Shown: piece by piece, positions 1 to 64,000 of the stretch
Layout: every line of letters starts with the position of its first letter
Position numbering within the stretch: position 1 is the stretch's first letter
NCBI GenBank assembly: GCA_039881145.1
Contig: JAYKKI010000004.1
Span: 43,495,001 to 43,559,000, forward strand
Direction of reading: 5' to 3'
Length of the DNA: 64,000 nt
Source of the DNA: Druceiella hillmani
Taxonomy: Eukaryota; Arthropoda; Insecta; Lepidoptera; Hepialidae
The notes under the pieces: generated by a model
What the model was told of the DNA's origin: nothing
The model's input: the letters and a program-made list of their open reading frames with translations, nothing else
The model's database searches: none
Program-made: the position numbers and the translations under genes

Positions 1-3000
1 AACACTTTCTTTGTTTCGTGTTATTCTTTCATATCACTTTGATTTACATTTAGTTTTAGAATCGCTTAACGAATTTTAGAAAAATTTATTAGTGTCTACG
101 TTCGTCGTTAAAATAGTTTTATTTAGAAGAAAACTTGAGGAAAATGATGCAAAAAAATCAATAAACGTAGATATATGTGGAAATGAAATTCTATATGCTT
201 TCTAAATACAAATAAAGTCGTAAATCCCTTTTTATAGCACGGGTTAAGTAGATGAATAGAATATTACGTTTACAAGTTTCACTAACCTAAATTGAATATA
301 ATGTCTTTTAACGTTTTTGTCTAATGTCTGTTAACGTTTTAGACAATCTTTTTTCTTTCCGAGTTCGAAAACACTGAACGTGTTATTCTTATAAACAAAA
401 TTGTGTAATTTAACACGTATATAATATTGTTACTTCAGTCTCATTCTTATCTTTAGAATATTTCTCAAACTTTTTATTTCTATAACCGAAATATTCAACC
501 AGAGGTTTAGTTTTGAAAACTTCTAATATGAAATGAAATAAATGTATAAACCGTTTTCGAATATAAGCTTTAATCGCATCGAATTCTTAATATTTGTTCT
601 TAATTTTTCTGCTTCTTCACGAAGTAGTTATTCCGGAAAATAACCTCTTGGCAATTTAAACGTTTTTTTAACGTGATAAAATTTACAGATATTAAATGAA
701 AATTAACTGGTCAAACTAAATTAAATTATAAAAGGGTTTATTTGAACACTTATTTAACGTATTATTTACAAACGTTTCAGCAAATTTCACGAACCTTTGA
801 CGTGGAACGAGCTTTTTTGACTCATTGTTTGAAGCGTTATTGTTAATGATGATAATTACATTTCTTTAGAAATATGACTTCCAATATACAAAGAAGGTTA
901 TATTTTTTACATAGAGTTGTTTTCAATTATATGAATATTACATATACATATGATGATTGTGATTGTCGTAATAACAATATTTCTTACTGGTTACATTAAA
1001 GTGCTCAGAATACACGGGTCTGCTACAATTCGATATATTACTTTCCTTTCACTCTTTTTTTATTGTACACAAACTACAATATTTTATCATTTTGTCGGAT
1101 GATGTTTTGTAAATTGATATCAGGGTATTGCGGTTACTTATCACCACAAAGTTTTTTGCTCAATCTAGTACCGAAAAGTAAATAATTTTTGTCGTTTTTC
1201 TGCACTCAGATAATACAATAATAAAAATAATTAATTGCGCTTATACCTATCACATTGAAAAACAAAACAATAACCGAAGTGTTGTTCTTTTTTTACGCGG
1301 TATAACCTAATCTTTTATCATTTTTGTGGTGTTGTATATAAAATCCGATTACTATAGAAGAAAATTCATATTCTAGTTATGAACAGATCTCATAAATGTA
1401 ACAAATTTGTATTTATTTGCAGTCCATGATACTGCTGTCAAGTCATGTTTAAATGGAAATAAAGTTTTGTGAATTACTCATCCCAGCAAAGTCACGAACT
1501 CAAGAAGGAACTAGCCTATATTTTTTCTGATCATACCGAGAATATACCAAATAAGTATCGACCGAAGGTTTGTACTAAATAACATCATAACTAATAATTG
1601 CTAGGTAATTTATGCGGTAAGAAAAATAGAAGGAAGCAGTTGTTTATATGAGAAAAAAGGTAGAGGAAGCAAGTAATAGAAATATTAATGCGGCGTCTTT
1701 AGTTTGTAAAAATACGCGTAGTATAAATATTGGGAACGAGATTCAGAAGTCCACTATGCAGCAAAGATAAGCCTGTGTGGGATCTTCGAAGCAAAAGTAG
1801 TTAATGAATTTTGTTATTTCAACAATACCAAATGTAAATGAAACTTGTCCAGTTATAATATTATAAGCAGATATAATGTGTAATTTATGTTTTAGAGTTA
1901 TAACAAATTTAAAATTAGCTGAGAGCCGGATGCGGGCAAAGGTTAAACCATTCTATGTTTCTTGTTTATTAGTCGTATATATATGTAGTAGCCAGACTTA
2001 TTTGCATCATAATTATATTTAATGATTTGTAAGTAAATTTGAAAGAAAAATAGGTTACAAAATTAGCTTCCAATTAGTAAATATCATACTCAAGTGGCTG
2101 GCTGCAGCCGACGTCTTCGTTACACTGTTATACGTACCGTTCGCCTCCTACAAATATTTTATGAGTTGAATTTTGCTAAAATTATGAAAATTTGGTGTAC
2201 ATTATATATACTATCTGTAAATAAACGGAATTGGACAGATGACCTGTATTCTTGAACTAAAAGGAAGATTCACACTTAGTGTCAATAAAAAATATTATGC
2301 AGTATAAGCAATCTTCTTCTTCTATTGTACATACTTTTATATAAGGATAGGCGTTTCTGTAACGTTCTTCCAACATCATTTAGATTGGGGAACTTTCGAG
2401 TTGAGACTGGAAAATGGACAAATCATTTTTATCTGAAAGTAGTTATGAATTTAAACAATGTACGTCTGTACTGGGTGCATGGTTATTCCCACTTAAAATA
2501 AATAATAAACTTTTTGTATTGATAGAATTCGCGCGACGATAGTTTGGTACGCCCTTTGACACATATGCATATTTAAGGGTACATAATACTTCAATTTAAC
2601 TATTACAAATTTTAATTTTACTTTTTATCTATGAATTGGTATATCAGACCTAGAAATACACGAATTGTTCGAAAGTCCTGAAATTTATAATCGCGGCTAT
2701 TTTTTTCCGTTAAACTTTCAATTTACTTCTCGTAACACTATTTTTGGAGAAATAGATATATATTTTGTTAATTTTTTAATAATACTTTTAGATTTTCTTT
2801 ACATAAAATTAAAAATCTGTTTTCCTATTGTCACGTAAGTTTATAGTTAAAAACTCATTAAATCCTTTTACTGGAACAAAATGATATAGTAAGTTAACAT
2901 GTTTTTTTTATTTTACCAGAGTGGTATGATGAGTGGTTGATTATATAAATAATATTTTCGTACCAGTCACAATAAGTTCCAAAATATTCAACCGTACTTG

Positions 3001-3050
3001 TCTCATCGATGTAATTACTATTCAATGTACATATTATATACATATCCATA

Positions 3051-3054
<4 letters not shown>
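1..3054. other. A+T-rich DNA without recognisable feature
   Basis: No open frame above 60 codons and no TE motif that I can name. The plus strand at 1649-1770 reads KVEEASNRNINAASLVC, which recalls a transposase helix-turn-helix but is too short to assign. Confidence 0.5.

Positions 3055-3112
<58 letters not shown>
3055..3112. repeat. (TA)n microsatellite
   Basis: Uninterrupted TA repeat. Open frames across it on both strands (poly-Tyr-Ile) are artefacts. Confidence 0.95.
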
Positions 3113-3118
<6 letters not shown>

Positions 3119-3430
3119 ATATAATTATATAAATGACTCCATATGCAGATTAAATAAAAAAAGGCTCTTTTAAATGCAGATTTAAAAAACCTTGAAAAAT
3201 AAATGCTGAATAAAGGGAGGCGATAACTACTGTTAAAGCTTATTAATTATTATTTTTATTATTTAATAAAGATTTTTTCAGCGTAAACTTTTTCAAATAT
3301 TGTTAGTATCCACACATATATGTATGTGCGGATGGTGTAAAGGTTATTTTTTACGTGAATTAAAAAAAAATCATGATTTTTCAGGTCTTTTCCCTTTACT
3401 TGTGCTGTGAAACCTTGCTTCATGCCAAAT

Positions 3431-3502
3431 TTCACGATTCTAGATCACCGGGAACTACTCTATAAGTTCACGATTCTAGGTCAACGGGAAGTACTCTCAT
3501 GG
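3431..3502 (+). repeat. 36-bp tandem duplication
   Basis: The unit ttcacgattctag.tca.cgg is present twice (3431-3466, 3467-3502) with a few substitutions. It lies just outside the left inverted repeat of the 3.5-4.8 kb element. Confidence 0.85.
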
Positions 3503-3894
3503 AGGTATTATCATCAAAGGATTATTTTATTATCCTCGGCCTAATAGTTTTAGAGTATGATTTCTTTATTTTTTTTTAAATTTTTGTTACTGCGCATGAA
3601 AAACATTTTTTTTAAGAAGATTTGTCTTCCTAACGTAATGTTATTCAATCGTAATTATTGAAATGTTATTCAATCGTAATTATTGGCAACATAAAAATTA
3701 AACGATGGAACATGTATTTTTTCAATTAAGAAACATGAAAAGTGATTTTTGAACAATGCTAGTGTAAAAAAAAAATATGGCAACCTTGTGGAACTTTATT
3801 TCAAAAGCATCCACAATTCAGACAGATTCCAAAAGGTTTTTTAAACATTACAATTAATTCTGTAAACATTCGGAAAATACCTGCTGCATTTCAA

Positions 3895-4325
3895 CATCAA
3901 TTCGGAGTCAATTTGGGGGCTGAAATCCTGGATGGCAAAATTATCGGTCCATTTGAACTCCCTCGAAAGTTTAATGGAGTTCGTTATCTACGATTAAGAT
4001 ATTAAGAGACGAACTTGGTTATCTGTTTAATGAAATACCACAAGATGTACGTGACAGGATATGGCTATGGATGGTCTTAGCCCATTTCTCGCGACAAGTA
4101 ACTGAATACTTAAATGCAATTTACCCAAATCGATGGATAGGACGTGGCTGTACAATTGCATGGCTACCAAGTTTGCTAGACCTCAATCCGTTGAACTATT
4201 TTCTATGGGGATATTTCAAGGAGGCGATCTATGAGACTACTAAGGATAATGAACAACAATTCAGGCAAAAATTACACCATGTGTCTAAAGTGGTAAAAAC
4301 AACGAAAGGGTCTTACGAAGTTTAA
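3895..4325 (+). pseudogene. Broken IS630-like DDE transposase, C-terminal half
   Basis: Frame-corrected translation gives FGVNLGAEILDGKIIGPFEL, then RYLRL, IPQDVRDRIW, REHL-like spacing, YPNRWIGRGC.IAW and DLNPLNYFLWGYFKEAIYET. This is the order around the second and third catalytic acidic residues of this transposase family (canonical ..WPPRSPDLTPLDFFLWG..). The longest open stretch is 4071-4325. The N-terminal helix-turn-helix and first catalytic region are missing. It is non-functional. Confidence 0.85.
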
Positions 4326-4360
4326 AAATAAATTTTGTAAGGAGATGCTGGTTATGCACA

Positions 4361-4409
4361 AAAATACGGTATGATCATAAATGTAGTATTTACGATCATA
4401 CCGTATTTT
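4361..4409. repeat. 22-bp-arm hairpin inside the transposon
   Basis: 4361-4382 and 4388-4409 are reverse complements at 21 of 22 positions with a 5-nt loop. The hairpin lies just downstream of the transposase remnant. It could serve as a terminator-like structure or be an internal repeat of the element. Confidence 0.85.
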
Positions 4410-4883
4410 TTTTCTTTATCTTACTTGTTTTATTTTATCATCATCGAAAAGTTATCAATGGTATGGGTATAAAAAACATGTTATAAAATGACTTATTACC
4501 GGCAAAATTATATCTTTTTGGAATCAGTGTGGATTGTAGATGTTTTTAAAAAACAGTTCCATTAGGTTGCTATACATTTTTTTTACACTTCACGTTTCAG
4601 CGTTTCACTTTTATGTTGCCAATAATAACGAATGAATAAAATTTTAATTAGGGAGACGAATATTTTTTATTGTTATTCTGCTCTCTAATTTTTTATGGTC
4701 CAAGAAATAGTAGTAATACCTAATAAAAATTTTTTTTCATCCCCAGTAACAAAAATTTTAAAAAGAATTTAAAAATCCTATCTCTAAAACTATTAAGCCT
4801 AGGGTAATCAAATTTATTGTTTCGTATGTTCAATAACCCCTTCTATATCCAACATTTGGTTGGTCCACTCCTTACGGAACACC

Positions 4884-4886
<3 letters not shown>

Positions 4887-4949
<63 letters not shown>

Positions 4950-4961
4950 CATATATAAATA

Positions 4962-5046
<85 letters not shown>
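4887..5046. repeat. (TA)n microsatellite, interrupted
   Basis: Long TA repeat with a few interruptions (gtatatac, aaataaat, ttta). It begins about 75 bp after the IS630-like element ends. Confidence 0.95.
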
Positions 5047-5049
<3 letters not shown>

Positions 5050-5059
5050 AACTTGATAC

Positions 5060-6020
5060 ATATCCCATTGTTTCGATGTCGGTACAAGATTTCGAACTAG
5101 GTTGTGTGATTTTATTTTTATTTACTAGGGAAAAAAAGTAATAAATGGGGAATATTATAATAAATATTAATAATAAAGTAATAAAAGTTCTTGCTTTCCA
5201 ATTTAACAGTCTAAATTAGATATTGCTCTATGTTTTGACATAAAACTTACTTTCTTTTTTTCAAAAAATGAGCTGCCAACCTAAGACCTTTCTAAGTCAC
5301 ACTTCGAATTTGGAATGCAGGGTGAACGAAAAAAAAATATAAATTAGTAACGGATTTCAGAGTAAACAAAAAAATTAACGTTTCTTTAGATTTGTTTCAT
5401 TAAAGTTATTTTGAAGAAACGATTTTAATCTTAATAATGATATTTCATTTTGCTATTTAATGTAAAACTAAAAAAATAAGTATATGTCAGACTACGAAAA
5501 AATTAATAAGTTGACATAACTTCGTTAAAATTAAAAGCATATAGGTATTGCCTGTAAATTAGAAACGAAGGCCAAATTAATTCAATTATATTGTTTCTTA
5601 AGACATTTCAAATCGGGTGCACACGTCAGGACTAGAAATGTTAATTAACGGTATGGCGTGAAAATCGTTCAGATCCGGGAGATGTGTTAAAGAAGGAACC
5701 AACTCAAGTCAGAGAATTCACATACGACCCTGTAATTATTGAACCAATGTTACAAAACATTTTGAAGATGACGAACTTGGTAAAAATATAAATGGCCATA
5801 GTGCTGTTTGTAAACTTGGTACTGCCTCGATGAATAATAGGGCCAGGTTTGAAATTATTCATTCCAGTTGTTTAAGCGCAAGAAAATTTATTACAGTAGA
5901 AAATTAAAGAGAAGTTCTTCAGGAATTGACCCATACTATGTGCATAATAAAGTAAACATTTTTAAAATATTTATTTTAAATAATATTTTTTGTTTCTTAC
6001 ATTATTTAACACATGTGTAT
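5060..6020. other. Unassigned A+T-rich DNA
   Basis: No gene recognised. A plus-strand stretch at 5720-5870 has somewhat higher complexity (RIHIRPCNY...FEDDELGKNING) but no family match from memory. Confidence 0.45.
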
Positions 6021-6021
6021 T

Positions 6022-6190
<169 letters not shown>

Positions 6191-6199
6191 ATACATATA

Positions 6200-7890
6200 C
6201 GAGTATTAAAATTAATTCACGCGTGCTGCTGAATGTATTTCAAAATAACTAAAAATATTTTCCCGTTTGAATTATTGATTCGATATCTAGAATCTTTGAC
6301 AAAGAAATATCAATAGTACATGTGGAAATAAGCTTAATTTAATTCTCATTGGTCTCATATTACTGTTGCAAAAACAAAACGTACTTTCACAAAGGAACTT
6401 AGTTCATTTTATTCTAGTCCGTTTGTGCAGGGTGCTAAGGTACAATAGTATTTCTTTATGTCCCATCTTTTATATTTTTATGTCTTATTTATATACCAAC
6501 CAAATCCGTTCAATAATGCTAAAATGCTAAACTTTTCACGACATTTTTGGAGTTTACTCATTAAGCATCGATTTTAATATATAGCGACCGGTACGAAGTT
6601 TTAATAGGAGTAAAATCAGAAATTCTGAGCGAACGAAGTTTGGAACATTAAAAAGTGTAAACGATATGTGGGCTCTCCGTATAACATTTCTGTGTAACTT
6701 TAAAGTCCGATATCAATATATTTACATGGCATTTTCTTATGGCATCACAATGACGGAGTTTGACACACATAGGATCGTATTAACAAATATAAAACCAGAT
6801 TAAATCGTAATTACGTCAGTCTAAATTAATATGAATTACCGTATTACGTCTCCGACGGTTAAATAGACGCATATTAAACTAGTATTAACTAATCAATGAT
6901 TAGCTGATTGGAGATTTATGTTTTGATTCAATACTTCTGCATGCGTATGTACTGGCCATCAATCGTTAGCTAATTTCAGGCACATCTTGACATATCGAAT
7001 TATTTATTGACAGTTGTAAGCGCAGATCATATACTAAATTTGTTAGTGTCGTTTCTTTTTGACTGAAATTATTGCGTTTAACCATAAAGTAGTAAAATGG
7101 ACACAAGAAAAAGATACTAAACGGAAACAGAGAAATTGCTATTGTTGCAGATATTGGTCCCTTAAATAGATGTAATTGAAGATAAACGCACCGTCGAAGC
7201 AAGCGTGAAGATGAAAAAACGCTTGGGATACTGTTGCCGAGAAATATAATGATAGTGATATTATTAATGAAAGGGTGAGAGTACAGTCAAATGTACATTT
7301 TTATAATAAAAATACAGAGTTAATTTGTTTGCATCAATGTAATTTCTTTTATATTTATATACAGTGTTACCTATACAGCTGTCAAAATAAAGAATTAAAG
7401 AAACTATTTAACATTTCGAAAACTAGACAAAAGTGTTAAAGAGATAGAGGTAACAGAATCTAAAAACCGGAGATTCATTGATAATATGGGATAAAAATTC
7501 TGCGGTGTAGGACGATGATTTATAGCAACCATTAATATGTATGCTCTCACTAACAACAGTTCCTCAATTGAGTACTCAGCTTGAAACATGATGTCACAAT
7601 TGCATTTGTTCCATGAGACAATGAATGTGTTAACATTATTTGATACCAGTGTGTTTGTATTCTTAGCGACATTACCCTAATTTATCCATTTGCGAACACG
7701 CCAGGTATGACGTTTATAAGTAACACTTAATTTTAAACCTTCGATAATAATTTTACTTATGATCTGTTTGCTTTTGAAATTTAAAGTAAGCGACATTAAC
7801 ATAACAGTGCGTTGTAAAGATTTAACTTTCGTTAAATCTAGAGGCCAATTATTTTAATTAGGGTAATATTCGGTCTGACCAAACAAATTA
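6200..7890. other. Unassigned A+T-rich DNA
   Basis: Only short open frames (for example 6966-7202 minus). They lack motifs, and I see nothing I would call a gene. Confidence 0.45.
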
Positions 7891-7899
7891 TTTTAGTCT

Positions 7900-7957
7900 A
7901 ATTTATGTAAGATGTCAATAAAATTATCAATAATTTTATTAACATCTTACATAAATT
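7900..7957. repeat. 27-bp-arm hairpin with 4-nt loop
   Basis: 7900-7926 and 7931-7957 are reverse complements at 26 of 27 positions, with loop tcaa. The right arm runs directly into a tandem 17-bp duplication. Confidence 0.9.
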
Positions 7958-7987
7958 ATTTACCGAATTGAATTATTTACCGAATTG
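7954..7987 (+). repeat. 17-bp perfect tandem duplication
   Basis: aattatttaccgaattg occurs twice in direct succession, overlapping the end of the neighbouring hairpin. Confidence 0.9.
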
Positions 7988-8129
7988 AAGTGGACCTACA
8001 AAATAAAGATTATATTGCCGCTGTAATAGGAACTATCTTATTTTTATAGCAACCGATACTAAATTAAACACTATTTCGATTTCCATTGATGACGTCAATA
8101 CGAATCAGATTTAAATGTAAGTGTGTTAA

Positions 8130-8759
8130 ACAACCCTGTTGAATTGGATGTTCAAAGATTACGAAGCCTAGTTGATTAAGATCCTCGATAGACGACTCAT
8201 CAATTGGCAGAAGAACTACACTGCAGTCATGGAACCATAGAAACAATAGGAGAAAAAAATCAAATCATATTCATTATCCAAACACGAAATAAGTGAAAAA
8301 AGGCGATGCTCAGCTACTGGTGAAATGTGAAGCGCATTATTCATTTGGAGTTGCTTTCAGAGGGATTTACAATTAATGTAGATATTCATTGTGAAAAATT
8401 GGACCGATTAGCTAACAAATTGAGTACATTTTGCATTGCTAGAACACATGTTGCAAAACGTACTCGTCATAAATTAGATGAGCTTGGCTGGGTTCCATCC
8501 ACTCATCCACCATATTCGCCGCGCATTGCGCAATCTCATTACCATTTATTCAAGGCTCTAAGTAACCATTTACGTGAAAAAAATTCTACAATAAAGAAGA
8601 TCTCTAAAACGACCTCGCACAGTTTTTGAATCAAAGTCACCGGAATTTTACAAGAAAGGCATCTCATCATTGTCGATTAGATGGCGACAAGTAATAAATA
8701 ATAATGGTGCATACTCAAATTAAATTTTTGGGGTTAAAATCTTATTACCCAACCCAATA
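8130..8759 (+). pseudogene. Internally deleted mariner transposon remnant
   Basis: The frame at 8140-8240 reads DVQRLRSLVD.DPR.TTHQLAEELHCSHGTIE, the second helix-turn-helix of mariner transposases. It joins RIIHLELLSEGFTINVDIHCEKLDRL (8327 onward), HVAKRTRHKLDELGW and HPPYSPRIAQSHYHLFKAL. The linker between the two parts is deleted. The segment around the second catalytic Asp (usually HQDNARPH) is also lost, and the third catalytic position reads SPRIAQS in place of SPDLAPS. The end ttattacccaacccaata (8742-8759) looks like the right mariner terminal repeat. It is non-functional. Confidence 0.85.
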
Positions 8760-8786
8760 TGTATATGAATATACACACATACACTC

Positions 8787-8795
<9 letters not shown>

Positions 8796-8831
<36 letters not shown>
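8796..8831. repeat. (TA)n microsatellite
   Basis: TA repeat shortly downstream of the mariner right end. Confidence 0.93.
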
Positions 8832-8832
<1 letters not shown>

Positions 8833-8959
8833 CCATATTTTTCTTGTGTTTATGCGTGGCTATACAACCAAGCGGGTATGCGGGAAGGTAAGCATCCACG
8901 AAGGTGGGAAAGACGGGAAGATTAGCAGTCAGACAGGCGTACGAGCGGGCAGATGAGCA

Positions 8960-10290
8960 GGCAAGTACAGTGCTTTGCTTTTCGGTGTAATAATTACATA
9001 AATGTGGAGCACTTGGAGAATTAACTGAAAATTTATTATTTCCTTTTGTTTCTTTTTTGGTTAAGCATGGGTTTTTCTATATTTGACCCAGTTGGTTTGT
9101 TGTTTGAGGTAACCTATTTGCTTGATGCAACTTCTTTTGCGTTCATTGTACTGTAGTATATACTGCTTTTGGTTATAAAAGTTCAGTAGTTTATTTAATA
9201 TTTTAAATTTTATTCCTTATTTTGTGTCCGATATTCAGAATAATATTCCATTCCTTCGAACAAATTTATGTTTACCAAATCAAAAATGCTACAGAAAATG
9301 CGATGTTCTCGGTTGAACTCTACTGAGTAATTGTAACTTATGTCCATTTTATTATTTTGCAATAAATTTTGGGACAAAGGTATGTAATGAGTCAGCTATC
9401 ATAAGTGGTATCTATATTGGGGTTTGATTAATTTTTCCACAGTGTTCTGTTACTGTTAGGGGTATATTTTCCAGAGGCATGTTAACATTGGGGGTATATT
9501 TTATAGATTCTATATTTCTATCAATACATAGTGCAACAGAACCATAGAAAGGAGCATTTTCATTATTATGTGTTAATAGTTATACACGTTCTGAATTAAG
9601 TCTCGTCTGTTTCCATAGCTAACGGAGACTGCGAAATAAAGACAAATTGTTCATCTTCTTTATCAGTACTTCAAACAACTATTTTGCGATAGTTATCTTC
9701 TAAAATATTTCTTTATTCGCCTCTGCTACGTAAGATGCTCAATGTTTCATAATTTTTACAACGATATCTTTACTTACAGAACTCATAATCTGCAAGCGGG
9801 GAAACAAATTATCCTTTGCAAGAAAACGGAAAAAGATATAGTAAAAAGTAAAATAGACATAAAAAATGCAATATTTATCTCGTGTCACTCGACCTTTATG
9901 ACTTTTATATATAAAATGAATCTAATGCTGTCCATATCAACAAAATATACTGGAAGCTCAAATGAAATACATAATTCAAATACGACACGACCACACCGTG
10001 TAAAACTGCCATGCAACACAAATTTACAAATGTTAAACCATTAATTTATGGTCGTCCTCTAACAGTAAAGAGGGACTTATTCGTATAGGCTACAGAATAA
10101 AGAATACAACATTTTAATAGGGACATACAAACTAGACCATTTTCAAATTCTGCAATAGACTATTGTGTGCCATTTCATATAAAAAAAATGTTGAAATCTT
10201 GTTAAAATAAAGGTTTATGCCTGCATATTTATATGTTTTGCAGCTAAGGCGTCACCCATTGACCACCCAGTGACCCATTCATTGTTAGTT
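8960..10290. other. Unassigned DNA upstream of the BEL/Pao remnant
   Basis: A 100-codon plus-strand frame at 9742-10044 has no recognisable domain. Given its position it may be degraded BEL/Pao sequence. Confidence 0.4.
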
Positions 10291-10296
10291 TGTGCA

Positions 10297-11060
10297 AATT
10301 TTTTAATAGAGGTGCACTTGCTTTGAATTTATATTATAATAACGCAAGCAATTTCGTTGGTGCAAAAAATGCAATAGACAACTTAAAAAACTTAATACAA
10401 TCAGACATTCATAATGACAACATAATACAATTTTTAAATAATTAAGGGGCAAATTAAAAGAGGTACTTTACACCTCCATGTTTACCACATTTTGATGGAC
10501 TGTAAGAAGCTGCCGTAAAATAATTTAAGGATCATTTTGTACGAATAATAGGCGATAAACTATTCACCTACGAAGAGTTAGACGCATACGTAGTAGAAAT
10601 CGAAGGCATTCTTAATTCGAGACTCACTCCTTTATCCGAAGATCCCAATAACCTTGAAGCCTTTACACCCCCCCCCCCCTCCTCCCCCCCACATTCTTAC
10701 TCATAGAAGATACATTCACAAGCATTCCCGATCGAAATTTGACATTTCACGCAGTTGACCGACTGTCAAGCTGACAACTTATTCAGTACATCAAACAACA
10801 CTTTCATAAAAGATGGTATGATGAGTATTTGAATCAATTGATGGTCGGAAACAAATGACAGGTTAAAACACATAATGAAATAAGAACCGGTATGCTAGTT
10901 TTGTTCAAATAAGCCTTTACACTGGCCACTTGGCCGCGTCATAGACATTCATCTGGGTGACGATGGCGAAGTTCAATATTGTCACCATAAAAACACATTT
11001 AGGAACATATAAACGATATATCCCGAACAGCTTCTTAACGATAACTTGTGATTTATAAAT
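10297..11060 (+). pseudogene. BEL/Pao retrotransposon pol remnant (integrase domain), split by the copia insertion
   Basis: Translated with frame corrections, the segment gives NNASNFVGA (the DN.TNFVG box), RYFTPPCLPHFDGL, FVRIIGDKLFTYEEL, EGILNSRLTPLSEDPNNLEAFTP and IPDRNLTFHAVDRLS. Then come KQHFHKRWYDEYL, ATW.RVIDIHLGDDGE and a final YPEQLL. This order is the integrase and C-terminal region of BEL/Pao polyproteins. Stops (for example after HFDGL) and frame changes are frequent. The conserved GHFL segment after EAFTP is replaced by a C-rich tract (10668-10690). The copia element begins just after the last recognisable residues. A weak possible upstream match (LIRIGYRIKN near 10075) was not included. 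Confidence 0.85.
10668..10690 (+). repeat. C-rich homopolymer tract
   Basis: Nearly uninterrupted C run with two T interruptions inside the BEL/Pao integrase remnant. It replaces codons for a conserved segment and is unusual in this A+T-rich window. Confidence 0.9.
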
Positions 11061-11067
11061 GTAATTA

Positions 11068-11203
11068 TGATAATGTTGTATCAAAATATGTAATTAGTGA
11101 ATAGTAGCGCCATCTCTTATCGTTTTGTAGAAACTGTTTGTCTGTTTATGACAATTTGCTAAAATAAAAGACAGTCTATTGCGATAAAACGTGTTTTACT
11201 AGA
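11068..11203 (+). repeat. 5' LTR of the copia-type element
   Basis: This 136-bp sequence begins tgataatgttgta and ends ttttactaga. It matches 14529-14664 with three substitutions and no gaps. The LTR is short for copia itself but within the range of short-LTR Ty1/copia lineages of animals. It should contain the promoter and R region. The termini are not the canonical TG...CA (the 3' end reads ..taga), so the exact ends could shift by one or two bases. Confidence 0.9.
11159..11168 (+). promoter_or_regulatory. TATA-like / AATAAA-containing motif in the 5' LTR
   Basis: The string ctaaaataaaag, conserved in both LTRs, is the best TATA-like or polyadenylation-like motif in the LTR. It lies about 40 bp before the LTR end. 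Its role is inferred from position only. Transcription from here would run through the captured hyd segment in the antisense direction. Confidence 0.3.
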
Positions 11204-11234
11204 GGTTATGGGCCCAGCACGCTTCCACTGCGCC
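11204..11234 (+). other. Extended primer-binding site, 31 nt complementary to initiator tRNA-Met
   Basis: Immediately after the 5' LTR comes ggttatgggcccagcac, the classical copia primer site. It pairs with the 3' end of the 39-nt 5'-half of tRNA-iMet. The complementarity does not stop after about 15 nt as in copia. It continues without mismatch through 11234, covering tRNA nucleotides 39 down to 9 as recalled for the Drosophila initiator tRNA, and then stops abruptly. In eukaryotic tRNAs, position 9 commonly carries m1G, which blocks reverse transcriptase. The next base enters antisense hyd sequence. The hyd-sense strand reads on into the tRNA match through ggcgcagtgg, so microhomology at the junction is likely. 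Confidence 0.85.
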
Positions 11235-12056
11235 TCCCGCTGTACCTCCGCCTCCGCTGCTGCTCCGTATGCCTGCTTACCCGAACATATCCTCCGAGAA
11301 CATGGCGTCTGCATCAATGATGACCGAGTGATCGGCCGGCGCCGCATGGAAGCCACCGTCCAGCAATGAGATGAGATCCTCTGGCACGTAGCCATCTCCA
11401 CCTTCTGTGCCTTCCCCCTCCTCACCCTCTTCATCATCACACGACAACAGGTTATTGACTGCAAGATTCACGTCCAAATTTGTGCGCTGTAATTCCCTTA
11501 TGATAAGACTGCGACTCTTTCCTTGTAGTACAACTTGCGCTTGTGCCACCAGATCTTCGGGCACAAATGGAGCCGGTACAGAAACAACACGGCCTGATCC
11601 GGACGTGCCTATTATCACTCCTGTCGCCCTAGTCGTTGATCCTTGAGTACTCGGTGTAGCTCTGATAGAATTCCTCATAATGCGAGCCCTAGTGCGGGGT
11701 TGCTGTCTAGAGCCGCTGCCTGTGCCCCCCGTCTTGCCCCCACCGCCCAGTCCTCCGCCACCACTCCCCCCGCCTGGTCCGCTGCTACCCCCCTTTGAGC
11801 TATCTTTCTTGCTCAAGTCCAGCCTGTCTGGTATGATGGTAAAAGCTGCTCGACACACACGTCCATCATCAAGTAGACAGGCAATGTGTGCAGGTCCAGC
11901 GGCCACTAGTCGCACTCCGCGCAGAGAGCCTAGTGCCGTTGAACAGACACTGCCCCCGGCATACCGGTTTGCTCGTTCTGCCACCTCTTTCAACCTATCA
12001 ATCAATTGATCCTCGGTTCCAGGCAACGGATGAACCACAAAATGCATGGCAAACGT
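11235..12056 (-). pseudogene. hyd: Captured hyd/UBR5 5' coding sequence (processed, truncated, inside retrotransposon)
   Basis: Hyd/UBR5 is a very large nuclear HECT-type E3 ubiquitin ligase. This frame matches its N-terminus: [14 protein letters not shown] at the start, then DDGRVCR, a Gly/Ser-rich linker, the UBA-domain core [31 protein letters not shown], an acidic stretch, [13 protein letters not shown] and FG. The likely first Met codon is at 12045-12047. About 270 codons are present without introns, although the animal gene is split here, so the source was spliced mRNA. After ..SEDMFG a TAA (11277-11279) replaces the Tyr conserved in the family. The same frame then continues AGIRSSSGGGG, so this is a nonsense mutation and not a natural end. 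The UBR box, MLLE and HECT domains are absent. The copy lies antisense to the host retroelement. It cannot encode a ligase. Confidence 0.88.
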
Positions 12057-12365
12057 CTCGTGTGTATTTTTTATTAAATTTTCCAATAAATCTGGTAACA
12101 GATCACTCTGCACCTGACATAATTCCAATTTTTGCTCTCACAACAATGGCCACTGGATATTACTACATGTACTAGAAGCAGGGCTAGGCGGGGGAGGCAT
12201 GTCCAGTCTATCAGCTGCGTCTTTGTTGCTGTCCTTAGCTGTATCTTTACACGGGCCGGGCACTGCACCTGAGCCTCCAGCGCCGCTGGTGCCACCGCCA
12301 GTGGATTGCTTCACAGATGACACCGTGAGTGGCGATTGAGTCTGCAACTCTCGTTTGTCTTTGGC
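12057..12365 (-). pseudogene. Second captured host-derived coding-like fragment, upstream and in frame with the hyd piece
   Basis: On the minus strand one frame runs from 12371 to 12138 (stop TGA at 12138-12140) and continues in the same frame into the hyd N-terminal block. The first part is G+C-rich with Ser/Gly/Pro-rich residues (TGGGTSGAGGSGAVPG, then RLDMPPPPSPASSTCS), like a disordered linker. The second part (12057-12137) is A+T-rich and reads [15 protein letters not shown]. It does not correspond to the known start of UBR5. It could be an internal hyd linker placed out of order (UBR5 proteins have Pro-rich PPPPSP segments in mid-protein), a 5' UTR, or another host transcript. I favour an internal hyd segment joined by template switching, with modest confidence. 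Confidence 0.45.
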
Positions 12366-12426
12366 AAGCAATCCACTGGCGGTGGCACCAGCGGCGCTGG
12401 AGGCTCAGGTGCAGTACCCGGCCCGT
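12251..12426. repeat. Inverted repeat with 61-bp arms and 54-bp loop
   Basis: 12251-12311 and 12366-12426 are reverse complements at 60 of 61 positions (the mismatch is at 12416). The arms are G+C-rich and encode the STGGGTSGAGG segment on opposite strands. The right arm ends where copia integrase sequence begins (12427). The arrangement fits snap-back self-priming of a cDNA 3' end followed by a switch back to the retroelement template. RNA read from either strand would form a long stable hairpin. Confidence 0.92.
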
Positions 12427-14498
12427 TGCTTCAAGACTTCAGACAACTCCGTACGAATTGTGGTATGGGAAGAAACCAGATCTCAGTCACATCCGTTTAT
12501 TTGGAAGTAAAGTCATGGTGCATATCCCCAAGGAACGTCGTTTGAAATGGGATAAGAAAGTCATGGAGCACATTTTAGTGAGATATAGTGAAGAGGTCAA
12601 GGGTTACCGGCTGTATAATCCTGCGAAGAAGAGTCTTGTTATAAGTAGAGATGTCATCGTGATGGAAAATGAATCAGAGCTCAAAGAAACAGGCAACAAG
12701 TCAGCTGGATTCCTAACGAAGAGACACTTGCAGATAACATAGAAAAAGAGAGCACAGTTTCAGTGGGGGATAAATCGTCTCATATTTCAGAGACAGAAGA
12801 CTGCCCATCAGATTATTCTTCAGTGTATGAGGAGAGTAATGAAACAATAACGGAAACTTCATCTCCAACCACCGACATATTAGACACAGAAGTCCAGACG
12901 ACATCAACTCCAGAACAGACACCAGAATTACCTGAAAAGCGTTCCAGGAAAGCATCTGAACGGTATGGTTTTACATGTCTTTCCAACACTGTTTCAGCAT
13001 TAGAGGAGATAGTGTTCTCAGAGGCTCTTGCAGGGCCTAAGAGTGAACAGTGGAAGAATGCCATGGCCGACGAGGTGCAGTCTTTTGAGGACAGCGATGC
13101 ATGGGAGCTCGTTGACAACCCCGGTGATGTGACAATTGTGAAGTGCAGGTGGGTGCTTAACAAAAAGTTTGATGTGGACAATAATGTGCGGTTTCGGGCT
13201 AGATTGGTGGCAAAAGGTTTCTCGCAGAAACCTAGAATTGACTATACGGACACGTTCTCTCCCGTGGTTAGACATTCAACGCTCAGATTATTGTTTGCTC
13301 TCAGTGTTAAGATGAATATGAGTATTGATCATTTGGATGTTACTACAGCATTCCTAAACGGTTTTTTGAGAGAAACTATTTACATGTCATTATCTGAAGG
13401 TTTTATGAACAAAAGTGGGGGAAAGGTTTTAAAATTGAAAAGAGCAATCTATGGGTTAAAACAGTCTTCCCTTGCGTGGTATGACAGAGTTAAAGATTTA
13501 CTATGCAAATTAAATTTTAAAAACAGTCAATATGAGCCTTGTTTGTTCACAAAAACTAAAGGTGAAGCTAAAATTATTGTGGCCTTATATGTGGATGACT
13601 TTTTAATTTTTTCGAATTGTCCTGTTGAAAGTAAAAAATTAAAAGATACTTGAGGATCAGAATTTAAGCTAAAAGATTTAGGACCTGTAAGGCAATACTT
13701 AGGCATGAGAATAAATGTTAGTAAAAATGTAATTACTGTAGATCAGCAGCAGTATATTGATCAGCTATTAACTAGGTTCAATATGTTGGATTTTAAAATG
13801 CATGAAACACCAATAGAGTGTAAATTAAATTTAGATTAACCTGATAAATGTGTACCTGATGTTCCATATCAGAAGTTAATTGGATCATTAATGTATTTGG
13901 CAGTATTAACCAGGCCTGACATTTCCTATTCTGTTAGCTATTTAAGCCAATTTAACAGTTGCTATGATCTTACACATTGGCATTATGCTAAACGCATTCT
14001 TAAATATTTGTAATGTACAAAAACTTGCTGTTTAAAATATTTTAAGGGCGGTAGCAAGTTAGAGGGCTTTGTAGATAGCGATTGGGCCAGCGATGCCATA
14101 GATAGGAAGTCCTACACGGGCTTTTGCTTTACTATGTCGGGATCTGCCATTTCATGGCAAAGCAGAAAGCAAAAGTCCGTATCGCTCTCTAGTACAGAGG
14201 CAGAATATACTGCTTTGTCTGAGGCAGCTCGCGAAGAAGTGTATTTGAGAAACCTGTTACATGAAATAACTGGTAACTTATCTGTAATACAGATCTATTG
14301 TGATAATCAGAGTACTTTAAAGTTGTCATTAAGTAACCAAAGTCACAACAGATGATGATAAGAGATGTTGTTAAAAATAAATATATTAAAGTTATGTACT
14401 TGTGTAGTGAGGAAATGCCTGCCGATTTACTTACCAAAGGACTGTGTACTATTAAGCATTATAAGTTTATGTGTAAATTGGACATTGTACTTAAATAA
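12427..14498 (+). pseudogene. Degenerate copia pol: integrase C-terminus, reverse transcriptase, RNase H
   Basis: The integrase C-terminal segment starts at about 12435 (TTPYELWYGKKP, then IRLFGSKVMVHIP and GYRLYNP). A frame change near 12690 leads into the acidic linker. Reverse transcriptase follows: KCRWVLNKKFD, RARLVAKGFSQ, TDTFSPVVR, LDVTTAFLNGFL, AIYGLKQS, and the catalytic YVDDFLIF at about 13590. RNase H follows with SDWASDAIDRKSYTG, SSTEAEY and the DNQS box. In-frame stops are at 13651-13653, 13837-13839 and 14011-14013. A further frame change around 14340-14360 leads to the C-terminus MPADLLTKGL, ending at 14496-14498. The catalytic motifs remain readable but the polyprotein is broken. 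Gag, protease and the integrase DDE core are missing upstream. Confidence 0.93.
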
Positions 14499-14515
14499 AA
14501 TTGTTGTTTATTTTG

Positions 14516-14528
14516 ATAAGTGGGGGTG
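14516..14528 (+). other. Polypurine tract of the copia-type element
   Basis: ataagtgggggtg lies directly before the 3' LTR. Plus-strand DNA synthesis of Ty1/copia elements is primed at such a purine-rich run. Confidence 0.75.
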
Positions 14529-14664
14529 TGATAATGTTGTATCAAAATATGTAATTAGTGAATAGTAGCGCCATCTCTTATCGTTTTGTAGAAACTGTTT
14601 GTCTATCTATGACAATTTTCTAAAATAAAAGACAGTCTATTGCGATAAAACGTGTTTTACTAGA
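14529..14664 (+). repeat. 3' LTR of the copia-type element
   Basis: Same 136 bp as 11068-11203 with three substitutions: two in tctatctatg against tctgtttatg, and one in aattttct against aatttgct. It is followed by gtaatta, repeating the sequence before the 5' LTR. Confidence 0.9.
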
Positions 14665-14671
14665 GTAATTA

Positions 14672-14990
14672 ATCATTGTGAAAATATGTATAATTGAAGT
14701 AACAAAATTCAATTTTATATTTTGTATTTCATTTATGGAACGTGGCTCGTTCAAGGCGGACGGTATATTAAGAATTGTATTCCCTAAAATATTTTAAATT
14801 TATACCTACCACATATTGTAAAACCCTCTCGGTAAACTATATTTGTAAAGAAATGGGAAAAACCTACTGCGCCTAATATCTGTATAGATCGAAAGGCCGC
14901 CATAAACATGTATTGTCTTGCATTACGAGTATGTATTGTCTTCGCTAGCTTTGCTGTTAGTTAGGTGCAATAAAAAATGAAGGCGAACGG
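14672..14990 (+). repeat. Probable 3' end of the same BEL/Pao element (polypurine tract and LTR remnant)
   Basis: After the copia 3' LTR the sequence resumes with the target repeat. It then shows tcaaggcggacgg (14751-14763), which resembles the polypurine tract of BEL/Pao elements, followed by tatattaagaattg as a plausible LTR start. No second LTR copy lies in the window, so the LTR assignment is an inference from motif and position. Confidence 0.5.
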
Positions 14991-15014
14991 GGGCCAAGTA
15001 GCCGCCCCACCACA

Positions 15015-15085
15015 TTTTGAGTACTGTTGATGGTGTTCTTAATATTTTGACCAACTCACTATCGTCAACAAATAATTTTGAAATC
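15015..15085 (+). repeat. 71-bp dispersed direct repeat, copy A
   Basis: ttttgagtactgttgatgg... matches 16794-16864 at 66 of 71 positions without gaps. The two copies bracket the minus-strand mariner remnant. The minus strand reads SKLFVDDSELVKILR, possibly part of an unrecognised TE protein. Confidence 0.9.
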
Positions 15086-15344
15086 CAGTTAAAAGATTTT
15101 AGCCAATAAGGTAATGTTGTTTTAAGCACCGATGTTTTTGTTAATCTAGTAAAATTTGTAAACGACACTTCGATCTTGACAGTCAAACAGTTGTCACCAT
15201 TTTAAAAATATCACATAATTAAATTCTGTGTCAAATAATTTATTTTTTGTGAATGTTTTAATATAATAAGTCGCTAGTGTTGTAACAGTCTAATAATAAT
15301 AAGATATTGTTATTTTACCTGTATGCCCCCTAATATTAATTATT

Positions 15345-16290
15345 TATTGGGTTGGGAACATGTAAACTCCGTCTCTGTACATAAACTTTTTAAGTATTTA
15401 TATGTAGTCATTAAAATTAATTGTTTCTTATATAAGCACCATCGGTATCTAACGCCAACCCGTAGGCTGAGTTCAAGTACCTTCTTTGTAGAAATCTTTG
15501 GGTCTTTAACTGAAAAACCGGTGAAGTTCGATTTTGATAATACTTTCGTATTTAAACTTTCTATCACATGACTTATGAGACAGGGAAGGAAACAGATAGT
15601 AATCAGATGGCAAAGATCTGGAGAGGACGGTGGGTGTAGTAGCACACTCTAGCCGAGTGAAAGTAGTTTTTCACCTTACTTTTGCTACGTGGGACGAGTT
15701 ACTTTTGCTACATTGTCATGTAAAAATAAACTTTTCTATGATTTGAAGGGAGTTTATTGATGACTTTGCTCAATTGTTCACAATAAATCTTACTGGTAGC
15801 TGGAAAGGATTCCCAATGAATAACTCATGTTATATTTTAGTGTGGGTATGCCATTTTCTTCAGCTACTAGCCACTGGCGTTTACGCCAAAAATTAACATA
15901 AGTCACTCACTTTTCATCTTTTATAACCAGGTACTTTAGCCTCTTGTTGGTACAATGGGAACTCATTAGCTCTAAGTACAAATTAGCTCTCCTCATAAGC
16001 TGAAAGGATGTTAGCTCATATGGTAGCCAAAATTTAATATTTCCACTTCTTATCCAAAGCATGAAGTTGTTATTCTGCTACAGTATGAGAGTATGAAAGT
16101 GGCTCTGTCAAACAATGTGAACTTAATCTGGCTTCAGTAAGGCTTTTAAATTTTTCTAAATCAATTGTAGGAGGTTGCTTTGAATGAGGTTTATCAGATA
16201 AATCAAAATTCCCCTTTTTGAATCTTTGGAACTGGTGCTTGACTGTGTCAAAAGAGGGCATACCTTCATCCATCGTTATATATATATATA
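15345..16290 (-). pseudogene. Nearly full-length but broken mariner transposon
   Basis: Reading the minus strand from 16273: FQRFKKGNFDLSDKPHS (first DNA-binding helix-turn-helix), LSYSHTVAE (second), ALDKKWKY..FWLPYELTS (the WVPHEL motif) and IKDEK (first catalytic box, normally GDEKW). Next come HDNVAKVTR (second catalytic Asp region) and LHPPSSPDLCHLI (third, normally SPDLAPSDY). The C-terminal DPKISTKKVLELSLRVGVRYRWCLY follows. Several frame changes and stops separate these blocks. tattgggttgggaac at 15345 resembles a mariner terminal repeat and matches the end seen at 8742-8759 in inverted orientation. The opposite end was not found. Confidence 0.85.
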
Positions 16291-16295
16291 TATTG
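16276..16295. repeat. Short (TA)n tract
   Basis: TA run abutting the N-terminal end of the minus-strand mariner, where its left terminal repeat should be. Confidence 0.85.
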
Positions 16296-16793
16296 CGTGA
16301 TGTTTCATCCTGAATAACATTAATGATGTAAGAGCCCTAGAAGTTCACTTCGAGATACTTCAATTTTTCATTTATTCTTTACTCACTGATCGCTCAATTG
16401 CAAACTTAACAGAAGCTCGTACGGCACACTCTTCATACACCTTGCAAGAAATCTTCTAGAAACTTCTATATCAAGTTGCCAATCCAATATTAATATATTA
16501 AATCTTCTAGAATATTAAACGAGCCGTTATTATTATTGTTATCAAAGAGACCCTTGTCGATATTTTTTCATATATTTCGTTTATTATTTAGGGACATGAT
16601 GCCCGTAATTTTCTCTCGGTCATGATATTATACCAATCATATCGTCTCGAAATATTTAACAAGGACTTGGGGATCATGCGACTGGAAGCAGATTGGAAGC
16701 ATTTGGATGGAAAAATAAGTATGAGAGAAAAGGACATATTAATCGATAAGTAATATTACATCATAACAATTAGTATGATACAATATTGTATAT

Positions 16794-16864
16794 TTTTGAG
16801 TACTATTGACGGTTTTCTTAATATTTTGACCAACTCACTCTCATCAACAAATAATTTTGAAATC
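16794..16864 (+). repeat. 71-bp dispersed direct repeat, copy B
   Basis: Second copy of 15015-15085, with five substitutions. It could mark a duplicated host segment or two copies of an undetermined repeat family. Confidence 0.9.
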
Positions 16865-16984
16865 TGATGAATAAATTGACTTGACTTTTTCTGATATAAA
16901 AATAAATTTGGGGAGAATTTTATTAACGATGTAAAAACAAGTCATAATAGAACTATATATAAAGGTTATTCAGAAACAGGTGGA

Positions 16985-17220
16985 AAGTTTCATACAATTC
17001 ATATTCATTATAAAAGGAAACGAAATGACTACCATCGTCATTTCCGTTCTTCCTCCAGCTCTGAACTCTAGACTACGAAATTCAACAAGGGGTCATGATA
17101 AACAATGTTTATGCAATGCGACGGAAGAAAATAGTTTTTTGTTAGAACATATCCTTTCAATCCGCTACCGTTGCGTCGGTAGCGGATGTCTTGAATATCC
17201 ACGTTTTAATTTTCCATAAA
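16985..17220 (-). pseudogene. Possible fragment of the IS630-like family
   Basis: The minus strand reads NVDIQDIRYRRNGSG, resembling GGYVDIQNMRYWNPKNS in the transposase remnant at 50.4 kb. The nucleotides around tgaatatccacgt and tgtatatccacgt align over about 28 positions. The rest is unrecognisable. Weak assignment. Confidence 0.3.
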
Positions 17221-17229
17221 TTTTTTAGT

Positions 17230-20200
17230 TTCATCTTACATTTCATATCATATTTTTTTCTTACATTGCGTCCACGTGAGATATTGAACTAAAGTTTTTG
17301 ACGCAAATAATTTTCAGTTTAAAATTAATTTCCTAATATTCATATAAAATATTTAAAATAATTATTATAGCCTTTTTAAAGAAAAGTTATTGCATATCTA
17401 TTAGGTGAAACTGAAACTTTTATAAAATTCAGTCAAAAAAACTGTTTCTAATTATTTATGTTTGAACGTTCCCTTTGATATTCACTTTGCGTGTAATATC
17501 AAATATTTTTTTTATTACTGAAGGCATTATATAACTGATACCGATGACCGGTAGCACATATATGTACCTATTTATATTTTCAATTATTTTTGAACGTTTA
17601 AACTACTATCATTGCGTGAGAGAAAACAGTAAATGAAATACGGGCAGAAATTGATATCGATACATTGCATTCAAATTCCGTATTCATCAGCTAACAAAGC
17701 GGAAAGAGTTTGAAAAATAACGGGATGTTTATTTCTGGTCTTCAGTTAGCTAGCTTTTTTTCAAATTTTTTTAACTAGATACCGTCAATTTGGAGTAGTT
17801 TTCAGGGAATATTATTTAGTTTTACCTACTTGATGTTCATGTTAACTACTTGAAATTTTAGAGTTTTTCTCCGTCCAAAAAATTTAAGCAATAAATAGAA
17901 ATGAAAGTGTGTCACAACCAATATGTATGTCCGTCACCTTCCATATGTATGTCACCTTCAATATGTATATATGTCACCTTCAATTTTGGACTATTTTTGA
18001 TATTTTAAGGCTCCTATTGATACGATCAAATGCCAAAAACGGAACACTTCAACCTGTTTATCTCTCCGTCCTGTGTATTATACATATTGAAGGGTTATCC
18101 CTCCGTCATCCATCCGGAAGTGTAAAGCAGATCGTAGTTTTAAGATAAAAATACTTGAATTATATAAACATACAGAAATAATGAAAATTTTTTTTTGTGT
18201 ATCTCGTAATATATTAAATTTGGAGGCGAAATTTGTTTACTCAATGATCTCATTGAATAAGATTTATTGATTATTTAATTGTCTTTTAAAATCTAATTGA
18301 AACGTCTAATAAGATTTTATTTACATTACCTCCTTCGCTGGAAATGAATTTTAAAAAGTATTTTATAGTGAAGACGTTCGCCTAGATTTTTCAAAAGTAA
18401 AATGCTATATTATTTTGAACTATTGTACAAATAACTTAAAGTGATATGAGCCGCCAAGTTATTTTTGAGACATTGGTGAAAAGTATACTAGGCAATATAT
18501 TTGCATAGTGAAAAAATAATCAATTATAATTAGTTTAACAGAAATATTATGTAATCTTAAATGCTTGAACATTTGTACTTATATAAGCAGAGAAGACCCC
18601 AAAGTAGTAGTTTCACTTTTATTGGAAAAATTTATAAAAAATTTAATTTTAATTAATACAGTAAAAAATATTCTGGAAATTGAAGTGACTGTGCATCTAA
18701 GATGTTAATGTTTACCCATTGGCCATCAAACTTCGTATTCTTACTTGATTCTATATAATGTTACACAAAATTATTTATAAACACTCGTTAAGTTTTTATG
18801 AAAAAATGTTGTTTTCCTAGAAATAAGTATCATATATTTCATATTATAATATAGATGAATTTGGTTTTTTTCGATATTGACGTAATAGTTTGTCTTCATT
18901 TTGTGTGTCAACTGTAAAAACTGAATACAGCTTACATTGTACCTATGTAATTAATATATCAATGAATTTTGCCATTCTTATATATATCACCATGATGGAT
19001 TTATTAGGCAATTTTAACTACTACATAGAATTTATTTTTCAAAAAGATTTGTGTAAGTTTAATGTGTAATATTGCAATATTCGGAGTTATTTAAATTCTT
19101 TAATCGGATGGATTTAAATACATATTTGCAGGTTTTGTTTACAGATAGTTCATAAATCTTAACCATACGCCGATAAATTTGTTTGAATTAAAATAGCATA
19201 TTTATTGTTTGCTACTCTGCCACAATTTAATATTTACGAATAAAATAGCAAGATTTGCATTAATGAGAAAAAATATGACCTCAATTTTCCGACTCTTAGA
19301 TAATAGAAAGGAAAGTCACATATACGTTCTCTAATTATATATTATAATTAAATTAAACGTGAAATCCGGAAGGTATACATATTAAGATAATGGATATTTT
19401 TTTTAAAACCATTTTTCTTCATCTTTATTTCACTCTTAACACAAAAAATCGCTTAAAATAATATTTGTTAAACTTCGTTTTGTCTTTGGTCCCGCATTAT
19501 TAAAAATTTCAATATGGATCTTATTTTCTTCAGAGCTTGATTGTTAACATTTTATTTCTAAAATTTTGATTTTCCCTTGCTTGGATTAGACATTTTTTTT
19601 GTGGTCAAGGAAAATATGTTATTAAATAGGCGTTCTAAACAAAATAATTTTTTTTAAAAATAACAAGGCAATATAATACTTTTTCAAAGTCGGGTCTCGA
19701 ATAAGTGAAGAATATATTAAAAATATGTAACACGTTTCTCAAAACTTTCTGTTTTTTTACAACTGTGATTAACATTTTTACGTATGTTTCACCTTGGTTT
19801 GTTACATTCTGTCCCACAGACATAATAATTTTTTATTACACAAAGTAATGGGATAAAAGAATTTAAGGCAACTGTATTTTTTTTGATCTCCTTTAACGAC
19901 ATTAATAATTTACCAAATTTATATTCACCAACCCAACAAATTAATTCAAAATTATTTAGAAAGGTTTTAATAATAAAATTTGCACATATTGACAATGAAA
20001 TAAATGAATAATGAACCATGGTAAATGACTGGCCATTAACTTTAATTAATAATATATTTGTATATTTCTACTTTCCTTGTTTTATATTTTCAAAATCCAG
20101 ATCACAGTCGTCATCAAGAACGCAACCGTTGGTACTCTCTAACGGTGATCAGCTCCTGGTTAATGAAAAGAAAATCTCGATACTTACGACTTATGCACTG

Positions 20201-22685
20201 CGGGTTCTAATGGTGTCACCAATATAGTAATATTATCCAGAAAACCGAAGAAATTTGAAAGAAGAAAATAAAGAACTACTAAAATACTCATAATAGTTTA
20301 TTATAACAAAATTTCTTCAGGGAGTGTTGGGATTATTGAGCGGAACCATTGGAAGTGTTTTATTTTTTCACGAAATGCTCTAATATATTTGGAGAACTTG
20401 TGGATATGTTCGATTTGATAAACGAGTCTTAAACTTTATTTTATACTGCTCCATGAGTCGATAGTTTCGGATGGCGTTTGGAGATACATTTGTAAATTAA
20501 ATATTATGAAAACCAGCTAATATGATCACAAGCTAATGTGCAAGGCACGCATGGATGTATAATGTCTTAACTAATGTTGTATGATTTTAAAATTATAACT
20601 TGATAAATATTATAAAAAGGCATTTCTAAGGTAATGTTTAATATACATAATACAATGCATTGTTGGTCAATAATGGCTCACGCTTCGGCTTCTCCATACT
20701 TACATGTAAATATTCATAAAACTTATTACAATTTTATTATTTTCTGCATATCTAGAATACAAATATATATTGTAAAATAGTTGTACAGATTTCCGTCAGA
20801 GAATACACCATTTCAATGTATTGATTTCGTTGCTAATTTAAAAATAGACAACATTTGGTATAATAGAGGATCAAAGGGAGATTATTTCGTTTTTACACGT
20901 TTTTTTAAACGTAATTTAAATGTGCTTACATAAAGAATTTTACTGTATAATTTTAATTCAGTAATAAATTACATAGTGCATAGTTAACCTCTTTACAGCC
21001 TTTTCATGAACATTTATCTTTCCGATTTATTTCATTTCGTGAATCTCTCCTAGATGTTCATTAAACTTATATTACTTTGCTAAAAGTGTACTGTAAAGTG
21101 TTTAAACACAATGCACTTGATAAATTGCAGTCATCAGTTTTCAGATTTAATTTAAATAACATACAGTTGCGCAAAGATCCGAGGTTATACGTCTTTGGAC
21201 ATTCAATGAAATATCAAAACATTTGTTAGTTGTAAGAAAGTCCTAATTAAGTATATAGAGATTTATTCTTATTAGAGTAAACTTAATCATACAATTTTTT
21301 TTTCTTACCGATCTTGTTTTTTATATTTATTTAAGATGTACTCTTCTTAGCGAGGAAACTAAGAACGGTCGAAAGTTATAATAGGCTGTGTATGAATCCA
21401 TAAAATAAATGTTTGAACAAAACTTTTAGTCATAGGCATTGGCGTTGGTGAATAATATCAGTAACGATAGTGCTTTAACTTATTTTTCGAGATACCGAAA
21501 ACTTTATCACGATCGCTTGTACCAATTTTGACTTATTTGTGAGAATGTTTATACACGAAAATTTGAGTTGGCATATGGAATAAAAATTTTAAATTTGTTA
21601 AATGAATATCAGCTATATCTCGATTCATTTACAGATTTAAGGCGAGGATATTCAGAATTATTCTTAAGTATAAAATTAATGAATTATATACTTATGACCA
21701 ACTGAAATCAGTTTTAAACATTGATCTAAAAATCAAAATACGGTCAAAGGAACATTAATCCAGATAAAAAATTACCACATCAATTTACGTGCGTAATCTA
21801 TTACAATTAAACAAAACTACTTCCTCAGTCGCGTGGCCGACTGTAGACGACCGTAGATGTGATGTTGTCGTAGCGTTATCATATTTCATTATTTTTTAAC
21901 CAAATAAAAAAAATACAAACTGTACTACTCTATAATTGCATACTACTCAATTTGTATGCAATTATATTGATAAGACAATCTTTAAATAGTTTCGAATTTA
22001 TGTAAAGTAATGAAAAAAGTTAATTTTATATAACGAGACACTTATAATAGGAAGATACACTAGCACTATACTACATAGATATATTAGGAATTATTCAAAA
22101 TTAGGTGACTTGATTATCTCTGCATAAACACATACGCCCGCGCGTGTGGTATCGGTTTAGAAATTTTTGAGTTATCGAAGTGACAGACAGATGGACAAGT
22201 ACTAATTATCATTTATAAAGTAAAATACAACTATTTTTGATCAATAAATAATAAAAAATATGTATGAAAAACGATTATTCACTGAAGGCAACATATATCG
22301 TCCATTTTTAATATTCTCGAACTATAATTTAAACGTATTTTTACGAAGCAATCCGGCATTTTTTGACTGTTTTCAGGATAAATATACTTGTGAGAATCGA
22401 AATGTCAAATGAATAATAACGCTGCTAATTTTGTCATTTAACATCGTTTTTGCTATGAGCCTGTCCTTACGAAATGATATAAGTCTATGGTGTTAAAGGT
22501 AGGGATATTTCAACACCGTAATTATAATTGAGGGTTATTTTTTAGTCATTTCCTATTTGAAATTTTGTGAATGCGCGGATCTTATATAAAGGCGAAAAAA
22601 ATCGATTGAAATTGTACCTACAAACATATGTCTTATGTTTATTTTTTCACGCATTCGTATGTTCATTATTCCACAATTTTTTGTC
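17230..22685. other. Long unassigned A+T-rich interval
   Basis: No recognisable gene or TE protein. The only compositionally distinct part is about 20097-20225 (see findings). Confidence 0.5.
17921..17982 (+). repeat. Short tandem repeat, about 20-bp units
   Basis: Three imperfect copies of atatgtatgt(ccg)tcaccttc. Confidence 0.8.
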
Positions 22686-22690
22686 GTAAA

Positions 22691-22692
22691 CA

Positions 22693-22770
<78 letters not shown>
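22691..22770. repeat. (TA)n microsatellite
   Basis: TA repeat with one interruption (tacata). Confidence 0.95.
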
Positions 22771-22773
<3 letters not shown>

Positions 22774-22879
22774 CATTTATTGGGTAAACGTAAATTGTAT
22801 TATTAACCACCATATGCCAAAGATCTCCTTTCGAGAATTTTTAATCGTCAACGCTAATTTATAGTGTTCACGTGGTCTG

Positions 22880-23036
22880 TATGGATATATGTGTGTGTGT
22901 TAACACGCGTACGTGCGTATATGTGTGTATCTGCGCATATGCGTGCATACGTATGTACGTCCGTTCGTGCTTGGTGCGTGCTTACGGGTGGGCGTACGTG
23001 CCTACATGCGTGCGTGCGTGTGTACATGTACATATA
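22880..23036 (+). repeat. Alternating purine-pyrimidine tract rich in TG/CG
   Basis: A stretch of tgtgtgtg, cgtacgtgcg, gcgcatatgcg and gtgcgtgcgtgtg, far more G+C-rich than its surroundings. Cys/Arg/Thr-rich open frames on both strands reflect the repeat, not a protein. Confidence 0.85.
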
Positions 23037-23499
23037 CATTTAGTTTTCAGGTCAGAAACGTAGCCTTATATGTTTATTTATTTTATCTTCTACTGAAGTC
23101 ATGACATGTTACATAATAAAATTCCTTTATAAAGTTTGATAAATTTTTTTCACTCAATACATATCTTAACAAAATTTAAATGAATTTATTCATATTCATG
23201 TCCACTGATTTTTAAAGGAACAGTGCACACAAAGCTACTAAAGACGAGATCTGATGTTTAACGGGCTTTCGAATTAAGATGCTCCGTTCAAGAAAGCAGA
23301 TCAGTTATATAATATAAATCACGCTTTTACTTTTTAATGTATACAAAAGCAGTGAGGTGATATGTATTATTTTGAACTTTCCCATAAACGTCGAAAGACA
23401 TGATTTTTTTAAATAACTAGGTTGTGTCATGAAAATATAATTACCTCATTATAAAAGAAAACATATAAACATACTAGAACGAATACACGAACGCCCATG

Positions 23500-23612
23500 G
23501 CACAGCACGCACACAAACGAGTGTGCGCGTGCCTGTGTGTGCGTGCGTTCGGGCGTACGTGTGTGCGAGCGTATACGTGTATCTGCGCGTATGCGTATGT
23601 GTGCGTGTTTAG
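23500..23612 (+). repeat. Second alternating purine-pyrimidine TG/CG tract
   Basis: gtgtgcgcgtgcctgtgtgtgcgtgcg and similar. It resembles 22880-23036 in composition but not in exact sequence. Confidence 0.85.
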
Positions 23613-23699
23613 ATCGAAAACTTCTGTATTGAGTAAGAGAAGTTACATCCAAGCAGTACACGCATTGAAAGTTTCTGCTGTAATAATTTTATAGAACGA

Positions 23700-26600
23700 A
23701 AGGGAAGGAATGTTCCTTATGCTCGTGTAAATCGGTACCCCATGGTCAAAATTCATTGACTTACTTATTGCCTTTTTTAACTGTCTTCAACTTGTTATTT
23801 TGGTTATATAAACAGTAACTAAACATACAGAGAAGACTATTATATTAATAAATGAAGTCTTAATTTAACTAAACGAACTATTTACCTCACTTGTAAGTAT
23901 TTTTTATTAAAATATTATAGATCTCAAAAATAATACACATACAAAATAATATGCAGCTATATGGACGAAAATAATACACATCTCCATAAAAAAACAACGA
24001 TAATAAACGATATAAAATAAGAATAATATTTTCATACACCATGACACGGAAATTTATCTAAAAGAAACTGCCATCTTTAGTTTAATTTTGAAAACCTTAA
24101 TATTTATAGAAACAATGATGGAAAGATCCACGCAGTTTTAGTATTTACTAAAACCAGCAAACTCTTTATAATTATCGGGTCTAGTTCAGATATATTGAAT
24201 TTTATTTAACTCAACGGTGAAAGCTTAATTAATTCAAACGTCCAGGCAAAAAAAAAATTTTTTAATTTTTTATATCGTTTAAAAATACTAAATAATAATA
24301 TCTTTTTAGTAGTTCGTTCTGACTTTGACATACCAGATCACTTACAGAAACATTTAGGCGTTCGTGCGCCCATGCGTCACAGGAATTTGTAAAGAATATT
24401 TGACGGCGTGGTTCAATAAAAATATTTAAATTTTAATTTTAAGCGTTGATAAGGTCAGTTTTAATAAACTCATGACCATAGTGTGCGATATCAAATGAAG
24501 ACTTGTTAAATCACAAATTGTAAAATATTTAATTTCTTATTCCCAAAATTGTTTTTCCAACGCTTTCGAAAAAATCATAAACATTAAAAAAAAGTAAGTT
24601 ACGACAAAAACATAAATTACGGAAGGAAATTGCGAGGTTTACATTAGCTTCGACATTTTTGATGGTACGCAAGACAAATTTCTCGAGTACAATTTGCACT
24701 TATCCTTTTTACCGTTGCGTACCTCAAAAAATCATGCTATCATGCTATCATCTCGATAGTTAACCCTCAGTAAGAGTTGTATGAAAATTTTTGAATGGGC
24801 AAATACACTACTTGGAAATTATTTATTTCAACGTTCAATTCATATGGATTTGAAAAGTATTTATTTCAAAATTTTAAAATAATTCTAGAGATATTGTTTA
24901 AAACGTCCACAAAATTTTTCGCAGAAAATCTATGAATTAGAAACTTGTAATTTGATAATACCATGAGGCACATTTACCCACATAAATCTTAGTAGATAGT
25001 ACTTCGTAACAACGAAAAGGTTTAATAGATTTGAATAAATGAAGTACCGTTAAATTGGTATGTATTCCGAGTAACACAGATTATGTCAAATAATTAAAGA
25101 AAAATTAAAATAGCGATCGCAATGTTTACGTCTGTAATAAAGAGGAGTATATACATAGAAAATCTATTTTTGCAATCATATGGCCAAAAGCTCGTTTATA
25201 GGATTCCAAAAATAAATCACATAGATTATTACGGGACAGAAAGGAAGTAATAGTAAATAAAGCAGAAACTAAATAAATAACCTGTCAAGAATTTCCGCGT
25301 GGTTAATTTCAAATTTTATACAAAGTATTTAAATATTATTATGGTAATAACAATAAAATATTAAGCATTCATTATTAAATTACTGTAGTTATTATATTAA
25401 TGACTAAACTCTGGAGTATTATATTATTTGGAGAGACATGCGTAACGATATTTTCTGTAAAGTACTCTTAGTAAAGACTGAAAGTATCGATTAATAATAC
25501 CGTGCACAAAAATATCGGTATCGAAACAATGTAATAGATATCCAAGACATACATTATTTTCCGTACCGTCGTTGCAATTGAACGTCTCTAGGCACTTTTT
25601 TTAATTCAGAAATGTAGATGCAAATTTTTATTCTAGTAAATATTGTAATGAGTCTGGCTTCATATTCACAGGACTCTTTTTTCGGTTCTGTGTTTTTAAT
25701 TGATAATTCTTAAAATTATTTTCTTTTTTTATATTAGGTATAATATAATGATTTTGGCTTTACTTTAACAGGATTCGTGTGTCGCTTAAGGCGAGCGGAG
25801 CTGGTCTAATGTACTGATTGGCTATGAGAGATTACTCTCGTAGCAGTAAGTCCGCCATATGTATCAATTCTTACATTAACGTTCATAAATAAATAAATAC
25901 TAATAAATGATACGTATTAGCTTTAACAAGGCTTTCATAAGGTTTTTATTTCTTTTTAATTTTTTTCTTGAAAACTTTATGTCCAACTTATAAATTTATT
26001 GAAAACGTTGGGCATGCGGAAATTCTATAAGAAAAAATTGTTAGAAAATATAATGCAACTAATAACAAATAAGACGGAAACACACGACAACGTGAATAAA
26101 CACTCTAACTAGTGATCAGACGTGAATCACCAAGCAGCTCCATAAAACAACGCTACTATCAACTAATATGGTAGGAGAATAATAGTGTAGGAGAAATAAG
26201 ATTTTAATCATTATATATCTCCATTTTTGCCTTGAATCCATCTGTCAGCCTCTTAAAGTTAAACAATTTTCAACTCTCAGAAATATTATTAAATTCCATA
26301 AAGCATGAGATTTTTTACACTTAAACAGGTAAAAGTAGAAAATAGGAAAACAGAGTGACACGTCAATCTATTCCTAAAATTCTTTTTTGCAGTAAAATAT
26401 TTTGAAAAGAACATTTTTTTCGACCAATCTATTTAGACAGTCATTAAAACTCTTTTATCAGTTTATTGTCACCAAATATTTACACGTAACTTGTGCCAAT
26501 ATAAAACATCATCCATCATATATCATGCATATAGACAAACATTACCTAAATGCAATCATTATTACAAAAACATGCAAGAAATGTCAGACAAAAAAACGTT

Positions 26601-28870
26601 TCAAATATTTCTAAAGATAGTTTTTAGTGCATAGTTTTAAAGGTAGTGCCTTTGTTTGCATAATTTTAAATGTAAAGGTTTCAAGAATATAACTGCTTTT
26701 TGTCGTGTAAAGCCTGACTTAAAATTGGAACAATTAGAAAAATTTACTTCTTATCTAATATTCATAAGCTTAGCGAAAAAGGTAAATCAAAACATAACTT
26801 ACTGAGTGCTTAGAATTATAAACACCTTGTGTTCATACAATCATAAACTGATACACTCAAGTTAACAATAAGAGATACCAGCCACGATGACAACCGAATT
26901 GAAAATTAAAAGTTAACCAAAGAGACATTCCATTAGAGAAGAAACCAGCCCTATTTGTAACACATAGTATTCTTAACTCGTATTCCTATAATAAAAAGGG
27001 CTTGAGGAATTTTAATTTATTTCGAAGAAGAGCGGTAGAAAAATGCTACAGTTATTTTAGAGGCAGAAATAATTACCTTGAGAAAAGTTGGACTGGAGAA
27101 GTTCTAAAAAAGGTATGTGAAGAATTAAATCAAAGTTTGAATTACTGGAGTCAAAAAGAAAATTTACGTACCAAAGTATATTATATATTGCTACTTGTGA
27201 ATACAACGACGGGTTTATTATAACACAGAGTTGTATTAATTTAATTATAATATAAAATATATTTTTTGAGAACGTGCTCTGCCATCTGGATTAAGATTGA
27301 TTATGCTGATGATGAATGAATCATTTATCGTGCAGCATGAAAATAGAAAATAGCCATAACCACATATTAAAACAGTGCAATGACTTTTGAAATAAATAAA
27401 AAAAATGGTATTACTACGACAGTAGCTTAATTTTCAATGGAATAATTTTGAAATAAATTTATTTCAATACCCAATATTCACAAAACTGAATAAAATTTAT
27501 TCCAATACCAATGATTCACAAAAAACAATAGTAAAAGGTTATCGCATGTCATTGACTAAATTTCCAGGCATTCTGTGATAGAATATCTAATTAATTAAAA
27601 GTAATTATTTTTAACTAAATTAATGGGGAAAGAAATTTAAAAATATCCTGATAATTAATCCTATGGACCAATCGCCTACTCCGGAGTAGACATTAAAAAT
27701 AATATTTTGATGCAAATCTTTGATGCACCGGGAATCGCGGGTGAAAATCTGAATGTAATTCAATAGTACTTAAGATGGTGATGAAATGGAAGGGGGGGGG
27801 GACATTGCAAAGAATAACTGGAGATATTTTCAAAATTTATTTTGTTAATAAACTTACTTTAAAATCGAATTGAACTAATTGCGGTTTTTTTTCCACATAA
27901 AACTCATTCTCTTCATTTTGAAAGACGGATTAATATATGAGTTTTTAAATACATTTCATTTTTAGTTTAATTTTTTTTTCAAATAATGTTAAATATTTTT
28001 TTTAAATATAGATTTTTTCTCAGTTCTACAAATTTCTTGACAATAGGGTCATTTTTCAATTTGTAATAGTTGACACATTTTAGATTACCGACATTTAAAA
28101 AAAATATATCAAAATTAGAATAGTTTTGACTGGTTTTGAGATAAAACGGATATACAGAGGTCAAAACCTCACAAACAAATCTGATTGGCTTCTTGTGAAT
28201 ATCTTATTTGTATAAAATTTAAAATAAAAATATGTTATTTTTTTAACTTTTATTAGATGGAATAGTGGTTAACTATAAATACTTTTACTTACGTATTTAG
28301 CTGTGAATCTCCCAATGCTTTGCACATCAAATCTTACCTTTTTAGTCTCCTATAGATCAAAAGAAACCGCCTATAGTTTACAAGATCACGCACGTATTTG
28401 TCTGTCCGTATGACAAAGCCTTATTATCTTAAAAAATATCAAAATAAACATTTCAAGTAATTGTTCAGTTATCAAGTTAGGATGATTTAGCAATTGGAAA
28501 TAATTTTATCCAGTTATAAAATACTAATTATTGTAATAGCTGAATGGATTCACCAAAAATAATAATAATAAATGGTGCAATTATTTATATACTTGCATTG
28601 AAAATTAATCCAGTGGACAAAATTGTTTAAATCCTAACAGTTGCAGCTCTGTTCAATGATAGCGTCTTCGCAGGTTTACGAATTTCATAATTACTTGGAG
28701 CTATAAATGCACAAAAAATAACTATTTTATGAGTTAAGATGACGAGATTACTTTATGAGAATCTCTTTTTACTTATCATATCCATCAGCATCCTGATGAA
28801 AAATTATTAAGGTTCAATATTTCCAGTGTTTTCAAATAATATTTAAGTAATAAATATACATTATGTATAC
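23700..28870. other. Long unassigned A+T-rich interval
   Basis: No TE protein motif or gene recognised. A diverged pair of similar segments occurs near 25650 and 25748 (taatgagtctggctt.. and taatgattttggctt..). Confidence 0.5.
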
Positions 28871-28878
28871 ATGTGTGT

Positions 28879-28926
28879 ACATACACACACACACACACAC
28901 ACACACATATGTATATATATATATAT
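28879..28926. repeat. (CA)n then (TA)n microsatellite
   Basis: acacac repeat passing into atatat. Confidence 0.92.
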
Positions 28927-28929
28927 TCT

Positions 28930-30235
28930 AAATTGCACTCCTTGAATTACTCACAAAAAATAAAATAAGTATTGTCAAACGTATGAATATAAAGTATTGC
29001 GGTATTTCTCGTAAAATTTATATTTAAAAAAAAAAACTATTTTTCGTGGGTTATCCATTTAAATACCCAATAGGCCAAATATATTTATTAACCACGTTAT
29101 TTTTTTAAATATATTATGTGTAAGTAGAATTCGTATTAGAAGGTTCGTATTCCTTTTGGATTGTTTACTAAAATTAATGAGTATAAAATGCACTTTCTGC
29201 CTCAAATGTGTCCTCAAAAAAAAACTGTAACGGACGGATATGCATTCTTCTAAAATTTCCGTTTATTCTTTATCGTGTAACGAAGAATTTAGTGATTACG
29301 TCTTTAGAATTACTAAAATAAAATATTTCAATAATTCGATATATTTTTATTTACGATTATTACGAGGTAACGACATATAAGTCTGGATATTTTATAGATC
29401 AATTCAGTTTATTGCAACTTTATTGTACCTAAAGAAATAGGTGATAAAAGTGAACGATACTTAAATCTATATACCATATTTACCAAAATAATAGCGAAAC
29501 TGCTTCTGTACATCGAACGTGTCTCGTAAAATCGTAATTGGTGTTTATTACTTATTATTAAACGGTTAGCCAAATAATAATTATTATTAGACATTTTACG
29601 TTCTGCGGTGGTACACATTTGTTTAAGAGTTAAAGTTAGCGTCACATAAAAGTTGTAAATCAAATTCGGTTAGGTCTTTGTCTGTTACGTAGGTTACTTG
29701 CCTGCCCAATGTGTACAGTATAAACCAACATTACAAAAATAATAATAAATTTGCTATATACAAAATTGTTTATTTATTTCACTAGCACATAAATATACTT
29801 CAAGTCAATATTGGAACAAATTTATTTAAAAAAGAAACAATATTTTTCCCCATCTTAAGATTCCCAAACCCAAAAAGCTGCAGAATAAAGCTAGCTTTTC
29901 AATCAATATTATTTAATTAAGCATATCAGCAAGAAAACACAAAATAACAACACAATATTACGTCAACTTATTAGATATAAAAGAAAAAGTATTGAAAAAT
30001 GTAACGCAAAATAATTCGAATGGTCGTTGAATAATTTGTATTTATTTATAACAGGTAATATTAAAATAGTAACTTGGTAACTAATAAATGCGATATTTTT
30101 TTAGCAATTACTAAAACGTTATGAAAATTTATCCAACATCTCTGGAAAAGTATTTTAAGGGCGTCTTTTACTGAGCTGAATTTCGGTGAATAAAGAAAAA
30201 ACAAAATATGCAAATTTTATGCAGAGAAGTTAACG
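28930..30235. other. Unassigned A+T-rich interval
   Basis: Nothing recognised before the TE cluster at 30.2 kb. Confidence 0.5.
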
Positions 30236-30239
30236 TGCT

Positions 30240-30560
30240 TTTGTTAATGAATTTCGTTTGGGGCTAAAAAGTTTAAAGTGCACTCTCCAATGAAAGAGTG
30301 GTATATTGGTTCCGAAAATTCAAAAACGGAAATTTTGATCTTTCTGATAATTCTCATTAAGGGCGATCTCCCATTTAGTCTTGAAAAATTAAGAAGTCTT
30401 CTTCAGACTAATTAAGAAGTCAAATTTGCTTTATCCGGCAGAGCTACTCACAAGTTTTCATACTGCAAAGGAAAAACAACTTAAAGCTTTGGGGAATGGA
30501 AATATTCTGTTTGGATACCACATTACTTAACATCCCTTTAACTTTTGGGGAAGACCAATG
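30240..30560 (+). pseudogene. Mariner transposase N-terminal remnant
   Basis: Plus-strand translation gives VYWFRKFKNGNFDLSDNSH.GRSPI, the hallmark end of the first mariner DNA-binding domain. Further on it shows LEKLRSLLQT and WIPHYLT (canonical WVPHEL). Stops interrupt every few codons. The catalytic part is missing; unrelated gypsy-like sequence follows on the other strand. Confidence 0.75.
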
Positions 30561-30719
30561 TACGGGAATGGCTCGTGGTCGATGAAAATAACAACTCCCT
30601 AAAAGGTTTAATCACCATGTATATCGCCAACAGTTCACGATCATAGATTCTGTATTTCTGTTGGGCAGACGAAAATTTTGGAGTAGTAACGGAGTAGTTA
30701 ATATTTCTCGCCAACGTAT

Positions 30720-31190
30720 TACACGGTACACGGGCAGTACACGGCGCCAGCTAAGATTTGAAACGCGTTGGTGAACAGACCGATGGGTGCGTTGTGCAAA
30801 GGGTGAGCGAGTGAGACTATGTTATTACAGTGGCCTTATATGCTTAAAATGCTTGATCCGCTACTAGAGTCCAGGCAACAGATGTTTTGTCTGATTTCTT
30901 TGATATGTCTGGCTTCTTTGATAAGCATTAAGCGGCACTTATAGCGATTCGATGTCGGCTATGTTTTTTTTATATTAACTGATGACAAAACACCGAAATT
31001 CGTCGATTGTTTTCGGTTTGAGGAGAAGATGATATTCTCGATCTTTTCCTACGGGTTTTGATACCATCTTGGGATATGCGATACCCAAGCAATATTGTAG
31101 TTGCGGGGGTTGACGGTGATGCCATTTTTTTCGAGCTGCTGAAGTACCGTTTCGAGGCATTGACGGTATTCGGTTTCACTCCTTTATATT
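30720..31190 (-). pseudogene. Ty3/gypsy pol fragment: reverse transcriptase thumb and start of RNase H
   Basis: On the minus strand, CLETVLQQLEKNGITVNP is followed by YRISQDGIK, a Lys-rich stretch and PKTIDEFRCFV (canonical LGY.IS.DGIKP..EKV..I..FP.P.T..ELR.FLG). Further along comes VSLAHPLHNAPIGLFTNAF.ILAGAVY (canonical LAHPDP.AP..L.TDAS..AIGAVL). The RNase H catalytic TDAS reads TNAF, so it is inactivated. The fragment is short and bounded by other TE pieces. Confidence 0.8.
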
Positions 31191-31329
31191 ATAGAGAGAT
31201 AATTAAATATCAAACGTTGGCCTATTGCGTGAAAAAGTTAACATTTGCTTTTTCAATAAAGCGCAAACCAGTCTACATGATTCGTAAATTACGCTTATCT
31301 TTTATTACACTTATCTTTAATTACTTCGG

Positions 31330-31570
31330 CACAGGAAGAGCAACGATCACATTCCTAGGGAAGCGCGAAAAAGAGCAACTAAGCATTTGGGAGAATCTTC
31401 CTCAACTTGCCCTACAAAAAAGTCGGGAGGTATATAAAATGTGAATACTGTCCTTTAGCTAAAGATCGAAATATGAAGTATAGCTGCACTACATGTGAAA
31501 AACCAATAAGCAGGGAGTATGCTATTTTCAAATGCAAAAATTGCATAAACAATTTTGGTAGTTTAAGAGT
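31330..31570 (+). pseudogene. piggyBac transposase C-terminal remnant (cysteine-rich domain)
   Basis: After a frame change near 31430 the plus strand reads KCEYCPLAKDRNMKYSC, then TCEKPISREYAIFKCKNC. The spacing C-x2-C...C-x2-C...C-x2-C matches the C-terminal cross-brace zinc region of piggyBac transposases. Just upstream, CPTKK resembles the linker that precedes it. The catalytic domain is not present in recognisable form. Confidence 0.7.
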
Positions 31571-31669
31571 AGTTTCTAAAAGTGTTCATATTGATTTAAT
31601 TTTATTGTCATGTTTAAATTATGAAGGGAGATTTATTATTTGTGTTCATGTGCGTTGTTAATCTCAGTA

Positions 31670-33480
31670 TTTGTAATTATAAGACATTAAGTCAAAATTC
31701 CTTATTATTCTTGATTTTTAAAAAAAAAATTATAATATTAAATTTATTAAAAAAATAAATATTTACATTACACATACATTAATATCGGCCATTTTACAAT
31801 AAATAATTATCCTCAAGATTATTGGTAACCTTTCAAAAATGAATAACATTATGAAGTTATTTTGGTAGAAACAATTTGTAATTTAATATATGGGTATATC
31901 ATACCCACCTCAGAGCTGATGTAATTATTTTTCACCTCCTTTATGCGGGGTTAAAAATATTTATCGATCACATAATTATTGCCCCCAAATGAAAATTAGA
32001 GCAAGTTATTTATATTTTTAGATATAAATAACTTGATCACGAAAGTGCAGTTTGAAATGTCTTTAGATACGGCATTAATTTATTTACTGATATAAAATGT
32101 AATATCATCAAAATTGCAATACGTAGAAAGCATATAAATAAAGAATTTAAATTTGAAAGTGAAATATATCTTAATTACAAAGAATTCATCGCTCATTGCT
32201 CATATATTCGCCGCTCATATCCTCAGTTCTTTTAACGTCCTTTTTCTTGAACTAGTTGTCTGTAAAAAAATATTGGCCCTGTTTTTTTTAAATACATACG
32301 TAGTTTTGATAAATTGATAGCATCTTACCTTAAAAATACATGATTAATTTTCAAGGAACGGGATGGTGCGAAGTGGAAGGCACTACGAATAGACGAACAC
32401 ACTCGACGTACCGAAATTAATTGCCCTTGTGTGCATAATTGTATACATGGGTGAGTTTTAGTAATGGCTTTTCATTAACTATGTTATATCGATAATATAA
32501 AAATAAAGGGACACGTACTTGGTAAAATTTTTTTAAAGATTTATTTCCCAGAGCCCATAATTATGAACTCACCTTGAATTTAAGTTATTTTTAGGAATAA
32601 TTAAATTCTGTAAGAGTAACTTCCGCCCCAAAAATTATTATACAATATCTCATATGAGGTATTACCTCTCATATTTTTAACCTTAAATATTAGTTTAACT
32701 TTAAACATTTTGGGTGTGTTATTTGTACTGAAAATAAAGGTCAATCTGAGCGTATTCGTATAAAAAATATAATATTATGGCCAGAAATGCAGCAAAAGCA
32801 TTTAAATTTGGGCTAAAAATAAAATAAAAGTGGTGTCAAAGAAAATATCTTCCGTAAAGAAAATATATACCTTATGAATGTAGAAAAATAAAAAAATATG
32901 CATAGATATTTGAAAATTAAACAAATGATATATTATTTAAATAACCTCTAGATATATATTATAAACATATAATATTCGTTTTTAAAATTGAAAAAAGTAA
33001 CCAACACGAGTTGTTCATACAATGACACTGCTGAGACTGCACATTGTAGTGACTTTAATTATACAATTCAATATAAAAAAATTAATTTTCATTACAGTTC
33101 CTTATATAATGATATTATGGCACCAATCTTAAAAATGTATTTCTATAATTCTAAATTATCCTTTTATTAATTAGTACAAAAGTCAATGGCCTTTAAATAA
33201 AATAATCTTATCTTATTCAAATGGTTTTTCAAAGTTTCTTTTGATAATTTTTTTGAAGTTGTTTCATATCTTAACCTTATTGTCAAATAATTTTCAATTA
33301 TGTATTTTATTAATTGATATATGTGGCTATTAAGAAGGTTCATCTCGTATGAATGATTAATTAAATTATCAAAAAAAATTGTCAGTGTAAATAAATTATA
33401 TAATTTCTAAAACTGTTTCACTAAAAGTCGTCTTACCGAAGTTAAAATTAGTTTTTAAATGTTCCCTAAAATAATGTTCA
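31670..33480. other. Unassigned A+T-rich interval
   Basis: Nothing recognised. It lies between the piggyBac and P-element remnants and may hold their decayed ends. Confidence 0.5.
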
Positions 33481-33489
33481 CATTTTAAG

Positions 33490-35330
33490 CACATACCAAA
33501 TACATCTTTTGATGGATAAGTCAAAAATCCTTACCATGTTTACGAAGTTTTTACGACTTATAAATGGCTCCTTAGTTCGTGATAGTACCGAAGAATCTAT
33601 ACAAAATTCACAATGTGTATACTTCTTTATTTTTTTAATTACAAATCCACTTATATATTCGACAAGCGATTTAATAAATTATGATAAGTTTTCAGAAGTG
33701 TTAGGTAGCCTATCTAATAGTACCGAGGACACGTCTTCAATATTATCTGAATTGTAATTTAGAAAATATTGCTCAATCGAAATTTGTTTAAAATTTTGTC
33801 ATATAAAATATCAGTATTAATGCGTATTGTAGTGATACCTATACCGTAAATAATAGTTATAGTTATTTTTTTCAGTTTTCAAGCAGTTTCTACTTTCAAT
33901 CAATTTTAACTCTGCATGACAAAGTAATCTTTTGTATACAGTTATAAATTTCCTGATCTTTGGGTTATTAGTAAAACCGCCCCTAGAAAGTACTGTACTA
34001 AAAATGTTTCCAAATCTGTCTTCTGATTATTTAGAATAAGGTAAAAATTGCAAGTGTCTTATGAATAAGTCTATGTATAAATATTTTAGACTTGTTGTAT
34101 TTATTAAGAACCCAGCTAAACCTAAACGTCTCGTAGAGTTTATAATAACAGTATAATTTTTAAATTTTAAATTTCTAAAATATTTTCATATTTGGCCGAT
34201 TGTGTCGAATATGTCTTGTTTGTTAGTTGAGCACAAAGGTTTTTTAAACCCAGGAGAAAGAAAGTTCATGTAATTAAAAATATCAAATGTGCCCTTACCG
34301 AGGGTAATAAATAGCACAGTGGTTTCAAATTCTCAAATTGTGATAAATTAAAAAAATCGTGTTAGTACTGAATGTAACTTTCATATTTTGTTTGAAATAA
34401 TTAATATACCTAAATGTAATTTTGTTCGCCAATTTCAGACCTTCCTTCATTTCAATATTCTTTAATTGCCTAATAAATATAAATTCAAGTTTTCTACCAT
34501 TTTCGTCCATTAAAACTTTTTGTCAACGAAAATATTTCTCACAATTTCTGACAAGTGATATGGATCGAGTAAAATGTAATATTTTTCGGATTTGTATGTG
34601 ATATATGGAGCATATAGTTTGTTCTTTAATTTTGGACCATGTTAAATTTTGAAGCGATTCCGTCAAATGTAAATGAAATTACTACCATGTAGTCTCATTA
34701 AGTAAATCAAGGCAAATGTTTAATGAATTTGCCTTTCGTGAAGTTATAAAGCTTCCTCCTCAAAAGAAACCACCTAGAAGTTACCAAACGCTATTCACAG
34801 CCAAAATATGTTTTGCCGACAAATTCAGTATATTTCCTAACGCCCATTTCATCAAAATTAGTGCTTACAAATAAATCGTTTTCAGCCAATACTTTTATAG
34901 TATTGAATGACTTGGATATAAAACCCGGTTCGCAATTTACTCTCTGATATAATTTCCTAAGTGTGTTAATATGAGGTAAATAAAGATCAAACTTTTCACG
35001 GATATAATTATAACACATTAGAAATGGAGAATTAGTGCAAATCTTACTAAGCCCTTCACTATGAGCAGTAGAATGGACTATTTTACAAATGTTTTTTTTT
35101 TATTTACACTATCTACTAAAAATTGTAACATTTCATTACTGCATGATGTGGTAGGGTCTTTTAAGTTATACCAAAAACCTGGATGGCTTTTAAATTCTTC
35201 AAGCACCGATTATGCTATTATAATTTTTTTGTTATATTTTAGTTTTGCTTTTAATTTATTACATTTAATAATAAGCTCTTTTTTCTTGGCGACAATGGTG
35301 GGTGCGACGTCAATGGCTCAGATGAAATAT
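33490..35330 (-). pseudogene. P-element/THAP9-like transposase remnant, coiled-coil to C-terminus
   Basis: Minus-strand blocks occur in the order of P-element transposases. A Lys-rich coil comes first (35330-35200). Next is YNYIREKFDLYLPHINTLRKLY with CEPGF and TNFDEMGVRKY (35018-34791; the DEM Asp is catalytic in the family). VVISFTFDGIASKFNM follows (about 34690-34620). GRKLEFIFIRQLKNI with EGLKLANKIT follows (34510-34381), then the coil residues FNYMNFLSPGFKKPL. After these come STRRLGLAGFLINTTS and LSRGGFTNNPKI (about 34000-33960), followed by a Cys/Lys-rich VIKKIKKYTHCEFCID near 33620. Multiple frame changes and stops. Family identification is strong; function is lost. Confidence 0.85.
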
Positions 35331-35689
35331 ATCTATATGTATATAAGATGACATTGGTCTTTTTGGCATTAAGTTTAGTTGAAAAAAAATTATGTTAATG
35401 TGAAAGAGAGCTACCAATTTTATTAAAAGTTCTTTATTATTATATTATAAAAAACAGTTAAATATTTATAATAATATTTTAGACTAAATAAAAAGAAAAC
35501 TTATTTTCCGTTTTAACTATAACTATATAAATGACATGAATTTTCTCTAGAGTCGTGACGTTATCCTGACACGGCACAGAATAAATGCACGCTTACTATA
35601 CAATGTGTAGCTTGTTCAATCTTTGTGAAAACACTAAAGTATTATAAGAGGCTTAATTATAAATGATGAAATATAAATTAGGATGTTAA

Positions 35690-35900
35690 CAAACACACCG
35701 GTACAAACTTTGTATGCACTGAGTCCTTTTTCAAAATACGTCGATGTGCCCTTTTACAAAACATTTCCTATCAAAATGTTTACTACACACCATAGACTTT
35801 TTATGGGGATTCCAGTTGTATCTATTAAGAATTCTTGTCCAATTTTCTCGTTGTACAGAATTCATTGTAAACCTGAAAGGCATATTTTTGACTGATATTT
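35690..35900 (-). pseudogene. THAP zinc-finger fragment (N-terminus of the P-element-like transposase)
   Basis: The minus strand reads VQRENWTRILNRYNWNPHKKSMVCSKHF. It matches the second half of a THAP domain (W...I.R..W.P.K.S.VCS.HF), including the C-x2-H pair. The first zinc-ligand pair (C-x2-4-C) is not visible upstream. Orientation and position agree with the transposase remnant that follows at lower coordinates, so it is taken as the same element with a disrupted junction. Confidence 0.75.
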
Positions 35901-36356
35901 CGAATAATAATATAGAAACCATTATTAAAGACCAACCAAGAAAACCATCACTAATTGCCCGCTTGTTTTTGATTTTTTTATATACCAACATAATGTAAGA
36001 CCAACTTTTCTTTCACGTGTTGAATGATTTAGATATATTCAACTGATTTAAGTCTGAAAATATTTTTTCTGATATGTGCTTAATTTGAACCCACGCCTTT
36101 TTCGGTCACATATATCACTAAGCGTCCATGAGGCGTAAGACCATAATATCATTATTTTAAATGCAATTTTGGAGATCCCCATCGATTAGGCTTTTGGTAA
36201 AAAAAATATTTCATGTCAAAGTTCAAAAAAGTAAGTATTTCTAACACTATCGTAAATAGTAACTTTTGTCGTAAAATAATTTTAAAACATTTAGAGACTA
36301 TATTATTTCCAGCAAGAAAGTTTTCTCTATTTTTTTCTTACTAATGATTGTTCATG

Positions 36357-36408
36357 ATAAATCACATTTCAAAATTATAAAATTAAATTTTTATAATTTT
36401 GAAATGTG

Positions 36409-36414
<6 letters not shown>
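36357..36414. repeat. 26-bp perfect hairpin next to a (TA)n tract
   Basis: 36357-36382 and 36389-36414 are perfect reverse complements with a 6-nt loop. The right arm merges into the TA microsatellite that follows. Confidence 0.92.
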
Positions 36415-36465
<51 letters not shown>

Positions 36466-36468
36466 CAC

Positions 36469-36539
<71 letters not shown>
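36413..36539. repeat. (TA)n microsatellite, interrupted
   Basis: TA repeat with gta and cacat interruptions, continuous with the hairpin at 36357-36414. Confidence 0.95.
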
Positions 36540-36540
<1 letters not shown>

Positions 36541-36544
36541 CATA

Positions 36545-37053
36545 CTCTCTTTTCCCTACTACATTTGGAATCCTGTAGGCTTAACCCATGATCTGTGTTA
36601 ATGAAACAAAAACACATTTCGACATTTCGATTGATGCGTATTAATTTTAAAAATATGATGTAATGAATTATGAAAAATAATTTTAATCGATTTGTGAATA
36701 TGATCAATCGGTGTTTGAAGAATTTAAAAGCCATCTAGGTTGCCGTTGACATCATCAAAGCGGCTCATGTTTCCTTTTTCTTTTTTTCCCCTTTTTTCGT
36801 CTGGTTGTTGTAAATATGTTGTTTATTTTAAGTGGCACTATATATTTAAATATTCTTCATTGATGTAATAATTATCATTATAAGTAATAATTGAAACCGT
36901 TATTTCAATTTAAAAAATGTACTGAGCACTATTTTTTAGCTGGCAATCACCACTCAACCTCGTCGTTAGCATCCCGTTCATTTTCCAAACCCATCGGAAG
37001 TTAATAATCTATTCGATAGCATATTGAGTATATTATTCACTTACAAGGACACA

Positions 37054-37102
<49 letters not shown>

Positions 37103-39650
37103 TTATACTTACATATTTAAATTTCACTCATATGTATAAATTTTACTTACAAGGACACAGACATACTTTGAAATGCAGTGAAAATTATCCAACGTAAGAA
37201 ACACTATAAATTTGTATGAGAATATGATGCAGAGGCAATTTGTTTCCTAAACCTTGTTAATTGTATTTCGATTAATTTTTTTCCGGATTTTATATTTACA
37301 AAATATTATAAGTTTTTCTGCTTCTGATTAATCATTCACAGTAAATATTTTCCTGCGATATAAAAGTTGATTCCTCTAAACGATAATCTAAAGGAATGTG
37401 AAAAGGCTAATAAATAAAAGTCTGCATAATTAAGTTTATATTTAATTATATTTAACTAGCATATCTTACATATTTATGCTATTCTGTTCATCTCAACGAT
37501 ATATCTTGTTTCAATTGTGGACAAACAAAAACAAAATTTTGTATTATTTTCATTCTAAATTTAAATAAATTTTAATGAAATTAATGTAAATATTAAAAAA
37601 ATCACGAGTTAATTCATTAACAGATCAGTTATAATCGGTTAAAAAACATTAGTTATAGTTAAATATTTATCAAATGAAGATTTAAACTAGTGTGAAATAT
37701 AATCCAATTCGCGCATGTTGACAATATTATTCCCCTTTATTAAATATTTTCAATTAAAGTTTGAACCCTGGAGTATATCGTAAATATCAATCGATACATT
37801 TTCCATATAAGTAAATTTATATTAGTTATATTAGTAAATGTTGGTAAGTAGCACTAAATATCCGAGAACGATAGGATTTATATACCACTTTATGGTGCTG
37901 CGTACTAAACATGACACTGGAATATCTACATCGGTTCATACAATTTTTTTTTGTAGCGCCGTAGGTAAATATACGAAAATAAATTTCATTTTTAAGTGTG
38001 ATCTACCAAGAAAAGTTAATGTTTATAAATAAATCATAAATTTTTCAGATAATTGAAATACTTTTGTTTTATTTCTTTTAAAAGGATTCACGTTATATCG
38101 TAATAAATGAATGCATGAAAAAGGAAGTTTGATCAGCTTTACATGATTTTAACAAGTAAATTATATTTTCAATAAGTCGCGTATTATTACCAAATCCGCA
38201 TCGGCACCAAGAACAATACTTTTATTAGACGGTTCTATGACTGCTTCAATTTCGTGCTTCACGCAAAATTTAGCAGCTGTTAGGTATTCATACAATATTA
38301 AAAAAACGAACATATATACTCCATAAAATGTAATACAATAGAATATAAGCAACCAACAGAAGGGATCGTTTTGTTTAGTTATGTTCAGTTTACATTTTAT
38401 AATGTCAACAGGAATATATGAGCCAAGTCTCAATATTTTTATTTATTTTCAACGTCAAATGACGTATACAAACCGCTTGTTTTTATATTTTTTAAAATCA
38501 CAGTAAGATGTCACAGAAGATAATATATAGGAACTATTTTTCCTAAAAATTATATAATCAACAATATTGTGAAAATTATTTTTACGCTAACACCATTAAG
38601 ACATATTGACTTTGAAAAACATTTTTAGCAGCAGCCTAATTGTTGGAAATTGGTTGAAATGTCATGAAGTTCTGTACTAAGTTTCATATCTATCCGAATT
38701 TTGACCATATGTAGACTTTTTTGTCCATGTTGACGGGTCTAAAATACATAGTTATTAGTTAGTTAGCAAGCAGAAAAACAAACTAAATTTTAAATTTACA
38801 ATATCCGACACGTGTGGATGTGTTTTTATATGAAACACTTTGGAAAAAATTTACTACCATTAATTTTGTACCATAATATAAATCTATTAGGGTTAAGTGT
38901 TTATGTAAATATTTTAAATTAAGTCTTACTTTAATAGGACTTGAAAAATATTCGTCATAGGGTAGTAACTATTATTATTTAATCCATAATACAAACAAAA
39001 TTCATTTTAGAATTTATACATACGATTATGATGAGAACAACTGCTAACAGAAATGAAAAAAAGTTACAAATTGTTGGACATTTCTAACAATTAATGAAAA
39101 GCGTGTCCCTTTTATTATTTAATATAAAATTTATAAGCTTGTAAAGAAAAAGTTGACTAGTGTTTGCAAGAGCAATGGAAAGTAGCTACAAAACTTGGGT
39201 TATATTTCGAAAATAAGTTAATCCCTTTATTTTAAATCAGGTTACTCTATAAAAAAAATGAAATTACAGAAATACGCTATTTTTTTAACGACTCAATTCA
39301 TCTGTTGTTTTTTTTAAATGTGACCTCATATCTCCGCCACTTATCGAACAATTTAATTGTTTATCTCTTCGTTTGGAAATATACTTATATACTCCCAAAT
39401 TCTGGAGAACGATATTTTAGAGAAGTATACTTTCCGTTGGTTAAATTTGAACCATAAACATTAATTGTCGAGTTTGTACGATATAAGTCTAATAAGTAAT
39501 CATCTAGTAAGACATGGCTGAGAGCAACATAAATTAACTCCTTATCAAAATCGGGGTGAGGCAATGGAGTCAACAGGTAGTGATAGGAAATTTTGCGATC
39601 GACTTTAAAAATATCTCTACTTAAACTGTGATTTCTAATGAAACTTTGCA
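36545..39650. other. Unassigned A+T-rich interval
   Basis: No gene supported. Two minus-strand frames (38161-38433, 90 codons; 39385-39651, 88 codons) have no recognisable family and no conserved start context. The second ends at the hAT insertion point. Confidence 0.45.
37059..37099. repeat. (TA)n microsatellite
   Basis: TA repeat. cttacaaggacacag occurs on both sides (near 37041 and 37147). Confidence 0.93.
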
Positions 39651-40009
39651 TGCGTATTCAGCAGGGCCGTCTTCACCATATTGGGTGCCAGGGTGCAATA
39701 ATCAATCTGCCCCCCCCCCTCTCTTGCCAATAAAAATAACTTAATTTTTGTGTTCCATTTTTTTAATAAACACTTATTCTACATGTAAAATGTTATTAAG
39801 TATATCTTCATGCACCGAATTAAATTTTTCTGGCTTTTAAGTTTACAAACTTTTTAATGATGTTACCTGTTTTGATATTTACTTTTGATTTTATACTTAT
39901 TATAGCCAAATTTGACAATCTGTCTTAAGTCACAGTTGATCGTAAATAGTTTTTTATTAATTTTAATTTCGAGAATTACTTTCACCTTCTGCTACTGTTA
40001 CAGGAAATG

Positions 40010-41115
40010 TTAAATGTATGCGTAACGATGTTGAAAGATTAGGAAATATGGTAATGAAATTATTAGACTAAATATATACTGCCTATATAAAAATAAAGGC
40101 AGTAATTTTAACTCATTTAATAGACCTTCCCCGTCAATATTTGATATATTTTCATGTGTTAACTTTTCTTGTAAGTTGAGACATTGTGCTTTTTTTTGGT
40201 TTTTCCCTAATGCCTTCCAACTTTCAAGGTTTTGCAAAAACGAAAACTTGTAATTGTGTTCTGTTAATATATTGAATCTTTCATTTAATTGTGCCAAGTG
40301 GCAAAAAATTAAAATCTACTTTAAATTTTGTTTATTGTTCTAATATGGGCTCGTTCGCAGCTTCGTAATTAAAAATTCTTTTTCGGGGATCTGGACGAAC
40401 AGTTTCAGAGAATTCAAGTTCACATTCTAAATCTTCAGCAATTAATTTTATTCATTTAGCAATTGTTCAAATGCACTATCTGTGCGGTATGCGTTTAAAT
40501 CTTTTTTGACCAGATCGATCATTTTAACCGCCTCTTAACGAGTAACGTCTAATTAATATTGTAAAGTTCTGTTTACAATATTAATTTTTGATAAAATATT
40601 GTACTATATTACAACAGAACATACGAATGCGTGTGTAACACTGTCGTACTTGTCATCGATGAAAATAGAATATAAAGCATCGTAAATGTTACTCATATTA
40701 AAGCGAAGAGCTTTTAGAGCAACAACTCTATACTACCATCGTGTATTTGAAAGGGGTTTCAATGGTAAAGTATCTGTATCTGGTTCGTAATAATATCCCA
40801 ACGTGAAGTTGATGCCGAAAAAATTACATATATCTTCTGGACAATAGAAAAAAAGCTTACTATTTCTAATGGGCTTTTAGCGGTATCATTTGCTATTAAA
40901 TTAAGCGAGTGAGCGGCACGCGGAACGTAAAACGCACGGAAATTCAAGTCCAATGTTTTTTTTTGGAGGTTTTCATTTTTTCCTCTCATATTTGCCCCAT
41001 TATCATTTTCTTGGCCTCATAAATCCTCTAATTCAATATTGCACGATTTTAACAAATCAAACAAATAAGTTGCTAACCCTTGTCCAGTGGTATCAGTTAC
41101 ATGTAAAAAACCTAA
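40010..41115 (-). pseudogene. Broken hAT transposase (ZMYM1-like subgroup)
   Basis: The minus strand reads DTTGQGLATYLFDLL, then ENDNGANMRGKNENLQKK (canonical GQGYDNGANM.GK..GVQ), FRAFYVPRAAHSLNL and KIYVIFSASTSRWDII (the RW region). After a heavily broken middle it reads AQLNERFNILTEHNYKFSFL, NLQEKLTH and NELKLL. These are the RNase H-like core and later part of ZMYM1-like hAT transposases. The final dimerisation domain is not recognisable. Stops and frame changes throughout the middle. Confidence 0.82.
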
Positions 41116-41389
41116 AAAAATGTTCAATTATCTCACCAATGTTTATTGACGGGTTAAAATAAACAAACCTTACAATAACAGTAAGTTTTTTTTTATGTGA
41201 AATATCAGGTGTGTATATTAAGAACGTAATAACAGGTGTGTAATAGTATTTAGACTATTTTAAAATATCTATAGAAATAGAAATAAAAACTCTAATAGTT
41301 GAAATTAACAGGCATCTATTCATCTGTTTAAATGCTACTATTCGTATAGTCCTACGTATATATGACAAAGAGACATACTTAGGGTCAAG

Positions 41390-41640
41390 GCGATTAGGCA
41401 TCATCACAATTAACTGGTAAAATTATTCATGCAACTAGCATCCGCTCATTAGACGCGGATTCAATCCCCAGTGCTAACTGGGTATCAATGAGATAAATTA
41501 CCTTAAATACATCTTACGGACTCTCTGACGTTGACGGAAAAACATAGTGAGAAAACTAGTTATCTTCGATGATGTGAAATGTGCCCAGCAACGGAACGTT
41601 AGTAGTTGATGATGATGAAGTAGATCATCGAGTAATAAAA
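41390..41640 (+). repeat. Possible tRNA-derived SINE
   Basis: cggattcaatccccagtgc (about 41456-41474) resembles a Pol III B box with its flanks. It is followed by a non-coding body ending in a (gatgat)-like tail near 41610-41625. The A-box half is poorly conserved. The sequence lies inside the hAT element, so it would be a later insertion. Moderate to weak. Confidence 0.35.
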
Positions 41641-41756
41641 TAGTATATTTTTTTAAGGTATTTCGTTTTATAAGGATTAAGGTATTTCGTCACTGCGAAG
41701 TTATGCATTTAACAATCGTACAAAATTTATTAAAAATAGTCAACGGGCCTTCTGGA

Positions 41757-41828
41757 GTCTCGATAGCTCAGCAGTTAGAGTAGTGGCTCGGATTGCCAAA
41801 GTTCTTGGGTTCGATTCCCATTCGAAAT
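41757..41828 (+). tRNA. tRNA-like 72-nt sequence (pseudo-tRNA or SINE head)
   Basis: The stretch folds by eye into a full cloverleaf: 7-bp acceptor (one mismatch), 4-bp D stem around an A box (tagctcagcagttagag), 5-bp anticodon stem, 5-nt variable loop, and a T arm with the B box ggttcgattccc. The anticodon loop reads TCGGATT, giving GGA, but it lacks the universal U33. A GGA (Ser) tRNA should also have a long variable arm. It is therefore more likely a tRNA-derived relic than a working gene. Confidence 0.4.
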
Positions 41829-42815
41829 TCTTGCGAGAAGCTGATTTTTTCTAGTAATAATTTATCTTTTATTTTCACACAGTTTATTCTAAACTGAACT
41901 GAAATAAACTTACAGGGTCGAAAAAAAATGTAAATGATAGACATCAGCTTTTTAATGTTTTTTTCCTTCTCAAGTTTTGTTTTTCTATATTGAGTGTTTA
42001 GTTTTTACTAATAGTAATAACAAACAAATCACAATAAAAAATCTTACATAGATTATAGGTATGATTGTAAATGTGTTTTTGTTAAACATTTTTAGGTAAG
42101 TACTTTATTTCTGCACTGCATTAATACCGTAACACATAATATTTTTAAATAGAAAAAAAAACCGACTTACCTTGACAACGTTAAATGAATTCCCACAAAA
42201 CTACAATTTTACATAGAATCCTTGCAAAGAATAATTAGCATTACTTAATCACTACAGTTTTTTTCAATATAAAATAAGTAGGAAGAAAGTATGCCAACGC
42301 TAGGTACGTTCACTCACTACGCCTATCGCAAATTGAATTATAGTCTAGAGTCCTAGTACTTTTATTTAAATTGTCTTTGTTGGTGGCTAGACTAGATACA
42401 ACACGTTTCAAGCGGGCGGTGATATATCAAATTTCAAAAAGCGGGCGGCGTGTGTTTCAAAGATCGCGCGCGCGCTCACTTGTAGCCGCAAGCTCTCTAT
42501 GAATTTCCCTCGTATGTTTGTTAGAATAAATTTAATTTCTGTAGTAATAAGATCTAAATTGACTTGCAAGTCGCAAAACGAATGTGAAGAAACCTTTATG
42601 GCATGAGACATGAGTGACATGATTCCTATATTTTTATAGGTATAAGGTAATAATAGTGAGTGTTTGTGAAGCTATTTTCAAAACTAATTTAATTGGTTTG
42701 GTTACGCACGGTACGTGTAGGTTAAGGTATAAGGCGACCGGGCTAGCACTAATACTTTGCGCCCTGTTGCCGTGCATCCTTTGCACCCCCGGGTAAAGAC
42801 GGCCCTATTATTCAG

Positions 42816-45800
42816 TCCTCATGACAATGAAATAATTTCAACATTTGACACCAAATTTCTAATACTGTGAGGATGTACTGTTCGCATAAATCAGGGTACT
42901 TAATATTTTGTTTTCATTTTTTTATTGTGTGTTTTAAACAGAGACTTTGTTATTGATCTTCGGGCTTCAAATACATAGTTCCTAAATTACAAAGGTACTT
43001 CGCAACTACACCGTGAGACTTGAAAATGTGTTGTTTTTTTTAACTAGTACCATGGGTTTCAAGCAGAAACTCTGTCATTGTTGTTCGGGTTCCAACTCCG
43101 CAGTCCTAATGCTTCAGGGATTCTGCGTGCCCAAACCTTTAGGAAACTTACAGTTTTACAATTTAGCCTTAAAAAAAGTTTATACAATTTAGCCTCGTTT
43201 AACTTATCATGTCGTAAGCAAGAAAGTAATAAATAGGCAGACAAGTACTTCAAGGTAATAAAAAAAAAAAAAAAGCTAAAGCATGAAATAAATAGGATAT
43301 TAGATATTAGTAGGTATACTACATAAAGTGACTAAACATTAATAAGTAGGTAGATAGGTAAGTATATACACAGATATATAAGAATTACAATATAGGTAGG
43401 CGATTGGTTGGCAATATTAGTAGAGATAAATTTTCATTTTACTTAAAGATATTTGTTATCAAATTTTGAAGTTATTTTTATTTACATTAATTTAAAATGT
43501 ACACAATAGCATAGATGTATTCAGAACAGTATTCTCAAGTTTATTTCTCTCCATTGTCAACTGCATCCCTGAAACAGGGTTGAACGAATATTTGATGTTT
43601 TTTTTCAGGGTAAATGACCCTGATTGGCCGGACTGATTCTTGAGTCATTAAGATTGTTTATAACGTTTTATTTAAGCTTCAGTCACTGACATATGAAACC
43701 AAAATTTAAACAATAATATATAGGATATAGCAAGTAGACAGGACCAAACATACGTATATAAAAACTTATTTCAATAAAATTCAGACATTTATATTAAATT
43801 CGACATCTTAAAATTGAATGAAGCCTACGACCAAATAATTTAGTGACCAATATCTTTTAAACAGTTGAAAACTTCTTTATTATCTTTAATTTATTTTCTG
43901 TAGGGGTTTTAAATTGTGTAACCTTCATTTTCATTACACTTTGGCTTTTAGCATCAATATGTATGAAGCCAAGAAAATTGTATTTATGCAATCTAACTAA
44001 TTCTGTTAAAGAATTAGGATTACGTATATATTTTTAAAAAAAATTAGATCGATCAAGATTAGATCAAGGTTTACCGGTTCTATACCGGTAGCCTTGGCCT
44101 AATCTTTCCAGAGTGTTGAGAATTTAGCTTCCTTGAGTATTAGAGGCAGGGTCAGGTTTTCAACCGAGGACAATCGATTGATTGTTTGACCTTGGACAAA
44201 ATTATTCCTTCCCAACTGACTTCTCAGTTATCCACTCGAAAGGGCACTATTGCAACTTATTAGGGAAATTGCATTATCCTGAATCTTTTACCGTTAATTC
44301 TCAAGCAATAAAATTATGCCTAAGTAAACTCTAGTCTAACGTTCTCATCACCATGATCAGATTCAAGAAATGAAGCGTATATTAATTTTTTTATCGTGCC
44401 TATAGCATCATTTACCAAATTTTTGAAAAATGGACGGCATGAGTATGAAATGACAGAGCTCTAGTCTCAATACCTACATTTAATTTATTCAATAAATCCC
44501 CAGTTTTATTATTGATTTTGCAAAATCCTACGTGGCAATCTGTCTACGTATTGAGGTAACATTTTCACAGCTACGCAAAGTTTAACTTAAAAATTGCCAT
44601 ATTGCATTAGTTTTAAGTACCAAATTCTGCTTTCATTAATTGTAATAAACTGAAATTTATGTCTAAGAAAAATAATCTCAAAAGTTTGAAATGAAAAGGC
44701 AATTAAGAATGTAAGCATTCGTAGGTAGCTATAAAATTTTCAATAGTTTAGGGATCATTTAGTTTCTCCTATTAACAAAATTATTTACTAAAGTGAAAAT
44801 AAACTTAAAAGCCTTGCCATAATATTCATTTTTCTTGCCAAAACTACTTTTCATGTATTCAAATACAAAATAAAAAAGACTTTTTCTTATAATACAATCA
44901 AGTGTAACTAACATCGTACAATTAATTTATTATGTTTAATAAAGCAAATATATAAATTGAAATTATATCTCATTTGTATATTATATTCAATGCACAGAGC
45001 TTTGCATAATAAAGCAGTAATAGCACCCATTAACATTATCGTTCCTTCTCAGGTTTCACCTTCTTTGAATCTTTTCGATCTCCACAAAAAACAACTTCAA
45101 TGCGTCATTAATTTCAGGCATCAAAATTAATTACGCAGTGAAGCTTGCTCTTTGGTAAACAAAGAAAGCAGCTATTTATTATGCCGTGAAGAGATAGCGA
45201 AATAAGTTGGCCCACGTATGTAACTGTATTCTAAAATTATACTCAATTTGGAATAATTCTAGCAAAACCTCTTCTAATAAAATAGTAAGTAATTATTTTA
45301 TTCTCATTGACAAAGTTAAGCTGACATGATTTCTATTTAAAGGCGTGACTGTAATTGCGTAAGTTGAACTAGAACTGTTGGTTATTGCAGTGAATTCACG
45401 ATGATCGAATAATTCTTGTATCACACACAATATCACGCGATTAAATTGCTACCCAGTTGCTACATATTAAAACTTAAATTTTACCAAAAAAGTCAATAAT
45501 AACAATGATGAATACCAAAAAACGAGTATCACAAATATATATTTTTTAAATAAAAATATAATTTTATATTCATTGTTGTTTTCCTTGCGATATTTTTACA
45601 TGCATAATTCCTCTCCTCATTTTGTAGGTGAAATGCTTTCGGTTAATGTAAAAAACCAAGTCATTTCCGATGTCATTTCTTCAAAATTCGAAATAAATCA
45701 AAATGTTTTTTAATAGAAAATCAAGTCAATATATTTATCACAATAAACACTACTACCTCCAAAAACAGTAAAACTTTAAAAATATTTAGAAAATACTTCT

Positions 45801-48800
45801 CCAAAATTAAATATTGCGAATAAGATCAGCTGACGATTAAGAAATTGTTTATATGAAGTTTTTTCCATAATTTTCATAATAGATTCGATTTGTCAAATTA
45901 TTCCCAGTAGGAAAATTTTTAAAAAATATATAGAATAAAGAAATAAAAATGTATCGCAGCCAAACTCAATGTTGCGATGTATCAAATATTTCCAAAATAT
46001 AGACACAAACTATAATTCACTTATCAAAACTTCTCTAGAAAAGCTTTACAATAATTTATCCACTATTTTTACGGCTACAATTTTCACAGCGATATTTTTG
46101 ATAGGGTACCACTCAACCATAATTACAACTGAGTAGGTCTTTCAGAAAGGATAAACATTTTTACTGTTTTGCAGATTAGTAACCGCGAAAAATTTGGAAA
46201 TCTGGTATCGTGGAATGGATGAAGAAGAATTGTGTGAAGTGTCTGATGAAGTCTCTATTTCGATAATAAATCAAGAGGATGATGACGGAGAAACCGCGAC
46301 TACTTTATAAGTCAGATAAAGAAGCGTTTAACGTAAGAAAAAGAAGAAATGAAGCGATTAATTTTTGAACTGAGTATGCAATAAGCTGAAAAGATTGGTG
46401 CATCGTGCAACAATATTTTACTTCTGAGAAAACTGAGAAACGAGGCTTTACTCTCGCGTTTAGCCAATGTAAAACATATAAAAATTCATGGATATTTGCA
46501 TACACTATAAATTTGTTTGTTTATCCATATTGAAATGAAGATCATATTACATATTAATGTTGGAAATTATACTGTATGTCATTGATTGATATCAATATGT
46601 TTATGTATTATATGACGTTAATTTTATAATAAACCTTATGCTTTTTACATATTGTGTTGTTTAAGTAACTAAGTCCCATATCGTATACTAACATGTGGTA
46701 CATATAAATTTAATCTTACCATTTTTATAGTGTATGCAATTTGTCGGATTATGAGGTACACCTTTTCAAAAAAGTTCCAGACTGCAAGGGGTCAGTGGCA
46801 GTACTTTATGGTACAACAAATTCGATCATCTAACACCACCTTGCAAAACGTTTTGCGGATTACCGCGGGTTAATTGTATTTCCTAACAAGAATAAAATAA
46901 AACATGTGACTTCGAATTACCGTATGTGCTTAAGGTAAATATTCAAAACAATAGTTTAAAAATAACTTGAGTAAAAACTACTTCCACTTTATGTGAAAAC
47001 AGGATTTATACCAATGTTAAATTCTAGATTTTAAAAGGAGACTACTAAAAGAGACTAGTTTATAAATGGTTTATTAGTCAACATGATAAGTCCTAATTTC
47101 AAATTTTCCTTAATTTAGTGCGGTATTAAACATAATCTCATGAATTATCTAACACTTAAATTTTGTCCGAGTGGCAGAAGAGGATGAATTTTTATACTAA
47201 AATGCTTGGGGCCAGTAGAATCTCCCAAATAATGTGTCCAATTTAAATTTCGTTGAAGATTTATGTACAAATTTTGCTTTTTTATTCTTTGACTAGCAAA
47301 ATAAATATTTTGTATCCACATATGTATGTTTAAAAAAGTACAGAAAGTGTATTTTTAAATCGTTTTTTTTTCTCGAAGAAATTCTGTTCAAGATCATGTT
47401 TAGATAAAATTATGATCCAAATAAATTTTAAAATAGAGAAAAATATTTTGCAATTAAGTATTAAATTATTTCTCAGTATCAAAGACGGGAATTAAAAATT
47501 ATCATAGGTTATTTTTGTCCTATATTTTCTAGGTGAATTCGTAATCTGCTATACGTTTATTTCTATATTTAGAATTTCAAAACGACTAAGTATATGTGAT
47601 TGCGGTCATGTATATTATTAACAACACATTTTTTGTAAGTTCTTCTCATCATGGTCGAGAGACAAATCAAGGTCTTCGAGTTAAAAAAATAAATGCAATT
47701 TTCTAGGTGGAAATTTTTTATATATCTGACGAAGAAATAAAGGAGAAATCTGCAGTAAGTGAATATGAAGAAAATTTAAATTTAACCCAGTCAATGGACC
47801 AATCTTGGTATTTTATGAGAAGACACAAAATAACTAATCGATAGACAAATTTAAGCCAACGTTAGACAAACTGGATTATGGCTATTACTAATCCTCTAAT
47901 CATTTATAATTTAATAGGAAAGTGTTGCTAATCATATAAGGAACCGCACTTTTTAAAAGATTATAATTTAGCGAGAGTACTAATACCCACCTTACCTTAT
48001 AATCTAAAGAAATATCTCTTTTCTAATTTGAAAGTATCAGACTCATTACCGTCAGTTTTAACTCCTAAATACAAAAACGAGGTAGAAATTATGTGTGGTT
48101 TAGAAAAAAATAACCACCGACTGTTAAGTATCATCGATGTATTATAAAAAAAGAGATTGTTTAGTATTATATATGTACTATATTTTTCTATATTTCAGTC
48201 ATACGAAGAAAATTTAAGAAACTCGTTTTGTTTAGTCACATCTATAATTGGCATTGATTGAAGATTTATTCAGAATCTTTAATAAAAAATGTTCTAAATG
48301 AACAACTTTTTATTCAATTATTTATCAGCATAAAATTGCTAATGAATTGAATATTATTGTTATTTATTTAGCGCCTAATCTTTATAAGGTAGTGAGTGGC
48401 AATTGCGACTTACGATGTCAGTTTTTTGGTACACCTGAATGTTACCATCGTATATTTTTAAACTTATTGCCAAATTTAACATAATTTTCCAGAGCCATCT
48501 ATAATCCGAATAGAATAAACACTCTTGATTCTTTGATATTAATTACCAATATACTACTGCGAACGCCTTTTACAGTTAATACCCTTGCATTTTTTTTTCA
48601 AATTTCTAATTTTGCTTAAAAATTAAATACTGATTTTTGACAATATGATTTAGATTAAAGAACAAACAAAATATACTAAAAGTAAACTGTTCTGAAATAG
48701 CAAAATTAATATCGATAAAGACTTTGTCCACACGATATAATCCTTTTTTTAAAATAAAACCTAAGATAATACAGTAAACAAATCAAAGGACACATCTCTC

Positions 48801-49865
48801 TCGAATAAAATTAGAAATTAAATTAAAAAAGAGAATAATAGAAATACACCATGCTGGTTTCATTCTGGCTTTCAGCTACCTCTTGCTACGCAGAGTAAAT
48901 CTGCGAGCAATGTCTGTTATAAGAGTTACGTCTATAATGAACTATAGGCACCACACTCACGAACGCACAACTTTTATAAGTCTAAGCATGTTGGATTGTA
49001 AACATCACCGCCGTCTCATTCCTAAAGATATAATAGAAGTACAAATAAACGTGAAAACATTTTTTTTTTCAAAAAGTGTATATTTTATTTAACATAATTT
49101 AAAAAATTGGAATTGAGAGACAAATGAACAGTATTTCATTAATTTTGTTAATTTGATAAACTAATACAGGTTTAATCTTTTAACTTTTTTTTCTTGCTAT
49201 TTTAAGGGATCTTAAACGTTAAAATTATTAAAAACTCAGATTGTCCTAAATACCCTCTTTTGGTCTAACAATTTTGAATTCATTTCATTGTTGTTATCTA
49301 GTTAAAAGGGACGCAATAAAAATATTTGAAAAATCATTTATTTTACTAACATTGAAGCGGGGTCGATCGCAGGAACAAGGGAATGGTATAAAGTATTAAA
49401 CAGTATTTTTCTTTAAAATATACAATAGTAAAAATTTCGATCACTTATCCTCAAAAACTTCCTCAAAAACAATATTTTTAAAGACATAAGGAAAAAAATG
49501 GAAAAAAAATTGCAAATTTATGAAATCTTTAAACTTTTTTTATTTCAAAAAATTGAGATATTTTGTAATATTTTGTAAATTAATTTATTATTTAGTGCAT
49601 TTTCCTCTAAAAAATCATAGTCTGTTAGAAAATTGCAAGACCATAATTCACAGTTTAAAGAGTTTAATGTCACGAAGCAAAAAATAATGTAAAAAATTAA
49701 AAATTTGTTATTCGTAATTATTTCAGCTACTGTATTGGCCAGTTTGACTGGTCTAAATAACGAAACTAACAAACAAATCATCTCTTGGATTCATAATAAA
49801 GATGTCTAGGGTGAATTTTTCAATTTTAAAATTATGAATAAGTTTAGAATATTTATTTTATTTTT
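42816..49865. other. Long unassigned A+T-rich interval
   Basis: No gene or TE protein recognised. At 42935-42990 and 43055-43110 there are two diverged copies of a gtttcaa.cagaaactctgt.attgtt..tcgggtt segment. At 46199-46309 an acidic stretch (EEELCEVSDEVS) is too short to name. Confidence 0.5.
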
Positions 49866-49869
49866 AAAA

Positions 49870-50983
49870 GGTAACACGGGCTTGAGGATTTTACTGTTAA
49901 AAAATAATATCTTCCAAGTGACGTCCATTTATCTCAAAACACTCTTGTAAGAGCGAACCCTCATATTGGCAAGTACGTGCGAAAAAAGTGCTGGGGGTAT
50001 GTCAGCGATTTCACCCCGAATATTTTCTTGTAGGGCAGTTATTAGGTAGGCGGAGATTATTACACCTTTTAGACTTAAGGCAACCCCACAATAACAAAAT
50101 CACACTGCGTCAAATCCGACGATCGGGATCGCCGGGGTTTTTCTCCGAACTTACTTATTAATTTTCTAGAGAAAATTTCTCATAACTTCGCCATAGAGAC
50201 CCTGGTAGTGTGTGGAGTAAACCCATCTTGTTGAAAATGCATCCTATTGTTGCGGTCATGAAACAATTCCAATTGCGATACCAACAATTTATCAATCAAA
50301 CGGCAATATGTCGAGGTAGTGACAGTTTTTCTTTGATTGAAAAAATATGGACCAATTATTCCCGGAGCAGAAATCGTGCAACGTACTGTAGTTTTAGGGC
50401 AGTGCAAATACTTTCGATACCTTTCCTAGAATTTTTTGGGTTCCAGTAGCGCATATTTTGTATATCCACGTAACCTCCGATCTGCAAATGAGCTTCATCA
50501 CTAAACAATATGTTTCGTACTAGCGTTCTTTGTGATCGAAAACGTTCCAGTATTGTTCTTGCGTGTGTTTCCCCTAAAACACTATCACTATCGTTAAGTT
50601 TTTGGACGATTTGCATTTTGTAGGGATGGAGTTTTAGTTTTTCCTGTAAAGTTGACTTCTTAATGCTATAATACAGGCGTTAAAAAGGAACAATTTTCGT
50701 CAAAATTTTTGGAGACGACAATTCTTCTTACTGATTTTATTGGATTTCTAATTATTTAGCGTAGTTGCTGACGTGGACGGTCCTGGTGGCGACCTTTTAA
50801 CCGTTGTTCCTTTTGTCGAAATATTTATACCGACGAACAGATAATTTGTGTGCTCGGGCCATCGCTTAATCATCGAATATGAAAATGGGAACAGAAATCA
50901 CGACGCGCTTCAATCAATGATTCACCAGACTTCAAATAAAATTCCACCGCAAACGTGCGGTGCGGTCCCGACCAATGACTCAT
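49870..50983 (-). pseudogene. IS630-like DDE transposase remnant, near full length
   Basis: From an ATG at 50981-50983 the minus strand reads MSHWSGPHRTFAVEFYLKSG, then (with frame changes) QRLKGRHQDRP and NILFSDEAHLQIGGYVDIQNMRYW (first catalytic Asp in FSDEAH). CTISAPGIIGPYFF and MHFQQDGFTPHTTR follow (second Asp in QQDG), then RSSDLTQCDF (third region, normally RSPDLTPCDFFLWG). The C-terminus is ALQENIRGEIADIPPALFSHVLANM. At least four disruptions. All catalytic regions are recognisable, but the frame is not continuous. Confidence 0.85.
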
Positions 50984-50984
50984 T

Positions 50985-53170
50985 GCGACTAATATATCCG
51001 CAAAGACGACGCAAATAACGCAACCCCCCTCGCACCTCTCGCCCCACAAATAAAGCAGTAACGATCATTTTAAATTGAAAAATTTCCGCTGGGCACCTTT
51101 ATACAATTACTATGATTTAAGTAGATAACGTAAGTTCTAAGCATTTATGCTCAAAAGTGTCATTCATACAAGATTTAACTCATATAATAGATAAATTATA
51201 ACCAAAAAGTTTCATGAATGTTTAATTTATATATGACCTGAATATATTTAAAAGGAAAAGCAATATTTGGTGAGTCGTATAATAAATTCGCTTCCGCAGA
51301 TAAGGACCGTGATCTAAATATGTGATGAATTAGTTATAGACAAAGAGACCATGATTGTCATAGAAATAATAAAATAAATTTTCACATAGTAATACTAATA
51401 ATCCGTTCAGTGTTTTAGGAACTTTAGGCCAACATGAAAAGTTATGCAAGCATAAAGGTTTATTCATAGAGACAATATTTCCAAATGAGTTCTATTTAAA
51501 TTATGACGATAATACGAATTATCATTGAAAACAAATAGTGAAAGTATAGAAATTATATCGAAATATTAAAGAATAAATTATCATAAAGGTTTAGAGTATT
51601 GAGAGATAATTTATAAAAATAAATTGAGATGATCAAGTTTTTAAACAATTATTTTAAATATATATAGGTATAATTAATAACGCATACGTTTAACATTGTT
51701 AAATATCCATTTATACTCATGCCAGCGAGTACTCATAAAATTGGGTTAATATTCGGTACGCTAAAAAATTCTAATTACTACAATAATTTGTATTTAAAAT
51801 ATTTTGTAAAAAATGTTGCTTGGTGAAATTTTACGTGACTTCTCATTGTGACGATGAATAAGTAGCGATGAAGTGTTTTATATATTTACATATCTTTAAA
51901 ATATTTTTTTGCTGCTATTATTTGTGGTAAAATTATTACTTATGTCGTACATAAGTATTTCAAATACTTATGTATTATAGTCCTGTAACTATAGTATATA
52001 TGTAACTAAATGTCGTGCTATAATTAACGTATAAATTTGACATGTACATTGAAATTTATTGCACTAATTTAAAAATTAAATTATTAATAGCGACGCATTC
52101 GGTTTTTTGTGCATGTAAATAATTTTGTTGGCATTTATATTGATCGCAATGCTCCGACAAATGATAGCGAAATCTATTAAGCATGAAAGAATGGAAAAAG
52201 TATATAACTTCATATTCCTTCATATATATAACTTCATATTAGAAAAAGTATATACTAGAAAGAATCGAAATTGTATATAACTCACATTTTTATGGACAAT
52301 ATATATGATTCACAACCAAAATTGCGTTACGTTGAAATAATACTTTATTTCATGCAGCATTATAAATATAATATTTCTTTAACCGACATTTAACGACGAT
52401 AAAAATAATAAGAAATTGTTTGAGATTCAATGTAGAAATGAAATATATCAGATTATTGTAGTTTTTAAATGAATTTAAAAAATATATTAATCAAATTAAG
52501 TAAAAGTTTAACATTTTTGGCGAACCTGTCAAAAATCTGAATGAAAATGTTCAATATGTTTCTTACCAACATAGTAATTTTTGTATCGAATTTCAAAGTA
52601 TATATTATACCTTATTTAACTGGCACTTACGTACTGGACTCCTATCTACTTTAAATTTATCGTTTTCATATTAAATTGGGACTATAAGACACAATTCCCA
52701 AATTTTATTATACTAGTACATACACACACCAACATATACGAGTGTGAGTGTGTGTACATATATATGTATATATATATATATATCATCATCATCATATATA
52801 TTAATACGCTAAGGTTTTAAGATGTTACACTCCCTTTTTAGAAAAAACCTCACAACTAATCCACATAAATTATATATCATTTTATAGATAATTGCTTGCT
52901 CTACCGGCATAAACAACTAAAAAATTTATTATTGCTATTGTTTTTGCAAATTAATTAATTATTAAAACTATATACACAAAACAGCAATGTTGCCATCTAA
53001 CGGCTCAACGTCAATATGATTGACGGTCGGTAACATTTTTGTTTAATTTCAAATCCACTCACGTATAAATAAAGTGGCGCTTTAGCTCAATGCTTTTGAT
53101 ACTTGCGCCTCTATATGTCAATTTTAGTAAAATAGAATAAATAATGCGAAGACTTCGCACGGGTCACGCT
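50985..53170. other. Unassigned A+T-rich interval
   Basis: Nothing recognised apart from microsatellites and a short direct repeat (tatataacttcatatt at 52201 and 52225). Confidence 0.5.
52757..52798. repeat. (TA)n and (ATC)n microsatellite
   Basis: TA repeat followed by four ATC units and more TA. Confidence 0.9.
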
Positions 53171-53171
53171 A

Positions 53172-53172
<1 letters not shown>

Positions 53173-53230
<58 letters not shown>
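53173..53230. repeat. (TA)n microsatellite
   Basis: Uninterrupted TA repeat. Confidence 0.95.
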
Positions 53231-53231
<1 letters not shown>

Positions 53232-53579
53232 TGGTATAAACAAAACACCACATGCTGAGTGTTCTTCAAAAGTAAAAGGGATATGGTAATGAAATTAGTT
53301 ATATTCTTCTTGTTATAAACTTGAGGCATATGTCATCCAGTATAATCACATAACTCTTCAAAAATATATTAAACCATCCCGAAAAAGGGATGGCATGGCA
53401 GTCCGCTTTTTAGCTCGACATAGCATGGTTCTGCAATTAACTTTGTTATTATTGTTGTAGGATAGTTATTAAGAGAGGAAAGTGTGGTCCACTTAACGAC
53501 CAAAGTACATGGCTCATCCGCAAGAACTAGGAACTCTATCGATTTAATGAAAAGTCAATTTAATTGCTAGTTAAGAAGA

Positions 53580-53775
53580 CACATATTTGGAAACTGAGAC
53601 ACGTGGACCACGTAACAAAAGAGAGGGTGATCAAACAGTTACCGTAACGTTCACCTGAATGCAAAAGGAAACCAAAACGACCGAGATCATACTGGTTGGA
53701 CAACATTTTCGACTACCTAACAAAGTTATGCGTGAATGCTGATGGAAACGTGCGAAAATGGGTTAGTATGACTTA
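53580..53775 (+). pseudogene. Non-LTR retrotransposon (LINE) ORF2 C-terminal tail
   Basis: One plus-strand frame reads WKLRHVDHVTKERVIKQLP, one stop, then RSPECKRKPKRPRSYWLDNIFDYL and NADGNVRKW. This is the tail motif found after the reverse transcriptase in many insect LINEs (GH..R...ER..K......G.RRRGRP..RW.D....D). The rest of the element is not recognisable upstream. Confidence 0.7.
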
Positions 53776-53779
53776 TTGG

Positions 53780-56640
53780 CGGGGCAATTTTCTTTTTGAT
53801 TACTGGTATGAAATATGACATTTGGCATATTAAATTAATTTCAATTGTTTAATCTTTTGAATTGCCAGCATTATATTCAATCTAATATTCACAAACTTCC
53901 AATGTAAATTTATTTGTAATGGAACGTGATTAATTTTCTGCTAAAATGAGCAGGTTCGCGTCAACGTATATATATATAATATTTTTTTGTATATTTTTGA
54001 AAAGACCGGTTATAAGATTTACAGCACAGCGCAATTACAACCATCCATATTATTGAAATACAAGTGTCAATAATTACATGAATTGGATTGGTTTTACTAG
54101 CACTAACAATTTATTTATCAGACATTGTGTCATTTACTTATCATTTGTTCTGATTCATAAGAAACCGTTTACAGAAAAACAAGGGTCCTGGTGGAAAATT
54201 TTCATCAAAATGAAAATGTGAGGATTAGCATAACAAAAATTAACAATTAAAAAATATATGTACATATTGATTACACTTGGATTTGGTTAAATTCATTATA
54301 TGTACGATTTAACCTTGTATCTTAAGTTGGTCTTAAGCTATAGTGATATCAAATGTGGCTAGAAATACTTTCTGTAAATATACACGTGGTGCGCAAATCA
54401 GTAACAAAAACTTATCAAAACCTTCCAAAATTTAAAATAATTTATTGAAATAATTAAATACTGTAATCGGACATTTCATTCAGTTTTGTCAAGGATCAAA
54501 CTCGATAAAAATTCTTTGTGGATTATCATTAACGAAAATTATTTTAATGTTTGCTCAACCTTTTTGGATGAACAAACACCAAAATACTGAACCAAATATC
54601 TTTTGAGACCCTGTTATAACTTTTGGGTCAAAATCATTCTGTTAAAAATACCTGAAGGTATGTGGATGTATTTGATGGTAGATTTAAATAAAGTAAAAAT
54701 TACAGACTATTACTCTTGTATATTGAAAAATATTCCGTTGAAAATATTTTTTTTTCGCTTTTTTCAGAACCTTTATCGTTGACTAAGTATCTATAGACTT
54801 CAAGTCTACGTATCAAATGAAATATAAATATAAAGGGAAATATAAAGGGGCGGCTCAGCCCGGCAGATATTTTTTGCCCATTTGTTTTTCGTCCAATACT
54901 TGACATACTCCATCGCAACATTAAATGTTCTTGAGGATGGCTCTGTATCTATATTAGTTTAGCTCTAATGATACTAAAATTATCATTCACTTGTTTTTCA
55001 ATTTCGTAGCCTGATAAAAGGCACGAATCGAGTACTAAACTTATAAAAGGAAATTTACTTTGTATGCGTTTATAAGTTTAGTTTGCCATGACCGCAAGGT
55101 ACTGAAAGGGATCAGAGGATGATATAAGATTTCGTTTTAGGAATCAAAATGCTTAAACTTTATTAAAGGAAGGGAACTCGGGATCACATTGCAGATACAT
55201 ATTTCTCTTCATCTCTGATTTCCGATTTGTTTTATGGAGCACCAATATTCTTCACCGAGACCTAGTATCTTAAATTAATTACTTTTAAATATTTACATGA
55301 AAAGAAAATAAATTTAATTAAATATGTATCTATTTTTGTTTAAATATAATAATATTAATAGGTTTATGATGCGTGTTTTTCGAAGGTTTCAGACAACACA
55401 TTTATTTTATATAGTGTGAGCCTGTCAAATTGTAAGTGTCCAGCACTTAAATACCAGATTGAATTACCAAAGGAGAGAGTGAGGTTGAAACTAACATTTT
55501 TCTCTCGATGATAGGGTTCAGCCATGACTGGGGTTGCTGCTGTTTACCACTAATCAAAAACTTGAGTGTGCTTCACTGGTATGTTTCGTATTCGATTAGG
55601 ACTAAATTTTGAGAAATGAATTCAAGTGTTTACAATGTTTTTGAGCACCAAAATGAGGCATTTGTCTATCTCACAATAAATTTTAATTATATTCGTTTTA
55701 GACCAAGTTTAGCGTGCTGAATTCGAATTTTAAATATTTTGAGATTCAGCATGGTAGTACATATTTCTCACACAATAAATTGTCACTCTATTCGATTTGC
55801 ACTAACTTTAGGGTTTCAAATTTAAATTGATTATGTTTTCATCAAATAGTCGCCGTATTTGATTGCGACTAAATTTCTTGTATATTTTGACAAAAACCCT
55901 CGGTATCTGCTGAACACATACTTTTAAATCCGTTGGAAACTTCTATCTTATTGCCTAATAGTAAAAAGAACACGCTTTTCCCAATTACCATTTGCATTTT
56001 ACCATTTCTTATGAATGTGATAGTATAATTTTTTGCAGCTCAGCCTGCATTAAATACACTTTAATATATTTTATCTCTCATATTATTTCCGACTTAGATG
56101 ATTCTTTTAGGTAATTTTTAATCTCATTTGGCATGTCTTTGTATTCATTCCTTTTTTTTTGTGTTAACGTCTTTTATAACTGTTTTCTTAAATAGTCTTT
56201 TATTGAATTTACTTTTAATATTGCCAAATTATCTTAACGCTTTTTCCTTACGATTAATCTTTTTGAAACGTGATTTTTTCTGTATTTATTATATCGACAG
56301 TATTTTTTTAAATTTTCATTCTTGTTTATACGACATAGCGCTTTCCTTAATGAATAGGGTAGTGATTGAAAAAAGGTGATATTTCAGGACAGTGGTTTAA
56401 AGTGTTGGTCTTGACATTCTTGGATTATTATAACTTTTCTATTAATCTATCTAAGATAAATGAAATATTACTCTTTTAACGAGATTTTTGTAAAATCCAC
56501 ATTTTTAATGAGATTAGGATTGCGATAAAAATTTTTATTTTTCAACGAGATACATGGCATGACACATATTACCATTTAACACAAAAATATTAAAAAAAAA
56601 GGTATTGAATATATTTGGCGTTAATTTTGTAGAAATTCAT
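53780..56640. other. Unassigned A+T-rich interval
   Basis: No gene or TE motif recognised. Confidence 0.5.
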
Positions 56641-56644
56641 TATT

Positions 56645-56871
56645 CACAATTAAATGAAATACGTGATGTAGTATTATTTCTACTTTCTTTAATTTCTTTA
56701 CCACGACCTAGGTTTCGTTGTATTACAACATCTTCAAGTGGGATATTAGCAAATATTTGCAATATTTGCTAATATCCCACCTGAAGATTTAATACAACGA
56801 AACCTAGGTCGTGGTTAAGAAATTAAAGAAAGTAGAAATAATACTACATCACGTAGTTTCATTTAATTGTG
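56645..56871. repeat. Large palindrome (foldback repeat) with about 110-bp arms
   Basis: Left arm 56645-56757 and right arm 56763-56871 are reverse complements apart from a few substitutions and short gaps. The centre is gcaaatatttgcaatatttgc. Each arm contains cacgacctaggtttcgttgtatta or its complement. Almost no spacer is left, unlike most MITEs. It could be a foldback element or a head-to-head duplication of a repeat end. Confidence 0.92.
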
Positions 56872-56874
56872 TAT

Positions 56875-59800
56875 AAAAAACGGTGGTAATTAAAAAAAAC
56901 TATTTTTAATGTAATAGAATTATTCATTAAAGTTTAACATTTAATTCATTTAATTTTTAAGTTTATATATACTTAATTACATAAAAGAAAAAACTCTTGG
57001 ATTCGGCGGCGATCGTGAAAGTTTTTATTGATCAATATTTAACATACCACTGTCTCCTAAGAATATATAACATATTAGGCATTCCTTTTTAAATAAGCAA
57101 AGAAAAAAGCAATATAATGATATTTTATATGATAGTTTTTTTAAATATCATAGTACTTAGAGAAAACATTCAATACAAATAAGAAAACGTATCCTAAGAT
57201 TTTCTTTTTTTCTGAACGAATAAAATCTAAAAAATTAAAATATATCAAAATTTTTGGAATAAAAGAAACAATATATAGTATTTTTTTCTCTACGAATATT
57301 AAATTTAAATTAAGTAGATATTTTTTTACAAAAGGTAATAGAAAAATATGAATTAGTAAAAATATTTTTATTATACTAATAAATAAATAAAATAAATAAT
57401 TCTACCTTTTTGAAATGAGTTACGGAAGAAGATATTTTAAAGAAAAATGCTTTTATATTTTCTGCATCAAATCTAATAACTCTCTTATCTTATATTTTCA
57501 CAGGCTTGTTTTCAATATTTTTCGATGACAATTTTTTATCATATATTTTGTCAGACATGATTTTTATAAAAAAAACAATTAAGCAACATTTCATTCAAAA
57601 TAAACGACTATTTATTAAACATTTAAGAAAGAAATTAAGAAAATATGCTGATCAGCTGAATAAAATGGTTCATATATTAACAACGCCTTTATTTTACGCT
57701 CGACAAGAGAGTGGGTGTTATCACTCTCATCTTGGTTATGGCTATTAAAAATTTATTGATTATTGAAAATATTAATGGAAACTTTGCTAAAGAAAAGTGG
57801 TAAGTATAGTTTTGTACCGACCACAGCAATCGTCACTGTGAAACACTAAGTGGAATAGCTTTGAAGCATTACATGTAAGTTTTTATAAGGATTTCCGGAC
57901 ATTTTTCATTTACACCTCGATTACCATCGCCATCGCGTCACGCAAAATATTCTACTTGTTCAGTTTTTAGGATGTAAATAGCAAAATTGGAAATATTTAA
58001 CTTTGACAGATAAAAAACTAGACACGTCACCTCTACGAAAAGGCAGGGCAGTTTGTAAATCATAAAATTCTGCGATACAGGTATTGTTTCCGTCTTTATC
58101 TATTTTTTTTTCTCTTGAAAGTTATTTCTCAACACAATTTTCTCAATTCAACATATCCAGGTCACAAGTTTTTTTTCTCCAACTATGATATAACCGAAAA
58201 TCGCAATATAAATCTTTTTTGATGTAAATAATGGCACCTTGAATTCATTGTCAAAGATAGAATTTTAAGCCAAATAATTTCCAAACGGTTTATTATGAAG
58301 TTACAATACAGTCACAATGATATTCGGCGCTGTTAATTATAAATTGTCTTTTTCGATCTACATCGAGCTTCTCGTAACAGTGTTTGAAAATAAAAGTCCT
58401 TTTCTCTTCAAATATATCTTCTCTTCAGACAGATATATATCTTCCTTGAATAACCATTATTGACGACGGTTTCCGGTACATGAGGTCCTATTTTCTTTTC
58501 TGACATAAGCTTATTTGTTTTCAAAATATAGGATTTTCCACCATTTCTCAGTTTTTTTTTGTTATTACACGCAACCAATAATCTATCTTGCCGTATCTTT
58601 TAGATATAGGGTTTGGTTTTTTTATTCCTAAATACCATCTATATTTGTAATATCAGCTAGAGAACTTGTCGGTTCCAATATCTGATGTTCCTCTTCATTT
58701 TAAGAATTGTTATGACTCGATAAAGAATCGAAATTGCTCGATGACGAAGATGAGCTCCTCTTTTAATCCTTATCTCTTACATTATAATCCGAGTACATTT
58801 TAGCAAGAAAGTTGAGTGAAAGAAACAAAAATTTCTATATAATTTGATGGGAAAATATAAAAGGAAAGGAATACATGGAAATATGATTCTCGTTACTTCT
58901 TTCTTTAAAATGATTTTGCTATTTATACCGTTTCATCCAAATTTTGGGGGCAATATCAAACACCCAAGAAAATAACGTGGATGATATTTAATATCGGTTT
59001 TACATACAATTGATTTTACAAATTATTTCAAATTCAAAATTAATTTGATTAGAAATAGGAAGTAAAATATTTTTCACAGATCATAAATACGTCAGAACAC
59101 CCAACTTTCTGAAGAATTTCAACAATATCTCTATGAGAAACATAAGAAGCCAATAATGGTATTTTCGGTTAATTTAAATTTTCTGCTATTTTTCCTCTAA
59201 TGTTAGTTTTTTATTAGTTTCTGAAAATAAAGTAACAAGTCATTGTAATACTAAATACAGTAAATAATTTTAAAAAGAAATTAAGTAGTTCATCTGATTC
59301 TTCCGTGGTGTAATTATAAGTATAAGCATACGGCTGGTGGTTTTTGTGTCTAGTTTGTAAGCATTTATACTCTTACTTAGTCTTTGTGTAATCATTCTGA
59401 AAAAAAATTGAAATAAAATTGCACAGAAATATTTTCGAAAATAACTCATTTCTTGCAGAAAAGCTTTGTGTTGATAAACAATTTTTAGTTTTGATACCCG
59501 TATTTCTAATTTTTTTCTGAATAAAAAGAACTTAAGTTCATTAAAACCGTGAAAAATATTTTTAAAATCATTTTTAATTAACACGGTAGTAATAATTTTT
59601 AAAACTGTGTAATAAATAACAAGTTTAGATAATTTGACTTCACGTTTTCAATGAACATGGTAGTATGTCTATGAAGTTCTATACATTATCAACTCCTGTA
59701 AACTTTCAGGTGCCCCACTTTAAAGCAAGGAAGGAGTTATCTTAAAATAATACTATATTTTACATACATATATTTTTCAAACATAGCTTACCTTTTGTTA

Positions 59801-60065
59801 AATACAATTCTTTTCTAAGGTAATAAGTTTTCCACCATATGAGCGACATTCGCTCGCCATATTAACTTTTTACAAAATACGACCCATATCCATTTGTCTT
59901 CTTAAATAAATCATTATCCCTTGAATCTATATTCTAAAGCCTGTTAAGTATGTTTAGAACTCGCACTACTATAGTTTCGTACATATCTGACCGTATGTAA
60001 ACATTCATGCGTATATTGTATTTCTGTTAGACTGTTTCCTAATATTAATATTATTTTTCATAAAA
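56875..60065. other. Unassigned, very A+T-rich interval
   Basis: Open frames such as 57506-57748 (plus) and 59270-59584 (minus) are Lys/Phe/Ile-rich, as expected by chance at this composition. No domain was recognised. Confidence 0.45.
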
Positions 60066-60069
60066 TTTA

Positions 60070-60142
60070 TATGTGTGGACGTCTGTGTGCATGCGTGCGT
60101 GTGTACATGTGAATATGAACGCGTTCGTGCACGAGTGTGTGC
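60070..60142 (+). repeat. Third TG/CG alternating tract
   Basis: tgtgtggacgtctgtgtgcatgcgtgcgtgtgtacatgtg and gcacgagtgtgtgc, in A+T-rich surroundings. Confidence 0.8.
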
Positions 60143-60643
60143 TTGTTTGCTTTAAAAGCCATCTGTCTTTTTCAGTCAAAGTGAAAATTAACACATTTGA
60201 TCAAAATCTGTATTAAGTTCATCCATGGATAAAACTGCGTAGATGCTTTCAAAATAGAGCCAGTTCAAATTGTAATAATAATTACTTCACCCATTAGAGC
60301 GAGTCGGAGGACTGGCATTTGTCATAGGTTTTACTTTAATAATCAAGATATTGGCTAATTAAAATTAATATTTTAATATATTAGCAACGTATCAATTAAT
60401 TTAAATGAACGATACGGACATTATGATTGCGCTAAATGATATAGTCGTGTATGAGTTAAGTTAAAGGATGCATTTAAAATTTGTGAAAACTACAAGAATT
60501 AAGATTACTAAGATTACTAGAAGACCAGTCTCTTGATCTGAGCTCAAGTTTTAGGAATTATATATAAATAGTAATTTCTATCAATTGTGGTTGTGACTTA
60601 TTCGAGTATTTTTTTTACCTTATGAAGTGGTATATTTTCCATC

Positions 60644-60764
<121 letters not shown>

Positions 60765-63700
60765 TAATCAAAGCTCATTGTAGGAATCAAATTAAATTTC
60801 ATTCCAATAGTTTTTCACAAGGAACTCATCGCATAACAAAAAATTACAAAACACTACATAATACACGCATAAATATGTATACGGCACAGTAAGACAAAGT
60901 TACGTCATTTGTGTTAACATCCTGTTTGTTAGTTTGTGACGAGGAACACCCTCAGATACGTCAAATGTCCCAAATTCGGTACACAAACCGCAAATTTACC
61001 TAACTTCGTTTGACATAATTATTATATAAACACTTATCATGTAAACATATATTGCGTAATGCGAGTATGTTCACAATCTGCAAGTAGAGTTGGCGTCGGT
61101 GTATTTATTCAACATTTACAACTTTAGCAACTACTTAACTGCTGTTTTTATTCTTACCGCTACTTATATACTCGTGATATGGATTTTGTGAAAAGATATT
61201 GTGTTTGAAATTCAAATGTGATATCTAATCATTTTTTTCCACAAGATTTATTCCATTTCTCTCAGTTATAGTATGTTTTGTATCCCATTTATGATAAATA
61301 TTATTATTTCAATAATTTATTCGCTAATTTATACGTAGGTCATTAAAACACAGTATTTATAAAACCACAAGGTTCTAAAACAGAGTAAACCCTGACGTGT
61401 AACATTGACATCGAATTAATTGTTATTCTCTAATTGTCGCATTTATCTTTTTTATAAATTTTTAATTTATGTGGCAATAGCTGAGTAGATCTTACATAAC
61501 AATCTCTTTTAGCCACACGCGAGTTTTAAATGCTGATATTTATTTTAATGACGTTATGTATATTTCAAACAGGGATGCTTAAAGTTTTATTTGTGTTCAC
61601 ATATGATGCGAATAATTTCAAAAAGGAATTATATTTACTTCCCTGTAGTTCCTAGAAAAGCGCTATTTTTGAAAACACTACTCTACTCAAATATATTTTT
61701 TAAAAACATATATGAACATATAATTGCCGAGAAACTGTTTTTGGCAAAATTTTCCATTATTACAATGGGAATAAAACAATTTCTAAGTTACGGCACCTCC
61801 GGAGTTATGAAAATTTGTTTAGGTTAATTAACTTTATAAATGATTACCATCGTTCAGCAGTAGTGGTGATATTAATTATTTTAAATTTAATTTTCAAGTA
61901 ATAATGTCAAAATCAGATTAGTCGCATAAGCAATTAAAGGTGCAATGAAGGAATAATTATATTTATTTTCCTACCATTAAAGGAACAGTTCCAAAATTTA
62001 AGTTTGAAATATCGATTAAAATCTTAACTTTTTAACTATGATGATTGTTCTCGAATATATAGGGTTTAGGTAATTATACATAATTGAAATGCAATAAACT
62101 CGTTTATTATCTAATACTAAATCTATCATTCTACTTTCGGAAGATTTTAGGAAGTACTTGATTTGTGCTGAGTAAATGTATATTTTACGAATGAAATACT
62201 TTGTTTAATAAATATATAGTAAACCTATTCTCTAACTTCTTGGATAAACCTGTCGGTTAGTAACTTGGTTTTAAAATAGTTTCTAAATTTTATTCTACTA
62301 ATAAAATAACGTTTTTGCAACATGTTATGTTGAAAATATATTTTTCGACGCATATAAATTTTTTTTTTCAAAATTATGAAAATAAATATGTTATTTGTTC
62401 AAAATGTCAATAAATTAAAGAAAAAAAATTTTAAAATAGGTTTCTAAAATTTTGTTCAATTTTGATTAAAAATTTCATTGATCCTCTTTCGATTAAATTC
62501 TTATAAGAGAGTAAAAGTTACTTAAAATATTTATTCACAAAGTATTTTAATAAAAGAATAGAGGATTTTGTTATATTTCTAGTTAAATTGAGATTATTTA
62601 TTTAAACAATTGTTTGCCCGATTATCGGGAAGCCAAAAGGAAATTTAGTAAATTTAGCTTTATTTATGTATATATGCATATCTGCAGGAATTTGCGTTGA
62701 TGGAACGTGTGTTTCTTTCTAACTCTCAAATTCCTCATGCAATGTGTCCTTTGATTCATCGGGAATGTGTAAGTAACGTTTGAATTCTATGATGGCAGTA
62801 ACATATAGGCTTGTGTTTAATTTTTTCCCTTTAGAACTCATCATTATAATTATTAAATAAAACTGCATTGAAAGATCATTTACAAAATATTTGCACCGCA
62901 GAAATGGAAATCGGTCAATCATTTTACATAGATATTTACTTAAATTATTTGTTTTTTTTCTCCTAATTCTCTGCTTTTTGCTTAGTAAAAGGAAAGTAAT
63001 ATTATTTTGTCTAAATACATTATAATAATAGTGTACCTTGTTCAGTAATTCACGCAAATTAAGTCATCACGTTGATAGAGTTTCGTAAAGCATTTAGAAT
63101 AAGGTCTTCCGAAATCATAAATAACGAAATAAGTTACCTCTGAAGAAATTAAATGATTTTCTGTGCTATAATATTTGAAACTCAAAATAATAAATAACCG
63201 AATCAATTTTACAAGTCAGTCTACTTTTCCAAAAGGGACAGCATTGGATATACGCACGATATATATATCGTAAAGCGTTTTACAGAAGTTTTATTTTCAC
63301 AAGGTTTCCAATAACTCTTTTAATAAAAGTTCACTAAGGTTTGAGAGAAAAAGGCTATAGATTTAATGTAATCACACATTACTTTAATTATAGAGATTTT
63401 CAAAGTTTTCAAATTGTGTATATTTCAAGTTCATTAGCATTAATATGCATTAAAATAAATTCCAATATAGAAATATGCCCAAATATACTATTCTAACCTA
63501 TACATATGTATACGGATACCAAAGACAAGTAACTTCATCTTGGTTCAAATGAAGAGCAAGTAGGTATTTCCTAAACTCAATAGTTTCCAAGTTTTCAATA
63601 TTTTTATTGCGTGCAAAAAAAATTCCATTTTTAGTTAGTTTTTTTGGCCATTTTGAAAAATAAATTAGATTTGTAATTTGTTTGTGCTAAATTTTCACTA

Positions 63701-64000
63701 AGATCACCTCGTTTATTGCAATAAAGTTGTATTAATGCCCATTATGGATATTTTAACAAAAAAAAATATTCCCACGTGAAATGCACCAGTAACTTGATTA
63801 TCTTAACTAGACTCTCCCTGTTGAAATATGTACAAAACCCCTAGTAAATTTTCATTTTACCTTTCAAATTTTAATTTGGATTTCGGAGTGGTATAGTATA
63901 TATAATTTTCTTATAAATTCGGCTATTGATATTGCAATAAAATAGGGATTATAGTCCAAAAATATTGGTTGCGAAAAATTAATACAAAACTAGTTCTTAA
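60765..64000. other. Unassigned A+T-rich interval to window end
   Basis: No gene or TE motif recognised. The longest frame (62719-63057, minus, 112 codons) has no family resemblance I can name. Confidence 0.45.

Follow-up and report, generated by a model that had tools for sequence, protein, structure and literature searches.

A copia-type retrotransposon of Druceiella hillmani that encloses antisense hyd/UBR5 pieces and an extended copy of its primer tRNA

Introduction

How could coding sequence of a host gene come to lie, antisense and out of order, between the LTRs of a retrotransposon? The question is raised by a copia element of Druceiella hillmani (positions 11068-14664 of a 64,000-nucleotide stretch of contig JAYKKI010000004.1, the whole of which is hereafter the window), in which antisense hyd/UBR5 sequence replaces gag, protease and most of the integrase. 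LTR elements are credited with many animal retrogenes, the steps of whose formation usually have to be deduced from two seams. The present element keeps five, in order and with the primer tRNA included, and the path of the reverse transcriptase thus becomes readable. The original prediction for this locus rightly placed hyd between the LTRs, but overlooked the tRNA copy, a late hyd piece, a fold-back and the decay of pol.

Results

As predicted, an intact LTR pair, a primer site, a polypurine tract and flanking repeats are all present. The 5′ LTR (11068-11203, + strand; 136 bp, or 137 bp with the shared G at 11204) and the 3′ LTR (14529-14664, + strand; ending at 14665 if the LTR takes the G) differ by 3 mismatches over 136 or 137 positions, and the G-rich polypurine tract AAGTGGGGGTG lies at 14518-14528 (+ strand). 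GTAATTA is found on both sides (11061-11067 and 14665-14671) as a target-site duplication of 7 bp, or of 6 bp (TAATTA) if the LTR end shifts by one base; it adjoins the LTR ends and includes AATTA. This single LTR pair and single target duplication surround all the captured pieces. BLAST searches of the 64-kb window (E of 1e-3 for DNA and 1 for protein) detected neither the element nor the hyd N-terminus a second time.

Copia sequence resumes at the SH3-like C-terminus of the integrase, which bears out the claimed loss of gag, protease and most of the integrase to hyd. The pol remnant (12427-14528, + strand) comprises this C-terminus, the reverse transcriptase and a region that we take, from its motifs, to be RNase H. 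Pfam matches to the retroviral SH3-like domain (2.5e-26) and to RVT_2 (2.8e-56) follow each other in the order of the copia superfamily, with the presumed RNase H named by motif; in the RNase H region no Pfam family was found at 0.001, just two unrelated sub-cutoff matches. The present copy is dead, its pol carrying three in-frame stops (13651-13653, 13837-13839 and 14011-14013) and two frame breaks (within the intervals 12673-12742 and 14337-14355). Relatives of pol were found neither in viral contigs nor in prokaryote genome contigs, as expected of such collections, and its DNA has none in phages.

Copia primer-binding sites are about 14-15 nt long, and the half-tRNA primer of copia ends at about nt 39, where the similarity to tRNA begins in this element. 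Positions 11204-11217 (+ strand) are complementary to nt 26-39 of initiator tRNA-Met, and the similarity continues to nt 9. Over 11204-11234, 30 of the 31 positions match the reverse complement of nt 39 to 9 of the human tRNA (sequence printed in PMC8216282; nucleotides counted along it), while nothing elsewhere in the window matches with fewer than 12 mismatches in 31. The match is to the 5′ half of initiator tRNA-Met, the primer reported for Drosophila copia. The copy stops at nt 9 of the tRNA, and hyd starts immediately after it. GG may be shared at this seam, but, judged independently of the host hyd and parent copia sequences, no microhomology was convincing. In human initiator tRNA-Met, G9 was reported to be virtually fully m1G, a modification that aborts or scrambles reverse transcription; m2G10, m2G26 and t6A37 are also listed. 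A 61-base stretch around the primer-binding site had no match in Rfam, which is unsurprising since the stretch is half a tRNA. Exact tRNA patterns were not matched in viral contigs or prokaryote genomes, nor was the variant carrying T at nt 16 in the literature searched.

The first hyd piece (11235-12047, − strand) extends to about residue 280 from the methionine of MHFVV (residue 4 in most moths), and contains one in-frame stop (TAA) after DMFG. The antisense frame at 11277-12137 matches Pfam E3_UbLigase_EDD (2.6e-26), PDB chains of UBR5 and full-length insect hyd proteins. R203, which all 34 other alignment rows share, is changed to C. The hyd N-terminus has no relatives in viral contigs. 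Next to the start codon, the 118 nt at 12048-12165 (− strand) are presumed, from position and frame, to be the hyd 5′UTR and hold a TGA at 12135-12137. A 38-residue reading upstream of the ATG was considered as a third host gene and dropped: it had no match in a PDB search and is treated as presumed leader. This leader perhaps includes a degraded first ATG (ACG).

The second hyd piece (KDKRELQ...SPASSTCS; 12166-12365, − strand) corresponds to residues ~570-636 and is present there in 28/28 Lepidoptera-type proteins examined. It joins upstream of the presumed 5′UTR, in the wrong order relative to the gene. Full-length insect proteins are what identify it as hyd; a PDB search with this piece alone returned no UBR5 and two weak unrelated rows. 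The final two bases of this piece (12364-12365) perhaps had no template. A further 61 nt of hyd lie on the opposite strand (12366-12426, + strand) and end exactly at the copia junction. They form the right arm of a fold-back whose left arm (12251-12311, − strand) lies within the second piece, 60 of the 61 positions being complementary; the predicted RNA fold has an energy of -162.6 kcal/mol (z -19). The arms differ at 1/61 positions and the LTRs at 3/137, a similar degree, as if arms and LTRs had been made together. The antisense hyd N-terminal coding region of the original prediction is therefore indeed hyd and antisense, but it is made of two pieces in the wrong order, part of it on both strands.

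In agreement with the claimed intronless copy, hyd crosses four intron positions without an intron. These positions were inferred from gene fragments of relatives, one of them less directly, and the absence of introns there implies that the source was spliced mRNA. Gene fragments of relatives also bear on the wrong-order junction. SPASSTCS is contained in 52 of 68 fragments, all 52 of which continue into D/E-T and 33 of which break only after SH; five moth-type fragments (P0241, P0266, P0271, P0277 and P0282) read through DTSTSH, and a next exon beginning ERAKR is seen in eight relatives' fragments. With the exon structure taken from relatives, the junction thus lies 6 codons inside an exon.

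Discussion

We propose that the element probably arose by template switching during reverse transcription, the enzyme passing through the tRNA primer, hyd mRNA, a fold-back and copia cDNA, followed by one integration. The original prediction had also claimed template switching and a single integration, and the one LTR pair and target duplication, the spliced hyd, the tRNA copy, the fold-back and the scrambled order all agree with it. Indeed, a wandering reverse transcriptase could leave a tRNA copy, an opposite-strand fold-back and a scrambled order. Piece order, orientation, the identity of the tRNA, the lack of introns at positions deduced from relatives and the single unit of integration are all shown by the sequence. 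Read along the + strand, all hyd templates but the fold-back are mRNA sense, as reverse transcription requires.

A copia virus-like particle would have reverse-transcribed its own RNA together with a hyd mRNA, which we infer to have been co-packaged. Synthesis of plus-strand strong-stop DNA would have gone through the LTR and on into the half-tRNA primer, from nt 39 of initiator tRNA-Met back to nt 9 or 10, where a methylated G9, if also present in the host insect, would halt it. The 3′ end of this DNA may then have skipped the normal strand transfer and jumped to the spliced hyd mRNA near codon 280, copying the message in the direction of its 5′ end, across the start codon and the leader. If one nascent strand continued in this direction, a second jump would have landed it at codon ~635 of hyd RNA, from where copying would have reached codon ~570, before a snap-back to the complementary hyd strand for 61 nt. 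A final jump, at the integrase C-terminus, onto minus-strand cDNA of copia would have let synthesis run out through the 3′ LTR. The resulting linear DNA would have had a proper LTR at each end and could have integrated as one unit.

Some observations sit less easily with template switching. Several jumps within one strand are many, and the tRNA copy must have passed m2G10, m2G26 and t6A37, if the human list applies. The target duplication of 6-7 bp exceeds the 5 bp usual for copia, and a 5-bp duplication would require a right LTR end that is absent from the 5′ LTR. The primer-binding site of the parent may naturally exceed 14 nt, and the 118 nt before the start codon are a presumed leader. More tentatively, with the balance of our judgement slightly against it, the left seam could be a fossil of strong-stop DNA that was blocked at m1G9 and escaped to a host mRNA, the stop itself triggering capture.

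Could the tRNA complement have been inherited instead? A parent copia family may already have carried the 31 nt past its primer-binding site, hyd being captured beside them by template switching; that pol finds no relatives in viral and prokaryote contigs is what such collections predict. We consider this unlikely, as the end of the copy, at nt 9 of the tRNA, coincides with the beginning of hyd and exceeds the 14-15 nt of copia sites. The placing of codons ~570-635 directly before the leader and ATG is the order of a circular, back-spliced hyd RNA, in which a late exon precedes the start-codon exon, and circRNA-derived pseudogenes are a class named in reviews; papers on UBR5 circRNAs are also listed in the literature. 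The order of the pieces initially made this origin look likely; the position of the junction inside an exon in relatives, and not at an exon end, argues against it and makes it highly improbable.

A processed hyd pseudogene of LINE type, inserted into an existing copia and later altered by deletions and an inversion, could also be spliced and antisense. Reading the junctions revealed no poly(A) on the hyd 3′ side, no hyd 3′ end and no second target duplication, and such an insertion would leave unexplained the tRNA copy adjoining hyd and the fold-back at the copia junction; we give it very little credence. The sequence was judged as assembled, independently of reads, and an assembly or library chimera could in principle join such pieces. 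The target duplication, the diverged LTRs, the decayed pol, and the stop and R203 to C change in hyd all point to an old resident insertion, and a chimera is the least probable explanation of all.

To our knowledge, no described retrocopy is antisense, misordered, folded back and joined to a tRNA, the chimeras of Tan et al. 2016 being compared through citing papers; a literature search for antisense host-gene capture found no match, and one for tRNA insertion listed a single review, on HIV. LTR-mediated retroposition itself is already known, and the hyd element is a new, unusually informative form of it. The rarity that the original prediction supposed for animal copia elements understated the animal precedent: both invertebrates and vertebrates were reported to have LTR-mediated retrocopies (Tan et al. 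2016, as cited in PMC5408686 and PMC9674220), and such copies were proposed in a moth. As these papers relate, the chimeras join host mRNA-derived sequence to a discontinuous LTR element, as here, and were explained by a change of template among RNAs packaged together. The hyd element differs from them, so far as they are so described, in its antisense orientation, its two misordered pieces, its partial fold-back and its tRNA primer copy.

In the moth Plutella xylostella, the W-linked PxyMasc retrocopies called Pxyfem likewise place spliced partial host cDNA beside LTR-element fragments, and template switching was proposed for them (account in PMC9674220). In that account, Pxyfem has 11 copies and no identifiable LTRs, whereas the hyd element keeps its LTRs and target duplication and has one copy within the window. 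As in the half-tRNA priming of Drosophila copia and Ty5 (cited in PMC5371799 and PMC10886601), the primer-binding site matches initiator tRNA-Met on its anticodon side. The similarity begins at about the half-tRNA end; in the hyd element it reaches nt 9, as though the tRNA itself had been reverse-transcribed. Primer-tRNA copies of Ty1/Ty3 were described as not inherited. tRNA halves are also copied, mostly antisense, into L1 insertions, but these are target-primed L1 events (PMC13174262), in which no LTR-element primer tRNA is involved.

If a methylated base is indeed where the tRNA copy ends, tRNA modification would be linked to the site of host-gene capture, which is testable on known LTR retrocopies. 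Should the escape from m1G9 be real, a dead-end product thought to be discarded by yeast Ty elements would repeatedly give host genes a way in. Moreover, to judge from the sequence alone, LTR-driven transcripts of antisense hyd and the 61-bp hairpin could feed small RNAs against hyd. Pxyfem expresses small RNAs against its parent gene (PMC9674220), and an antisense, hairpin-forming copy of a host gene under an LTR is the type of raw material proposed for these sex-determination small RNAs.

Structure of the element

The copia-type LTR retrotransposon at 11068-14664 is a single integration unit in which intron-free, - strand hyd/UBR5 sequence lies between a stretch complementary to initiator tRNA-Met and the resumed + strand copia sequence. 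Between its two LTRs there are 3 differences in 137 positions (97.81% identity; 3/136 by an alternative boundary), and GTAATTA flanks it on both sides (11061-11067 and 14665-14671). This target duplication, or TAATTA if the last G is assigned to the LTR, is slightly off the 5 bp given for the Copia families compared in PMC10886601 (in excerpt). On the + strand, Pfam identifies RVT_2 (2.8e-56) and a retroviral SH3-like domain (2.5e-26); its - strand match is the UBR5/EDD UBA domain (2.6e-26). Since pol has in-frame stops at 13651, 13837 and 14011 and its reading frame shifts twice, once on passing from the integrase end to RT (12673-12742) and a second time near 14337-14355, this copy is dead.

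The captured hyd sequence

From 12047 to 11280 on the - strand, the hyd N-terminus is open for 256 residues. Its matches include PDB chains of UBR5 and 546 full-length-sized proteins (E<=0.001, among the 7975 scored candidates with most words in common; the best 120 of 546 were examined). Between the ATG and a second, late hyd piece (KDKRELQ...SPASSTCS) lie 118 nt, including a TGA, that we presume to be the leader; the late piece adjoins it on its upstream side. In all 28 Lepidoptera-type proteins, by contrast, this piece occupies residues ~570-636, while the MHFVV motif begins at residue 4 (26/28) or 1 (1/28), or is variant (1/28). Relative to these proteins, the two hyd pieces have thus swapped places. 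The original prediction of an antisense copy of the hyd N-terminal coding region is upheld for the N-terminus by Pfam, PDB and protein matches, but it does not account for the late piece or the order. Near residue 265, moth hyd proteins (P0144, P0150, P0130, P0145) vary in the YAAIRS and YINS segments after DIFG, which suggests possible alternative micro-exons.

Intron positions were sought in 188 predicted gene fragments; a first search contributed its best 120 of 174, a second one 68. Requiring at least 78% identity to the moth protein P0129 over at least 20 aligned residues left 28 rows, one of which, P0108, is named as Gongylonema, not an insect. Fragments break before RLKEV (P0035, P0039, P0043, P0048), after SSQG (the same four and P0047) and, less directly, after FGYAAVR (P0094, P0109-P0111), where full-length moth proteins vary too. 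The fourth break separates KDKR(D/E)LQ (left side in P0246, P0250, P0254; P0251 likewise stops there) from NQSPLTV (right side in P0271, P0277, P0282); in the moth-like fragment P0241 an apparent intron is read through between KDKRDLQ and NQSPLTV, marking its position. The element has no intron at any of these four positions, which are inferred from protein readings of relatives' fragments and not from DNA. The source was therefore spliced RNA, in agreement with the intronless copy first proposed.

We aligned the element's hyd with 28 Lepidoptera-type rows (27 moths/butterflies and P0151) and six other insects, omitting the moth rows P0123, P0126, P0147, P0152 and P0153. Identity is 81.5-86.2% to the former (252-254 positions) and 64.5-70.6% to the latter. 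In the tree of these 35 rows, midpoint-rooted for drawing only, the element joins the Lepidoptera-type rows (support 100/100) but stays outside them; those 28 group together at 91/92, under the starred level. Nineteen columns invariant in the 28 rows differ in the element (two are insertions), and 3/19 are common to at least three of the six other insects. These identities, the tree and the column pattern lead us to read the donor, which is presumably the host, as a lepidopteran of an early branch or a near relative.

The tRNA copy at the left seam

From 11204, the + strand is complementary to nt 39 to 9 of initiator tRNA-Met at 30 of 31 positions; at the one mismatch to the human sequence, nt 16, insects presumably have T. 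Elsewhere in the window, no stretch comes closer than 12 mismatches in 31. The copia primer is 39 nt long, an end that standard numbering may move by one, and its primer-binding site about 14-15 nt. The last copied position is nt 9; the GG at 9-10 could also be a hyd glycine codon. m2G10, m2G26 and t6A37 are milder marks than m1G.

Our numbering follows the human sequence printed in PMC8216282. Copia reportedly uses a half tRNA, priming at the anticodon loop (PMC5371799, PMC10886601, both in excerpt). Nearly all human initiator tRNA-Met carries m1G at G9, and methylation at N1 stops reverse transcription or garbles it; m2G10, m2G26 and t6A37 are also given (PMC7293042, in excerpt), and copying must have got past these three positions. 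For Ty1/Ty3, PMC5371799 describes the primer-tRNA sequence as not passed on and the tRNA-copied strong-stop DNA as discarded; here the copied primer tRNA seems to have been inherited.

Proposed formation

At the other end of the hyd sequence, 12251-12311 and 12366-12426 are complementary at 60 of 61 positions around a 54 nt spacer, and copia resumes directly after the right arm. The predicted RNA fold of this region has -162.6 kcal/mol (z -19), a value reached by 0/200 shuffles. The two turn bases, 12364-12365, fit hyd imperfectly. The differences between arms (1/61) and between LTRs (3/137) are compatible with one age.

We propose that one nascent + strand could have copied, 5' to 3', copia minus-strand DNA that carried its tRNA; hyd mRNA, starting at codon ~280 and running into the leader; a further hyd mRNA stretch, codons ~635-570; for 61 nt, the newly made hyd strand or another hyd cDNA; and copia minus-strand DNA, beginning at the integrase C-terminus and continuing to the end. 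All five templates could be met in the particle by plus-strand synthesis that missed its transfer, m1G9 being a possible trigger of the jump to hyd. This direction is preferred because, in the opposite one, a hyd antisense strand would have to be available already rearranged, and a tRNA would have to be joined via its middle portion. The sequence itself shows the order and strands of the pieces, the missing introns and one integration unit; a single nascent strand, its direction and the m1G9 trigger are our reading of these.

A circular, back-spliced hyd RNA would also be compatible with the order of the pieces. In that case an exon should end at TCS, but SPASSTCS, present in 52 of the 68 fragments of the second search, continues into D/E-T in 52/52 and breaks at TCS in none; 33 break only after SH. 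Similarly, 119 of the best 120 full-length rows (out of 546) contain SPASSTCSDT, five moth-type fragments (P0241, P0266, P0271, P0277, P0282) continue through DTSTSH, and the next exon begins ERAKR in eight fragments. Judged from relatives' fragments, the TCS/leader junction thus lies six codons within an exon, so the wrong-order join was not made by splicing, unless this host differs.

LTR-mediated retroposition as such is already known (Tan et al. 2016, described in PMC5408686 and PMC9674220, in excerpt), with a moth case involving small RNAs against the parent gene (PMC9674220, in excerpt). tRNA halves occur in L1 chimeras (PMC13174262, in excerpt). A narrow literature search found no description of an LTR retrocopy with its primer tRNA copied into the seam.

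Other features of the window

At 10524-10706, a short + strand reading (FKDHFVRIIGDKLFTYEELDAYVVEIEGILNSRLTPLSEDP) without a Pfam match resembles the end of a BEL/Pao integrase. A C run with few T (12 consecutive C) lies at 10668-10690; per 2 kb, GC content across the window is about 25-43%. An open frame of 140 codons at 31022-31444 has no Pfam match, and several long tracts of TA/AT dinucleotides, the longest of 182 bases, occur at 3031-6199, 22692, 36412, 53173 and 60644.
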